DNA of 44,912 nt from a virus. The translations under genes were made by a program, and so were the position numbers. Below the pieces are notes generated by a model. The model worked only from the letters and a program-made list of their open reading frames with translations, ran no database searches and had not been told where the DNA came from. Location: positions 1 through 44,912 of IMG/VR virus record IMGVR_UViG_3300028800_000152. The stretch is one strand, 5' to 3'. How positions within the stretch are numbered: the stretch's first letter is position 1; the number at the start of each line of letters is the position of its first letter. Positions 1-44,912 of the stretch are shown in pieces.

Positions 1-196
1 GAATGCGCTGCCGCTGGTCCTGCGCTACCGGCGCGACGGCACGCCCTACAACGCTGCTGCCGGCGGCATCCGCAATCAGCGAATGGTCGACGAGGGGCGA
101 CCGGACGTGGTGATCGCCTTCCGCGGCGGCGTCGGCACGGCCGACATGATCAGGCGGGCGCGAGCTGCCGGCATCGAACCGGTGATATTCCCATGA
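1..196 (+). CDS. SLOG/DUF2493-family protein, C-terminal part
   Basis: The open frame enters from the left edge (codons start at base 2) and stops with TGA at 194-196, giving 64 residues. The end has a Rossmann-like pattern: VVIAF, then a glycine-rich RGGVGTADMIRRA turn and a final IEPVIF strand. This matches the C-terminal half of YspA/YpsA-like SLOG proteins (DUF2493), thought to bind nucleotide-derived ligands. The start lies outside the window. It is the only rightward gene before the leftward tRNA block and ends 7 bases before tRNA-Gly(TCC). Function in a phage is unknown; the family call rests on the C-terminal motif only. Confidence 0.75.
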   Translation, partial: NALPLVLRYRRDGTPYNAAAGGIRNQRMVDEGRPDVVIAFRGGVGTADMIRRARAAGIEPVIFP

Positions 197-202
197 ATCT
201 GG

Positions 203-273
203 AGCGGCCCGAGGGAATCGAACCCTCGTAAACGCGTTGGAAGCGCGTGGCTCTGCCATTGAGCTAGGGCCGC
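203..273 (-). tRNA. tRNA-Gly(TCC)
   Basis: Full cloverleaf on the minus strand: 7-bp acceptor GCGGCCC/GGGCCGC, D arm, anticodon loop CTTCCAA, T loop TTCGATT. CCA is encoded at 200-202. It reads GGA codons. Confidence 0.95.
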
Positions 274-373
274 ATATCGTGTACGTGGTCGTCGGGGCCG
301 CGAGGTCCCAGCCCTCCTTTAGGGCGTTTCCTCCCAGACTGGCCCGGCCCCGTGCCGGGCCATTTTCGTTTGG

Positions 374-459
374 CGGAAGGGACAGGATTCGAACCTGCGA
401 AACGGTTTCCGTTTAGTCGGTTAGCAACCGACCGCCTTAAGCCTCTCGGCCACCCTTCC
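374..459 (-). tRNA. tRNA-Ser(GCT)
   Basis: Class II tRNA with a long variable arm, acceptor GGAAGGG/CCCTTCC, anticodon loop TTGCTAA, discriminator G and encoded CCA. Its 5' half overlaps the stop codon of the upstream leftward gene (437-799). Confidence 0.95.
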
Positions 460-799
460 TGATTGGATTTCTTCTGGCCCATAAGTACGGCGTCCAGTAC
501 GGACGCTGTTTGTATTTTCGTGCGCGGATCTCATTGCACTGCCGGGTCACGCGCTCGTAACGCACCGCAGGATTGATCACCCTGCGCATTGGTCGGAGCC
601 CGGATATTCTCAGCTTGTTCCACCAACCGCCGCGCTGGTTCTTTGGTGGCTTGCTGCGGGCCAGCAGCAAGCGCCGCCGACTATTCGGGTTGTGCTTCGA
701 ACGCCAGACGGCCTTGAGATATTGGCGGTCGCAGATCGGGTGCGGACGCATCGCCGTCAGGATGCGATACGGATTGTCGGGACCGCCAAAGAATCTCAT
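437..799 (-). CDS. Hypothetical basic protein whose stop codon lies in tRNA-Ser
   Basis: A 120-residue, strongly basic protein (many Arg/Lys, several Trp) with no recognised domain. Codons in this frame end mostly in G or C, as in neighbouring genes, which supports real coding. It begins about 25 bases downstream of the 3' end of the tmRNA gene. The TAA stop (437-439) lies inside the D arm of tRNA-Ser(GCT). RNase P cleavage at 459/460 would therefore remove the stop from a shared transcript. No strong Shine-Dalgarno sequence is seen. Function unknown; a nucleic-acid-binding role is only a guess from its charge. Confidence 0.55.
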   Translation of the reverse strand: MRFFGGPDNPYRILTAMRPHPICDRQYLKAVWRSKHNPNSRRRLLLARSKPPKNQRGGWWNKLRISGLRPMRRVINPAVRYERVTRQCNEIRARKYKQRPYWTPYLWARRNPIRKGGREA

Positions 800-822
800 T
801 TTGGTCGCGTGCTTTTTGAAGG

Positions 823-1161
823 AAAAAGTTGGGGCGCTTCTGGTGCCAGGCCCGCCCCGATTGACCCCGACCGATCACGCCGCGAGGGCGAGTCGGCCAG
901 GAACGATGTTATCGTTCGCAGGTATTTAGACCGATCACGGCAGGTCACGCCGGGCACAGTTTCCATCATCCAGCAGAAATCGATCCTGTGTCGCCCCCGC
1001 CGAGACCGTGCCGGTAATCCGTCGTCACCGCCAGATCAACCTCACCTTGTGAGGTAGAGGTTCTGAAAGCGACACGGTCTCGGTGGAGGCGCCGGGTACT
1101 GCCCCCGGGTGTTTCTGCCTTCACATAGACTTTTCAGCGCCATCTCCGGCCGAAGCCGGCG
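823..1161 (-). ncRNA. ssrA: Circularly permuted two-piece tmRNA
   Basis: Read on the minus strand, the acceptor piece comes first. It has T arm CCGGG-GGCAGTA-CCCGG (1092-1108), acceptor CGCCTCC (1085-1091) and discriminator A at 1084. After an intervening segment the coding piece starts at 998 with GGGGGCG, pairing to CGCCTCC with a G3:U70 wobble, the alanine identity signal. The intervening segment is closed by a perfect 11-bp inverted repeat (1000-1010 and 1073-1083), as expected for permuted tmRNA precursors. The tag frame (875-919, resume codon GCG) encodes ANDNIVPGRLALAA and then TGA, a typical AND...ALAA degradation tag. A G+C-rich hairpin with a T run (about 823-857) closes the gene. 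CCA is not encoded (CCG instead). The outer ends are approximate. Confidence 0.9.
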
Positions 1162-1166
1162 GCTGC

Positions 1167-1195
1167 CTTATCGCGCGGCGGGCGCGCGGCGTCAA
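1167..1195 (-). promoter_or_regulatory. Predicted tmRNA promoter
   Basis: On the minus strand TTGACG (1190-1195) is followed after 17 bases by GATAAG (1167-1172), placing a start near 1160, just before the acceptor piece. It abuts the CCA end of tRNA-Arg(CCT), so the tmRNA could be transcribed independently of the tRNA block. Confidence 0.5.
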
Positions 1196-1200
1196 CTTGG

Positions 1201-1273
1201 CGGTCCCGGCGCGATTCGAACGCGCGACATCCTCGTTAGGACCGAGGCGCTCTATCCGCTGAGCTACGGGACC
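1201..1273 (-). tRNA. tRNA-Arg(CCT)
   Basis: Complete cloverleaf, acceptor GGTCCCG/CGGGACC, anticodon loop GTCCTAA, discriminator G, CCA encoded at 1198-1200. Separated from the next tRNA by one base. Confidence 0.95.
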
Positions 1274-1274
1274 G

Positions 1275-1347
1275 TGCCTCCGGCCGGATTCGAACCGGCG
1301 ACAATCCGCTTAGAAGGCGGCTACTCTGTCCGCTGAGTTACGGAGGC
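1275..1347 (-). tRNA. tRNA-Arg(TCT)
   Basis: Acceptor GCCTCCG/CGGAGGC, anticodon loop CTTCTAA, T loop TTCGAAT. No CCA is encoded because tRNA-Arg(CCT) follows after one base. Its acceptor sequence on the plus strand supplies the GGAGG ribosome binding site of the gene at 1352. Confidence 0.95.
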
Positions 1348-1351
1348 GAAG

Positions 1352-1576
1352 ATGAGGATCACGTGTTGCATTCCGTTCTGCCGGCGCACGACGGCTGCAG
1401 CTATGCTCGCGGCGAAGGGTCACGACGAATGGATTTGCAGCAAACATTGGCCGTTAACGAATCGCTCATGGCGCCGGCGCTTGTCGTTATTCCGCCGGCG
1501 CGGTCGCGCCGATCTCGAGGCGCGGATGTGGATTCGGCTGAAACAACAGGCGATCGAGCGCGCTCTCGGGCTGTGA
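1352..1576 (+). CDS. Small zinc-binding phage protein
   Basis: A 74-residue basic protein on the strand opposite the tRNAs. CCIPFC (residues 5-10) and CSKHW (29-33) form a likely C/C-C/H zinc site, followed by an arginine-rich helical tail. The Shine-Dalgarno GGAGG lies 5 bases before the ATG, inside the plus strand of the tRNA-Arg(TCT) acceptor stem. It fills the gap between tRNA-Arg(TCT) and tRNA-Cys exactly. Similar short zinc-finger/arginine proteins are common in alphaproteobacterial phages (recalled, not searched). Function unknown. Confidence 0.65.
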   Translation: MRITCCIPFCRRTTAAAMLAAKGHDEWICSKHWPLTNRSWRRRLSLFRRRGRADLEARMWIRLKQQAIERALGL

Positions 1577-1585
1577 GAAAAATGG

Positions 1586-1656
1586 AGGCCAGAGCCGGAA
1601 TCGAACCGGCGTGCGCGGATTTGCAGTCCGCTGCGTAACCACTCCGCCATCTGGGC
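1586..1656 (-). tRNA. tRNA-Cys(GCA)
   Basis: Anticodon loop CTGCAAA, stem GCGGA/TCCGC, discriminator T (usual for Cys), CCA encoded at 1583-1585. The acceptor GCCCAGA/TCTGGCC has a C2:C71 mismatch, or one extra C if the 5' end is at 1657. Confidence 0.9.
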
Positions 1657-1662
1657 CGTTGG

Positions 1663-1735
1663 CGCGGGAGGAGGGATTCGAACCCCCGACATTCACATTC
1701 AGAGTGTGACGCTCTACCAACTGAGCTACTCCCGT
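1663..1735 (-). tRNA. tRNA-Gln(CTG)
   Basis: Anticodon loop CTCTGAA, stem TCACA/TGTGA, T loop TTCGAAT, CCA encoded. Position 1 is A opposite C72, leaving the acceptor end unpaired; Gln tRNAs commonly have a weak first pair. Confidence 0.92.
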
Positions 1736-1807
1736 ATTTCGTCAGTTTAGGCAAGTCCCCGTTGGCTCGCTTGGCTAAGGGGCAATGGGTAGATTTGGGT
1801 AAAATGG

Positions 1808-1881
1808 TCCGAGCGGCTGGATTCGAACCAGCGACCTGCTGTACCCAAAACAGCCGCGCTGCCAGACTGCGCTACGCTCGG
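1808..1881 (-). tRNA. tRNA-Pro(TGG)
   Basis: Acceptor CCGAGCG/CGCTCGG, anticodon loop TTTGGGT, discriminator A, CCA encoded at 1805-1807. Confidence 0.95.
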
Positions 1882-1889
1882 GGGCTAAA

Positions 1890-2114
1890 ATGGACTTCTC
1901 AGACATCCCGCGACGCCACCGCCGTCGGCGCACGCACGAGGTGCTGACGCACACGATCACGATCTCCGTCACCGCGAATGAGCACGCGGCGTTCATTGCC
2001 TGTGCCGAGGAGCAAGGCATGACGATGGCCGCGGTCGGCCGTCGGGCGATCAACGCTGCGGTTTTGGAATGGCGCTCTCGGAAGGACTCGAACCTTCAAC
2101 CTCCGGTTTCGTAG
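1890..2114 (+). CDS. Possible ribbon-helix-helix protein
   Basis: A 74-residue protein on the strand opposite the tRNAs, starting 9 bases after tRNA-Pro(TGG). The order is a basic N-terminus, a short beta-like segment (TITISVT, about residues 22-28) and two predicted helices, compatible with a MetJ/Arc-type fold. The stop falls inside the plus strand of tRNA-Arg(ACG), so the last 14 or so residues are templated by tRNA sequence. The Shine-Dalgarno is only a G run. A DNA-binding role is inferred from the pattern. Confidence 0.5.
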   Translation: MDFSDIPRRHRRRRTHEVLTHTITISVTANEHAAFIACAEEQGMTMAAVGRRAINAAVLEWRSRKDSNLQPPVS

Positions 2115-2146
2115 ACCAGCGCTCTGTCCAGTTGAGCTACGGGAGC
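2073..2146 (-). tRNA. tRNA-Arg(ACG)
   Basis: Anticodon loop CTACGAA (A34, normally edited to inosine), stem CTGGT/ACCGG, CCA encoded. The acceptor GCTCCCG/CGAGAGC contains a C5:A68 mismatch. Confidence 0.92.
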
Positions 2147-2165
2147 TTGGGTAAAACTATTTTGG

Positions 2166-2238
2166 CGCTCCCAACCGGATTTGAACCGATGTTACGGCCT
2201 TGAGAGGGCCGCGTCCTTGGCCGCTAGACGATGGGAGC
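2166..2238 (-). tRNA. tRNA-Glu(CTC)
   Basis: Acceptor GCTCCCA/TGGGAGC, anticodon loop CTCTCAA, stem CGGCC/GGCCG, discriminator G, CCA encoded at 2163-2165. Confidence 0.95.
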
Positions 2239-2280
2239 GAAGAAGGGGGCGGCGAGGGGCTGGGTCGCCGCCCCCTCACC

Positions 2281-2472
2281 TCAAGCAGCGAGCCGATCGC
2301 CGACCATGCTCGTCTGCTCGACCGCCGGCAACGCTGGCCAGCGGAAGACAACGCTGTGATTACAGTCCTTGTTGGTACAAAGGAACAACGCCTCGCCGGC
2401 CTTCGCGTCGATGACGCGCATGGAGCCTGCACACTCAACGCAAAGCACTCTTCCCATGTTGTCGAAGCACAT
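2281..2472 (-). CDS. Small zinc-ribbon protein
   Basis: A 63-residue protein with two cysteine pairs, CVEC near residues 11-14 and CTNKDC near 32-37, followed by a histidine. Together they fit a treble-clef or zinc-ribbon. The start at 2472 is preferred because GGGGAGA lies 8 bases upstream. A start 18 bases further upstream is open but has no ribosome binding site. It lies between tRNA-Glu(CTC) and another small leftward gene. Partner and function unknown. Confidence 0.65.
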   Translation of the reverse strand: MCFDNMGRVLCVECAGSMRVIDAKAGEALFLCTNKDCNHSVVFRWPALPAVEQTSMVGDRLAA

Positions 2473-2570
2473 CGTCGTGGTTCTCCCCATTGCGGTTGAC
2501 GGGGGCCAGTGTACCGACGGTCAGTACCCAATGCTGTGCTGAATTGCACACTCAGAGTGTGCTGTTTTGC

Positions 2571-2741
2571 TCACTCCAGATCGACGACATCGTCCCGGAA
2601 CAGGCCCGAGCTGGCAGCGGCGACGCGCTCGGCGTGCAGCACGCAGTCGACGAGCGTCACGCTCTGGCCGTAGACGAACTTGCGGTGGCCGCGCAGCATC
2701 GCGCTAGCGATACGCTTGATGAATTCCTGGCGGTCGATCAT
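2571..2741 (-). CDS. Hypothetical 56-residue protein
   Basis: An ATG follows a good Shine-Dalgarno (GGAGGA, 8 bases upstream) and opens a 56-residue acidic-basic helical protein beginning MIDRQEFIKR and ending in an acidic RDDVVDLE. No known domain. It overlaps the 3' end of a tiny membrane-peptide frame (2704-2808) in another phase. Confidence 0.65.
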   Translation of the reverse strand: MIDRQEFIKRIASAMLRGHRKFVYGQSVTLVDCVLHAERVAAASSGLFRDDVVDLE

Positions 2742-2808
2742 GGCCGTGTCCTCCGCGGAGGATGATGGCGCCGGCGAGCAGCACGAGCATGATCAAGATG
2801 ATTCGCAT
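2704..2808 (-). CDS. Possible 34-residue membrane peptide
   Basis: ATG at 2806-2808 opens a peptide starting MRIILIMLVLLAGAIIL, one strongly hydrophobic segment, followed by a short Gly/His-rich tail. It overlaps the next gene by 38 bases. The ribosome binding site is weak (AGAGA). It could be an antiholin-like or regulatory peptide, or chance. Confidence 0.35.
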   Translation of the reverse strand: MRIILIMLVLLAGAIILRGGHGHDRPPGIHQAYR

Positions 2809-2812
2809 TGAA

Positions 2813-3181
2813 TCAATCTCTCATGTGCGGCGGCAGCTCCGGCAGCGGCACCGTCGTCCCGCGCAGCTCGTGCGTGCTGTCGCCGTGGAAGACGATCTGG
2901 CCAGCCGTTACGTTGTAGTGGCAGCACCACGGGATCGTGTTGCCGTCCGCGTCGCGGACCCACCCGCCGAGCCAGCGGCCTTGCTCGTCGACTGTGCGCT
3001 TTTTGCCGGTGATCTTGATGCTCGGCGTGAACGTCGGCTGATCGAGGTTGCCGTCGAACCAACACGGCGAATCCGTATCGGCACAGATCGTCGTGTGCGG
3101 CTCCTTGCAGCCCGGGCACCAATGCGTGAACGCATAGTAGCCGCCGCGCAGCTTGCTGCTGATCTGCCCCATGCGAATCAC
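2813..3181 (-). CDS. DUF6527-family protein
   Basis: A 122-residue protein with the hallmarks of DUF6527: an HWCPGC zinc-knuckle start (about residues 20-25), a central W-D-x-N...PTFTPSI segment, CCHYNVTAGQIVFHGDSTH and a C-terminal L-PELP. The family is widespread in phages and of unknown function. A second Cys pair with the histidines probably completes a metal site. The frame opens with GTG; an ATG three codons downstream is equally possible. It starts 15 bases after tRNA-Asn on the same strand. Confidence 0.8.
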   Translation of the reverse strand: MIRMGQISSKLRGGYYAFTHWCPGCKEPHTTICADTDSPCWFDGNLDQPTFTPSIKITGKKRTVDEQGRWLGGWVRDADGNTIPWCCHYNVTAGQIVFHGDSTHELRGTTVPLPELPPHMRD

Positions 3182-3196
3182 GTAGCACGAAAGTGG

Positions 3197-3268
3197 CTGG
3201 AGAGGCAGGGATCGAACCTGCGATCATCTGATTAACAATCAGCTGCTGTACCGCTCAGCTACTCTCCA
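3197..3268 (-). tRNA. tRNA-Asn(GTT)
   Basis: Acceptor TGGAGAG/CTCTCCA, anticodon loop TTGTTAA, CCA encoded at 3194-3196. Pair 27:43 is G:A, and the loop-closing bases can pair to shrink the loop. Confidence 0.93.
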
Positions 3269-3280
3269 AAAGAGAAATGG

Positions 3281-3353
3281 TGGACCCGCGGGGACTTGAA
3301 CCCCGGACCTCCCCGGTGCGAACGGAGCGCTCTCCCAACTGAGCTACAGGCCC
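3281..3353 (-). tRNA. tRNA-Ala(CGC)
   Basis: Acceptor GGGCCTG/CGGGTCC contains the G3:U70 pair that defines alanine identity. Anticodon loop TTCGCAC, discriminator A, CCA encoded at 3278-3280. Confidence 0.95.
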
Positions 3354-3361
3354 TTAAAATC

Positions 3362-3422
3362 ACGCCGCGCCGGACCTTAACCGGCGACACCTTTTGCGGT
3401 GGCCTCCCACGAGGCTGCGGCG
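3362..3422 (-). pseudogene. tRNA-like remnant
   Basis: On the minus strand CGCCGC pairs with GCGGCG at the ends, and a T-arm-like hairpin GCCGG-TTAAGGT-CCGGC lies in the right place. The T loop lacks the conserved TTC, the anticodon-position hairpin (CACC/GGTG) has no T33, and the total length is only about 61 bases without CCA. It sits in line between tRNA-Ala and tRNA-Phe, so it is best read as a decayed tRNA. Confidence 0.4.
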
Positions 3423-3429
3423 AATGTGG

Positions 3430-3503
3430 TGCCCGAGGATGGATTTGAACCACCGACGCCCGCGTCTTCAATGCGGCGCTCTACCAGGCTGAGCTACAGG
3501 GGC
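3430..3503 (-). tRNA. tRNA-Phe(GAA), imperfect
   Basis: Anticodon loop TTGAAGA, CCA encoded at 3427-3429. The acceptor GCCCCTG/CTCGGGC has two adjacent mismatches (positions 5 and 6), and the innermost anticodon-stem pair is A:C. It may be partly decayed. The stop of the upstream gene ends at the base next to its 5' end. Confidence 0.75.
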
Positions 3504-3683
3504 TTAAGTCCAATATCTCTTCGATCGTTTCGTGTTGCCGCGCCTCGGCACGCCCGCCTGCTTGGCGAGCACGATCGGGTAAGTCGGCGAGCAACCGAAA
3601 CGCTCGGCGATTGCCCGCACCGGCAGGCCGTCGACGTACGCCTTGAGGATCTTGCGTTTTTCTTCCTCAGTGCGCTCGGTCAT
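3504..3683 (-). CDS. Small helix-turn-helix protein
   Basis: A 59-residue protein. Residues 8-45 fit a homeodomain-like helix-turn-helix (ILKAYVDGLPVRAIAERFG with a recognition helix after CSPTYP), and a basic tail follows. It is probably a DNA-binding regulator or resolvase-type HTH. Its TAA stop directly abuts tRNA-Phe. A GTG one codon upstream of the chosen ATG is possible. Confidence 0.7.
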   Translation of the reverse strand: MTERTEEEKRKILKAYVDGLPVRAIAERFGCSPTYPIVLAKQAGVPRRGNTKRSKRYWT

Positions 3684-3978
3684 CACGGTGCGCCTTCAGG
3701 TCAGCGTCGCTGATCTGCCGATTTATTTCTCTGTCGGCGGCGTCGACGGTATTGGTCGCATCGATGGTACCTTCGGCCGCCATGCGGAAAGTCGGCGAGA
3801 ACCCGAGTGGAATGCAGAAAGAAAGCCGAGGTTCGCCTTTGGCATTTCGATAAACTTCAAGGACTTTGACGCCGTCGATATACAGGCAATCGGCATTTTG
3901 CGCCGAGCTTACGGTTGATGCCGATGCGGCGATGGAGCCGAAGCCAAGAAAGGTTAAAATCTTTCGTTTGGAGATCAT
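3667..3978 (-). CDS. Secreted or periplasmic hypothetical protein
   Basis: A 103-residue protein. Residues 1-27 form a signal peptide: basic MISKRK, a hydrophobic stretch, then SAQ before NADC. The mature part has two cysteines that could form a disulfide. The ATG overlaps the stop of the glycosyltransferase gene as ATGA, suggesting coupling. Its end overlaps the start of the HTH gene by 17 bases. Function unknown. Confidence 0.7.
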   Translation of the reverse strand: MISKRKILTFLGFGSIAASASTVSSAQNADCLYIDGVKVLEVYRNAKGEPRLSFCIPLGFSPTFRMAAEGTIDATNTVDAADREINRQISDADLKAHRDDRAH

Positions 3979-4928
3979 GAGATCGTGTTCGCGTCCTCGT
4001 TGCGCTGCCGGAAGTAGTTGTCGACGTCGCGCGTGAGCTGCGGCTTGTTGCCGGCGAGCTCGAGCACGCCGAACCAGTTGCGCTTGAGGTCGATGTCCGG
4101 GTTGAACTTGTTGCGGACGATGATGTCCCAACGGTTGATGTACTTGCGGTCGGCTTTGCGGCCGTGCCAGCGGTGCTCCAGCGTGCCCCACACGAAGCCG
4201 ATGTTGCGGCGGATGTGGAAGTCGGCGCGCTCCTGCCAGCGCATGACGTGGGCCGCGTAATCGAGCGTCACGCCGTGCGGCATGCTCTTCGAGGCGTGGC
4301 CGACGAGGCCAAGCGCCATGTGGTGATCGCCGGCGCCGAGCGCGCCCGTCTGCAAGAGGCCGCCAGTCCATTCGATCGCCGAGCGCGTGGCCGCCCACGC
4401 GTAGCCGGAGTGCGGGTACGAGTAGGGCCCCTGGTCGAAGGTCCAGAACTTGTTGCCGGTCGGGAACACCGGCTCGCCCTCGGCGTACTGGCGGCAGAAG
4501 CTCTTGTACGAGGCGAGGTGCTCGTCCTGCGGGCCGAGGTCGTAGGCGTCAGACCACGGCTGGATGACGTCGTACTGCTGGAGCGCGTGCACGGCCTCGG
4601 TCGCCCAGTCCCGCTTGCGGAAGAAGACGTCGGCGTCGACCCAGGCAACGTAGTGCCAGTCCATCGGCAGCCGCGAGATGCCGATGTTGATCAGGTTTTC
4701 CTTGTTCCACACCAGCGTCTTGGCGCGCACGTGCACGCGATTGATGCGGCCCTCGTGGTCGGTTAGCTCGAACGGGCGTTCGCCGTAGGCGCATTCGACG
4801 GTCGTGAGCCGCACGCCGGAGTCGAGCATGTGCTGCTCGAACTCCTTGTGGACAGCGAGGCGGTTTTTCCAGCGGATCGGGTTCGCGAAGACGGCGACGA
4901 CGTGCAGCAGCTCCGGGCGCATCGGCAA
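3975..4928 (-). CDS. Glycosyltransferase-like protein
   Basis: A 317-residue protein with an N-terminal Rossmann-like start (LLHVVAVFANP), LVWNKENLIN at residues 73-82 and a DxD motif in AWVDADVFF (D98/D100). It resembles GT-A glycosyltransferases, using a nucleotide sugar with a metal bound by DxD. Similar proteins occur in phages, where they may modify surface polysaccharide, virion or DNA; the acceptor cannot be told here. Length is normal for the family. It is the first gene of a leftward pair with a secreted protein and lies 75 bases downstream of tRNA-Gly(GCC). Its start was chosen as the first ATG. Confidence 0.8.
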   Translation of the reverse strand: MPMRPELLHVVAVFANPIRWKNRLAVHKEFEQHMLDSGVRLTTVECAYGERPFELTDHEGRINRVHVRAKTLVWNKENLINIGISRLPMDWHYVAWVDADVFFRKRDWATEAVHALQQYDVIQPWSDAYDLGPQDEHLASYKSFCRQYAEGEPVFPTGNKFWTFDQGPYSYPHSGYAWAATRSAIEWTGGLLQTGALGAGDHHMALGLVGHASKSMPHGVTLDYAAHVMRWQERADFHIRRNIGFVWGTLEHRWHGRKADRKYINRWDIIVRNKFNPDIDLKRNWFGVLELAGNKPQLTRDVDNYFRQRNEDANTIS

Positions 4929-5003
4929 CCCCCAAGACGATTCGGAAACGGACCGGCCCCTTGCTTATAGGACAGTCACGACCGCTGCATAACTGGAAAG
5001 TGG

Positions 5004-5075
5004 AGCGGGCAGCGGGAATCGAACCCGCGACACCGACCTTGGCAAGGTCGTGCTCTACCACTGAGCCATGCCCGC
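5004..5075 (-). tRNA. tRNA-Gly(GCC)
   Basis: Acceptor GCGGGCA/TGCCCGC, anticodon loop TTGCCAA, stem CGACC/GGTCG, CCA encoded at 5001-5003. A well-formed tRNA. Confidence 0.96.
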
Positions 5076-5184
5076 ATTCTCTCAATAACGCCGGATGATG
5101 TTCTCCACACCTTGCCGCCCCGTGGTCCGGCCCACGTCACCCCGCGTCCGGGGTTTGGCATTTGCGCCAAGCGCGTTATTTTGG

Positions 5185-5269
5185 TGAGTGAGGGAGGAGT
5201 CGAACCTCCGCCTATAAGGACTGGTTTTACAGACCAGCGGGCCCTTGCCGTCGGCCACGTGCCTCACTC
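5185..5269 (-). tRNA. tRNA-Tyr(GTA)
   Basis: Class II tRNA, acceptor GAGTGAG/CTCACTC, anticodon loop CTGTAAA, stem CTGGT/ACCAG, T loop TTCGACT, CCA encoded at 5182-5184. The D-arm region is slightly irregular. Its first base overlaps the stop codon of the gene 5268-5438. Confidence 0.92.
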
Positions 5270-5438
5270 ATTTTTCTCGCTCGGCGGCGGCGAAGTAGGC
5301 TGCCCGCTGCGAAGGGGTCATTGCGTCAAGATCGACGCATTCGACGATCTTGCCGTCCACAACCTTCTCGATGATTTGCGTATTATTGAAAATGCGCCGC
5401 GCACGTTTGCGTTCTGCAAGACAGATGATTTCTGGCAT
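5268..5438 (-). CDS. Hypothetical 56-residue protein ending in tRNA-Tyr
   Basis: It starts with ATG (5436-5438) and encodes a charged helical protein beginning MPEIICLAERKRARR and ending AAEREK. Its TGA (5268-5270) straddles the 5' end of tRNA-Tyr, so RNase P processing would cut within the stop codon. No known domain and only a weak Shine-Dalgarno. Confidence 0.6.
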   Translation of the reverse strand: MPEIICLAERKRARRIFNNTQIIEKVVDGKIVECVDLDAMTPSQRAAYFAAAEREK

Positions 5439-5530
5439 GACGGAGCCATACCTGCGCTGTGGAAGTTTGGGAGCGCTTCGGGGAGCGACCGCCGATTGCA
5501 GCCACTCCCCCTTTCCGCGCTGGTTTTTGG

Positions 5531-5604
<74 letters not shown>

Positions 5605-5703
5605 TCAATCTTGCCAGGCTTTTCAACTCCGTGGCGTCGTCGCTGTACATCCGAGCTAACGAGAAACCGTCTTTTACATCAGCGACGGAGGCTGATCAAG
5701 TGG

Positions 5704-5788
5704 AGGAAGGGGTGGGATTCGAACCCACGGGACCTTGCGGACCTGCGGTTTTCGGGACCGCCGCCTTAAGCCTCTCGGCCACCTTTCC
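5704..5788 (-). tRNA. tRNA-Ser(CGA) with C33
   Basis: Class II tRNA, anticodon arm GCGGT-CCCGAAA-ACCGC. Position 33 is C rather than the near-universal U. The acceptor GGAAAGG/CCCTTCC has an A5:C68 mismatch, and the discriminator is T rather than the usual G. CCA encoded. Confidence 0.85.
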
Positions 5789-5796
5789 ACTATTGG

Positions 5797-5869
5797 CCTT
5801 CCGGGCCGGATTCGAACCGGCGACCTCAGCCTTCGGATGGCTGCGCTCTATCCGCTGAGCTACCGGAAA
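5797..5869 (-). tRNA. tRNA-Arg(CCG)
   Basis: Anticodon loop ATCCGAA, stem CAGCC/GGCTG, acceptor TTTCCGG/CCGGAAG (first pair U:G), discriminator G, CCA encoded at 5794-5796. Confidence 0.93.
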
Positions 5870-5888
5870 ATGTTGACCGAGACCGCGA

Positions 5889-6410
5889 TTAAGCGGCCTC
5901 GGCCGGCAGGAAGTCGAGCCACGTCCGGTGCACGCGGTGCCGGAGCGCGCGGTCGAGCGCGAGCAGTTCGGCCTGCGTCGGGCGCCGCGGCACCTTCATC
6001 GGGTGCATCAGCCCCACCGTGTTGCCCTTGCGGGTGTTGCAGGGCCCGCAGGCGGCGACGACGTTCTCCCAGCGGTGGAGGCCGCCGCGCGAGACCGGCT
6101 GCACGTGGTCGATCGTCAGCGGCCGGCGTTCGCCGCAATACTGGCAGCGGTGGCGGTCGCGCAGGAACACGTTGGAGCTGGTGAACGACACGTGGCCGCC
6201 GTCGCGGACGTAGGTGCGGAGCGCCACGACCGAAGGGATGCGCATCGTCACCGTCGGCGAGCGCACGACCTCGTCGTACTCGGCGACGACCGAGACCGTC
6301 TCCTCGTAGACGTTCTTGATCGCCTCCCACGCGTCCTTGACGGAGAGCGGGAAGAGGCTCACCGGCCGGAAGTCGGCGTTAAGCACGAGCGCCGGGTGAT
6401 GTTGCAGCAT
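5889..6410 (-). CDS. HNH endonuclease
   Basis: A 173-residue protein with a C-terminal HNH domain: CQYC (89-92), TIDHVQP (IDH at 100-102), a conserved WENVVAAC and CGPCN (121-125), then KGN. The two Cys pairs bind the structural zinc and DH is the catalytic metal site. The N-terminal 80 residues (LVLNADFRPVS) match the extended group seen in many bacteria and phages. The start at 6410 follows AAGGAAT; a longer frame upstream runs into tRNA-Met and was rejected. It stops 19 bases before tRNA-Arg(CCG). It could be a homing-type nuclease in the tRNA block or a packaging-associated HNH. Confidence 0.88.
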   Translation of the reverse strand: MLQHHPALVLNADFRPVSLFPLSVKDAWEAIKNVYEETVSVVAEYDEVVRSPTVTMRIPSVVALRTYVRDGGHVSFTSSNVFLRDRHRCQYCGERRPLTIDHVQPVSRGGLHRWENVVAACGPCNTRKGNTVGLMHPMKVPRRPTQAELLALDRALRHRVHRTWLDFLPAEAA

Positions 6411-6446
6411 GGCCGATTCCTTTCCGGTTTGAATGATAGCATTTGG

Positions 6447-6519
6447 TGCGCCCGGCCGGACTCGAACCGACATCGAGGCCGTTATGAGCGACCGGCTCTA
6501 CCGTTTGAGCTACGTGCGC
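6447..6519 (-). tRNA. tRNA with CAT anticodon (elongator Met or Ile2)
   Basis: Acceptor GCGCACG/CGGGCGC (one A:G mismatch), anticodon loop CTCATAA, stem GGTCG/CGGCC, discriminator A, CCA encoded at 6444-6446. No initiator marks. Elongator Met versus lysidine-modified Ile cannot be settled by eye. Confidence 0.88.
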
Positions 6520-6590
6520 GGTCTTCCGACGAGTAGGCGCGCGCTGGCGCCTCGTGTTAGTTGCTCCGCTCTCGCGGCTCCCTTGTGGGC

Positions 6591-6713
6591 AGCACCCGGC
6601 GGGAATCGATACCCGCGACATCGAGAGCTTACTACGTTCGGCTGGCGTGGTGCACCACGCGCTTTTGCCTACTTGGTTCTTCTCAAGCTGTTTTCCAACT
6701 AAACTACAGGTGC
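6591..6713 (-). tRNA. tRNA-like gene with about 50 extra bases
   Basis: The ends form an acceptor GCACCTG/CGGGTGC, with D arm GTTT...AAAC and T arm GCGGG-TATCGAT-TCCCGC in place. About 75 bases separate the D and T arms instead of about 22. The extra DNA contains a perfect 16-base palindrome (6645-6660). No canonical anticodon loop is evident and CCA is not encoded. It could be a tRNA with an insertion in the anticodon region or a pseudogene. Confidence 0.5.
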
Positions 6714-6749
6714 ACAACGGTGAGCCCCACAAGCTCTCGTCGAAAATGG

Positions 6750-6825
6750 TCAGCGTGGCAGGATTCGAACCTGCGGCCCCCTGCGCCCGAGGCAGGTGCT
6801 CTAGACCAGGCTGAGCTACACGCTG
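6750..6825 (-). tRNA. tRNA-Pro(CGG)
   Basis: Acceptor CAGCGTG/CACGCTG, anticodon loop CTCGGGC, stem CCTGC/GCAGG, discriminator A, CCA encoded at 6747-6749. Confidence 0.95.
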
Positions 6826-6840
6826 TTGTGTTTTATCTGG

Positions 6841-6915
6841 CGCTCTCTGTACGGGACTCGAACCCGTCGGCAACCGCTCGACAGGCGGCCCGCTTCACCC
6901 GCTGCGTCACAGAGC
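6841..6915 (-). tRNA. tRNA-Asp(GTC), irregular acceptor
   Basis: Anticodon loop CTGTCGA, stem GCCGC/GCGGT, CCA encoded. The 5' acceptor strand is GCTCTGT but the 3' strand is ACAGAGAGC, a two-base (AG) expansion that bulges the stem. Confidence 0.85.
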
Positions 6916-6923
6916 ATGTTTGG

Positions 6924-7003
6924 TGCGGTCGCCGAGACTCGAACTCGGATGGTTGCCCACGGCGACCTCAACGCCGCGCGTCTGCCAGTTCCGCCACGAC
7001 CGC
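6924..7003 (-). tRNA. tRNA-Leu(GAG)
   Basis: Class II tRNA, acceptor GCGGTCG/CGACCGC, anticodon loop TTGAGGT, stem CGGCG/CGCCG, discriminator A, CCA encoded. It is the only Leu tRNA here with the normal long variable arm. Confidence 0.95.
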
Positions 7004-7011
7004 GTATTTGG

Positions 7012-7083
7012 AGGGCGCTCGGGGACTCGAACCCCGGACCAGATGATTAAGAGTCACCCGCTCTGCCGCTGAGCTAAGCGCCC
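7012..7083 (-). tRNA. tRNA-Lys(CTT)
   Basis: Acceptor GGGCGCT/AGCGCCC, anticodon loop CTCTTAA, stem GGTGA/TCATC, CCA encoded at 7009-7011. One base separates it from tRNA-Lys(TTT). Confidence 0.95.
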
Positions 7084-7084
7084 G

Positions 7085-7158
7085 CAGGTGCTGCCGGGTT
7101 CGAACCGGCGACATCCGGATTAAAAAGCCGGTGCTCTACCCAACTGAGCTAAGCACCC
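7085..7158 (-). tRNA. tRNA-Lys(TTT)
   Basis: Acceptor GGGTGCT/AGCACCT, anticodon loop TTTTTAA, stem CCGGC/TCCGG with the innermost pair unpaired. CCA is not encoded because tRNA-Lys(CTT) begins after one base. Confidence 0.9.
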
Positions 7159-7169
7159 ATGAGATTTGG

Positions 7170-7245
7170 TCGACCCGGGTGGATTCGAACCACCGACCTC
7201 TCGCTTATCGGGCGAGCGCTCTGACCGGGCTGAGCTAAAGGGTCG
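7170..7245 (-). tRNA. tRNA-Ile(GAT) with C33
   Basis: Anticodon arm CTCGC-CCGATAA-GCGAG: GAT anticodon but C at position 33. The outer acceptor pairs CGACCC/GGGTCG are good. There is one extra base between the acceptor and D arm. CCA encoded at 7167-7169. Confidence 0.85.
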
Positions 7246-7256
7246 TCTAAAAATGG

Positions 7257-7328
7257 TGTGCCTCGACGGGATTGAACCGCCGACCTCATCCATGTCAAAG
7301 ATGCGCTCTCCCACTGAGCTAGAGGCAC
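7257..7328 (-). tRNA. tRNA-Val(GAC)
   Basis: Acceptor GTGCCTC/GAGGCAC, anticodon loop TTGACAT, stem CATCT/GGATG, discriminator A, CCA encoded at 7254-7256. On the plus strand its acceptor provides the AGAGG ribosome binding site of the gene at 7334. Confidence 0.95.
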
Positions 7329-7333
7329 GGTGA

Positions 7334-7567
7334 ATGGCTGACGAAGAAGAACCGCAGCGGCCGCCGACATACGCCGAGCTGGTCGAGCAGAACGAGGCGT
7401 TGCGCGCCGAGGTCACGGTGCTGCGCGGCGCCTACGAGGCGGTCGCGCGCAAGCTCGGCGACGAGCGGGCGAAGGCCGCAGCGACGGGCACAACCCGCAG
7501 GCGGCCGCAACGGCCGCTCGATCCGAAGGCGGCCAGCCCGTTCGACCGGCCTTACGATGGACGCTGA
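7334..7567 (+). CDS. Coiled-coil hypothetical protein
   Basis: A 77-residue acidic-then-basic protein. Residues 12-46 (YAELVEQNEALRAEVTVL...) have a heptad pattern typical of a short coiled coil, followed by an Arg/Pro-rich tail. The ribosome binding site (AGAGG) is the plus strand of the tRNA-Val(GAC) acceptor stem. Its TGA overlaps the ATG of the next gene (TGATG). Function unknown. Confidence 0.7.
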   Translation: MADEEEPQRPPTYAELVEQNEALRAEVTVLRGAYEAVARKLGDERAKAAATGTTRRRPQRPLDPKAASPFDRPYDGR

Positions 7568-7767
7568 TGATGTACGTTTCCGAAGAAGATCAAAAGCGGC
7601 TGTGCGACCGATTCGATGCCGAATTGCTCGCTGACCGTGCTGCCGGCATGGGCTGGGGCGAAATGGCTAAGAAGCGCGGTATGAACAAAAGCAACTTGCG
7701 GCGCCTGGTCTTGAAACTCAAGCGACCAGCGGCGGCGTCGCCGGCGGCGCAAGCCAGCAAAGGTTAG
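7567..7767 (+). CDS. Small helix-turn-helix-like protein
   Basis: A 66-residue protein coupled to the preceding gene. Residues 26-50 (AGMGWGEMAKKRGMNKSNLRR) look like a recognition helix-turn-helix, with a Lys/Ala/Pro tail. The 3' end overlaps the 3' end of the opposing hydrolase gene by 50 bases. It may be a DNA-binding regulator acting with the coiled-coil protein. Confidence 0.65.
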   Translation: MMYVSEEDQKRLCDRFDAELLADRAAGMGWGEMAKKRGMNKSNLRRLVLKLKRPAAASPAAQASKG

Positions 7768-8311
7768 CCGCGCAGCTCTTGTAGCCGTCGGCCACGACCT
7801 TGACGAGCAAGTCGCCACTGTTGCGGTTGACGAGGCTGAAATGCAGCGCCCAGATGCCGTGCGCGGACATCGCCGGGTAGACGCGGAAGCGCGGCGTGCC
7901 TGCGAGCGCGAAATAGTTGAGCGAATGGTGGCCGTCGCACGTCGCCGACCAGCACGTGGTCGACGCCAGCGCCAGCAGGGCCGGAAACGGCCGGAAGCCA
8001 TCGAGCACGACCAGCGAGAAGTTCCTGGCACCCTTCTGGAGCGCAGCGGCGGCGACCGCGTTGGCGATCGCGCAGCCTGAGCTGTGGCCAACGATGTAGT
8101 GCTCGTCGGCGACGTCGGCCGTGATCGTCTTGGCCCAGCCGTCGATCGTCGCCGGTGCGATCTTTGCTAGCGGGTCGCCGGAGGTGGCGCCCGCCGGGTA
8201 CGGCAGCGCCTCGAACGCGACGTCGGGCCGTTGCTGCTTGGCGGAGGCCGCCCACGCGTCGACTTGCGCTTGCGTTGCCTGATAGCCGCCGAAGAAGTGC
8301 ACGACGATCAT
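7718..8311 (-). CDS. Alpha/beta-hydrolase-like protein
   Basis: A 197-residue protein opening with a beta strand (MIVVHFFGG) and containing the nucleophile elbow GHSSG (residues 75-79, Ser77), followed by a small helix and LVVLDGF. This fits a short alpha/beta-hydrolase or cutinase-like fold. Candidate acid and histidine residues follow but cannot be assigned with certainty. Substrate unknown; a host-envelope esterase or lipase-like lysis role is possible but unsupported. The start follows GAGAG; a longer upstream frame runs through an unrelated gene and was rejected. Confidence 0.7.
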   Translation of the reverse strand: MIVVHFFGGYQATQAQVDAWAASAKQQRPDVAFEALPYPAGATSGDPLAKIAPATIDGWAKTITADVADEHYIVGHSSGCAIANAVAAAALQKGARNFSLVVLDGFRPFPALLALASTTCWSATCDGHHSLNYFALAGTPRFRVYPAMSAHGIWALHFSLVNRNSGDLLVKVVADGYKSCAANLCWLAPPATPPLVA

Positions 8312-8319
8312 TTGGGTTT

Positions 8320-8408
8320 CTCTCTTACCACGGAACCGGATGACAACCGCCGCCGTCGAACGGCGCGTAGCCCTTGCTGCAGCCCATAGCCAAACCGCCG
8401 ACGAAATC
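8320..8408. repeat. 89-bp duplicated segment, donor copy
   Basis: These 89 bases are identical to 14850-14938. Here the segment is the last 28 codons of the gene 8325-8579 plus five bases beyond its stop, so this is the likely source copy. Confidence 0.95.
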
Positions 8409-8579
8409 TCCGCGGTGGCCGTCCCATTCGTAGCAATACGCGTCCATACTAAACCTCGCCCCGACATTGGCAGCGACCTGAGCGGCCTGCATACAGTCTT
8501 CTCGGGTTTCAAACTTGAACCAATCGTCGCCGCCGAGAGCAGCACCGTAGATCGAGATGATTAGAATGTAGTGGAACAT
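8325..8579 (-). CDS. Secreted small cysteine-rich protein
   Basis: An 84-residue protein with an N-terminal hydrophobic signal (MFHYILIISIYGAALGG), a central WFKFETREDC and further Cys residues near 48, 64 and 76, consistent with an exported disulfide-containing protein. The ATG shares its A with the A76 of the encoded CCA of tRNA-Val(CAC). The Shine-Dalgarno GGGAG is the 3' acceptor strand of that tRNA, so excision of the tRNA would remove the translation signals. The 3' third of the gene is duplicated at 14850-14938. Function unknown. Confidence 0.75.
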   Translation of the reverse strand: MFHYILIISIYGAALGGDDWFKFETREDCMQAAQVAANVGARFSMDAYCYEWDGHRGDFVGGLAMGCSKGYAPFDGGGCHPVPW

Positions 8580-8581
8580 GG

Positions 8582-8655
8582 TGCTCCCGCGAGGATTCGA
8601 ACCTCGGGATTGTCGGTATGTGACACCGATGCCTTTGGCCGCTTGGCGACGGAGC
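8582..8655 (-). tRNA. tRNA with CAC anticodon (Val), Gln-like body
   Basis: Anticodon arm TCGGT-GTCACAT-ACCGA gives CAC (Val, GTG). The D arm GCCAAGCGGCCAAAGGC and variable loop resemble bacterial tRNA-Gln. The 5' acceptor strand is one base short (GCTCCG against CGGGAGC). CCA encoded and shared with the start codon at 8579. Confidence 0.75.
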
Positions 8656-8760
8656 TTACCAGTGATGATTAGAGGTCGACTAGCTCGACGAGCAGAATCA
8701 ACAGCAGCAGCACGTTGTCGTAGCGGCGCGCTTCCTTGATTTCCTTTGATCATTGTTTGG

Positions 8761-8836
8761 TGCCCCGGGCCGGACTCGAACCGGCAACTCAAGCCGTTTT
8801 GAAGGGCTGGCCTCTACCATGTTGGGCTACAGGGGC
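8761..8836 (-). tRNA. tRNA with CAA anticodon, short variable loop
   Basis: Acceptor GCCCCTG/CCGGGGC (one mismatch), anticodon arm AGCCC-TTCAAAA-CGGCT with C31:C39 unpaired, T loop TTCGAGT, CCA encoded. By position the anticodon is CAA (Leu), but the variable loop is class I (about 6 bases), unlike normal Leu tRNAs. Shifting the loop by one would give TCA. Confidence 0.7.
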
Positions 8837-8844
8837 GAAAGTGG

Positions 8845-8918
8845 TGCGTCGAGAGGGATTCGAACCCATCACTGGACGGGGCCTGAACCCGTTGCCTCTA
8901 CCGTTGGGCTATCGACGC
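8845..8918 (-). tRNA. tRNA with CAG anticodon, short variable loop
   Basis: Acceptor GCGTCGA/TCGACGC, anticodon arm ACGGG-TTCAGGC-CCCGT (CAG, Leu), CCA encoded. The variable loop is short and the T stem has only three good pairs. Its D arm resembles that of the neighbouring CAA tRNA, so the two may be related. Confidence 0.75.
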
Positions 8919-8927
8919 GTCATTTGG

Positions 8928-9000
8928 TGCCAACGGCTGGGATTTAACCAGCGGCCTCATCCGTACCAAGGATGCGCTCTGTCGACTGAGCTACGTCGGC
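8928..9000 (-). tRNA. tRNA-Thr(GGT)
   Basis: Acceptor GCCGACG/CGTTGGC, anticodon loop TTGGTAC, stem CATCC/GGATG, CCA encoded. The T loop is TTAAATC, so C56 is replaced by A and the usual G19-C56 contact is lost. Its 5' part contains the stop of gene 8944-9156. Confidence 0.88.
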
Positions 9001-9156
9001 GTTGTTCACAGCTTCGAGCAAGCGCGCTAGGCGCTCTTCCCAACCAGGCCAGCGTTCGAGGTGGCCGACAATCTTCCAGAACTCGCCGAGCTTTGGGTCT
9101 GTAACCTTGTAGCCGAAGGCGCTCTTGTAGAGCGGATGGATTTGCCATTTCTGCAT
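8944..9156 (-). CDS. Hypothetical protein starting and ending in tRNA sequence
   Basis: A 70-residue protein (aromatic and charged, MQKWQIHPLYKSAFGYKVTD...) with no known domain. The ATG lies one base after the encoded CCA of tRNA-Thr(TGT), and the Shine-Dalgarno AGGTGG is that tRNA's 3' acceptor strand. The TGA stop (8944-8946) lies inside tRNA-Thr(GGT), which overlaps the last 57 bases. tRNA processing would strip both the ribosome binding site and the stop. Function unknown. Confidence 0.6.
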   Translation of the reverse strand: MQKWQIHPLYKSAFGYKVTDPKLGEFWKIVGHLERWPGWEERLARLLEAVNNADVAQSTERILGTDEAAG

Positions 9157-9160
9157 TTGG

Positions 9161-9235
9161 TGCCACCTGTCTCGATTTGAACGGACGACCTTCGATTTAC
9201 AGAATCGCTGCTCTACCGGGCTGAGCTAAGGCGGC
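9161..9235 (-). tRNA. tRNA-Thr(TGT) with C33
   Basis: Acceptor GCCGCCT/AGGTGGC. Anticodon arm GCGAT-TCTGTAA-ATCGA gives TGT with C at position 33 and a G27:A43 mismatch. The T stem carries one inserted base. CCA encoded at 9158-9160. Confidence 0.78.
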
Positions 9236-9244
9236 GTGAATTGG

Positions 9245-9317
9245 TGCTAGCTGCTGGGATCGAACCAACGGCCTCTTCCTTACGAGGGAAGCGCTCTACC
9301 GACTGAGCTAAGCCAGC
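9245..9317 (-). tRNA. tRNA-Thr(CGT)
   Basis: Acceptor GCTGGCT/AGCTAGC, anticodon loop CTCGTAA, stem CTTCC/GGAAG, CCA encoded at 9242-9244. Its first ten bases overlap the end of gene 9308-9640. Confidence 0.95.
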
Positions 9318-9640
9318 GCCTGTTCGTGTTGCCGCTGCTCTGCGCGCCGCCGCTTGCGTTGCAGCTTCGCGGGCTCGCCGGCGTAGAAGGAAACGATCGA
9401 CTGCTTGTCGTGGCGGTAGACCGCCCAGATCTCACGCTGGCGGATGCGCAGCAGGTGGTAGGTGCCTTCCTTGCTGCCGATGCCGAGCGGCGGCGACGTG
9501 CCGTCTCGGCACAATGCGGTCATCGCCTTGTAGTCGGCGATGGTGATGATGATGCCGTGGCGCTCGAACAGCCGGCGGATGGCGTGGGCCATCATCGCCT
9601 CGGGATGGTCGGCCAGGTATTTCTCGTGCTTGGAAAGCAT
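9308..9640 (-). CDS. Hypothetical protein ending in tRNA-Thr
   Basis: A 110-residue protein with an N-terminal helical half and a beta-rich part (GTYHLLRIRQREIWAVYRHDKQSIVSFY) that has the look of a small nuclease or toxin fold (ParE/RelE-like pattern), then a basic tail. No catalytic residues can be assigned. Its stop (9308-9310) lies inside tRNA-Thr(CGT). It is the gene immediately upstream of the leftward tRNA block. Confidence 0.68.
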   Translation of the reverse strand: MLSKHEKYLADHPEAMMAHAIRRLFERHGIIITIADYKAMTALCRDGTSPPLGIGSKEGTYHLLRIRQREIWAVYRHDKQSIVSFYAGEPAKLQRKRRRAEQRQHEQALA

Positions 9641-9699
9641 CCGGCGCGCCCCCGATTCGACGGTCGCGCATTATGTGCGGCGCCGGTACTCGGCGCAAA

Positions 9700-10002
9700 T
9701 CACAGTTTCTGGTTTTTGAGCAACTTGATTGATGGCGTTTTTCTTGGCGTTGGCCGGTCCGGCCGGCGGCGGCGCCGATTGAGGTATTCCAAATGAGCGA
9801 AGCGATCTTCCGCTTTGTCACGTTCTCTGGCTTCCAGCATGTCGTGCACTCCCTGTTGGAGCGCCGAGCGCTTCTTTTCGATTCCAGATGCCGCCGCAAG
9901 GGCAGCTTCGTAGTGCCAAGCTCGCTTGTGGCGCACGACCGTGTGGCCGCCAATATATGCTCCGCACTTGCTCATGAAGCGCATTTTCAACCGCGTAGCC
10001 AT
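9700..10002 (-). CDS. Hypothetical basic protein
   Basis: A 100-residue protein (MATRLKMRFMSKCGAYIGGH...) with a central helix rich in Glu/Arg and an Arg/Pro/Lys tail. It has two His/Cys positions but no clear zinc motif. A competing frame on the same strand (9818-10069) looks like noise. A 59-base gap separates it from the next gene. Function unknown. Confidence 0.55.
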   Translation of the reverse strand: MATRLKMRFMSKCGAYIGGHTVVRHKRAWHYEAALAAASGIEKKRSALQQGVHDMLEARERDKAEDRFAHLEYLNRRRRRPDRPTPRKTPSIKLLKNQKL

Positions 10003-10148
10003 GACAAGTCAACCTTGTCCCGGGTCTCGGCGCACTAGCCGAGTTGCGTCTGGGTCCTAGCCAGAACACCGTAGCCTAGCGTGGTGCCTTATGCCCAAGG
10101 GCACCGTCCTGGACGTTCACAACGTGGCCGCGCTCGCGCGCGGCAAAG
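10003..10148. other. Non-coding gap with hairpins
   Basis: About 146 bases without a convincing gene. Two stem-loops are visible: CTCGGC/GCCGAG at about 10025-10042 and GGTGCC/GGCACC at about 10081-10105. They may act in termination or transcript stability; no T run follows either. Confidence 0.4.
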
Positions 10149-10304
10149 TCACAGCCAAAGCGCGATCTCCGCAACGTCGCGGTCCGCGCGAAGGCAATAC
10201 GCAACGATTGCGTGCTGGTAGGTGTTCGGCAGCATTGACCACGCTCTAAACCAGCGGTCGTATGCTTCTGCCTGCGTTATCTCGGTGGTGGTGGTGCGGA
10301 CCAT
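10149..10304 (-). CDS. Hypothetical 51-residue protein
   Basis: It starts at ATG 10304 with GAGAGG seven bases upstream. Residues 9-51 are helical with conserved-looking Trp/Tyr positions (YDRWFRAWSMLPNTYQHAIVAY), reminiscent of short phage regulators. The frame is open for 41 more codons upstream but without a ribosome binding site. It is the first gene downstream of the leftward promoter copy at 10519-10548. Confidence 0.6.
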   Translation of the reverse strand: MVRTTTTEITQAEAYDRWFRAWSMLPNTYQHAIVAYCLRADRDVAEIALWL

Positions 10305-10518
10305 CGGTCCTCTCCGCTTTGGGCGGAGGGTGTGGTCTCCGCGGGTTAGTCTGCTCTGCGCCTTAGCCCGGTCCCGGGCTGTTCTTTGGTCGTCTTTGAT
10401 GTTTGCAAGGAAATACCCATCACGCATGCGTGCGGCCGCTCGCTGGCCGGTCGATTAAACGACCAGCTGGCGGCAGCGGCTATTGCGCTATATGAGGTTA
10501 ACTTGCACATGGCGGCGG

Positions 10519-10548
10519 CCTATACGCCTTTGGCGGCGGCGTTGTCAA
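10519..10548 (-). promoter_or_regulatory. Leftward member of the repeated promoter family
   Basis: On the minus strand TTGACA (10543-10548) is followed after 17 bases by GTATAG (10520-10525). The spacer carries ACGCC and ends in GGCGTATA, as in the rightward copies. It lies in the gap between genes 10149-10304 and 10561-10848. Confidence 0.6.
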
Positions 10549-10560
10549 CCGGGCTGCTAT

Positions 10561-10848
10561 TCAGCGGGTGTGGTCGGAATAAACGATGCAACGGTAGAGC
10601 CCTTCGTCGACGAAGTATTCGCAGTCTTTCTTGAACGGGCGCACCTGCCGAAACACGGTGCCTCTTTTGGTTCCGTACCCAGCTTCGAGCAGCTCATGCG
10701 TTTTTGGGTCGTAATAGCGATATGGGCTGAGAATCTGGAAGCCGCATTGAGCCTCAATCTCCTGCACTTCTTGGAGCCTTCGGTTAAACTCGTCGCGCGT
10801 CATCTCGCCGGGCGGCGCCTTCACAAACGCTTGGATTCCTCGGGGCAT
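10561..10848 (-). CDS. Hypothetical 95-residue protein
   Basis: It starts with ATG after AGGAGA (8 bases). The product is rich in aromatic and charged residues (FQILSPYRYYDPKTHELLEAGY...) and ends DEGLYRCIVYSDHTR. No known domain. It overlaps the end of the RNase H-like gene by 28 bases, so the two are probably co-translated. Confidence 0.65.
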   Translation of the reverse strand: MPRGIQAFVKAPPGEMTRDEFNRRLQEVQEIEAQCGFQILSPYRYYDPKTHELLEAGYGTKRGTVFRQVRPFKKDCEYFVDEGLYRCIVYSDHTR

Positions 10849-11429
10849 GTCGCTTTCTCCTGTTGTTGCTGTCTGATCCAGAGCATACGCGCCTCGTCCA
10901 TGTCGTCCTCGAACGCCTTTATGTGCGCGGCCTCGATCGTGCTGCCGTCCCGCAACGCCCGCTCCTCGATCATGCACATGCGGGCGAAGCGGTCGACGGC
11001 CCGCAGGCGATCGCCGCCGCCCGAACGCTTGATCGACAAGGACAGCCCGAGCAAGTTGACGGTGCGGATGAAAAACATGCGCGGCGACGAGCTGACGGTG
11101 ATGCCGTCTTCCAGCCCCGGCTGCGGGATGCCGTGGCGTTGCCGCCAGCGCGCGCGGCGCGAGAGGCGATCGGGTTTAAGCCTGCCGGCGACGAACACGG
11201 AATCAGTCTGAAACCGGAGCGTGTCGCCGGCGGCGAGAATGCCGCGGTCGACGGCGATGCGCAGGCCGCGGGCGGCGGCGCTCATCTCGGCGGAATTATT
11301 GCCGCTGGTCGAGCCCGGCAGCACGTTGCCGCCGAAGAAGCGGCCGCGGTCGCTCTCGGCCCACGCGGCCCACGAGCCGGTGCGCGTGCGCTCGCAGTAG
11401 GAGGCGTCGGTGACGAGCGAGACGATCAT
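10821..11429 (-). CDS. RNase H-like protein
   Basis: A 202-residue protein whose first 80 residues fit an RNase H fold. VTDASY puts Asp8 on strand 1, NNSAEMSAA puts Glu48 at the start of helix A, and QTDSVFV puts Asp76 at the end of strand 4. These are the usual D-E-D metal ligands that cleave RNA in RNA:DNA hybrids. The C-terminal 100 residues are a family-specific extension. A role in primer removal or R-loop processing during phage replication is inferred. It overlaps the upstream DUF1653 gene by 4 bases (ATGA). Confidence 0.75.
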   Translation of the reverse strand: MIVSLVTDASYCERTRTGSWAAWAESDRGRFFGGNVLPGSTSGNNSAEMSAAARGLRIAVDRGILAAGDTLRFQTDSVFVAGRLKPDRLSRRARWRQRHGIPQPGLEDGITVSSSPRMFFIRTVNLLGLSLSIKRSGGGDRLRAVDRFARMCMIEERALRDGSTIEAAHIKAFEDDMDEARMLWIRQQQQEKATCPEESKRL

Positions 11430-11698
11430 GGGCGAATGAACGGGCAGACATCGTCGTCGCCGACGTCGCGCTCGAAGCTATAGCGCGGCCGGTTGTTTTC
11501 GACTTCCTGCAGGAACCGATCGAGCTGCTGGACGTATAGCGGAGGCAGTTGCGCGCACTGCCAGCGGTATCCCGTGTAAACGACGTTAACGAAACCGTCG
11601 GGATCGCGCGCCAGGCCGACAATCGTGCAAAGACCGCCCTCGTAGTGGCGCCAGCTTTCGCCAGTTTTCGGTATGCGATATTTCGCTTGTTCGGTCAT
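11426..11698 (-). CDS. DUF1653-like protein
   Basis: A 90-residue protein matching the DUF1653 pattern: WRHYEGGLCTIVGLARDPDG (about residues 16-35), followed by VVYTGYRW, a middle LPPLYVQQLDRF and a final PRYSFER. The family folds as a small SH3-like barrel of unknown function, often encoded near nucleotide or DNA enzymes. The frame is open 15 codons upstream; the ATG at 11698 was chosen because the conserved region starts soon after, but no strong Shine-Dalgarno supports it. Confidence 0.7.
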   Translation of the reverse strand: MTEQAKYRIPKTGESWRHYEGGLCTIVGLARDPDGFVNVVYTGYRWQCAQLPPLYVQQLDRFLQEVENNRPRYSFERDVGDDDVCPFIRP

Positions 11699-11764
11699 GG
11701 GGGGGGCGGGTTGTCCTTCGGCGTGGCGCGGCGGCCAAAGCATCAGCGAGCCGGCGGCGAAAAG

Positions 11765-12016
11765 TCAACCTATCGACAGCAACAGTTCGCCTTTTTCGCC
11801 GACGCCCTTGACGCGCCACACCGCAGTCGGCTCGATTCTCGGCGCGCGTTCCTGCGCGTCCCACACCCACGAGAGCGCAGCAAGCACCGCGCACTCGGCG
11901 GCCCGCACCAGCGGCGCCGTGCCATGAGCGCCGTAATGCGCGTAAACGGCTCGCTCGCGTTGCAGGACCCCCTGCACGATCCGCAACCACAGGCGGGCTT
12001 GCTCCAGCTCGGTCAT
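11765..12016 (-). CDS. Hypothetical 83-residue protein
   Basis: It begins MTELEQARLWLRIVQGVLQ. A helical N-terminal two-thirds with Cys and His is followed by a short beta end (AVWRVKGVGEKGELLLSIG). Its ATG overlaps the stop of the upstream gene (ATGA, 12013-12016). No family recognised. Confidence 0.68.
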   Translation of the reverse strand: MTELEQARLWLRIVQGVLQRERAVYAHYGAHGTAPLVRAAECAVLAALSWVWDAQERAPRIEPTAVWRVKGVGEKGELLLSIG

Positions 12017-12306
12017 ACTTTGGTGCCGCCACCTTGGCGGTCATAGCCGCGCTCGTTCGCGTTGCCGCGCGGGTCGTTGACGGCGGCCCGTGCGCGCTCA
12101 GCTGGGTTGTTGAGATCGACCATCACCTGGACCGCGACCTCGAACGCGCCCTCAGCCTGGTGGCTGGGCCTCAACTTGAAGCCCGGCGTGTACTTGCCGT
12201 CGGGGAACAATACGCCCTTTTGCTCGTAGCGGGTCATGCTCGCTGGCCGGCCGCAGACGCCGAACTGCGGGTTGGCGTCGAGCCAGAGCTTTTGCTCTCG
12301 CGTCAT
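12013..12306 (-). CDS. Hypothetical 97-residue protein
   Basis: It begins MTREQKLWLDANPQF, with several Gly/Pro/Arg turns and a PDGKYTPGF segment. It is probably the first gene of a leftward operon, because the divergent early region starts just beyond its ATG. No Cys cluster or catalytic motif seen. Function unknown. Confidence 0.68.
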   Translation of the reverse strand: MTREQKLWLDANPQFGVCGRPASMTRYEQKGVLFPDGKYTPGFKLRPSHQAEGAFEVAVQVMVDLNNPAERARAAVNDPRGNANERGYDRQGGGTKV

Positions 12307-12370
12307 TTAAGGTCTCCACCATAATCGGTCAGAATGTCGCACTACGCCATATTGCCGCCATTAGTCAATA

Positions 12371-12408
12371 TGCGCCCTATTGACGTATACGCCGATATGG
12401 CGTATATG
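12371..12408 (+). promoter_or_regulatory. Repeated early promoter, copy 1
   Basis: TGCGCCCTA arm, TTGACG (12380-12385), 17-base spacer carrying TACGCC and GGCG, then TATATG (12403-12408). A partial second set of CTACGCC-like arms lies about 30 bases upstream. It drives the gene at 12427. Confidence 0.8.
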
Positions 12409-12426
12409 ATGAACATCAGCCACAAA

Positions 12427-12663
12427 ATGATGGAGACTGCGTTGAACGACCTGCAATGGGCCGCGCTAAAGGCCAAGATTTCCGCGGTTCCCGGCGGCGC
12501 CGCCTATTCCGCCTGGATGAAAAAGGTTGACGCCATAATCGTCAAGAAATGCGGGCTTGGCGCCGACGACCTGCCGGATTTTAACTACCTCGACGCCTTC
12601 GAGGACGGGTTTAGCCCCGCGGCGGCGGCCAAGGAAGCTATTAAATGGGCGAAAGATTTCTGA
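12427..12663 (+). CDS. Hypothetical acidic phage protein
   Basis: About 78 residues. The body (LQWAALKAKISAVPGGAAYS...) has helical segments and the acidic DDLPDFNYLDAFEDG. The start is uncertain. ATG at 12427 lies only about 12 bases after the likely transcription start. TTG at 12442 has GGAG six bases upstream and may be the real start, giving 73 residues. First gene behind promoter copy 1. Function unknown. Confidence 0.65.
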   Translation: MMETALNDLQWAALKAKISAVPGGAAYSAWMKKVDAIIVKKCGLGADDLPDFNYLDAFEDGFSPAAAAKEAIKWAKDF

Positions 12664-12684
12664 AAATAATTCACAAAAATGCAC

Positions 12685-12723
12685 TACGCCCTCTTGACGT
12701 AGTGCGCCTTCCTGGCGTATATT
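12685..12723 (+). promoter_or_regulatory. Repeated early promoter, copy 2
   Basis: TACGCCCTC arm, TTGACG (12694-12699), spacer with TGCGCC and GGCG, TATATT (12718-12723). It drives the operon starting at 12750. Confidence 0.85.
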
Positions 12724-12749
12724 GAGAATGAAGGGAAAGGAAGGGTGCC

Positions 12750-12908
12750 ATGATGATGCTCGCGGGACTGGACTGGGTTGCCATCGCTGCCGCCGCCAAG
12801 GTGGCTTTCGTGATGGCGGGGGCGATGTTCGCCAAGCTGTTCGCGGCGGCAGATGATGCCGAGGTCGACTTCGCGATGATCGGGGTCGAGGCAGTGTGGG
12901 GAGCCTGA
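12750..12908 (+). CDS. Small alanine-rich hydrophobic protein
   Basis: A 52-residue peptide after a strong Shine-Dalgarno (AAGGAAGGG). Residues 5-33 are hydrophobic and Ala-rich (VAIAAAAKVAFVMAGAMFAK) and could form one membrane helix or an amphipathic helix. The tail is acidic. First gene behind promoter copy 2. It ends six bases before the ATG of the next gene. Confidence 0.6.
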   Translation: MMMLAGLDWVAIAAAAKVAFVMAGAMFAKLFAAADDAEVDFAMIGVEAVWGA

Positions 12909-12913
12909 CGGTC

Positions 12914-13675
12914 ATGGTCGAGCTCTTTACCAGGCACGGGGAAAAGATTGCCGAAGCGGCAATCCGACGAGACGCGAAGGGCAAGCCCTTCTGTATGCAG
13001 ATCGTAAAGTGCAGTCGCTGCGGCGGCGCCGGTGGTGCCGATATGTGGAAGTTCACCGGCTGGAAGTGTTTTGATTGCGGCGGCCGTGGCGACAAGGGCC
13101 ACAAGGCCGTCGCCCTGTTTACCGCCGAGCAGGTCGAGAAGCTGAACGCCGCGAAGGCAAAGCGGGACGCCAAAAAGGCAGCCGCCTGGGCGGCCAAGGA
13201 AGCGGCCCGGAAGGCCGAGGCCGATGCTGCGGCCAGCGACTTCCAGGCGATGCACGGTGCCTTGCTGGCCCGCTGCGAGCCCTTCCTGGAGCGAAATCCG
13301 TTCATCGAGGACGTGGTCCGGAAGGGCCGTGCAAATTGCCGGCTTAGTGATGGTCAGGTCGCCGCCCTCGAGGCCGCGATCGCCAAGATTGAGGCCGAGG
13401 ACGCGCGGAAGGCCGGGACCCAGTTCATCGGCAAGGTCGGCGAGCGCATCCGGGGCCTGAAGATCAAGGTGGTCCGGGTCGTCACCGGCGAAAGCCAGTG
13501 GGGCATCTGGAGGATCGCCACCTGCCGCACCGAGGACGGCAACACCGTCGTCATCAAGAGCGGCGCCTTCCGGGTTTCCGAGAACGACGAGCTCGTGATC
13601 ACCGGCACCGTTAAGGCTCACGACGAATTTCGAGGCGAGAAGCAAACCCAGCTGGAGCGGGTGAAGGAGGGCTAA
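12914..13675 (+). CDS. Zinc-finger protein with C-terminal OB-like domain
   Basis: A 253-residue protein. Near residues 33-60 are two CxxCGGxG knuckles (CSRCGGAG and CFDCGGRG), the DnaJ-type zinc motif. A highly charged Lys/Ala helix (about 70-110) likely forms a coiled coil. The last 80 residues are beta-rich (LKIKVVRVVTG...TVVIKSGAFRV...LVITGTVKAHDEF) and look like an OB fold. Nucleic-acid binding during replication is inferred. The ATG at 12914 follows GGGGAG; a GTG 18 bases upstream is an alternative. Confidence 0.72.
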   Translation: MVELFTRHGEKIAEAAIRRDAKGKPFCMQIVKCSRCGGAGGADMWKFTGWKCFDCGGRGDKGHKAVALFTAEQVEKLNAAKAKRDAKKAAAWAAKEAARKAEADAAASDFQAMHGALLARCEPFLERNPFIEDVVRKGRANCRLSDGQVAALEAAIAKIEAEDARKAGTQFIGKVGERIRGLKIKVVRVVTGESQWGIWRIATCRTEDGNTVVIKSGAFRVSENDELVITGTVKAHDEFRGEKQTQLERVKEG

Positions 13676-13843
13676 GTGTTTTACACCGAAGTGAAGGGCG
13701 TGGCCTGGGATGGCTGGCGGTTTGGCCCCTTCCCAACCAGGAAGGAAGCGCAGTGGCGCGGCGAGTACGAGGTCAAGTGCGCCGGCGAGATCTTCGAGGA
13801 CGAGCGCGCAATCCTGAAATTCGAAGTCGTGGAGGAGGACTGA
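13676..13843 (+). CDS. Hypothetical 55-residue protein
   Basis: A GTG start immediately follows the upstream TAA, with AAGGAGGG four bases before it. The product (FYTEVKGVAWDGWRFGPFPTR...) has a beta start and an acidic end (EVVEED), and its DGWRFGPFPTRKEA pattern is typical of small single-domain phage proteins. Function unknown. Confidence 0.68.
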   Translation: MFYTEVKGVAWDGWRFGPFPTRKEAQWRGEYEVKCAGEIFEDERAILKFEVVEED

Positions 13844-13845
13844 AC

Positions 13846-14427
13846 ATGGGATGGACTTATCAATATCGAGCTCCCGGAACCGGGAATGAGGAGTGGTTCA
13901 AACGCGAGTTCGGCGAGAAATTCGCCGCCGGAATAAAAGCATCGGCGACTAAGAACGGCGTGTTCTATGCCGTCTACGAGGTCAGCGCGGAAAAGGAAGG
14001 GCGCCTCGTCGCTGACGCGGACGGCAAGGTCCGGCTCTGCCTTGTTGTTCTGACTCGATGGGAGCGCAACCCGAAAGACGGCTGCAACTTCGGATACAAG
14101 GACATGGACGAGTTTATGGGGCCATGCGAAGCCGGATGCCCGGCAAAATTGTTTAAGATGCTGAGCCCCATCAAGGACGGCGTCGAAACCTACGCCCGAG
14201 ACTGGCGCGCGCGATGCCAGGAGGCAGTCGACAAGGCGGCAGCCGCCATCAAGCTCGTCGACGGCATGGCCGTTAAGTTGCCGAAGCCGGCAAACTTTAT
14301 CAATGGCGCCGCGGTCGATACCTTCACCGTCAAGAAGATCGGCCGCAAGGTTCGCTTCATGAACGGCGGCTTCTCCTACGTGCTGCCCAAAAACCTCATT
14401 GCCGAACTGGCCCAGGCGGAAAAATAA
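13846..14427 (+). CDS. DUF6927-family protein
   Basis: A 193-residue protein beginning MGWTYQYRAPG, with FYAVYEV, then RLCLVVLTRW and the family signature GYKDMDEFMGP followed by a CPAKLFKML segment (about residues 83-105). This matches DUF6927, found in phages and mobile elements, unknown function. The C-terminal third has a beta-rich part (DTFTVKKIGRKVRFMNGG). It follows GGAGGAGGA and continues the operon from promoter copy 2. Confidence 0.8.
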   Translation: MGWTYQYRAPGTGNEEWFKREFGEKFAAGIKASATKNGVFYAVYEVSAEKEGRLVADADGKVRLCLVVLTRWERNPKDGCNFGYKDMDEFMGPCEAGCPAKLFKMLSPIKDGVETYARDWRARCQEAVDKAAAAIKLVDGMAVKLPKPANFINGAAVDTFTVKKIGRKVRFMNGGFSYVLPKNLIAELAQAEK

Positions 14428-14432
14428 TTTAA

Positions 14433-14471
14433 TACGCCCTATTGACGTACTACGCCAGGAGGGCGTATAAT
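14433..14471 (+). promoter_or_regulatory. Repeated early promoter, copy 3
   Basis: TACGCCCTA arm, TTGACG (14442-14447), 18-base spacer with CTACGCC-AGGAG-GGCG, and a perfect TATAAT (14466-14471). The outer ATACGCCCT and AGGGCGTAT arms are a perfect 9-bp inverted repeat. It drives the gene at 14496. Confidence 0.9.
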
Positions 14472-14495
14472 CCTGACTGTAGGAGGAACTGGGTC

Positions 14496-14873
14496 ATGAA
14501 ACGCAAGATGAGCGAGTGGTATCGGAAAGAAGTCGCCGCCCACAAGCGGGCCCTCAACGGCCCCCAGAAAATGCGCAACGGCATGGAGCCGTTCTGGAAA
14601 AAGCCCGCCATGTACTACGGCGGCAACCGCAATGAGCTTGGCCTCGAGAAGTTGGTGCTCTACGCCGCGGCGCTTGGCCAGATGCGGGGGCTGCTGCCGG
14701 CCGACCTCGGCCGGTGGGAAGGCGCGGTCGTCAACTACGACGGCGGCGATGACGCCCAGGTGCATTTTGCCAAGGGCCACGCCGCGAAGGCTTCGGTCGT
14801 GATCGAGCTCCACAATCTCAAAGCATGGCCTGAGCCCGCGGTCGAAGAGCTCTCTTACCACGGAACCGGATGA
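14496..14873 (+). CDS. Hypothetical protein truncated by an 89-bp insertion
   Basis: A 125-residue frame after AGGAGGA. It begins MKRKMSEWYRKEVAAHKRAL and contains YYGGNRNELGLEKLVLYAAA and a beta-rich part (VNYDGGDDAQVHFAKG). The last seven residues (LSYHGTG, of which L may be original) and the stop come from the inserted 89-bp segment at 14850-14938. Removing that segment joins codon 118 (GAG) in frame to 37 more codons at 14939-15052. The gene is therefore a broken version of a protein of about 155 residues. Function unknown. Confidence 0.75.
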   Translation: MKRKMSEWYRKEVAAHKRALNGPQKMRNGMEPFWKKPAMYYGGNRNELGLEKLVLYAAALGQMRGLLPADLGRWEGAVVNYDGGDDAQVHFAKGHAAKASVVIELHNLKAWPEPAVEELSYHGTG

Positions 14874-14938
14874 CAACCGCCGCCGTCGAACGGCGCGTAG
14901 CCCTTGCTGCAGCCCATAGCCAAACCGCCGACGAAATC
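14850..14938. repeat. 89-bp duplicated segment, inserted copy
   Basis: Identical to 8320-8408 and in the same orientation relative to the window. Here it interrupts a rightward gene between a GAG codon and a CTC codon. The insert also begins with CTC, so short microhomology may have been involved. Confidence 0.95.
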
Positions 14939-15052
14939 CTCACCACGGAGCGCACCACCTGGATATGGGACGGCCCCGCCAGCAAGTTCGCCTGGAAGGC
15001 GATCGGCTGCAAAGGCAAGATCACGCTCAAGGGACTGCGTGCCTTGCCTTGA
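14939..15052 (+). pseudogene. Severed 3' end of the gene starting at 14496
   Basis: Thirty-seven codons and a TGA encode LTTERTTWIWDGPASKFAWK... ending GLRALP. The segment has Trp/Gly-rich coding character but no start of its own other than an ATG inside the inserted repeat (14870). It is in frame with codon 118 of the 14496 gene once the 89 bases are removed. Confidence 0.7.
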
Positions 15053-15065
15053 AACATATTTTAGA

Positions 15066-15106
15066 TACGCCCTCTTGACGTATGTGCCAGGAGGGCGTAG
15101 TTTAAT
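15066..15106 (+). promoter_or_regulatory. Repeated early promoter, copy 4
   Basis: TACGCCCTC arm, TTGACG (15075-15080), spacer with GTGCC-AGGAG-GGCG, then TAGTTTAAT in place of TATAAT. Compared with copy 3 it looks like a three-base insertion within the -10 box, so activity may be reduced. It drives the operon at 15130. Confidence 0.75.
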
Positions 15107-15129
15107 CCTGTTGGGAACAGGAGGTGCAA

Positions 15130-15279
15130 ATGTGGAACGGCGTGGGGTCCGAGGTTGCCGAGCCTGGCGTATGGCCAGCGGTGGCCTACGACTACAACAT
15201 CCCGGAGCGGGTCATCGACGCTGGCGATGAAGCGATCTGGGTCATCGAAGCGATGGAAGCGGCGAAAGAGGAGGCGTAG
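15130..15279 (+). CDS. Hypothetical acidic 49-residue protein
   Basis: ATG after CAGGAGGTG. The product (MWNGVGSEVAEPGVWPAV...) has a Trp-rich N-terminus and an acidic helical end (AIWVIEAMEAAKEEA). Its TAG is followed directly by the GTG of the DpdA-like gene, with GAGGAGG upstream. Function unknown. Confidence 0.65.
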   Translation: MWNGVGSEVAEPGVWPAVAYDYNIPERVIDAGDEAIWVIEAMEAAKEEA

Positions 15280-15882
15280 GTGAAAAAGATCACCGTCTAC
15301 GGTTTGCCGCTGAATCCTTTGAGCGCCCTGGAGCAGCTCAAGGGCGCGTCTTTCTGCGTCAGCTACGCCACCCGCAAGAAGCTCAATAAACAGCTGGACG
15401 ATGCGATGCGGCTGGTTGGCGAGGCGGGAATCCTGCTGATCGACAATGGCGCCTTCAGCATGTATCGCCGCGGCGAAGCAACCGGCTTCGACGAGGGTTA
15501 CCTCGAGGGCTTCGAGGCCTGGGCCGGTGCCATCCTGGAGAAGTGCCCGCAGGCGATCGCAGTCGTGCCCGACGTGATCGGCGGGACCGAGGAAGAGAAC
15601 GCCGAGCTGTGCCGGATCAGCCAACTGGACCCCGATCGGGCGATGGGCATCTGGCATCTGAATGAGAGCTTCGATTACCTGATCTGGCTGTGCGAGACCT
15701 ACGGCTGGGTCGGGTTTGGCAGCGCCGGCGATTACTGGCAGGTCGGCACCGAAAAGTGGCACGCCCGGGTGAAAGCGGCATTCGCCGCGATCGACGCCTG
15801 GGAGGCCGGCGGCGAGGGCGAAAGCCGGCGCCGAGGCGGAAGTCGAATTGCCCTGTTTTTGAAGAAGGAGGACGAGACATGA
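15280..15882 (+). CDS. DpdA/TGT-like protein, possibly shortened
   Basis: A 200-residue protein with a GTG start. Landmarks suggest a TIM-barrel base-exchange enzyme of the tRNA-guanine transglycosylase/DpdA type: VYGLPLN, IDNGAFSMYRRG (about residues 53-64, in the place of the DSGGF/NSGAF nucleophile motif), AVVPDVIGGTEEEN, AMGIWHLNE and GFGSAGDYWQVGTEKWHARV. DpdA enzymes insert 7-deazaguanine bases into DNA. The C-terminus ends about 20 residues after WHARV in low-complexity sequence, shorter than I expect for the group. No deazaguanine synthesis gene is in the window, so host preQ0 would be needed. It overlaps the next gene (ATGA). Confidence 0.5.
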   Translation: MKKITVYGLPLNPLSALEQLKGASFCVSYATRKKLNKQLDDAMRLVGEAGILLIDNGAFSMYRRGEATGFDEGYLEGFEAWAGAILEKCPQAIAVVPDVIGGTEEENAELCRISQLDPDRAMGIWHLNESFDYLIWLCETYGWVGFGSAGDYWQVGTEKWHARVKAAFAAIDAWEAGGEGESRRRGGSRIALFLKKEDET

Positions 15883-16226
15883 AAAAGCTGGTTGTTTACG
15901 ACGAGGACGGCGGCGAGATCGAACTGCCGTTCAAGTGGGTGATCTGCTCGGCCTGTGACGGCCACGGCAAGTCGAGCGCATACCTCGGCGCCTATACCCA
16001 GTCCGAGATGGACGAGCAGGGCCCCGAGTTCTTCGAACAATACATGGCAGGCGGCTACGACAAAGCCTGCGACGCCTGCCAGAACGGCAAGGCCAAGGTC
16101 CCGGACTACTCGAAGATGAGCAAGGCCGAGAAGAAGGCCTGGAAAGAGCAGTGCGAGGCCGATGCCGAATGCGAGATGGAAGCCAAGTGGGAGCAGAAAA
16201 TGCTCGGAAACTGGCAGGGGATCTGA
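15879..16226 (+). CDS. Zinc-knuckle protein
   Basis: A 115-residue protein. CSACDGHG (about residues 23-30) and CDACQNGK (about 65-72) form the two halves of a DnaJ-like zinc finger, followed by a Lys/Glu-rich helix and an acidic C-terminus. It starts within the stop of the DpdA-like gene after GAAGGAGG. Several proteins here use the same CxxCxGxG motif. Confidence 0.72.
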   Translation: MKKLVVYDEDGGEIELPFKWVICSACDGHGKSSAYLGAYTQSEMDEQGPEFFEQYMAGGYDKACDACQNGKAKVPDYSKMSKAEKKAWKEQCEADAECEMEAKWEQKMLGNWQGI

Positions 16227-16227
16227 C

Positions 16228-16512
16228 ATGGCGTTCATGATCCCCTACTACACGAACGGACCCTTCGTGCGCATGGTCGATGCGTACGGCGAATCGTGCG
16301 CTTGTCCGGCCGACGTGGCCGGCCTCCAGGAGGGCTACGAGATCGAGGAAACGTATTCCGGCAAGTGGTTCTGCCACCTCTCGGCCCCAGGCTATATGGA
16401 CGCCACCGAATGGAGCGGGCCGTTCGATACGATCGCCCAGGCGCGCCAGTACATCGTCGACACGTTCGAAGTCGACCCCGATTCTGGCGACGAGCTCGAG
16501 GAAGAGGCCTGA
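16228..16512 (+). CDS. Hypothetical 94-residue protein
   Basis: It begins MAFMIPYYTNGPFVRMVDAY. A compact beta-rich domain with two Cys (CACPAD) and WFCHLSAPGYMDATEWSG is followed by a helix (TIAQARQYIVDTF) and a very acidic tail. The ATG is one base after the previous stop. Function unknown. Confidence 0.65.
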   Translation: MAFMIPYYTNGPFVRMVDAYGESCACPADVAGLQEGYEIEETYSGKWFCHLSAPGYMDATEWSGPFDTIAQARQYIVDTFEVDPDSGDELEEEA

Positions 16513-16513
16513 G

Positions 16514-16741
16514 ATGAGCGTCGGGGAGGAAGAAACCCGCCGCGAGAGAATGGAAGAAATTGCCAAGTCCAACGCCTACGAGGCACTGGATCAAGGCATC
16601 GACCGAGCCTTGGACTACTTGGACAATCTCAACGACACCATCATTGAAATCTTTCCCGATTGCACCGCAGAGGAAGTTTACCGAACGCAGGATACTTTCT
16701 GGGCCATCATCGACAGAAGTAAAATACTGACTTTGCGATGA
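16514..16741 (+). CDS. Hypothetical acidic helical protein
   Basis: A 75-residue protein (MSVGEEETRRERMEEIAKSN...), almost entirely helical and negatively charged, ending in RSKILTLR. It starts one base after the previous stop within the same operon. No family recognised. Confidence 0.62.
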   Translation: MSVGEEETRRERMEEIAKSNAYEALDQGIDRALDYLDNLNDTIIEIFPDCTAEEVYRTQDTFWAIIDRSKILTLR

Positions 16742-16773
16742 CGCCTAACACACTACACACAAGGGGAACGGAC

Positions 16774-16950
16774 ATGCCCAAATCCGGCACGCGAATTGAA
16801 ATCCACGGCACGTCGGCAATCGGTGCGACCATCGTTAAGCCGCGCGCTGAGAACCTCCCTTTGCCGGAAGGCTATCATGTCGTGCGCTATGACGACGGGG
16901 GCAAACTGTGCGTTCACGAAAGCCGCTTTCGCATCATCTCCAACCGCTAG
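16774..16950 (+). CDS. Small beta-rich hypothetical protein
   Basis: A 58-residue protein (MPKSGTRIEIHGTSAIGATI...) with an SH3-like look: GTRIEIHG, GATIVKP, YHVVRYDDGGKLCVHESRFRII. The ATG at 16774 follows AAGGGGA and is preferred over an ATG at 16738 that overlaps the previous stop but has no ribosome binding site. It may be a KOW/Tudor-type nucleic-acid-binding domain. Confidence 0.62.
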   Translation: MPKSGTRIEIHGTSAIGATIVKPRAENLPLPEGYHVVRYDDGGKLCVHESRFRIISNR

Positions 16951-16961
16951 AGATACCAACC

Positions 16962-17219
16962 ATGATCGAAGTCACTTACTACGGCCACCATCCGCACAAT
17001 ATGCGCTGGCAGGCTATCGACCTAGACACGTACGACGGCGCGGAGGATAGCGGCAATCGGCATCATATCGGCTGGGGTTCAACGCGCGACGAGGCCATCG
17101 CTGACTGGTGGCGTATCGAGGAAGAGCGCAAGGACGCGATGTTTGACCGCGAAGAGGCGCACGAAAAGCATGCGGCCGAGCTGCGCGAGAGCATGGGTCG
17201 AAACATCTTCGGACACTGA
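16962..17219 (+). CDS. Hypothetical 85-residue protein
   Basis: A protein (MIEVTYYGHHPHNMRWQAID...) with an N-terminal beta part, a GWGSTRDEAIADW stretch typical of small phage single-domain proteins, and a charged C-terminal helix. The ribosome binding site is weak (AGAG). Function unknown. Confidence 0.65.
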   Translation: MIEVTYYGHHPHNMRWQAIDLDTYDGAEDSGNRHHIGWGSTRDEAIADWWRIEEERKDAMFDREEAHEKHAAELRESMGRNIFGH

Positions 17220-17229
17220 GGAGGGACGG

Positions 17230-17409
17230 ATGGCACCGAAACGTGAGAACGAGATCGAGGACGACTTTTTCGATGAGCCAGGTGGCTGCACAAATCCAGG
17301 CGGCCACGAATGGGAGTATACCGGCACGCAATACGGCGGCGACGACCCGAGCTACTTCGGCGAGGGTCGCTGCTATTGCATCCACTGCGGCGCCGATGGT
17401 GACGCATGA
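17230..17409 (+). CDS. Small zinc-binding protein
   Basis: A 59-residue protein with an acidic N-terminus and one metal site: CTNPGGHEWEYTG (about residues 20-32), then CYCIHCG (about 48-54). The C...H...C..C spacing fits a zinc ribbon. It starts after GAGGGACGG and ends in an ATGA overlap with the next gene. Confidence 0.68.
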   Translation: MAPKRENEIEDDFFDEPGGCTNPGGHEWEYTGTQYGGDDPSYFGEGRCYCIHCGADGDA

Positions 17410-17567
17410 TCATCATCACCTACGCCTATGCGATCGGTGAGGCCGTCGAGGCCCGCGACCCTGCAAGCGGAAAGTGGCGCAAGGGACGTGTTGTGGCGCT
17501 GCGCCCTTACCGCGGGAAGCCCGGTTACGATGTTTACTGGGGTCAGTCCAGCGAAGCCGATCGGTAG
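17406..17567 (+). CDS. Small Tudor/KOW-like hypothetical protein
   Basis: ATG overlaps the upstream stop (ATGA). The 53 residues have the pattern of a small SH3-like barrel: EAVEARDPASGKWRKGRVVA, then YDVYWGQSSEADR. Such folds often bind nucleic acid or protein tails. Last gene before promoter copy 5. Confidence 0.62.
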   Translation: MIIITYAYAIGEAVEARDPASGKWRKGRVVALRPYRGKPGYDVYWGQSSEADR

Positions 17568-17597
17568 GCCGGCGATTTGCCCCGACCAAGCGCCGGC
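17568..17597 (+). terminator. Possible hairpin at operon end
   Basis: GCCGGCG and CGCCGGC form a 7-bp stem around a 16-base loop just after the TAG at 17565-17567. No T run follows, so it is at best a weak or factor-dependent terminator. Confidence 0.3.
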
Positions 17598-17636
17598 GGC
17601 TGGCAATATGAAGCCACGATGCGAAAAATAATTTAA

Positions 17637-17674
17637 TACGCCCTATTGACGTATACGACGGCCGGGCGTATTCT
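17637..17674 (+). promoter_or_regulatory. Repeated early promoter, copy 5
   Basis: TACGCCCTA arm, TTGACG (17646-17651), 17-base spacer with TACGACGGCCGGGCG, TATTCT (17669-17674). The middle arm differs (TACGAC). It drives the operon at 17697. Confidence 0.8.
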
Positions 17675-17696
17675 CTCATTTGTAAGGGAGATCGAG

Positions 17697-18362
17697 ATGC
17701 GCCGTTTCAGCCACCTGAACTACTTCGAGCGGAAGGCCCAGCGGGAGGCCAACGCCGCCGCAAACGCCGCAAAACGAGAAGCCCGGAAACAAGCCGCGAT
17801 GCACTGCCAGTGCTGCGGCCGGGCCATCCTGGCAAACACCGGAACGATCGCCCACCACGGCTACCAGCGGCCCGGTTACGGCTGGCAGACTTCCTCGTGC
17901 ATGGGCGCCAAGGAATTACCCTTCGAGGTCGATCGCGCCGCCCTGGCGCGGATGATCGTGTTGATGCGGAGCGACTTGGCCCGGCATATCGAGCACCGCG
18001 CTGCCATCGCGGCAGAGCTCGAACCGATCGTGTTCCGCTACGACCGAGAAATCATCGGCCCGATGCGGGCCCTGGACTGGCGGCCGCGGAGCTACGGCGG
18101 CCGGCCAAAGTGGCCTCTCATGGAAGCAAAATTCAACGTGATGCGCGGGAGCTTCGACGCCTTCAAGGCCGGCGTCGGTCGCAGCCAGGCTTACGGTGCT
18201 GATTACGAGGACTACAAAGGCCGGCATCTGGGCGGCCTGGATCGCGGGATCAAGAACCTCGAAGAGCAGATCGCCCTGGAACAGGGCCGCTACGACGGCT
18301 GGAAGCAGACCCACCAGCGCGTTGACGGGCAGTGGGTCAAATTGGAGGGGACACGAACATGA
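17697..18362 (+). CDS. Zinc-finger protein of alphaproteobacterial phage type
   Basis: A 221-residue protein. An Ala/Arg/Lys-rich helix opens it, then a Cys/His cluster: CQCCGRAILANTG (about residues 37-49), IAHHGYQRPG and WQTSSCMGAKELPF (about 64-77), which together could bind one zinc. A long charged helical region follows. The RPGYGWQTSSC pattern recurs in Rhizobiales phage and mobile-element proteins (from memory, not searched). First gene behind promoter copy 5, after GGGAG. Function unknown. Confidence 0.7.
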   Translation: MRRFSHLNYFERKAQREANAAANAAKREARKQAAMHCQCCGRAILANTGTIAHHGYQRPGYGWQTSSCMGAKELPFEVDRAALARMIVLMRSDLARHIEHRAAIAAELEPIVFRYDREIIGPMRALDWRPRSYGGRPKWPLMEAKFNVMRGSFDAFKAGVGRSQAYGADYEDYKGRHLGGLDRGIKNLEEQIALEQGRYDGWKQTHQRVDGQWVKLEGTRT

Positions 18363-18523
18363 TGCTCTTGATAAACCCACGCAACGGAGACGCCGTCAAC
18401 GCCACGACGGCCGCTGAATTCCGCGCGCTTGTTCTTGACGGCTTCAAACCAATTGGTCCGAACGGTCAGGCCGCTGCGGCCCGCATTCTCGCGGCTTTGG
18501 CCGAAATAAAATTGGAGGGTTAG
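18359..18523 (+). CDS. Hypothetical 54-residue protein
   Basis: ATG overlaps the upstream TGA (ATGA) after GGAGGGG. The product (MMLLINPRNGDAVNATTAAE...) ends in a helix AAAARILAALAEIKLEG. No known domain. Confidence 0.62.
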   Translation: MMLLINPRNGDAVNATTAAEFRALVLDGFKPIGPNGQAAAARILAALAEIKLEG

Positions 18524-18524
18524 G

Positions 18525-18770
18525 ATGACATTCCTCGACCAAATTGGCTGGTTCAAGGTGGTCCTTCAGGAGCGCGTCAAGCACGGTGGGCCTCGCGGCT
18601 TGCGTGCCGACTGGGCCGAGTATCAGGTGCGCGAGGGACACCGTGTCGTGTCCCGGCACTCGAATTTCTTCGACGCCCAAAACGCAGCCCACAAACTGCA
18701 CGATGCTTTCTGGGACGAGCAGGCACGCCAGTTGCGCGAGATCCGCGCCGTAGCAAAAGGAAACACCTGA
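18525..18770 (+). CDS. Hypothetical 81-residue protein
   Basis: ATG follows GGAGGGTTAGG, one base after the previous stop. The product (MTFLDQIGWFKVVLQERVKH...) has an amphipathic start and a DWAEYQVREGHRVVSRHSNF segment that looks like a small dsRBD-like or WGR-like unit. No family assigned. Confidence 0.62.
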   Translation: MTFLDQIGWFKVVLQERVKHGGPRGLRADWAEYQVREGHRVVSRHSNFFDAQNAAHKLHDAFWDEQARQLREIRAVAKGNT

Positions 18771-18771
18771 A

Positions 18772-19140
18772 ATGACGCATCAGTTTTTCGGCTCGTCTCT
18801 TCGCCAGCCCTGGGCGCTGGCACAGTTCGGCAGCAATCAACCGAACGGCCGTCGCCCAGGCACGTCGGTCGTCTACCTGACCGACCAGGATGGCGAGTTC
18901 TACCTCGGCGGCTACGTCGAATTTTTCCGCCTACGCGGGGAGGGATTCTCCCGTTGGCACTTCCGCTACAAGAAAGCCAAGCGGATCGCCAAGTCGGAAA
19001 TCTTCTCGTTCTTCCCCAATACCGGAAAGGGCACCAGCGACGGGCCGACCCTGGCCCAGGTCCGCGCGGCGAAGAAGCAGGTGCCGGTGACGCCGCTCGA
19101 GCTCGATCGTCGATCAGGACAGGAGGCTCTCAATGCTTGA
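18772..19140 (+). CDS. Hypothetical 122-residue protein
   Basis: The product (MTHQFFGSSLRQPWALAQFG...) has a beta-rich middle (SVVYLTDQDGEFYLGGYVEFF, RWHFRYKKAKRIAKSEIFSF). It starts one base after the previous stop and overlaps the next gene by 8 bases. No family recognised. Confidence 0.62.
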   Translation: MTHQFFGSSLRQPWALAQFGSNQPNGRRPGTSVVYLTDQDGEFYLGGYVEFFRLRGEGFSRWHFRYKKAKRIAKSEIFSFFPNTGKGTSDGPTLAQVRAAKKQVPVTPLELDRRSGQEALNA

Positions 19141-19420
19141 TCCAGGCATCAGGCGGCTACGACAAAGCCAATTTCGCGCCACCCAGGCCAACCGCGTTGC
19201 GGTCACCGCCCAGTGGCTTTGGGAGCACCCCGACACCCAGGGCTACATTTTCGAGGCCGGAGCTGACGATTTCGGTCTCGAGCCGTGGGTGACGATCGTG
19301 GGCGTCGACGCGCTGACTGATGGCTCGAAAATTATCCTCGAGGTTGGCCGCACCGGCGAGCGGATCGTCGAGCCCGGCTACCTCGTTTTTATTCCGAAAA
19401 AGAATGATACGCCCCCTTGA
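19133..19420 (+). CDS. Hypothetical 95-residue protein
   Basis: It starts inside the previous gene, after CAGGAGG. The product has an N-terminal basic part and a beta-rich C-terminus (EPWVTIVGVDALTDGSKIIL...RIVEPGYLVFI), possibly a small barrel. Its stop codon lies within the -35 region of promoter copy 6. Confidence 0.65.
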   Translation: MLDPGIRRLRQSQFRATQANRVAVTAQWLWEHPDTQGYIFEAGADDFGLEPWVTIVGVDALTDGSKIILEVGRTGERIVEPGYLVFIPKKNDTPP

Positions 19421-19446
19421 CGTACTACGCCAGGAGGGCGTATATT
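19408..19446 (+). promoter_or_regulatory. Repeated early promoter, copy 6
   Basis: TACGCCCCC arm, TTGACG (19417-19422), 18-base spacer CTACGCC-AGGAG-GGCG as in copy 3, TATATT (19441-19446). It overlaps the end of gene 19133-19420 and drives the gene at 19469. Confidence 0.88.
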
Positions 19447-19468
19447 ATAGGTCGATGGAGGACTTGTC

Positions 19469-19648
19469 ATGAAAAAGTACGTTTACACAGACCACCAGAC
19501 CAAAAGCCGATTTGTTCAAATCGACAACGTCGTTTTCGAGTGCCTTGCGGCCAACATCGCCGAGGCCGATGCGGCGTTCCTGGCGGCGACCGGCCTTGTG
19601 GCCGCCAAGCTTTTCAACGTCGGCTGCGAAGTGCGGGACGCACAATGA
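19469..19648 (+). CDS. Hypothetical 59-residue protein
   Basis: ATG after GGAGGAC. The product (MKKYVYTDHQTKSRFVQIDN...) has an N-terminal beta hairpin, an Ala-rich helix and a C-terminal strand ending in CEVRDAQ. ATGA overlap with the next gene. Function unknown. Confidence 0.66.
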   Translation: MKKYVYTDHQTKSRFVQIDNVVFECLAANIAEADAAFLAATGLVAAKLFNVGCEVRDAQ

Positions 19649-19984
19649 ACCCGAAGCAGCAAGGGACGATCGAGCGGATTAAGACCGCCATCGTCGAGAT
19701 GAAATCTTGCGGTAAGCCCGACAAATACGAGTTCAAGCAATTCAAGATCGTCGATGACGGCAAGCTGGTCTTCCTGGTTACCGAGTACGGCATGATCGGC
19801 GACGAAGGCACGATGGCCTCGCTGATGGTCCGCGACCGCCGAATGTTCATGATCCGGCAAGGCCGGCGGCGTCCAGCTTCTGAACTTAGACGCGAACCTC
19901 CGAAACACGAGCCCAAAGGGCATCCGCGGCATTTTCAAGTCCGTGAACTTCTACCATTTACCGGAAAAGAAAGGGGTTTTCTGA
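19645..19984 (+). pseudogene. Frameshifted small gene
   Basis: ATG at 19645 (ATGA overlap) opens a protein beginning MNPKQQGTIERIKTAIVEMK. After 72 codons the frame turns into Arg-rich noise, while the +1 frame from 19862 continues as GGVQLLNLDANLRNTSPKGI...EKKGVF and stops with TGA at 19982-19984, overlapping the next ATG (TGATG). One extra G at 19861-19862 explains this. Without correction the frame runs on into the downstream gene. The intact protein would be about 111 residues. Either a true mutation or a sequence error. Confidence 0.7.
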
Positions 19985-21984
19985 TGCGCTACACTGCCAC
20001 TTATTCGCCTGACGACAACAAGCTACGGCTCTACGCCTCGAGCCGCCTGGACGCCGAGACGTACGCCAAGGTGAAGGCCGCCGGCTTTCGCTGGGCGCCC
20101 AAGCAAGAGCTCTTTGTCGCGCCCGCCTGGACGCCTGCCCGCGAGGATCTGTTGATTGACCTCGCCGGCGAGATCGAAGACGAGGACAAGAGCCTGGTCG
20201 AGCGCGCCGAGGAGCGGGCCGAGCGGTTCGAAGACTACAGCGAGGCCAGGACCGCGGACGCGGAAAGCGCCCGCAAGGCTGTGGCCGCGATCGCCGACAA
20301 CATCCCGTTTGGCCAGCCGATCTTGATCGGCCATCACAGCGAGAAGCGCGCACGCCGAGACAAAGAGAAGATCGACAACGGCATGCGCAAGGCCGTCAAG
20401 ATGTGGAACACTGCCAATTACTGGCAGGGTCGAGCTGCCGGCGCGATCGCCGCGGCCAAATACAAAGAGCTGCCGGCAGTTCGCCATCGCCGGATAAAGG
20501 GCCTCGAGTCCGACAAGCGGAAGGCCGAGAAGAACAAACAGGAAGCCGCCATGTGGCTGCACCTGTGGACCGAGTGCGGCAACGAACCCGACAAGGAATT
20601 GCAGGCCAAGGTCGCGCTCAGGATCGCCGGCGGTTGCTGGCTGCACTTGCCGCGGAAGGAAGGCGATCGAGAAGACCTCTCGCACAACCCGACTGCCCAC
20701 GATGTCTTGAGCAATTCATACCCGACCTTGTATGCGCCGCGGTCGGTCGACGAGGTGGTCGAGTACGCGAAGAAGGTCTATCCGGCCAACATCGCGCACT
20801 ACGAGCGATGGATCGCGCACTATGAGAATCGCCTGGTCTACGAGCGGGCGATGCTCAACGAGCAGATCGGCAATGGCGAGATCGGGTCAGGCTTTGGCGG
20901 CCGGTTCGACATTAAGCCCGGCGGCAAGGTCCTCACCAGGGGCGAATGGCTGGTCGTGATCCGGGTCAACAAGTCGAACGGCGCGATCAACAGCGTGACC
21001 ACCCAGGCGCCGGCAAGCGTCCACTGGGCGAAGACCTGGAAGTACAGCATCGAGAAGATCGTCGACTACCAGCCGCCGACCGAGGAGATGGCGGCTAAGG
21101 TCAAGAAGGCGACCGCGCTGCCCCCGATCTGCAACTACCCTGGCGATGGGTTCCGTGAAATGACCCAGGCCGAGTGGGCGGCGATGATGAAACGGAAGTG
21201 GTCCGACTTCCCGTATTACGGCGTCGCCAGGGCCACCGACACCGCCGGCTGTCACCGGTTCCGACAGGTCCCGGCCGGCATGATGAAAAAGCAGCAGGTG
21301 TTCTTGACCGACGCCAAGGTGGTGATGCCGCCGAAGCCCGAGCCTAAGTCACCCGAAAACGCGCTGCCAGCGCCCCAGCCGCGGGCGCCTGTGAGCCGAC
21401 CGCAGACGGCCGCTAGGGAGGTGCCTGACGACATCGAGGCCATGCGGCAGGCCTTAAAAGGCGGGGGCGCCCAGGTCGTCGTCGCCAACCAGCTGTTTCC
21501 GACCCCGCCTGACCTGGCGGAGCGGGCCGTCGAGTTGGCGGAAATAGAGCCGAGCCACCGAGTGCTGGAGCCCAGCGCCGGCACTGGGCGCCTCGTCGAC
21601 GCTCTTGGTGCGGTTCCAGGTGCCAAGGTTGTTGCCGTCGAAATCTCACCAACGATAGCCGACAATCTGCGCTTGCGGTCGAATACTAAGCACGAAGTGC
21701 GATGCGCCGACTTCCTCGAGTGCAACGGCGATTTGGGCAAGTTCGATCGGATCGTGATGAACCCGCCGTTCGAAAGGGGTGCCGACATCAAGCACATCAA
21801 GCACGCGCTGGGCTTTCTCAAGCCCGGCGGCCGCCTGGTGGCAATCTGCGCCAACGGCCCGCGGCAGCAAGAGCAGCTCAAGCCGCTGGCTTCCCACTGG
21901 GAGGAGCTGCCGTCCGGCACATTCTCCGGCACCGGTGTTAATGCTGCCTTGCTGGCAATCGATGCGGGAGGAGGTGCGCCGTGA
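19984..21984 (+). CDS. DUF3560-adenine methyltransferase fusion
   Basis: A 666-residue protein. Residues 1-180 match DUF3560: YTATYSPDDNKLRLYASSRL, the AGFRWAPKQELFVAPAW turn, then a long charged helix. The middle (about 180-480) is helical and of unknown role. The C-terminal 170 residues are a class I methyltransferase with the SAM motif VLEPSAGTGRLVDAL (about 526-540) and catalytic NPPF (about 593-596), as in N6-adenine DNA methyltransferases. Such fusions occur in phages and plasmids and may protect phage DNA from host restriction. The start at 19984 overlaps the upstream stop (TGATG) after AAAGGGG. GTGA overlap downstream. Confidence 0.85.
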   Translation: MRYTATYSPDDNKLRLYASSRLDAETYAKVKAAGFRWAPKQELFVAPAWTPAREDLLIDLAGEIEDEDKSLVERAEERAERFEDYSEARTADAESARKAVAAIADNIPFGQPILIGHHSEKRARRDKEKIDNGMRKAVKMWNTANYWQGRAAGAIAAAKYKELPAVRHRRIKGLESDKRKAEKNKQEAAMWLHLWTECGNEPDKELQAKVALRIAGGCWLHLPRKEGDREDLSHNPTAHDVLSNSYPTLYAPRSVDEVVEYAKKVYPANIAHYERWIAHYENRLVYERAMLNEQIGNGEIGSGFGGRFDIKPGGKVLTRGEWLVVIRVNKSNGAINSVTTQAPASVHWAKTWKYSIEKIVDYQPPTEEMAAKVKKATALPPICNYPGDGFREMTQAEWAAMMKRKWSDFPYYGVARATDTAGCHRFRQVPAGMMKKQQVFLTDAKVVMPPKPEPKSPENALPAPQPRAPVSRPQTAAREVPDDIEAMRQALKGGGAQVVVANQLFPTPPDLAERAVELAEIEPSHRVLEPSAGTGRLVDALGAVPGAKVVAVEISPTIADNLRLRSNTKHEVRCADFLECNGDLGKFDRIVMNPPFERGADIKHIKHALGFLKPGGRLVAICANGPRQQEQLKPLASHWEELPSGTFSGTGVNAALLAIDAGGGAP

Positions 21985-22178
21985 AGGAGAGCGACATCCT
22001 CTACGAGAGCGGCGACTACTGGATCGCCCGAACGCCCCGCCGTAAGGGTTTCGAAGTCTACAAAATCGGTGCCACCCATAGCACTCGCTGCGCGATCATC
22101 GGCTACGAGGGCCAGAAAGGCCTCGATCTCGCCAAGGAAGAGATCAAACGCCGGCAGGTTTCCAATGCGCCATCTTGA
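21981..22178 (+). CDS. Hypothetical 65-residue protein
   Basis: A GTG start overlaps the methyltransferase stop (GTGA) after GGAGGAGG. The product (MKESDILYESGDYWIARTPR...) is a small beta-rich domain with a C-terminal helix (DLAKEEIKRRQ), typical of short phage proteins. It ends within promoter copy 7. Confidence 0.65.
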   Translation: MKESDILYESGDYWIARTPRRKGFEVYKIGATHSTRCAIIGYEGQKGLDLAKEEIKRRQVSNAPS

Positions 22179-22204
22179 CGTGGTACGCCACGACGGCATA
22201 TACG
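22166..22204 (+). promoter_or_regulatory. Repeated early promoter, copy 7 (divergent)
   Basis: TGCGCCATC arm, TTGACG (22175-22180), spacer with GTACGCC-ACGAC-GGC, TATACG (22199-22204). The right arm is GGCATA rather than GGCGTA, making it the most diverged copy. It overlaps the end of gene 21981-22178. Confidence 0.7.
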
Positions 22205-22242
22205 ACATTGGCGACAATTCACAAAACAAGGACAACGCCACC

Positions 22243-22434
22243 ATGACTTACACCCAGTACCGCGCGGCCCTCAAGAAGCTCGGCCTCACCATTGTGGGCG
22301 CCGCCGATCCCTTCTGCCTGAGCAGGCGCCATGCACAGCGGATAGCCGCTGGCGACGCGCCGATACCGGACCTGCTGGCCAGGGTCGTCAAGCTGTTGCT
22401 GGCCGGCAGGCTGACGCTGGCTGACCTGGAATAA
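22243..22434 (+). CDS. Small helix-turn-helix protein
   Basis: A 63-residue protein. Residues 4-45 (YRAALKKLGLTIVGAADPFCLSRR...) fit a lambda-repressor-like helix-turn-helix: a first helix, a turn with GAADPF, then a recognition helix containing RRHAQRIAAG. The leader from promoter copy 7 is about 30 bases. It is a candidate for the regulator of the repeated promoters, by position only. Confidence 0.65.
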   Translation: MTYTQYRAALKKLGLTIVGAADPFCLSRRHAQRIAAGDAPIPDLLARVVKLLLAGRLTLADLE

Positions 22435-22440
22435 AAGGCA

Positions 22441-22917
22441 ATGCAAATCTTCGTCGATATGGATGGGGTGCTGGCCGACTTCGATCGGCACTACGAGGCG
22501 TACTTCGGCCAGCCGCCGCCCGATGACGTCGACTGGGGGCTTATCCGCAAGATCCCGAACTTCTATGCGAATCTGCCGCCGATGCCCGACATGGCCGAGC
22601 TCTGGCGATTCCTGGAGCCTTACAAGCCGATCGTGCTCACGGGCGTACCCAACAACAACAACGTACCGGGCGCCGCTGACGAAAAGCGGGCCTGGGGCCG
22701 GCGGCACCTGGGCGCTCATGTCGAGGTCCGATGCTGCCGGTCCAAGGATAAGTGCCTGCACGCAGCTCCTGGCGACGTCCTCATCGATGACTGGGACCGC
22801 TACCGGCACCTATGGTTGGCCAAAGGCGGTCGGTGGATTACGCACTGGTCGGCGGCCGAGACCATTGCCGAGCTCAGAACCATTCTTAAAGGGAGGGAAT
22901 ATGTCGTCGTCGACTGA
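22441..22917 (+). CDS. HAD-superfamily 5'(3')-deoxyribonucleotidase-like protein
   Basis: A 158-residue protein with HAD motif I DMDGVLADFD (nucleophile Asp6, acid/base Asp8), motif II IVLTGVP (Thr67) and motif IV LIDDWD (Asp116/Asp117). A basic residue between motifs (RSKDK, about 100-104) would complete the site. This matches the NT5C-like deoxynucleotidases that remove phosphate from dNMPs; phages use them to shape nucleotide pools. Normal length for the family. Confidence 0.82.
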   Translation: MQIFVDMDGVLADFDRHYEAYFGQPPPDDVDWGLIRKIPNFYANLPPMPDMAELWRFLEPYKPIVLTGVPNNNNVPGAADEKRAWGRRHLGAHVEVRCCRSKDKCLHAAPGDVLIDDWDRYRHLWLAKGGRWITHWSAAETIAELRTILKGREYVVVD

Positions 22918-23206
22918 CTTGCTTATCCGCGCCCGAAACATGATCGCCGACGCGATCGACGAAGCCGGCGGCTGTGACCACAAGGTGGGTATTTGCGCCT
23001 GCGCCGATGCGGCCCTGATGGGGGAAATCGATAGGTATCTAATCCGATTTTGCGCCCCGGATGGCATCGGCCAGCTCGTGGCCATCTGCGCCGCGGCCGC
23101 CGGCCGAGAGCGGGAAATGCGAGCAAAGTGGGGAAATCGGATGGCCGCAGCTATCGCCGCCTATGCCAGGGACATTGCGACCGAGGCGACAGACTGGGAC
23201 GAATAA
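22901..23206 (+). CDS. Hypothetical 101-residue protein
   Basis: It starts inside the end of the nucleotidase gene after GGGAGGGA. The product (MSSSTDLLIRARNMIADAID...) is mostly helical with a Cys/His cluster (CDHKVGICACADA, about residues 25-37) that may bind metal. It precedes promoter copy 8. Function unknown. Confidence 0.64.
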   Translation: MSSSTDLLIRARNMIADAIDEAGGCDHKVGICACADAALMGEIDRYLIRFCAPDGIGQLVAICAAAAGREREMRAKWGNRMAAAIAAYARDIATEATDWDE

Positions 23207-23212
23207 ACCTTA

Positions 23213-23250
23213 TACGGCCTATTGACGTATGCGCCATAATGGCGTATATA
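23213..23250 (+). promoter_or_regulatory. Repeated early promoter, copy 8
   Basis: TACGGCCTA arm, TTGACG (23222-23227), 17-base spacer TGCGCC-ATAAT-GGCG, TATATA (23245-23250). It drives the last short operon at 23279. Confidence 0.85.
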
Positions 23251-23278
23251 TTAGTACCGAGGTATGGAGGACCTCATC

Positions 23279-23437
23279 ATGAAGATCGTGGAGAAAGCAC
23301 TCAAAAGCATCCTCGAGCTCGTCTGCAAGAAGAAACCCGCCAACCTGGACGAGGCCAAGGGGATGTTAGCGATCATCGAAGTGATCGCCGAAAACGCTCT
23401 CGGCGAGGCCAAGGCGGAAAAGGCGGAGGCAGCATGA
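23279..23437 (+). CDS. Small helical protein
   Basis: A 52-residue helical protein (MKIVEKALKSILELVCKKKP...) with an Ala/Glu/Lys-rich end, after GGAGGAC. It looks like a short amphipathic helical pair and overlaps the next gene (ATGA). Function unknown. Confidence 0.62.
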   Translation: MKIVEKALKSILELVCKKKPANLDEAKGMLAIIEVIAENALGEAKAEKAEAA

Positions 23438-23604
23438 AGCCGTCGAAGAAGGTTGATCTCCGCGGCAAGTTACTGCGCCGTTATGATCGCGAGTATACCG
23501 AGCTCAGCAATGTGCGCGTGATCGAGGAGAACGGCTCGTTGCTCTACGTCGAGAACGAAGCCACGGGCGAGCGCGATTGGTGCGGCCGCGAAGAAGCATT
23601 CTGA
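23434..23604 (+). CDS. Hypothetical 56-residue protein
   Basis: ATGA-coupled to the previous gene with GGCGGAGG upstream. The product (MKPSKKVDLRGKLLRRYDRE...) has a beta-type end (VRVIEENGSLLYVENEATGE). It is the last rightward gene, facing the leftward gene at 23610 with a five-base gap. Confidence 0.62.
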   Translation: MKPSKKVDLRGKLLRRYDREYTELSNVRVIEENGSLLYVENEATGERDWCGREEAF

Positions 23605-23609
23605 AAAAA

Positions 23610-23780
23610 TCAAGCAGACGCTTTCCTGACGACATTTTCTGCGGCCGCCTTTAAGGCCGCGGTTTCTTCATCCAACTTTTTCAGGCCCTCTTCTGTAAGC
23701 GGCAGCTTACGAGGCGGGCCTGGTTCGTTTTCAAAGGCATCGGCCGGGATCGGCCCGGTCTGGAAGCTGTAATCACTCAT
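23610..23780 (-). CDS. Hypothetical 56-residue protein
   Basis: It starts within the end of the kinase gene (ATG 23778-23780) and encodes MSDYSFQTGPIPADAFENEP..., a Pro-rich segment then a helix LPLTEEGLKKLDEETAALKA. Last gene of the long leftward block. A GCGGCC/GGCCGC hairpin followed by GGTTTCTT inside it (about 23640-23668, plus strand) might end rightward transcription. Confidence 0.6.
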   Translation of the reverse strand: MSDYSFQTGPIPADAFENEPGPPRKLPLTEEGLKKLDEETAALKAAAENVVRKASA

Positions 23781-25731
23781 CGCCGTCTGATCTGGAGACG
23801 AGCTGCGGCGCTTTTCCGGAGTTGTCATAGACAGCCCACTTTCTCATGTTGGCAGACAATTTATCGAAGTTCTTTTCGTTTTGCGTGTTGCCCAGGACGA
23901 TCTCCGGCGGCACAAAGCGGCCGGTAAAGGTCCCGCCCTTGGAGTAGCGGCCGAGCGCCCGCTTCGTCGCATCCTGGGGCGAGAGATACATGTAATAGCC
24001 CTCGACCTCGTAGCCAGACGCCACGTAAGCGGCCATGCGCTGGCCGGCGCTGCCTTCGCTCTTGAGCGTAGCATCGTGGATGACGTTGACGCCGAGCTTG
24101 GTGCACATGCGATCGATGATGTCGACGACGTCGCCCGATTCCTCATGGAACTGAGCAGCGTTCCAGCCTTCGTAGGGCGGGTCGCCGCCGAGCTCGCCCA
24201 GGAGGCTTTTGATTTCGTCGACATCCAGGAGGAGCGACGTGTTTTCGTTCACCGGCGCATTTTCCGACTTCGTCAACCAGCTCTTGCCGGAGCCGCCGCG
24301 GCCACCGAGCATGGTCAGCACGGGCTTCTCGCCGGCGGCCGGCATCGACCTGGCGATCGCTTCCGGCGTGAGGATGTGGTCGATGATTTTCTTGTGAACG
24401 GCCTGGCGCTCCGGCGTGTAGGTGCCGTCCTCGAGCTTGAACTGCTTGTCGGTCGGCACGACCTTCGCCAACCGCTCGCGCGTTTTCTGGATGGCTTCCG
24501 CACCGCCCGGGAATTCGGCGACGATCTCGTCCGCGGTCTTTGTCGGCGGCTGGTAGAGCTGCGATGCCGTGGCCAGCTTACGCTCCGGCTTAACCCAGCC
24601 TGAGAGCTCCCTCGCAGCTTCATCGATGTCGCGGATTTCGATGTGGCCGGTAGGGTCGCCGTCCTTATCGAAGAACGTAATACGATATGGCTCGGTGTCG
24701 CGTGAGGTTGCCGGTGTCAGCATCCAGGTGCGGCCGTTGCCGGTTTCGACTTCGAAAGAACCTTCATCAGTGAGCGATTTTTCGATTCGCGACTTTAGCT
24801 TTTCGCGTGCGGCTTTCTGTTTCGCAACGTGCTGCTGAAACTCAGCCTTTGTCTTTTGCGGTTTCGCGGCTCCGCCGCTGCTTCCGCCGCCGGGACCGAA
24901 CTGGCCGGCATTGCCAGGCTGGCCTCGAGGGTGGTCGCCTTCATTCCAGGCTGCATCGAAGGCGGCACCAGGCGCTGATTTATTGGCCAGTGCATGTGCT
25001 ATCTTCAGCAACGCCGGCCGCGATGAGATGTACTCCTTTTTGGCGCCGAATTCGGTGTAACCGATCCTGATCATGTTGGCCACGTAAGGCCGCACATCGC
25101 GCGATTTAAGCCCGAATAGCTGCGCGGCCGCCGGCATCAGGAAACGCATTTCGGTGGTCGGCCGCAGGTCGAGGAACTTCAGGTCAGTATCGCTGATCTC
25201 TTGACTGCCGGAGAGGAGGTGCTCGGCGAGCTTGGCACGGCGGACATTGTCCTCGGCCTTCTTGCGGTCGGTCAATTCCCGGTTTTTGAGCCATTGCTTG
25301 GCTTCCTTAACCGCTTCCTCTTTCGTCGCGTGCAAATTGCTTGAGATGTTGCCGGCAACAACCATGAACTTGCCGCGTCCGAGCTGGCCCTTGCCCTCTA
25401 CGAAGCCGGCGCCTGGCGGCAGATCGGCCAGGAGCTTGTCGTCCTCGTCGCGGTCATTGGGCGCGCGAGCTTCAGGCCCAACCGCGGCGCCACTACCCGC
25501 GCCGCTGCCGAACTTGCCGTCCTCCCGGCGCGGATGATCTTTTTCGTTGAACTCGTCCTCACCGATCTCGAGGCCGTCCTCGCGCCCAGGCGGCACAAGC
25601 CAGACGGATGAATTGTCGTCCTCGAACGTAACCTTGACCAACGAGGCCTCGTCCCGGTCGACGGGCGTGAGGTCGTCGGAGAGGTAGATCACGACAGCTT
25701 CACGGCCATCGATCGTCTGGCGCTCGATCAT
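23773..25731 (-). CDS. Multidomain protein with zeta-toxin-like kinase
   Basis: A 652-residue protein. Two linker-like sites, KDHPRREDGKFGSG (about residues 61-75) and EGDHPRGQPGNAGQFGPG (about 261-280), split it into domains. The C-terminal 250 residues carry a P-loop GGRGGSGKSW (about 475-484), LLLDVDEIKSLL, a conserved HDATLKSEGSAGQR and QNEKNFDKL, resembling zeta-toxin kinases that phosphorylate UDP-amino sugars or related substrates. No antitoxin is adjacent. It follows the portal gene in ATGA overlap, so it may be a virion protein delivered into the host. A longer upstream frame lies inside the portal gene and was rejected. Confidence 0.78.
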   Translation of the reverse strand: MIERQTIDGREAVVIYLSDDLTPVDRDEASLVKVTFEDDNSSVWLVPPGREDGLEIGEDEFNEKDHPRREDGKFGSGAGSGAAVGPEARAPNDRDEDDKLLADLPPGAGFVEGKGQLGRGKFMVVAGNISSNLHATKEEAVKEAKQWLKNRELTDRKKAEDNVRRAKLAEHLLSGSQEISDTDLKFLDLRPTTEMRFLMPAAAQLFGLKSRDVRPYVANMIRIGYTEFGAKKEYISSRPALLKIAHALANKSAPGAAFDAAWNEGDHPRGQPGNAGQFGPGGGSSGGAAKPQKTKAEFQQHVAKQKAAREKLKSRIEKSLTDEGSFEVETGNGRTWMLTPATSRDTEPYRITFFDKDGDPTGHIEIRDIDEAARELSGWVKPERKLATASQLYQPPTKTADEIVAEFPGGAEAIQKTRERLAKVVPTDKQFKLEDGTYTPERQAVHKKIIDHILTPEAIARSMPAAGEKPVLTMLGGRGGSGKSWLTKSENAPVNENTSLLLDVDEIKSLLGELGGDPPYEGWNAAQFHEESGDVVDIIDRMCTKLGVNVIHDATLKSEGSAGQRMAAYVASGYEVEGYYMYLSPQDATKRALGRYSKGGTFTGRFVPPEIVLGNTQNEKNFDKLSANMRKWAVYDNSGKAPQLVSRSDGDE

Positions 25732-28700
25732 GCGGCGTCCTTGTAGATCTTGTCGACGAGCTTGAAAAGGTTGCGCCAGGCCTTTGCACCTTCGCGGTGT
25801 GCCTTCTCGGCAATGCGACCCCGTTTCTGATGGAGCGAGGCCTCGCCTGGTGACCAGCGATGCTCTGGCCAGGTGCCGGTCTCGAGCCGGATTCTGGCCA
25901 TTTCCGCCAACGTCTCGTGGAAAGCGATGTCGGTGGAACATTCGCCCTTGCGCCACGCCTTCCAATACTCCTCGCTGTAGTTTGAAACGCCGTCGCTATT
26001 GGCAAAGACTTCGTGGTCCTTGCTGCCGTAGGCCTCGTGCCAGGCGGTATAGAGCGGGAATTCCGACGCATACGGCTCGCGCAGGCTGCCGTCTGGCTTC
26101 ATCGCCTCTTCTTTGCGCGGTTTGCCTTCGTCGTACTTGCGGATTTTCTTCATCACTTCGTGTGCGTCTTCGCGCACGGTGTTGATGACCTTCTGGAACT
26201 TGGCGTGCTCAATCTCGTGAGCGACGACGCCGGCGGCTGAAGCCTCCGTGAGCTGTTCGGTATACATCATGATTTCACCGGTGCTCAGATCACACGAACC
26301 GGCATATTTGTAATCGCGCCCATTGAGCGAGAAAGTCTTGACCTCGTCGGTCGTCTGAATCTTCGAAATATCAAAGCCCATTTTCTTGGAGATCTGCTTG
26401 GCCATCGCCATTGTGTATTCCGGCGTGGCCTTGGTGAACATCCGGCGCGCTTTTTCTGCCTCTTCCTTTTCGATCTCGGCGTTAATCCGTCGACGCTCCT
26501 CATCGCGAGAGCCTGGGATCGCGTCGCCCCATTGCCAGCCGAGCTTTTCCATCTCGGCCTCGACCGCTTCGTAATCTTCGGCCGAAGCATTTTCGTCGCT
26601 GAGGATCTTGAGGCGCTTTTGGTTCAGGTCCCAGATTTTCTGTTCTTTTTCATCGAGCTTCCGAAGCGGCTTGTCGTCGCCGCCTTCACCTTCGCTGCCG
26701 GCGCCGCCCGCGCTTTCGCTGCTGGCACCGCCGCCACCGGAGCCAAACTTACCGTCCTTGCGTCGCTTATGCTTTGCCTCGTCCCAGTCAGCGTCGCTGG
26801 CGAAAGGGACCCGATCTTCGGAGAGCACCGCCCGCGGCGAGACCTGGTCGTCGCCAACAAAGCGCACGGCGTCGATTTCGGCGTCGAGGATGGCCACGGT
26901 GGCGGCACCCTCGTCGTTGGCCACAAAGCCGAACACACGGCCTGGCCGGCGCTCGCCGCCGCGCTCGTAGCTCACGCGCGAGCCGACCCGGAGGCCTTTG
27001 CGCGCGGCCTCGCTGCCGGCCGGCGGCTCCTTGGCGATGGCGGTCTCGCCACGATGGGACGGCAGGTCGTAGCCGCGCATCCATTCGTAGAGGTCGCCCC
27101 ACGGCAGGCCTCTGACCTCCGGCACCTCCTCGTCCTTCGCCGGCGGCGGTGCCTCGTTGTCTGGCTGCGAGCCGAGACCGGGTCCCGCTTCCGCGAGCGG
27201 CTGAGGGCGGCCCTCCTTCGGCTCGAGGCCCTCTTCCTCCTCCTCGCGCAGCTCGGGCACTTCCTCGGGGTTGAGGTCGGCGTACGGCATTTCGGTGTCG
27301 TCGATGACGCGGCTGCGCACTTCCTTGGGCGCGAGCACGCCGGTGTCGATGTAGACCTGATCGCGCTCGGCCTCCATCTTCTGCAGCTCGGCGATCTCCT
27401 TCGGGTTCATCTCCCAGAGCGGCTCGAAGTTGAAGGTGATGCCCGGGTCGATGTCGCCGAACAGCGAGAGCTGCTCGAAGTTGATGACGCGCGTCAGGTT
27501 TGGCCGCTGGAAGCGGTTCTGGTAGGCGCCGATCGTGTCGTAGTAAGCGCGCAGCACGCCCTCGCTCGAGGCGTTTAGCCCCGTCGGGTTGAGGCCCGTG
27601 AACTTGACGTCTGGAATGCGCACGACCGACATCATGTGTTCCTGCGCCTGCGCCTGCAGCTCGTGAAGGCCTGAGAGCGGCACGGAGACGTTGTGGAACT
27701 CCTCCGTCGCCTTGTTGAGCAGGAACGTGCCCTTGTTGTCGCGGAACGTGTTGAACGTATCCATGCGGCGCAACAGGCCGCCTCGGCCGTCGTCCTGCAG
27801 GATCGCCTGCATGTCGGTCGAGAGCACCATCACGGAGAACGCGTGGATGAGGTCGCCGATCGACTGGCGGGTCTTGAGCCAGATGTCGACGTAGGGTTTG
27901 GCGAGCTGCGAGAGCGAGATGCCGCCGAACGAATATGCGGGCTTGAGCAGGTCGGGCACCGGGTGGCCGATGAAAGTCAGCAGCCGGCTGACGTGCAGCT
28001 CCTTGCCCATGACGTACCATTGCTGCGGATTGTACCAGTCGTGCCGCAGCGGGTTCACCGCGTTGTACGTCATCGGATAGGTCCAGACGGCCTCGATCGG
28101 GCGCACGGCGCGGAACGAGTTCCTCGCGACCTTCGTGCGGCTGAGCTCGTCGCGGCCGTTGCCGATGGGCGTCCGCAGCTCGTCGTCGCCGGCGCCATCG
28201 AGGTCGGTGCCGAAATCCATGTACATGTGAGCGCGGCCGAAGAACCCGTCGTCGCGGCAGAGCGCGTACATCGCGTCGCGCAGCCGAATCCTCTCTTGAT
28301 GGTCCTTGATCTCCTTGACCTTCTCCATCTTGTCGGCGGCCTTGAGCCGCTTCTCGCGGCGCTCCTGCTTGCCCTCCGGGTCCTCGGTGTCCTGCTTCGC
28401 GCGCGCGCGCATTTCCTCGGCGTCGCCCACGACGTCGTAGTCGATCCACTTGCGCGTCGCGTCGTCGGCAATCGTCTCCGACATGACGCGGTACTCGGGC
28501 CGCTGCGCCAGCTCAGAGAGGAACGGGTAGCCGAGGAAGAACAAGCCCTGGGCGCCGACGGCACCCAGCGCGGCGCCGGTGCCAAGCACCGACCACTGGT
28601 TCGCCCCCCACGTGAGGTTCTCGTCCATCGCCATCCGCAGGTGCTTTGACGGCATGGCCCGCGGCGGGTGCTCCGGCAGCCGGAATGGGTTCCGGCTCTC

Positions 28701-28880
28701 GACGGCTGCGGCTTGGGTGGCGGCCCTGACGTGCTCGGCGTCGCGCGCGAGCGCCCGCATGATCTTCGTCGTCGCGTTGGGCTCGGCGGCCTTAACCTCG
28801 CTCGCAGCCGGCTTGCGGCCGGCGCCTGGCCGGTAGCCGCCCCAGCTTTTTTGCGCCTGCGGCTTGCGCTTTTTGGCCAT
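25728..28880 (-). CDS. Portal protein (DUF1073/Acb1-like family) fused to zinc metalloprotease
   Basis: A 1050-residue protein. Residues 15-24 read GYRPGAGRKP, a motif common in phage head proteins. Residues about 60-560 resemble DUF1073 portals (now named after anti-CBASS Acb1): NPFRLPEHPP, QRPEYRVMSETIADDATRKW, DIWLKTRQSIGDLIHAFSVM. Portals form the dodecameric DNA gate at one capsid vertex. After an acidic linker comes KHKRRKDGKFGSGGGG (about 702-717). The C-terminal domain has AHEIEHAKF (HExxH, about 886-890), the zincin zinc site. The start at 28880 overlaps the upstream stop; 93 codons of open frame before it are Arg-rich noise. Confidence 0.85.
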   Translation of the reverse strand: MAKKRKPQAQKSWGGYRPGAGRKPAASEVKAAEPNATTKIMRALARDAEHVRAATQAAAVESRNPFRLPEHPPRAMPSKHLRMAMDENLTWGANQWSVLGTGAALGAVGAQGLFFLGYPFLSELAQRPEYRVMSETIADDATRKWIDYDVVGDAEEMRARAKQDTEDPEGKQERREKRLKAADKMEKVKEIKDHQERIRLRDAMYALCRDDGFFGRAHMYMDFGTDLDGAGDDELRTPIGNGRDELSRTKVARNSFRAVRPIEAVWTYPMTYNAVNPLRHDWYNPQQWYVMGKELHVSRLLTFIGHPVPDLLKPAYSFGGISLSQLAKPYVDIWLKTRQSIGDLIHAFSVMVLSTDMQAILQDDGRGGLLRRMDTFNTFRDNKGTFLLNKATEEFHNVSVPLSGLHELQAQAQEHMMSVVRIPDVKFTGLNPTGLNASSEGVLRAYYDTIGAYQNRFQRPNLTRVINFEQLSLFGDIDPGITFNFEPLWEMNPKEIAELQKMEAERDQVYIDTGVLAPKEVRSRVIDDTEMPYADLNPEEVPELREEEEEGLEPKEGRPQPLAEAGPGLGSQPDNEAPPPAKDEEVPEVRGLPWGDLYEWMRGYDLPSHRGETAIAKEPPAGSEAARKGLRVGSRVSYERGGERRPGRVFGFVANDEGAATVAILDAEIDAVRFVGDDQVSPRAVLSEDRVPFASDADWDEAKHKRRKDGKFGSGGGGASSESAGGAGSEGEGGDDKPLRKLDEKEQKIWDLNQKRLKILSDENASAEDYEAVEAEMEKLGWQWGDAIPGSRDEERRRINAEIEKEEAEKARRMFTKATPEYTMAMAKQISKKMGFDISKIQTTDEVKTFSLNGRDYKYAGSCDLSTGEIMMYTEQLTEASAAGVVAHEIEHAKFQKVINTVREDAHEVMKKIRKYDEGKPRKEEAMKPDGSLREPYASEFPLYTAWHEAYGSKDHEVFANSDGVSNYSEEYWKAWRKGECSTDIAFHETLAEMARIRLETGTWPEHRWSPGEASLHQKRGRIAEKAHREGAKAWRNLFKLVDKIYKDAA

Positions 28881-29371
28881 CAGCCGGCCTTTCGGCGGCG
28901 GTCGCGGTCGGCGTTGGCCACGCGCATGGCCGTCAGCGATGGTAGCGGCTTGTCCTCGGTTTCCGGCTTTGGCGGCGGCGGCAGGATGGCGGCGGGCACG
29001 AGCAGATCGTACGAGTCGTCGGTCACGCGCACGACCTCGCAGCGCACGCCGTCGAATATCTCGTCGCCGAAGCGCGGCACGTAGCCGAAGCGGATGACGA
29101 CGAAGCTCTTGAAGTCGGTGCCCTTGACCGCGCCCTTGGTGCCGGGAGGCACGCCGCAAAGCCGCAGCTTGCCCTCATCCTCGCCGGTGCCGACGAACAG
29201 CCGGAACAGCTTGGCCTGCGAGATCATGATGACCGCGGGCACGGTCACGATCAGCTTCGGCCTGGTGCCTTCCTTCGGCAGCTGGCCCTTGCGGTGGTGC
29301 CGCGTGTAGGACAGCGACGCCGTCGGCGGCTCATTGGCTTTGGTGATGGTTTCCAGCTCGTCGAAGGGCAT
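28880..29371 (-). CDS. Hypothetical 163-residue protein upstream of the portal
   Basis: It begins MPFDELETITKANEPPTASL. A beta-rich centre (KLIVTVPAVIMISQAKLFRLF, KSFVVIRFGYVPRFGDEIFDG, DSYDLLVPAAIL) is followed by a Pro-rich stretch and a basic end. One-base overlap with the portal start suggests co-translation and perhaps a structural or head-assembly role. No family recognised. Confidence 0.7.
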   Translation of the reverse strand: MPFDELETITKANEPPTASLSYTRHHRKGQLPKEGTRPKLIVTVPAVIMISQAKLFRLFVGTGEDEGKLRLCGVPPGTKGAVKGTDFKSFVVIRFGYVPRFGDEIFDGVRCEVVRVTDDSYDLLVPAAILPPPPKPETEDKPLPSLTAMRVANADRDRRRKAG

Positions 29372-29631
29372 CAGTGCACCCCGACCGTCGTCAGGCCCGT
29401 CGTGTCACCGTACGTGGGCGTGAGACGATTTGGGCGGTAGCAGTTGCACACACCGCTTTGTCGGCAGGCGTCGCAGCCTATGGTCGGCGAAGTCGGCCAC
29501 GACGGGGCCGGCACGAACACGGGCACGAATGTGATCTGTGGCGTGGCCTGGCCGCCGTGGTCGCACGTGTCTTTGTCGGGGGCCACGCCGCGGCCGCAGG
29601 CGGGGCAGATCCAAGGCTTGCGCTCGTTCAT
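29371..29631 (-). CDS. Zinc-ribbon protein
   Basis: An 86-residue protein. CPACGRGVAPDKDTCDHGG (residues about 8-26) forms a zinc ribbon, and a second cluster CDACRQSGVCNC (about 57-68) follows a Pro/Val-rich stretch. The start at 29631 has AAGGAATC before it. Short proteins with the CPACGRGVAP motif are frequent in phages of alphaproteobacteria (recalled). Function unknown. Confidence 0.68.
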   Translation of the reverse strand: MNERKPWICPACGRGVAPDKDTCDHGGQATPQITFVPVFVPAPSWPTSPTIGCDACRQSGVCNCYRPNRLTPTYGDTTGLTTVGVH

Positions 29632-29679
29632 TCTTGATTCCTTGATTTCGGAATCAAGTTGCACGGGAAGGTTGACTGG

Positions 29680-29880
29680 TCAAACGCCTTTCAGCCGCGC
29701 GAGCTTGTTGTAGGCTTCGATGATCGCCTGCTTGCTGTGCGTCGACAGCCTCGAAAACGGCATGTCGCGCGGGAACTGCGGGTTGAGCCGCTTGATCAAC
29801 GCCATCGCTTTTTGCTGCCGGGCGTGGCGATTGCGGCTTTGGCGGCGCGCGCGACAGCACCTACCTCGTTGATTGCTCAT
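29680..29880 (-). CDS. Small basic protein
   Basis: A 66-residue, very basic protein (MSNQRGRCCRARRQSRNRHA...), then a helical end (HSKQAIIEAYNKLARLKGV) with an FPRDMPFSRLS turn. Likely binds nucleic acid. It overlaps the end of the upstream gene by 20 bases. Confidence 0.6.
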   Translation of the reverse strand: MSNQRGRCCRARRQSRNRHARQQKAMALIKRLNPQFPRDMPFSRLSTHSKQAIIEAYNKLARLKGV

Positions 29881-30040
29881 GGCCGGCGTACTCCGTTGTG
29901 CGGATGCCGCAGCGCGGGCACCACTTGGTGCGCGTCGACGCGTTGGCGTTGATGATCTGCAAATCATGGCCGCAGTCGCCGCGGGCGAAGGCCACAGCCT
30001 CTTTGGCGCCCTCGATGATTCTCTTGGCCGCCTCGCTCAT
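29861..30040 (-). CDS. Small zinc-binding protein
   Basis: A 59-residue protein with an N-terminal helix and CGHDLQI (residues about 23-29) plus CPRCG (about 41-45), a one-zinc site. ATG at 30040 after GGAG, overlapping the upstream stop (ATGA). Confidence 0.63.
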   Translation of the reverse strand: MSEAAKRIIEGAKEAVAFARGDCGHDLQIINANASTRTKWCPRCGIRTTEYAGHEQSTR

Positions 30041-30234
30041 TGCGGCTTGCTCCAAGGCTGGTCGTCGCCGGCGATCGCGCGCTCAGCGAAGGCGGTCATC
30101 CTGTCGGCGAACTCGCGCCGCACGATGCCCTGGTCGGCAAGGTCGCGAGCTGTAGCCGCCACCTTGCGCATGCGCTCGTGGCAGCTCGCGATCTCTTCGT
30201 CGATGAACTTCTGCAACGCTTCGTCGGTGATCAT
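30037..30234 (-). CDS. Hypothetical helical protein
   Basis: A 65-residue helical protein (MITDEALQKFIDEEIASCHE...) of alternating acidic and basic residues, ending DDQPWSKPQ. ATGA overlaps on both sides place it in a tightly coupled run. Function unknown. Confidence 0.65.
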   Translation of the reverse strand: MITDEALQKFIDEEIASCHERMRKVAATARDLADQGIVRREFADRMTAFAERAIAGDDQPWSKPQ

Positions 30235-30341
30235 GGTCCCCAATCCGGGTATCCTTCGGGCCATCCGCAATAACGAAATATCACGACCAGCCAGATGATT
30301 GAGACTGCCGCGCCGCCGAAAATAAGCAATGGCTGGGTCAT
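30231..30341 (-). CDS. Small single-pass membrane protein
   Basis: A 36-residue peptide: MTQPLLIFGGAAVSIIWLVV is one membrane helix, then a short polar tail with a Trp/Pro/Gly-rich end. ATGA overlaps on both sides support translation. It could be a lysis or anchor peptide; nothing more can be said. Confidence 0.6.
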   Translation of the reverse strand: MTQPLLIFGGAAVSIIWLVVIFRYCGWPEGYPDWGP

Positions 30342-30484
30342 AGCGTCAGCTCGACCTCGGCCTCGTCAGCGAGCTGCTGGATGAGCGCGTCGAAGTCGAC
30401 CTCGAGGTCGGTTGTCTCGACGAGCACCTCGAGCAGATCGAGGTAGCCCTTGGCCCATTTCGGCAGCACGAGGCGAATCTCCAT
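30338..30484 (-). CDS. Small acidic protein
   Basis: A 48-residue acidic helical protein (MEIRLVLPKWAKGYLDLLEV...). ATGA overlap with the next gene. No strong ribosome binding site upstream (GGAGG lies after, not before, the start). Function unknown. Confidence 0.58.
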   Translation of the reverse strand: MEIRLVLPKWAKGYLDLLEVLVETTDLEVDFDALIQQLADEAEVELTL

Positions 30485-30506
30485 TCACGGAGGTTAACAG
30501 GGGACG

Positions 30507-31163
30507 TTAGCCGAGGCGAAACGAAAACACTCCGGGTTGCGGCTGTGCCTGTGCATCGGCAGGGCGCGGATCAAACTTGAACTCGTAGTCGTCGAGCAGC
30601 TTGAGCGCCAGCTCGCGGACCTTGACGCCCTCGGTCGCGCCTTGCTCCTGCGCGAGCGCGTGAGCGACCTGGCGGTCGAACATCGCAAGCAGCACGTCGC
30701 GGCCCGGGCGCTTCTTCTTGCGCGAGAGCCGCTTGATCATGTCCTTGTGGAAGTCGGCGGCCTGCCGCCAGCGGCCGATGGAGAAGCGCACGACGCCGAG
30801 GTCGTCGGTGACGTGCTTGCGGCAGGCGGCGATTATGTCGACGTAGCGCGGGTCGTGCACCTTGTCGAAGTTCTGCAGGTAGTTATTGAGCAAGTTGCCG
30901 AAGAACTGCTCGATCAGCTGGCCGGCGGCGACCGCCGTCGTGTCGGGCTTGTCGTCTTCGAGGCGGCCGGTCTCGTCGTAGGTCTTGCGCTTGGCGGGGT
31001 CCGTCAGCACGGCCAACGAGCGCGAGGCCCGGCGGAACGCTTCCGCGTTGCCGTTCTCGGTGTCCGGGTGCGTCTGCTTGGCGCGGCGCCGGAAGGCCTT
31101 GCGGACGTCGGCCTCGGTAGCGTCGCGCTCGACGCCTAGTTCGGTGTAAGGGTCGAAAGTCAT
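30507..31163 (-). CDS. J-domain (DnaJ-like) protein
   Basis: A 218-residue protein. Residues 4-65 are a J domain: FDPYTELGVERDATEADVRK, HPD at 32-34 and a KRKTYDETG helix IV. HPD stimulates Hsp70 ATPase, so it probably recruits host DnaK. There is no G/F region, zinc finger or substrate-binding domain of DnaJ. The C-terminal 150 residues are specific to this protein. Phage J-domain proteins may help replication-complex remodelling or head assembly. Confidence 0.85.
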   Translation of the reverse strand: MTFDPYTELGVERDATEADVRKAFRRRAKQTHPDTENGNAEAFRRASRSLAVLTDPAKRKTYDETGRLEDDKPDTTAVAAGQLIEQFFGNLLNNYLQNFDKVHDPRYVDIIAACRKHVTDDLGVVRFSIGRWRQAADFHKDMIKRLSRKKKRPGRDVLLAMFDRQVAHALAQEQGATEGVKVRELALKLLDDYEFKFDPRPADAQAQPQPGVFSFRLG

Positions 31164-31165
31164 CC

Positions 31166-31396
31166 TTACGGGTCCTCGGTGATGGTTGTCTCGCCGTATT
31201 GCGCCTTCACTTCCCACGATCTGCCGCAAGTCAGACAGCCCCATATCGTTCTTGTGATGTTCTGGTTGCGGTTGGTGAGCCTGCCGTTGCGGTCGTACAT
31301 CGGCGTCCAGCCAATGCACGTGGAGACGCTGCCTTGGCTCGACAACGAGCAGTCGGCACGCGCGCAATCTTTCGTCAGCCGCTCGACGATGCTCAC
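31166..31396 (-). CDS. Cysteine-containing hypothetical protein
   Basis: A 76-residue protein with a GTG start after AAGGGG. Four or more Cys (CARADC, about residues 11-16; CLTCG, about 54-58) suggest one zinc site; ITRTIWGCLTCGRSW is ribbon-like. It lies between the J-domain gene and another zinc-type gene. Confidence 0.65.
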   Translation of the reverse strand: MSIVERLTKDCARADCSLSSQGSVSTCIGWTPMYDRNGRLTNRNQNITRTIWGCLTCGRSWEVKAQYGETTITEDP

Positions 31397-31418
31397 TTTA
31401 TCGGCCCCTTCTGGTTGC

Positions 31419-31802
31419 TCATTCTGCCGCCGTGAACGGGTATTGAATCATTACCTCCGCCTCGATCGCTGCGTCGCGCTCCTTGATGACGTCGTCGGGC
31501 GGCACCGGGTATGATCGTATGGAGGAATTGACCGATCCGTGCTTCTCTGCCCATCGGTCCATCCAACCTTTGAGCAAGTTGCCGCGCATGCGCTCGCGGT
31601 CGCGCCAAGTATCCAAGCATCCCAGCCGGCAGAAATGGTGCGGCCGGCTGATCGGCTCGTAGATCATCATATCGGCCATGTATTGGAGGTTGTCGGCCAG
31701 CGGCTTGCTCTCCGACTGGAGCACCAGCCTGTAATCGACGCTGTTCCAGCGCGTGCTGATATCGCCGCCGCAGCCGTCGCACGTGACTTTTTCGTTTCTC
31801 AT
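31419..31802 (-). CDS. Zinc-binding hypothetical protein
   Basis: A 127-residue protein: CDGCGGDI (residues 7-14) and HHFCRLGCLDTW (about 53-64) pair as a treble-clef-like zinc site. The C-terminal half is helical and ends EAEVMIQYPFTAAE. It starts at the last codon of the upstream gene. Confidence 0.68.
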   Translation of the reverse strand: MRNEKVTCDGCGGDISTRWNSVDYRLVLQSESKPLADNLQYMADMMIYEPISRPHHFCRLGCLDTWRDRERMRGNLLKGWMDRWAEKHGSVNSSIRSYPVPPDDVIKERDAAIEAEVMIQYPFTAAE

Positions 31803-31984
31803 CAGGATTCCCTTGCGGCGTCGTCCATGTAGTCCGATTCGTCGTCGACGTCGGCCGCCTCGAAGTGCTCGCACACGGTGCACACCCATGCGTCGACCAT
31901 GATGCCGACGTCGGGCTCGGCGTCTTCGCGAACCATGTCTGCACCGCAGAGCGGGCACTCGTGCATCAGCGGCTTGCTCGTCAC
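31802..31984 (-). CDS. Small zinc-ribbon protein
   Basis: About 60 residues from a GTG that overlaps the upstream stop (GTGA); an ATG at 31966 is the alternative. CPLCGADM and CTVCEHF make a classic two-knuckle zinc ribbon, followed by a very acidic tail (ADVDDESDYMDD). Confidence 0.65.
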   Translation of the reverse strand: MTSKPLMHECPLCGADMVREDAEPDVGIMVDAWVCTVCEHFEAADVDDESDYMDDAARES

Positions 31985-32370
31985 TTCACCGGCCCCGCGT
32001 AGCGCCAGCCGGCGCGGAAAGCCGCGGTTGGACTCTGGCCCTTGGTTTCTTCGCCATCGACGATGAACCACCAGTGGCCATCCCACTTCGCTATCGTGCG
32101 CAGATGGCCGGAAGAGAACGTGTTCGACAGCCGCGCCTTTTCCAGCCAATGAAAGCCCACGTCGGGGTACGGGCCGCCTTCCGGGACCGTGCTGATCGCC
32201 TTCGGGTCGGCCCCGGCATCGAGCAGCATGTCGCTGACGATGCCCAGTAACTTCTTGAGCCGGTTGTTGAGCGTGCAGGCATCGAGCGGCTCTACGGTGT
32301 CGTTCAGGTCGTCTCGGAGGAGGTCGAGCTTCTCGAGCGCGGCGTTGAGCCTGGTTTTCGGTTCGGTCAT
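31981..32370 (-). CDS. Hypothetical 129-residue protein
   Basis: An N-terminal helical region (LNAALEKLDLLRDDLNDTVE...) is followed by a beta part with GHWWFIVDGEETKGQSPTAAF. This C-terminal part resembles small phage domains that follow coiled coils. No family recognised. Confidence 0.65.
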   Translation of the reverse strand: MTEPKTRLNAALEKLDLLRDDLNDTVEPLDACTLNNRLKKLLGIVSDMLLDAGADPKAISTVPEGGPYPDVGFHWLEKARLSNTFSSGHLRTIAKWDGHWWFIVDGEETKGQSPTAAFRAGWRYAGPVK

Positions 32371-32374
32371 TGTC

Positions 32375-32659
32375 TCAGCTCCTGCTTTGCCTCTTCGACA
32401 GCAGCCAGCCGCCGTCGCCGCGGCAGCGCTCGCAGCGGTCGTACTGGATGGGCAGCGTGCCGTTCGACTTCACGCGCGCCAACGCCTCGACCTCCGTCAT
32501 GGAGACCAGCAGCGTGGCCTTCGTGTAACCGCGGCCTTTGCACTCGGGGCATCGCTTGAAATCGAGGCCGACATTCCTGGCCGCTTGCTGCAGGCTGAGG
32601 CTGGGTTTGCCGTCGCTGCGAGGATCGCGCGTTTCCTCAATTTGATTGTATGTCAGCAT
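32375..32659 (-). CDS. DnaJ-type zinc-finger protein
   Basis: About 94 residues. CPECKGRG (about residues 37-44) and CERCRGDG (about 76-83) are two DnaJ-type CxxCxGxG repeats. ATG at 32659 is weakly supported; another ATG ten codons upstream exists. With the J-domain gene about 1.2 kb downstream, the pair splits the two parts of a DnaJ into separate genes, though the same motif occurs in many proteins here. Confidence 0.65.
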   Translation of the reverse strand: MLTYNQIEETRDPRSDGKPSLSLQQAARNVGLDFKRCPECKGRGYTKATLLVSMTEVEALARVKSNGTLPIQYDRCERCRGDGGWLLSKRQSRS

Positions 32660-32801
32660 CGCGTTTCTCAATGCGGCGAAAGGTTTCATCGAATCGCCGC
32701 CGCAGTTCCGCCCACGCTTCCGACTTGCGTTGGCGGAACAGCTCGCGATTCGTGATTGGCTTGATCCCGGCCTTGATGATCTCGTCGAGCTTGTTCGTCA
32801 C
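32637..32801 (-). CDS. Hypothetical 54-residue helical protein
   Basis: A GTG start overlaps the upstream stop (GTGA). The product (MTNKLDEIIKAGIKPITNRE...) is a charged helical protein. It ends inside the start of the zinc-finger gene, in a different phase. Both frames have coding character. Confidence 0.6.
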   Translation of the reverse strand: MTNKLDEIIKAGIKPITNRELFRQRKSEAWAELRRRFDETFRRIEKRDADIQSN

Positions 32802-33088
32802 TGCACCGGCCCCACGTTCGGCGTCGCGGGCGCCGAGGGCGGCGCCGACGTTGCTGGCGCTGCCGGCGGCGTCATCTGGAAGATGCCGCTGAGCGCGGCC
32901 GCACGCATCAGTATCGCCACCGCGCCCATCGACGCTACTTCGGGGGCAGCGACCGCAATCAGCGCGGCCTTGCCCTCGCCGTCGACGGTGTAGACGAGGT
33001 ACTGCGCGGCGGCGTCGAGCAGCGCCTTGGCCTGCGTGCGGGCCTCGATCTTGGCGAGCGCGAGCTGTTCGGGGGTGACGTCGGGCAT
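32798..33088 (-). CDS. Alanine-rich hypothetical protein
   Basis: A 96-residue protein after AAAGGAG. A helical N-terminus (MPDVTPEQLALAKIEARTQA...), a central hydrophobic stretch and a C-terminal Pro/Ala-rich tail (PPAAPATSAPPSAPATPN). It may be a structural or spacer protein. Function unknown. Confidence 0.65.
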   Translation of the reverse strand: MPDVTPEQLALAKIEARTQAKALLDAAAQYLVYTVDGEGKAALIAVAAPEVASMGAVAILMRAAALSGIFQMTPPAAPATSAPPSAPATPNVGPVQ

Positions 33089-33090
33089 TT

Positions 33091-33261
33091 TCAATCTCCT
33101 TTGTTTAGGTCTTTCCAGATTTTCATCGCCCAGGCGCCGGCTATCGCGCCGTTCGTCATGGGGTTCTCGGGATTCGCGTATTTCAACACCAGCAAAACAA
33201 ATACGCCGCTTGCAACCGAGAAGATTGCTCTAAAGACGTCGTTCCACTGCTTTTGCGTCAT
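33091..33261 (-). CDS. Small membrane protein
   Basis: A 56-residue protein: FRAIFSVASGVFVLLVLKYA is a membrane helix (about residues 11-30), with a second weakly hydrophobic part (NGAIAGAWAMKIW). It clusters with two other small membrane proteins; one of them may be a holin, but none has a decisive signature. Confidence 0.62.
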   Translation of the reverse strand: MTQKQWNDVFRAIFSVASGVFVLLVLKYANPENPMTNGAIAGAWAMKIWKDLNKGD

Positions 33262-33473
33262 GTTCGCCAACGTGTGCAACCGTAAAGCGCGCGTTCATCG
33301 TCCTGCAGGTCGGCCGAGTCAACCTCGGGCGGCACGAACACGGGCAGCGGACCGGGCAGGCGCCGGCCGAGCGCGTGTACGGCAGGCTTGGCCGCGGCGA
33401 GCAGCAACCGGCACGCGAGCGTCAGCACGGCGACTTCGATTTGGCGGCGCGGACTCAGCATAATCTTCGCCAT
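33258..33473 (-). CDS. Hypothetical 71-residue protein
   Basis: It begins MAKIMLSPRRQIEVAVLTLA. An amphipathic or weakly membrane-spanning helix, then a Pro-rich segment (RRLPGPLPVFVPPE) and an acidic end. ATGA overlap with the downstream membrane protein. It sits in the small membrane-protein cluster. Confidence 0.6.
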   Translation of the reverse strand: MAKIMLSPRRQIEVAVLTLACRLLLAAAKPAVHALGRRLPGPLPVFVPPEVDSADLQDDERALYGCTRWRT

Positions 33474-33646
33474 GTCACCCACGTGAGAAAGAGGTCAACG
33501 GCGATCAAAACGGCGTTAATGACCGCCAAAGAATATAACCCGTTCATCAACGCGACGATGCCGGTGCCTACCGCCAAAACAGCAATCGTCGGGCAGAAAA
33601 CTCGTAAAATCCACGTCGAGGTCAATGTCACCTTGTCGTCGATCAT
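33455..33646 (-). CDS. Two-helix membrane protein
   Basis: A 63-residue protein after AAGGA. Two hydrophobic segments (WILRVFCPTIAVLAVGTGIV and YSLAVINAVLIAVDLFLTWV) with a short loop and a basic end give a class II holin-like topology. No endolysin gene is visible nearby, so holin is only a possibility. Confidence 0.65.
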   Translation of the reverse strand: MIDDKVTLTSTWILRVFCPTIAVLAVGTGIVALMNGLYSLAVINAVLIAVDLFLTWVTWRRLC

Positions 33647-33964
33647 TTAGTTTCGGTCCTTCTCGTTGACGGTGAGGATGCGCTTGCCGTATTGGCCGGC
33701 GGCGTGGGCTGCGCGGTGGTCCGCGATTGCCCTGCAGATGCGCTCGGCGCACATGTTAGCGAACGCCAATGCCTTCTTCGGCGTGTCGGTGATGTCCGAC
33801 GTCGAGGCCGCGAACCCGATGGTGGCGATGCAAGAGGCCACGATGTCTTCGCTGATGAAAACGATGGTGCTGCCGTCGCCGTAACGCCGCCCGACGTCGA
33901 AGATGGCCTTCGTGATCGCGGTCGTTATCGCCCATTCATATCTCTCGGCGTCGGGCTCGTTCAT
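33647..33964 (-). CDS. Hypothetical 105-residue protein
   Basis: It begins MNEPDAERYEWAITTAITKA. Helical, with a central GDGSTIVFISEDIVASCIAT and three Cys. ATGA overlap with the upstream gene supports this start. No family recognised. Confidence 0.65.
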   Translation of the reverse strand: MNEPDAERYEWAITTAITKAIFDVGRRYGDGSTIVFISEDIVASCIATIGFAASTSDITDTPKKALAFANMCAERICRAIADHRAAHAAGQYGKRILTVNEKDRN

Positions 33965-34143
33965 TGCCAGTCCTCGCACTTGGCTTCCATTGCGATCGAC
34001 GTGGCATCGGTCGGCAGCGGCACGGCGTTGATGCGCGCTGCTGCTTCCTCGCATGTCGGCCGGTCCATCGGCCCGGCGAAATAAGTTTTGATCTCCTTCG
34101 CCGGGTAGGCGGCGAGCACCATGATGACGAGGAAGGTCGTCAC
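33961..34143 (-). CDS. Small secreted or membrane-anchored protein
   Basis: A 60-residue protein. MTTFLVIMVLAAYPA is a short signal or anchor, followed by a soluble part with two Cys (CEEAA...CEDW), the usual look of small exported phage proteins. ATGA overlaps on both sides. Confidence 0.63.
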   Translation of the reverse strand: MTTFLVIMVLAAYPAKEIKTYFAGPMDRPTCEEAAARINAVPLPTDATSIAMEAKCEDWQ

Positions 34144-34694
34144 GCTTTCCTCCGCTCCAGCACGCGCTCCAGCGCCTCGCGCATGAACTGGTAGGCCTGG
34201 TGCTTTTCAATGCGGCCGTCGAGGTAGCGCGAGGCCGAGCCCCAATTTTGGATATCGGCGGTCACCTCGGCAACGACCTCGCGCGCGACCTCTTCCTGGC
34301 GCGCGGCCACGCGCTGTTCCAGCGTTGCGGACGCCTCCTTCGAGACGACGTTGACGATGCCACCGAATGGCGTAACGAGGCCGTCGCTTGGCCCCCGCCG
34401 AAACTCGATCAGGTTTTTATCGAGCATCTGGCGGGCGAGCTGCATGGCGATGCCGGACCGAAGTATCGTCTCGATGTTGTCGCCGTAACCATCGAGAACA
34501 CGATCCACTTCGGTCAGCGTGACGACCTTTGAGAACGCCACGGTGTCGGCCTTGCACTCCGGGCACGCGTAATCCTTGTAAGCGACTTCGCCGGCTTCTG
34601 GCGGCAGCACGCCGTCGCCGTAGACGACCTTGGCCGGCCGATAGAGCGCCAGCCGCACGTAGCGGCGACCTTGGCAACACGGGCATTCGCTCAT
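34140..34694 (-). CDS. Zinc-binding hypothetical protein
   Basis: A 184-residue protein: CPCCQGRRYV (residues 4-13) and CPECKAD (about 44-50) form a zinc finger. The rest is a charged helical region (LEQRVAARQEEVAREVVAEV...) likely to form a coiled coil. Function unknown. Confidence 0.68.
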   Translation of the reverse strand: MSECPCCQGRRYVRLALYRPAKVVYGDGVLPPEAGEVAYKDYACPECKADTVAFSKVVTLTEVDRVLDGYGDNIETILRSGIAMQLARQMLDKNLIEFRRGPSDGLVTPFGGIVNVVSKEASATLEQRVAARQEEVAREVVAEVTADIQNWGSASRYLDGRIEKHQAYQFMREALERVLERRKA

Positions 34695-35074
34695 TGCCGC
34701 CTCGCCTCATAAGGCACCCCGCTCGGCGGGAGTTGATCGAAACGGTGCGGCACGTAGGTGATGTCGAGCGTCTGATAGAGCGTGCGAGCGCGCTTCGCAG
34801 CCGAATTGCGCACGTCATAAATGCTATCGACCACTGTCACGATATGGTCCGTGACCCAGTAGTCGATCACCACCTCATAGAAGGCGATGCCATTGAATTG
34901 GGCGTGTTCGAGAATGCGAACCCCGCGAGCTTGATACTTTTCGTGTTTCATTACGTCGCGCTCATCGCGTTCCCAATCGATTTCGCGACTGAATAAAATG
35001 CGACCGGTTTCAATAATCGCAATCGCGATAAGTGCAGCCTGGATTGCGAGACGATCAACAAATCGCTGTAACAT
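34691..35074 (-). CDS. Hypothetical 127-residue protein with N-terminal anchor
   Basis: Residues about 10-25 (IQAALIAIAIIETGRI) are hydrophobic and may anchor it in the membrane. A soluble alpha/beta part follows (FNGIAFYEVVIDYWVTDHIV...). It follows GGAGAGC and overlaps the downstream gene by four bases. Confidence 0.65.
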   Translation of the reverse strand: MLQRFVDRLAIQAALIAIAIIETGRILFSREIDWERDERDVMKHEKYQARGVRILEHAQFNGIAFYEVVIDYWVTDHIVTVVDSIYDVRNSAAKRARTLYQTLDITYVPHRFDQLPPSGVPYEARRQ

Positions 35075-35089
35075 GGTGCTCTCCTTTGC

Positions 35090-35287
35090 TCATTTTAGGT
35101 TGCTAACGTAGCCGACTTCCATCAGCGCGAAGGCGGCGAACACTTTCCACAACTGGTGCGGGGCGACGACGGCCGCGAGCAAGAACGCGGCAGCGAGCGG
35201 TGCGAGTGCAAACACTTTGCGGCCGGTCGCGCCGAGCAGCATGCCGATGACGAAGGCAATGACGAAGGCGGCAGCGAGGCGCATCAT
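35090..35287 (-). CDS. Small membrane protein
   Basis: A 65-residue hydrophobic protein (MMRLAAAFVIAFVIGMLLGA...) with two or three membrane helices and few charges. ATGA overlap with the upstream gene. It is another holin-like candidate without proof. Confidence 0.63.
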   Translation of the reverse strand: MMRLAAAFVIAFVIGMLLGATGRKVFALAPLAAAFLLAAVVAPHQLWKVFAAFALMEVGYVSNLK

Positions 35288-35589
35288 GCGCCTGCTTGCG
35301 TCGGCGGTATCAACTTTTTGATTGCCCGCGACACGTCCCGCAGATTGCCCATGCGCAGATTGAGGGCGGTTTGTCGGCCGCTGGCGGTGAGCGTGCCGCC
35401 GCAAATCATGAAGTCATCGGGCAAGTCGACGTTTTCGATAGCGTTGGCGAAGAGCGTAAGCACCACCTTAGCAATGTCGATCTCTCGGTTTTGGGCGTCC
35501 GCGAGCATTCGGGCCCGCAGCGCTTGATTCTCACGTTCGAGATCGTGGCCGATAACGAGCAGCGTTTCGATTTTCTTCTTCAGGCTCAT
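35284..35589 (-). CDS. Hypothetical coiled-coil protein
   Basis: A 101-residue protein: an N-terminal helix (MSLKKKIETLLVIGHDLERE...) with heptad-like spacing, a central CGGTLTASGRQTALN and a C-terminal amphipathic helix. ATGA overlaps on both sides. Confidence 0.65.
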   Translation of the reverse strand: MSLKKKIETLLVIGHDLERENQALRARMLADAQNREIDIAKVVLTLFANAIENVDLPDDFMICGGTLTASGRQTALNLRMGNLRDVSRAIKKLIPPTQAGA

Positions 35590-36245
35590 GACTTGACCTC
35601 TTTGTTGGCGGCTTCGGCTTCGGCTTCGGCGTCGAGCGGCGCGCCGGCGGCGGCCGCCTGACGAGCGACTTTCCAGATGTCGATGTAGAGCGCTTCCGGG
35701 AGCGCCGCCTTGGCCGCGCACACGAACTGCCGCAGCAGCGACTGGTTGTCGGCGTGCGTCTTGGCGGCACGTATGCGCCGGTTGACCTCGCCGAGCAGGC
35801 GCTGGCAGCGCTGGCGCTGGCGGCCCTTGTAGCGCAGCGCGGAATTGGCACGCCGCCACCAGTCCTGGTCGGCGTACTTGCCCATCGCGATCAGTTCGTT
35901 CTTGGCCTCGTCGAGCTGGCCCTTGATGGAGCTGGCTTGCTCGTCGATGGCGTCCATGCGCCGCTCGATCGTGGCTTTGACGTCCTCGAGCTGCTCGATG
36001 GTGGCGTCTGCTGGCGGTAACTCCGGCAGCGGCCCGTCGGGGCCGTCGGGGCCGGGGTCGAACTGCATGGGTTCGGTGGCGACGGTGCGACCGGCCTCGT
36101 CCACGCGCTCGGCGGCCAGCGGTACCTGCCTGGCGAGAGGCCCGTCGTCGCGTCTGGGCCCGCGAATGCCCGGCTCGACCGTGTGCCAAGTGTCGGGATC
36201 GTTTTCGTCGAACTCGTCGGTGGGAACGCCCGCGTCGTGCGGCAT
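35586..36245 (-). CDS. Hypothetical coiled-coil protein downstream of terminase
   Basis: A 219-residue protein. An acidic, Pro/Gly-rich N-terminal third (EFDENDPDTWHTVEPGIRGP...) is followed by a long helix (IEQLEDVKATIERRMDAIDE...) likely forming a coiled coil, and an Ala-rich end. The ATG at 36245 is preferred; the frame is open to 36302 but only with a TTG and no ribosome binding site. It may be a scaffold-like or head-associated protein. Confidence 0.65.
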   Translation of the reverse strand: MPHDAGVPTDEFDENDPDTWHTVEPGIRGPRRDDGPLARQVPLAAERVDEAGRTVATEPMQFDPGPDGPDGPLPELPPADATIEQLEDVKATIERRMDAIDEQASSIKGQLDEAKNELIAMGKYADQDWWRRANSALRYKGRQRQRCQRLLGEVNRRIRAAKTHADNQSLLRQFVCAAKAALPEALYIDIWKVARQAAAAGAPLDAEAEAEAANKEVKS

Positions 36246-36288
36246 CCGGCTTTGCTCTTTCCGCGCGAGCCCGGCAAGGGGCGCGCGC

Positions 36289-36304
36289 TTTTGATTAATC
36301 AAAA
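36289..36304. promoter_or_regulatory. 16-bp perfect palindrome with ATCAA repeats
   Basis: TTTTGATTAATCAAAA is a perfect palindrome. A run of ATCAA repeats and a second AATTAATCAA follow (to about 36323), in the gap between the terminase gene and the next leftward gene. The AT-rich block in a high-GC region looks like a protein-binding site. Confidence 0.5.
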
Positions 36305-36362
36305 ATCAAATCAAATTAATCAACCTCCTGACACGAAGCCGCGCGGAATGTCAACCTAGCCG

Positions 36363-38093
36363 TCAGTATACCCTGCGAGGGCCTGCCGCCCGGAAAGTGT
36401 TGAGCATTTCCTCCGTGATCCGCATGGGCTCGCGCTCAAGGCGCGCGTAGCGGATGACCACGGCGTCAGCCAGGTTTGGGCTCTTCATGCCGTTCGGCTT
36501 CTTGTCGATAACGATCTTGCCGACGCCGTTCGTCGAGAACGTGGGCTGCGAGAGCTCGGCCACGAGCTTGAGGTGGTTGGGACAAGCCTTGGAAATCGAG
36601 ATGATTTCGTCGGGATCGCACTCGCGGTCGTTGACGACCCACTGGTAGGTGCGCTCGAAGCGCCGCCGCAGCGACCACCACGCCTGCGCCTTGCGGTTGG
36701 CGAAGTAATCCTTGTTCGTGCGGCCCTTGTCGCCCGGCGAGCCTTTCGTGCCCTCGACAATGCCGTCGGGGTCGACGACGGCCTCGCTGCCGCGGAAGCC
36801 GATGACCGAGAGCTGGCGCACGTTCTGGGCCTTGCGCCGGTCGTTGATCACGCGGGCGTCGCCGCGGATGCCGGCGCCGAGCCCGTCGGCGTCATAGCGG
36901 AAGCCTTTGTAACCTTCCTCGTCGCATAGCGCGAAGCAGCGCTCGGCCGTCGCGAACAGGTCGGCGCCCTTGCCGCTCCATTCCAGCGTGCGTTGGATCT
37001 CGATGCCGTGGGTCTTCGCGACCGCGTTCATGTCGAGGCCCTCATCGGCGACGTCGAGGGCCATGCCCCGCTCGCCGTTGACGCCCAACCTGAGCTTCTC
37101 GCGGGCGCCGATCGCCGCCCGCACCCAGGCGCCAGGGATGACGATGCCCTCGACCGAGGCCGAATAGTCGCGGTCGACCTCCTGGGCGAGCACCACCGGG
37201 TCGACCGTCTTCTCGACCTGGGCGGCGTACCACGCGTCGTCCTTGCGGGGGTCTTCGCGCCAATCAAACAGGAACACCGGCACCTTCCCGCTGAATCGCT
37301 TCTGGGCGAACATGTTGTTGTAGCCGCGGGGCGTCGACAGGTCGATGCGGCAGTGCGCGGTGTCGCGCAGAGCCGCTTCCAGCGACGGCGCCACGCGGGC
37401 CGCCTCGTCGACGAAGACGATGCTGGCGCGGCCGCCGCGGCCGATCTCCTTGCCGACGTCGCCGGCGATAAGCGAACCCGTGGCCGGGTACGATACCCGC
37501 ATTTGCGGGGCGTCGCGCCATTCTTCCCAGCCGGGCCGGAAATCGACCGGCAAGTTCCTGGTGAACATGCGCGCCCGGGGCAGCAGCGGCGTGAGCGTGC
37601 CGACGCCGTCGACGAGGCGGCCGAGGTAGCTCGTCGTGATTACCTGCACGCCGTCGCGGAACAGGCACAGCGTCGACGCCAGCGCCATCGCCAGCCAGGT
37701 CACGCCCATGTCGCGGGACTTCTCGCAGAGCCCGTTCTGGCGCGTGCGCCACAGCCACATCACCCAGTCGATCCACTCGCGCTGCTTCGGCCATAGCACG
37801 AACGGCACGAGCGTGAGCTCGTCGACGTCGGCGTTGCGGGGGTCGTAGGTCGTGCCCCAGTCGTTGATAAAGTCGGCGGGCTCGCCGCGGTAATACTCGT
37901 TGACGTCGGCGAGCAACTGCGGATCGGATCGCAGCAGCTCAAGGCGCGCGGCCCTCTCGTCGAACAGCCGTGCGTAGTCCGGATCGCGGAAGTCCCACCA
38001 CTCCGGCGACACGTGGTACCCGCCCTCGCGGCGCCACGGGAACCCCCCGTGCCACGCCTCCTCGAGAGGGGCGTCGGGCGCCGTTGTCGTCAC
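36363..38093 (-). CDS. terL: Terminase large subunit
   Basis: A 576-residue protein. The ATPase part has a Walker A-like CEKSRDMGVTW (about residues 123-133) and Walker B SIVFVDEAA (224-232, with catalytic Glu230). The RNase H-like nuclease part has MALDVADEG (Asp348) and FRYDADGLGAG (Asp401/Asp403) as metal ligands, with a late D in SPNLADAVVIRYAR. It packages phage DNA into the procapsid and cuts concatemers. Length is normal. The ATG overlaps the stop of the small-subunit gene (ATGA). The first 95 residues are an N-terminal extension with Trp/Arg-rich sequence. Confidence 0.92.
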   Translation of the reverse strand: MTTTAPDAPLEEAWHGGFPWRREGGYHVSPEWWDFRDPDYARLFDERAARLELLRSDPQLLADVNEYYRGEPADFINDWGTTYDPRNADVDELTLVPFVLWPKQREWIDWVMWLWRTRQNGLCEKSRDMGVTWLAMALASTLCLFRDGVQVITTSYLGRLVDGVGTLTPLLPRARMFTRNLPVDFRPGWEEWRDAPQMRVSYPATGSLIAGDVGKEIGRGGRASIVFVDEAARVAPSLEAALRDTAHCRIDLSTPRGYNNMFAQKRFSGKVPVFLFDWREDPRKDDAWYAAQVEKTVDPVVLAQEVDRDYSASVEGIVIPGAWVRAAIGAREKLRLGVNGERGMALDVADEGLDMNAVAKTHGIEIQRTLEWSGKGADLFATAERCFALCDEEGYKGFRYDADGLGAGIRGDARVINDRRKAQNVRQLSVIGFRGSEAVVDPDGIVEGTKGSPGDKGRTNKDYFANRKAQAWWSLRRRFERTYQWVVNDRECDPDEIISISKACPNHLKLVAELSQPTFSTNGVGKIVIDKKPNGMKSPNLADAVVIRYARLEREPMRITEEMLNTFRAAGPRRVY

Positions 38094-38614
38094 CCCTTCA
38101 CCAGCCGCAGGTAGGCCTGCTGCGCCCGCTCGGCGCGAGCACGCTTGTCTTCGCCGTCAACGCCGATCGCGATGCCTTCGATGACCGGGAACGCGGGCGC
38201 GCCCTCGCCAAGCTGGCCGGACGCGAGCAAGACCGCCCGGTAACGCGGATCGAAGAAGTCGGCAATGCGCACGCAGCCGTGAAAATAGAGGTTGAGCCAG
38301 GTTTGCGTCGTCGCCCACAGCTCGGCCGGGTGGTCTTTCTCGCCAGGCATCGGCGTTTTCATACACGCCTCGACGTAGCGCGCGACGAACCCTTTGATGA
38401 TGCCGAGCGCCTCCACGCCGTCGTCCCGAGGGCTGCGCCTGGCGTTGATGACCTTGCGGACGGCATCGGCGATGACGTCCTTGCTTTGGCCGTGTTCGGC
38501 GGCGGCTTCCTCGGCCGCGCGCTCGATCAGCGCCTCACGCTCGGTGTTCTTGTTTGGGGTGCCAGCAGCGCGCCCGCCGCGGCGTTCACCAGGCTTCGAC
38601 CCGCCGCCGGGCAT
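38090..38614 (-). CDS. terS: Probable terminase small subunit
   Basis: A 174-residue protein directly upstream of the large terminase gene and overlapping it by four bases. The N-terminus GERRGGRAAGTPNKNT is an AT-hook-like, Gly/Arg-rich DNA-contacting segment typical of DUF5681/small-terminase-type proteins. It is followed by helices and a conserved FFDPRYRAVLLASGQ region. It probably recognises phage DNA for packaging. Assignment rests on position and the N-terminal motif. Confidence 0.75.
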   Translation of the reverse strand: MPGGGSKPGERRGGRAAGTPNKNTEREALIERAAEEAAAEHGQSKDVIADAVRKVINARRSPRDDGVEALGIIKGFVARYVEACMKTPMPGEKDHPAELWATTQTWLNLYFHGCVRIADFFDPRYRAVLLASGQLGEGAPAFPVIEGIAIGVDGEDKRARAERAQQAYLRLVKG

Positions 38615-38671
38615 GTGTGCACGCTTCCTGTGTGGCTATCCGAGTCGCTACTTTAGGCGCGGAAGCGGCAT

Positions 38672-39523
38672 TTAGGCAACCGGGGTCAAGGAAAACGCCT
38701 TGGCGTGGATGATGGTCGGTCGCGCCCAACGCCGCTGAAATCCCCGCCACTCCGGTCCGGGCGCGTGTTTTTCCTGCGATGGCGTATCCGGTCGCCACAG
38801 CATCGCGTGCGGCGTGATGCCTATCGACATCATCTGATTAAGCCGCCGCTCGGCTTCGGCAAAGGTGTCCTTCGGGTATCCGATCAATACATAGGCGCGG
38901 AGCCGATGCGAGCGTGCGGTGAAGCCAGCGGCCAGCATCCGGCTTGCGGCGCTTTCCAAGGTCTCGAAAGCATCGCCAGGGTCATAGGCGAAGAACATAT
39001 TTGGGCGGGGCCGTAGGCTCGCCAGGAGGTCCACCTGATAGTCCTGCAGCGACAGAGCCTCCAAGCCGCCCGTAAACTCAATGCGCCCCGTAGGGCTTTT
39101 CTGGCGCCGTAGCATGGCAAATACCGCCTCAACGTGATCGCGAGGGCAGGCCAGCAAATTGTCATCCAGCACGTTCCAGCCGTCGTAGATCGGCAGTGCA
39201 TTAGCGACCGGCCACTTTTTCCAGACCCCGCAAAACCAGCAGCGGCGCGGACAGCCGCGCGACGTGATCGTGTAGCCGGGTTTGACATAGCGGCCGGGAA
39301 TAAATTCGAGGCTGGCGTCGTTGTATGCCACGCCGCCGACCTTTACCGGCGCGACGGCTTTCCATTGTTCCGCTAATCGCTCCGCGATTGCTATGTCCTG
39401 TGTGAACGTCACGGACACATGCACCTCGTCAGCCTCGGCGAACATATCGGGCGGCCCAAAGTAGGCGAGCGCATCATCGGGCGTTGCGCGTGTCTTTCTT
39501 GGAAATACGCGAATCAGGCGCAC
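38672..39523 (-). CDS. Radical SAM-like protein
   Basis: A 283-residue protein with CPRRCWFC (Cys91, Cys95, Cys98; CX3CX2C), the [4Fe-4S] signature of radical SAM enzymes, preceded by YTITSRG. An N-terminal DEVHVSVTFTQDIAIAERLA Rossmann-like segment and later FTGGLEALSL and FFAYDPGD strands complete a barrel. Such proteins, starting MRLIRVFPRKT, recur in phages of alphaproteobacteria; the substrate is unknown. The GTG start at 39523 follows GAGG seven bases after the upstream stop. Confidence 0.8.
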   Translation of the reverse strand: MRLIRVFPRKTRATPDDALAYFGPPDMFAEADEVHVSVTFTQDIAIAERLAEQWKAVAPVKVGGVAYNDASLEFIPGRYVKPGYTITSRGCPRRCWFCGVWKKWPVANALPIYDGWNVLDDNLLACPRDHVEAVFAMLRRQKSPTGRIEFTGGLEALSLQDYQVDLLASLRPRPNMFFAYDPGDAFETLESAASRMLAAGFTARSHRLRAYVLIGYPKDTFAEAERRLNQMMSIGITPHAMLWRPDTPSQEKHAPGPEWRGFQRRWARPTIIHAKAFSLTPVA

Positions 39524-39530
39524 GCTGGCC

Positions 39531-39764
39531 TCACTGCATGAACTCGACGCAGCCGGGCGTCTGGCAGCGGGCGTGGATGTGGCCGTTGCCGCGCGCGATC
39601 GAATAGACGAGGCGGCCGTGGCAGCACGGGCAGGTGATGGTGGCGGCAACCCCGCGCTTGCTGCCGGCGTGGTCGAGGACGGCGGCCAGCGCCTTCATGG
39701 CGCGGGCGGCGCGATCGCCGAAGGGCCTGGCCGCGGGGTCGAGACGGCCCGCCACATCGGTCAT
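39531..39764 (-). CDS. Small zinc-ribbon protein
   Basis: A 77-residue protein whose C-terminal half is a zinc ribbon: CPCCHGRLVYSIARGNGHIH, then CQTPGCVEF. The N-terminal half is helical. It starts in ATGA overlap with the ParB-like gene and may be its partner. CPCC...C....C spacing resembles transcription-factor-like ribbons. Confidence 0.68.
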   Translation of the reverse strand: MTDVAGRLDPAARPFGDRAARAMKALAAVLDHAGSKRGVAATITCPCCHGRLVYSIARGNGHIHARCQTPGCVEFMQ

Positions 39765-40324
39765 TTTGGTTCTTCCTTCGACCATTGGTGGCCGCATTTC
39801 GGGCAGGTGGTCTGATCAGGGGCCGGCGTCGATGGCTCCAACTGATCTGGGGCTTTCGGCGTGGCCGTAAACTGCACGAGCTTCGCATCCGGGAATCCGA
39901 GCAGCGGCAGCTCGAAGCCCGCGGCCGCCAACGAGCCGATCTCGGCCTTGAGCACCGGCAGGTCCCACTCGGAGGTGAGCGCGAGCTGGTTGTCGGCGAG
40001 CCGGTAGGCCTTCTTCTCGTCTTCGGTCCAGCCGCGGGCGACCACCACCGGCAGCTGGCCGTATTCGGCCTTGCCGCGCTTGACGAGCAGCTCGGCGGCC
40101 ATGCGCCGGCCGTGGCCATAAATGAGCACGCCGGCCTCGTCGACGAGCAGCGGCGTGGTGACACCGAAGCGCTCCATCGACGCCGCGATCTGCTCGACCT
40201 GGGAGCCGGCGTGCATCCTGGCATTTTTTGGATAGGGCTTTATCCGGTCAATGGGCCAGGTCTCGACGGCTGATGCCGGCCAGGGTCGCGGCGGCGCGGG
40301 CGCCTTCTTCTTGCGGGTGGTCAT
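39761..40324 (-). CDS. ParB/Srx-domain protein with zinc ribbon
   Basis: A 187-residue protein. IDRIKPYPKNARMHAGSQVE and the following VTTPLLVDEAGVLIYGHGRR (about residues 25-75) are the ParB/sulfiredoxin core; GHGRR is the nucleotide-binding motif (GxxRxxA type). The C-terminus adds a CPKCGHQW zinc half-knuckle. In phages this domain is often encoded next to DNA methyltransferases and may act as a CTP- or ATP-dependent nuclease or modifier. Downstream of, and overlapping, the nuclease-like gene. Confidence 0.82.
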   Translation of the reverse strand: MTTRKKKAPAPPRPWPASAVETWPIDRIKPYPKNARMHAGSQVEQIAASMERFGVTTPLLVDEAGVLIYGHGRRMAAELLVKRGKAEYGQLPVVVARGWTEDEKKAYRLADNQLALTSEWDLPVLKAEIGSLAAAGFELPLLGFPDAKLVQFTATPKAPDQLEPSTPAPDQTTCPKCGHQWSKEEPK

Positions 40325-40959
40325 CTCGATACTCCAGGGGGCCAAGCGCCGGAAATATATTGGAACTGCATATCACCCTGTATGGCGACTTTCGCCAACT
40401 GAGCAGGCGGGAGCAGGTCCTTAATGTCGGAAAGATATTCCTTGTCCATAAACCAGGTGCCGGGTTCTAATTTGCCGCCGACCGACCGGCCGTCGGCAAC
40501 CTGCTTTTCGGCAGCGAACTCGGCCTTGCGAATATAGCCTTCCAGCCAGCAGTCCGACCATTCATCCGGATCGATGCTGACGCTGACGAGCACATCGAAC
40601 TGCTTTTGCTCGTAAAGATCGTTGATATTGTTCGACCAAATCAACTTGAAAGGCGGCAAGGTCGTCTTGACGTCGATACGCAGACCAGTGGCCAAGGTTA
40701 GGTCGCTTCCCTTGTCCGGCTTGAGATCCCATTTGACGGCCACAAGCGGGTCCAGATCGAAAAACAGCGCGGTGGCGACCTCGCCAATCTTTGCCTGACA
40801 TTGCCGCTCGAAATTGCTTTCGGTGCCGCGGTTGCCAGAGCGCGCGCGCGACTGCGGTGACCCGCCGTCCGCATAATGCTTGATCAAGGCCTCGGCAAAG
40901 AGGCGGGCATGGCCAATGAGGTTATCTGGCACGCCCTGGTGCACGCGGTTCCAGTTCAT
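40321..40959 (-). CDS. PD-(D/E)xK nuclease-like protein
   Basis: A 212-residue protein. FERQCQAKIGEVATALFF (about residues 50-67) supplies an early acidic residue on a helix, then KPDKGSDLTLATGLRIDVKT (about 80-99) gives the D-x12-D-V-K pattern (Asp86, Asp96, Lys98) of PD-(D/E)xK nucleases. It lies between the MT-A70 methyltransferase and ParB-like genes with four-base overlaps on both sides. It may be a restriction-like or host-DNA-degrading nuclease, with phage DNA protected by the methylase. Activity is inferred only. Confidence 0.7.
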   Translation of the reverse strand: MNWNRVHQGVPDNLIGHARLFAEALIKHYADGGSPQSRARSGNRGTESNFERQCQAKIGEVATALFFDLDPLVAVKWDLKPDKGSDLTLATGLRIDVKTTLPPFKLIWSNNINDLYEQKQFDVLVSVSIDPDEWSDCWLEGYIRKAEFAAEKQVADGRSVGGKLEPGTWFMDKEYLSDIKDLLPPAQLAKVAIQGDMQFQYISGAWPPGVSR

Positions 40960-42005
40960 GCGGCGATCGCTTCGTTGCCCCAGGCGGCCCAGCCCCGGCG
41001 GGCTTTGCCGCGACGATAGAGCTCGATCTTCGGGAGAGCCTTGTAATAGGTCTCGATGATGGTAAAGGCCGCCTCCGGCTTCTCGGAGTGCTTGCCCACA
41101 GGCGCCTCGATGACCGATGGGAACTGGCTGCCTTCGGCCGGCGCCGGGATATTGCCGCGGGTGCCGATCAAGAGAAGCTCATGCTGGTTGCGGTTCCAAT
41201 AGCCGGTACCGGTCCGATCCTTCACCCAGACGAAATGGCTGACATACTTGAAGCCCCAGGCCTGCATGACCTCGAGGGCGTGGGGGGTCATCGGTACCGT
41301 GGCCCATAGAAATAACACGCAGTCATTGGCGGCGATCGACGAGATGTCGAGGCCCTTGATCTCATCGAGTTCGCCGGTTGGATAGTGGTTGTCGGCACTG
41401 GTGGCATCGAGGCCCTTTTTGGACCACGCCTCCCAGCGCCACGGCGGATCGGCCAGCACCACCGCGAACTTTTTGTCCGGGAGCGCCGAGATTTTGGCGG
41501 CGAGGTCTCGCTCCTTGGCAGCACGAGCCTCCTGTTTTTTGGCATGACGTTCTGCCCTGGCTTCGGCGATGACCGCCTTGTCGTTTTCGGTGGCCGCGAC
41601 CGCGACCCTGACCGCCTTGTTAACGGCCTTTTCGAACTCCCTTTCCGGCAGCGCCGCGGCTTTGCGCGCCCGGTCAGCGAGGTGCTTGTCGATGCCCTGT
41701 TCGGCGAGCGCCGGAAAACCGGGTCTTTTAGCGACCCGGTTTTTTCCCTTCTTGCCACGACCGGGGCCGCCGCCCTTCGCCAGCTTCCCGGCCTTGCGCT
41801 CTTCGGCCATGAGCTCGCCCAGGCGGCGCTCCGCCCGCTTCCGAATCTCGGTGGCCATCGCGATGAGCTCGGAGTCCTTGGCCTGTCTGGCGTAAACCTC
41901 CATAGCTATTGCCTTATTTCGAAGGGTAGCTGCTTCGTCTTTGCGAACACAGGCAGCCAATGCTTTTCTGGCATTATTGTAGAAAACCAGCTTGGTATCA
42001 GCCAT
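40956..42005 (-). CDS. MT-A70 family adenine methyltransferase
   Basis: A 349-residue protein. The N-terminal 175 residues are Lys/Ala/Arg-rich helices of the kind found in phage and plasmid MT-A70 proteins. The catalytic DPPW (about residues 186-189) sits in FAVVLADPPWRWEAW, followed by the HYPTGELDEIKG and CVLFLWATVPMTPHALEVMQ segments. It would transfer methyl from SAM to N6 of adenine in DNA. ATGA overlap with the nuclease-like gene forms a modification/nuclease pair. Confidence 0.9.
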   Translation of the reverse strand: MADTKLVFYNNARKALAACVRKDEAATLRNKAIAMEVYARQAKDSELIAMATEIRKRAERRLGELMAEERKAGKLAKGGGPGRGKKGKNRVAKRPGFPALAEQGIDKHLADRARKAAALPEREFEKAVNKAVRVAVAATENDKAVIAEARAERHAKKQEARAAKERDLAAKISALPDKKFAVVLADPPWRWEAWSKKGLDATSADNHYPTGELDEIKGLDISSIAANDCVLFLWATVPMTPHALEVMQAWGFKYVSHFVWVKDRTGTGYWNRNQHELLLIGTRGNIPAPAEGSQFPSVIEAPVGKHSEKPEAAFTIIETYYKALPKIELYRRGKARRGWAAWGNEAIAA

Positions 42006-42031
42006 TTTTCACCTCAATTTTTAATTGCATA

Positions 42032-42214
42032 TCAACAGCTTAGGATAATCTTAGCTTTATCGGCCGTGAGCATCATCTCGGCGGCGGGGCGCGCGGCCAC
42101 GACCTCGTAAAAGCCCATCCACGACCTGGCCGTGGTCTGGAGCCCAGAGCGTTCAGCCGCCGCGGCGTGCTCGCGAATCCAGACTAAGGCCTGCTGCTTT
42201 TGATCTTCGGTCAA
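42032..42214 (-). CDS. Hypothetical 60-residue protein
   Basis: A TTG start (42212-42214) following a GGGG Shine-Dalgarno encodes a helical protein (MTEDQKQQALVWIREHAAAA...), rich in Ala/Glu/Arg. It is the first gene of the leftward late block. An AAGCCC/GGGCTT hairpin lies just upstream of the start. Confidence 0.6.
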   Translation of the reverse strand: MTEDQKQQALVWIREHAAAAERSGLQTTARSWMGFYEVVAARPAAEMMLTADKAKIILSC

Positions 42215-42215
42215 A

Positions 42216-42906
42216 TAAAGCCCCAGTAGAAGGGCTTCGTGCGTATCAATTCGTGGGGCCTAAAGCAACTGCGCCGCCCCGAAGGACGGCGCAGTCTCGG
42301 AGGGGCCGGCGCACCCAGTCGTGGGGCTTTAATTCACGACGGGGCCAGCCCGAAATGCCTGATTTGCACCCGGCACCAGCGCTGTCTACAGCGGATTCGT
42401 GGCTCGCAAAAGGCGCCTGGCACGGAAGTATTGGAACTTATTCACAGGGCTATTTTCCCGGCGCCATCGGCGGGGTGATCCACATAGGACATTGAGACAT
42501 CGGCAAAATGTCCCATCAATGTCCCAATGTCCCACCGAAATAAAAGTACCAATATAATCAGGCTGTTAAGTCATGGGACATCAAAAGTGTCCCATGTCCC
42601 ATAAATCATGTCCCACGCATGTCCTATGGTCTTTCGCCATATAATGATCGCGCGCGCGGCTCTGTGATTCCGTAAGGGTAGGAGCAAGCCGATAGGCTTT
42701 GCTCCGCTAGGCACAGTCTAGCGGCCGTCCTCGCTACGCCGTTGGCGGCTCGGAACGGCCTGCCGGGCGAGCGAATCGTTTGACAAGCCGGCGAGGGCTC
42801 GCTTACGGTCGGTTCCGGGCTGGCGTTAATGTTTCGGCCGAGGGCTTTTCCTTTTTTCGAAAATACCGGGAATCCCGCCACTCATTCGCGCTTGGGGCTG
42901 AGCCGC
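42216..42906. other. Non-coding control region between divergent operons
   Basis: About 690 bases without a convincing gene. It contains a perfect 9-bp hairpin (42268-42295, ACTGCGCCG/CGGCGCAGT), direct repeats of TCGTGGGGC (about 42252 and 42309), the TGTCCCA heptamer array (42485-42626) around an AT-rich core (about 42536-42562), and a possible rightward TTGACA near 42778. It separates the leftward late block from the rightward gcrA operon. Confidence 0.6.
42485..42626. repeat. Nine TGTCCCA-type heptamers (iteron or operator array)
   Basis: Copies of TGTCCCA or TGTCCTA at 42509, 42520, 42528, 42588, 42595, 42609 and 42620 on the plus strand, and at 42485 and 42574 on the minus strand. They flank an AT-rich segment (ACCGAAATAAAAGTACCAAT and on). 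The layout fits an iteron-type replication origin or a multi-site repressor region. Confidence 0.7.
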
Positions 42907-43410
42907 ATGACGACCGTGGACCTCGTCCGCGAGAAATTCTGGACGGACGAGCGCGCTGAGACCTGCCGCCGCATGTGGGCGGAGGGCTGGACCGCCGGCG
43001 CCATCGGCGCCGAGCTCGGCTGCACCCGCAATTCCGTGCTCTCGAAGATCCACCGCTGCGGCTGGGTCGGCGCCAACTCGGTCGTGCACGACCCATCGGT
43101 GCCGCGCAGTGAACGCCTAAAGGGACAGAGCGCAGCGCTGAGGCGGCCGACGCCGCCGCGGCCCAGGCCCGCTAGGCCGAAAAAGAACACGCTGGCGGCC
43201 CTCGCTAAGGCGGCAATGCCCCTACTAGACGGCGACCCTACAGTCACCGGCTACGGCCGACCCAAGCAGGTGCTAGAGCTGTCGGCCGGCGATTGCCGAT
43301 GGCCGCTCGGTCATCCGGGCCAACCTGGTTTTGCGTTCTGTGCCGCGCCGGCGTTGGCCGGATTGAGCTATTGCCCGGCGCACTGCGTGCTCGCCTACAC
43401 ACACCGCTAA
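42907..43410 (+). CDS. gcrA: GcrA-family cell cycle regulator
   Basis: A 167-residue protein. The N-terminal WTDERAETCRRMWAEGWTAG with the following AIGAELGCTRNSVLSKIHR (about residues 12-50) is the GcrA DNA-binding helix-turn-helix. The C-terminus CRWPLGHPGQPGFAFC...CPAHCVLAY is the GcrA sigma-interacting domain with its Cys pairs. In Caulobacter GcrA works with sigma-70 at GANTC sites methylated by CcrM. A phage copy may redirect host transcription. It is the first gene of the rightward operon. Start at 42907; an upstream open frame has no ribosome binding site. Confidence 0.9.
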   Translation: MTTVDLVREKFWTDERAETCRRMWAEGWTAGAIGAELGCTRNSVLSKIHRCGWVGANSVVHDPSVPRSERLKGQSAALRRPTPPRPRPARPKKNTLAALAKAAMPLLDGDPTVTGYGRPKQVLELSAGDCRWPLGHPGQPGFAFCAAPALAGLSYCPAHCVLAYTHR

Positions 43411-43430
43411 CCCCAACGGGAGGACGACGA

Positions 43431-43988
43431 ATGGCTAAACCGCGGAAGAGGAAAACCAAGGCCGACGCGCCGGGCGCTGACGCTGCCGGCATCGGCGACA
43501 ACAGCGAAAAGGCTGTGCTCACGCCAGACGAGAAGCGGCAGCTGTTTCTCAGCCACCGGTCGTCGTGGGCCGAGTATCGGGCCAAGGTTGCGGCCGCCGA
43601 GGAGTTCGGCAAGGACGTCAAGGCCGCGCTCAAGTCCGACGGGTTCTCGGTCAAGGACATGCAGATCGCCGACGCGCTCGTGAATGACGACACGAAGGTG
43701 GTGGCGGAGGTCCGCAACCGGCTGGAGATTGCGTCGTGGCTTGGTCATCCGATGGGCCACCAGCTCGAGATGTTTGACGAGCCCGATCGGACGCCAGTGA
43801 CCGACCGCGCGTACGACGACGGCAAGATGGCGTCGATGAGCGACAAGCAGCGCAAGCCGCCGCACTCGCCGGAGACGGAAGCATACCGTGCGTGGATGGC
43901 CGGCTACGACGACCACCAGCGCGAGCTCGTGGGTGGCATGCGCGCGCCGGCCGATGAGAACCAGAGCACGCTCGCCAACCGGCAGTGA
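43431..43988 (+). CDS. Conserved alphaproteobacterial phage protein
   Basis: A 185-residue protein after GGGAGGA. A basic start (MAKPRKRKTKADAPG), then GIGDNSEKAVLTPDEKRQLF, a helical region with DGFSVKDMQIADAL and a C-terminal AYRAWMAGYDDHQRELVGGM. This architecture (GDNSE, KDM, AYRAGxxD) recurs in Rhizobiales phages and prophages (recalled). Function unknown; a recombination or replication accessory role is possible. GTGA overlap with the next gene. Confidence 0.72.
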   Translation: MAKPRKRKTKADAPGADAAGIGDNSEKAVLTPDEKRQLFLSHRSSWAEYRAKVAAAEEFGKDVKAALKSDGFSVKDMQIADALVNDDTKVVAEVRNRLEIASWLGHPMGHQLEMFDEPDRTPVTDRAYDDGKMASMSDKQRKPPHSPETEAYRAWMAGYDDHQRELVGGMRAPADENQSTLANRQ

Positions 43989-44167
43989 AGCGCAAGCCGA
44001 AGTTCGAGGTCGGCGACGAGGTGCGCAGCGTGCGCGTCGGGCGGGTCCCGGCGCTATCTGGCAAAATCGCCGGCCGCGTCCGCGAGGACTACTGGGATGT
44101 GGTCGACGCCGACGGCGTCACCTGGCTGCGGTCGGACGAAGAATTGATGCGGGTGAGGAGGAGCTGA
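43985..44167 (+). CDS. Small SH3-like hypothetical protein
   Basis: A 60-residue protein with GTG start overlapping the previous stop (GTGA). FEVGDEVRSVRVGR, SGKIAGRVREDYWDVVDADG and a basic end suggest a KOW/SH3-like barrel similar to the small protein at 17406. It starts the coupled run gcrA-43431-43985-44170. Confidence 0.64.
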   Translation: MKRKPKFEVGDEVRSVRVGRVPALSGKIAGRVREDYWDVVDADGVTWLRSDEELMRVRRS

Positions 44168-44169
44168 GC

Positions 44170-44550
44170 ATGGGCGACAATGATACGCACTTCGACTTGG
44201 CGGCGGCCGCGACGGTGATGGACAGGGTCCAGTTGGATCTGCTGCCGAAGAAAGACGACCCCGGATCGGTCGGCGCGCAGGCGCGGGTGATGCTGGCGGT
44301 ATCCAAGACGCTGATGTTGGCGTTGATGACCGAGCACAACCGCGGCTCCGCGTTGGAAGACATCCAGGAGGCGTTGGCGGCGCTCTGCGCCAACACGATC
44401 AACGGAATCGCGCCAGGAAACCCGGACGCCGCCCTCTGCGTGATCAACATGATCGTCGACGACCTCAACATCCTCAACGGCGTTGGCGACGGCGGCTCGG
44501 CGCGGGGCGGCGGTGTCGACATCCGGCCGCTCAAGGGAGGGCATGCGTGA
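44170..44550 (+). CDS. Hypothetical 126-residue protein
   Basis: ATG after GAGGAG. Helical (MGDNDTHFDLAAAATVMDRV...), with a long helix ARVMLAVSKTLMLALMTEHN and a Gly-rich C-terminus ending RPLKGGHA. No family recognised. Confidence 0.64.
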   Translation: MGDNDTHFDLAAAATVMDRVQLDLLPKKDDPGSVGAQARVMLAVSKTLMLALMTEHNRGSALEDIQEALAALCANTINGIAPGNPDAALCVINMIVDDLNILNGVGDGGSARGGGVDIRPLKGGHA

Positions 44551-44560
44551 CGGACCTCAA

Positions 44561-44912
44561 ATGATAATAACAGCATTCGACTTGGCCACTGCAACTGGGA
44601 TTTGTGATGGCGCGCCCGGCACAACGCCGCGTCTGTTTTCGTGGTTCCTTTCGGACGGCGGCGACAGCCACGGCGCGCGCCTTCACGAGCTGCACAAGTT
44701 CCTCTGCCGCTACTTCGAGACGCAACCGTGCGACGGCGTCGTCTACGAGGCACCACTCGACGTCGCCGCGCTCAAGAGCATGGGCCCGCGCAACAACGCG
44801 TCATTCGAGTTCGCCAACGCCGCGCGCGGCATCCTCGTCGAGCGGTGCCACGCGCTCGGCAAGCCGGCGGAGGCGCTGTCCGTGCAGGACGCGCGGCATG
44901 CGGTGCTGGGCT
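44561..44912 (+). CDS. RuvC-like nuclease (5' part)
   Basis: An open frame from ATG 44561 to the window edge, 117 codons. MIITAFDLATATG (Asp7) is the first strand of an RNase H/RuvC-type Holliday-junction resolvase. YEAPLDV (Glu68) is the second acidic position, and further ligands would lie beyond the window. Phage RuvC-like resolvases cut branched DNA before packaging. Only a weak ribosome binding site is seen. Confidence 0.78.
   Translation, partial: MIITAFDLATATGICDGAPGTTPRLFSWFLSDGGDSHGARLHELHKFLCRYFETQPCDGVVYEAPLDVAALKSMGPRNNASFEFANAARGILVERCHALGKPAEALSVQDARHAVLG

Follow-up and report, generated by a model that had tools for sequence, protein, structure and literature searches.

A two-piece, alpha-type tmRNA gene, probably functional, within the tRNA array of a phage

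Phages are known to carry tmRNA genes. In a survey by Buchholz et al. (2022), 402 of 18,146 phage genomes encoded a tmRNA, in 133 unique forms, 53 of which were two-piece, 50 of these being marine or aquatic (PMC9004378). A database of 2025 comprises 79 unique phage tmRNAs (PMC11915505). tmRNA has been described in Bradyrhizobium elkanii phages (PMC12656738), and Sinorhizobium phage AP-J-162, a jumbo phage of 471 kb, encodes 66 tRNAs and one tmRNA (PMC11242549). A permuted tmRNA is also reported for Hodgkinia; it has a 129-nt intervening sequence with complementary stretches and few reads over it, and CCA is added to both pieces (PMC6581868). The CCA position of tmRNA is not always encoded as CCA (PMC11915505). 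In the literature that we searched, we found no functional test of phage tmRNAs of this class.

We analysed a virus record of 44,912 nt (IMG/VR IMGVR_UViG_3300028800_000152; the whole stretch is called the window hereafter). The Rfam alpha_tmRNA model matched over its full length on the minus strand at 827-1199 (119.5 bits, E 3.7e-32), and a second model, tmRNA_permuted, gave 90.7 bits at 875-1141 (minus). Both scores exceed the gathering scores of the models (50 and 47, respectively). ARAGORN independently called a permuted tmRNA at 784-1173 (minus), with the tag ANDNIVPGRLALAA. The permuted alpha-type tmRNA that a preliminary description had placed on the minus strand of this phage is thus a real gene, and probably a working one. 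Its parts and immediate surroundings, all on the minus strand, are as follows.

200 to 9317, minus: about 31 tRNA genes in an array interspersed with small ORFs (30 tRNAs and the tmRNA called by ARAGORN; one more tRNA, at 9161-9235, by Rfam)
1198 to 1273, minus: tRNA-Arg(cct) with encoded CCA, immediately upstream of the tmRNA (ARAGORN)
827 to 1199, minus: permuted alpha-type tmRNA gene (extent of the Rfam match; 784-1173 according to ARAGORN)
1146 to 1159, minus: hairpin CCGGCTTCGGCCGG near the 5' end of the acceptor piece (aligns to a hairpin of the alpha_tmRNA model)
1092 to 1108, minus: T arm with a 5-bp stem and the alpha-type loop GGCAGTA (the model consensus and relatives from viruses and bacteria share this type of loop)
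1085 to 1091, minus: 3' strand of the acceptor stem, CGCCTCC, which holds U70 (sequence pairing)
1081 to 1084, minus: discriminator A73 followed by an encoded CCG instead of CCA (sequence)
999 to 1080, minus: intervening segment between the acceptor strands, presumed from known permuted tmRNAs to be removed in processing and absent from the mature RNA
1070 to 1083, minus: left arm of a stem prolonging the acceptor stem, including the encoded CCG (11 perfect base pairs, 14 when one G-U pair is allowed)
1000 to 1013, minus: right arm of the same stem (pairs with 1070-1083)
992 to 998, minus: 5' strand of the acceptor stem, GGGGGCG, which holds G3 (model and pairing; predicted RNase P cut at 999/998, the site being deduced)
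875 to 919, minus: tag reading frame, GCG...GCG TGA, for ANDNIVPGRLALAA (ARAGORN and sequence; frame kept in the relatives L094 and L103)
823 to 858, minus: hairpin GGGGCG...CGCCCC on the 3' side of the coding piece, then AACTTTTT (a 3' hairpin conserved in the alpha type)

The order of the gene is permuted, with the acceptor piece first and the coding piece second, and the acceptor strands pair across the intervening segment. As the preliminary description had stated, CGCCTCC (1091-1085) and GGGGGCG (998-992) form all seven of the possible pairs and include G3:U70, the identity pair for alanylation. The tag frame that it reported is also intact: an alanine resume codon opens a frame with the alpha-type start ANDN, which ends on the hydrophobic LAA and the stop TGA. 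The stretch from the T arm to the coding piece folds as a single long hairpin beside the T arm (-72 kcal/mol, z = -5.9). The coding piece's 3' hairpin may also serve as a terminator, although a terminator scan did not call it.

A perfect 11-bp inverted repeat had also been claimed to close the intervening segment, and it was found at that very place (1083-1073 with 1010-1000). A repeat of this length anywhere in 373 nt of such composition is only mildly unusual (mean 7.95 and maximum 11 in 60 shuffles). We nevertheless take it to be real, because it is placed exactly against the acceptor stem and is conserved with covariation in relatives. In a parsed set of 104 genes (103 from viral contigs plus that of the window), the longest stem that the two ends of the intervening segment can form was mostly 10-16 bp, compared with a mean of 5.4 bp in shuffled segments. 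When the 68 distinct genes of this set were read in the register that continues the acceptor stem, 91.8% of the positions were paired, as against 33-54% when the register was slid by 1-3 bases; for 24 distinct bacterial genes the corresponding values were 81.6% and 30-45%, all these percentages disregarding relatedness, with some of the contigs being close relatives. Several types of pair occurred at most stem positions of the 68 genes, with many compensatory changes. The CCA positions are part of this stem, and the junction occurs in two alternative forms, ACCA/TGAT and ACCG/CGGC. Genes encoding ACCA mostly have TGAT ahead of the coding piece, which gives an A73-U pair and a C74.A mismatch, while those encoding ACCG mostly have CGGC, which gives an A73.C mismatch followed by the pairs C74-G, C75-G, and G76-C. 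We rejected the idea that the repeat is peculiar to this phage, since most of the parsed viral relatives and bacterial genes have it. Because the stem continues the acceptor stem in a fixed register across relatives, with compensatory changes, it is most likely a processing hairpin of the precursor. The Hodgkinia precedent means that such a hairpin is not new as such. A covarying hairpin of fixed register that includes the CCA positions and has two alternative junctions is, for its part, a testable statement on how the two pieces are cut apart.

The preliminary description regarded a two-piece permuted tmRNA in a phage as a rarity. This was overstated: one exact search pattern matched at least 119 stretches of viral contigs, and two-piece phage tmRNAs had already been counted (PMC9004378), so that the gene is not new in kind. 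The closest tmRNAs that we found belong to two other IMG/VR contigs, L103 and L094 (76-77% identity over about 210 nt, a stretch that takes in the intervening segment). Their records show no match to the terminase of the window and, unlike it, no tRNA array within the 12-13 kb examined; the L103 contig carries tail-fibre-type genes. A lack of any match to the alpha model, or a tag frame not conserved in related phages, had been named beforehand as speaking against the gene. Both points were checked; the model match is that given above, and a three-way alignment showed that L094 and L103 keep ANDN and L(A/S)A as well as the stop, the only change in length being an in-frame difference of one whole codon. 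In the 3' hairpin of the coding piece, one paired sequence has taken the place of another (GGGGCG...CGCCCC in the window, GGCCGTTTT...AAAACGGCC in L094 and L103). Re-pairing of the hairpin together with retention of the frame indicates that selection has acted on both structure and frame.

G3:U70 was present in all 104 parsed genes, a count that carries little weight since this G was a condition of the parsing and this T was part of the search pattern. Tags ended in AA in 58 of the 61 viral tags called, ARAGORN possibly favouring such endings. When we scored 50 viral contigs sharing the T-arm motif against alpha_tmRNA, 47 gave 65-142 bits and three gave 291-301 bits; three bacterial genes gave 306-314 bits. 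The score of 119.5 bits therefore places the gene of the window in the phage class. The three viral-labelled contigs with a host-type tmRNA of about 300 bits (L023, L074, and L120) are probably prophage host flanks or host DNA in the viral set. We also observed that one group of viral contigs (L024, L027, L041, and L050) has an unusually long tag of 29 residues, ANDNALSNVTFVDFSAPVTAVNEDFALAA, and that L031 and L033 have a different 29-residue tag, starting with AKKS.

We consider the window, probably a fragment, to be phage DNA because it has genes for a portal protein and for the large subunit of a terminase. It also contains, at 42907-43410 (plus), a gene for a protein of the GcrA family (Pfam, 95 bits). 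GcrA is a cell-cycle regulator of Alphaproteobacteria. This gene points to an alphaproteobacterial host, with which the alpha type of the tmRNA agrees. The tmRNA gene sits toward one edge of the tRNA array, on the strand of the tRNAs, about 25 nt separating the end of tRNA-Arg(cct) from the called tmRNA gene. The tRNAs called by ARAGORN serve 17 amino acids, with no tRNA for Trp, Tyr, or His in this fragment. The sigma-70-like promoter that had been reported directly upstream was not borne out, as a consensus scan of 600-2300 revealed none on either strand. No SmpB gene was found within the window, and SmpB would be supplied by the host.

Some further observations were made on the window and its relatives. 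In a perfect 12-bp inverted repeat, 1195-1206 at the 3' end of tRNA-Arg(cct) is complementary to 778-789, close to where the small ORF that follows the tmRNA (437-799, minus) begins; the repeat is probably due to chance. Rfam matched the suhB (mmgR) sRNA at 304-377 (plus) with 41.5 bits for a threshold of 41, on the strand opposite to the tRNAs and overlapping the end of a tRNA-Ser. At 43431-43988 (plus), a weak resemblance to ribosome modulation factor reached 19.1 bits, short of the 27.9 that Pfam sets as cut-off. Twelve contigs with a related portal protein (49-61% identity) contained no permuted tmRNA, and the five of them that were examined whole contained no tRNA array; as these contigs are probably fragments, the absence of the tmRNA from them is weak evidence. 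One related-portal contig of IMG/VR (L125, G005) has a tRNA with the anticodon CTA (7844-7919, minus), which is of the amber-suppressor type and is called Pyl by ARAGORN, and its terminase matches lie in three pieces within an open frame of 1318 residues. Among isolated phages, our search for close DNA relatives yielded only matches to tRNA stretches or to the short T-arm core.

The gene of the window encodes ACCG, and A76 is thus not encoded, while most of the tRNAs of this phage do encode CCA. ACCA was found in 116 of 120 genes among the matches listed (119 viral and that of the window), and the exact CCG motif in only one other contig of the viral collection, L018. L094 and L103 have ACCC, so that position 76 is likewise not A. 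As the DNA of these few related phages does not retain the final A, completion of the end would fall to the host CCA enzyme. An encoded CCA tail is a common feature but not an obligatory one, hence it does not define the class, and CCG in its place is a minor oddity. CCG-encoding tmRNA genes occur in 33 bacterial genome contigs, mostly of Hyphomicrobiales where these are named to that level. A hyphomicrobial origin of the gene is possible, but the matching motif is short.

From the gene, its stems, G3:U70, the tag, and the covariation, all of which are read in the DNA itself, we consider it highly likely that the phage harbours a functional two-piece tmRNA of the alpha type, which would rescue ribosomes and tag proteins with the help of host SmpB; its transcription, processing, partners, and benefit are deduced as follows. 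The gene would be transcribed together with the tRNA array or adjacent to it, and in the folded precursor the intervening segment would prolong the acceptor stem by its helix of 14 bp. RNase P would cut at 999/998, whereas the 3' end of the acceptor piece would be made by 3' nucleases and the host CCA-adding enzyme, the two pieces being held together through the acceptor and P2 helices. After charging by host alanyl-tRNA synthetase through G3:U70, host SmpB and EF-Tu would deliver the RNA to ribosomes stalled on broken messages, and the degradation tag ANDNIVPGRLALAA would be added to the stalled product. The phage might benefit in that ribosomes stay usable while host RNA is destroyed. The tagging or stalling-relief roles offered as possibilities in the preliminary description are plausible. 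Relatives at about 75% identity still keep the tag ends, the frame, the stop, and the paired stems. Points against are the score far below that of host genes (119 versus about 300 bits), the unencoded A76, and the lack of a promoter in the region scanned and of SmpB in the window.

The low model score and the loss of the encoded CCA could also be those of a decaying, non-functional gene. We judge this very unlikely, as the tag frame, the stop, G3:U70, and the stems are kept by compensatory change, and the tmRNA genes of the 33 bacterial contigs encode CCG as well. The divergence from host tmRNA would also fit a decoy that enters stalled ribosomes or titrates SmpB, thereby blocking or redirecting the host tmRNA, and mycobacteriophage DS6A provides a precedent with an RNA consisting only of the tRNA-like domain, for which such a role has been suggested (PMC4131195, PMC11915505). 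The DS6A RNA has no tag, however, whereas in the window the tag frame and the structure of the coding piece are intact and conserved; because the tag is intact, a decoy role is less likely, and we consider it improbable.

Integration into ssrA is common (PMC9004378, PMC11915505), and three of the 50 viral contigs scored do carry host-type genes of about 300 bits. We therefore considered whether the gene could be a host ssrA, whole or in part, acquired recently (e.g. when a prophage integrated there was excised imprecisely), or whether the contig includes host DNA. This appears very unlikely: the score of 119.5 bits falls within the 65-142 bits of 47 other viral genes and not near the 306-314 bits of bacterial genes, the gene is complete and lies inside the phage tRNA array, and its nearest relatives found are two other viral contigs. 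The tmRNA region is most likely not host DNA. Ordinary trans-translation is favoured because of the tag, G3:U70, and the conserved structure. There is also a small chance that the lineage of phage tmRNAs has become specialised and acts unlike host tmRNA through its own tag and the lost encoded A76. If so, chosen host or phage proteins might for instance be tagged for a different protease or rate, and the activity might be set by the speed of the host CCA enzyme, while the phage tRNAs are born complete.

Among known systems, the gene is close in kind to that of the marine Methylophilales phage Melnitz (PMC9004378), which is also a complete alpha-type permuted tmRNA with a similar alpha_tmRNA score (106.7 versus 119.5 bits), a tag (ANDNYVPVDYALAA) of the same ANDN...LAA form, and complementary ends of the intervening segment. 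Unlike the window, Melnitz has a glutamine riboswitch beside the tmRNA, found by the same Rfam search that revealed none in the whole window; the gene of the window, for its part, lies in a large tRNA array and encodes CCG. We also found permuted tmRNAs, unannotated in the records, in Rhodobacter phages RcRudolph (OP009285; L196 1935-2349, 94.8 bits) and RcSimone-Hastad (MW677525; L197 1935-2348, 97.7 bits). In the RcRudolph record, a hypothetical protein is annotated over part of the tmRNA. Both genes are alpha-type, with a long intervening stem as in the window, but they encode CCA, their tags (both ANDNVRMDAQALAA) differ in the middle, and no tRNA gene was present within the 4 kb read. As both phages are cultured, they offer a practical test system. 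The permuted tmRNAs of Hyphomicrobiales (e.g. Xanthobacteraceae, Ancylobacter) share with the window ACCG with CGGC and a stem in the same register, and differ from it by the 306-314 bits of the scanned host genes and by tags that are mostly ANDNYAPVAQAA. AP-J-162 resembles the window as an alphaproteobacterial phage with many tRNAs and a tmRNA, the likeness concerning the presence of tmRNA, and differs from it by its jumbo size. The lack of a tag region that defines the DS6A-type inhibitor is not seen in the window, where the tag frame is present. Thus, the gene is of a kind already known in, and common among, phages of Alphaproteobacteria, and it adds a somewhat divergent member to the ribosome-rescue RNAs of these phages.
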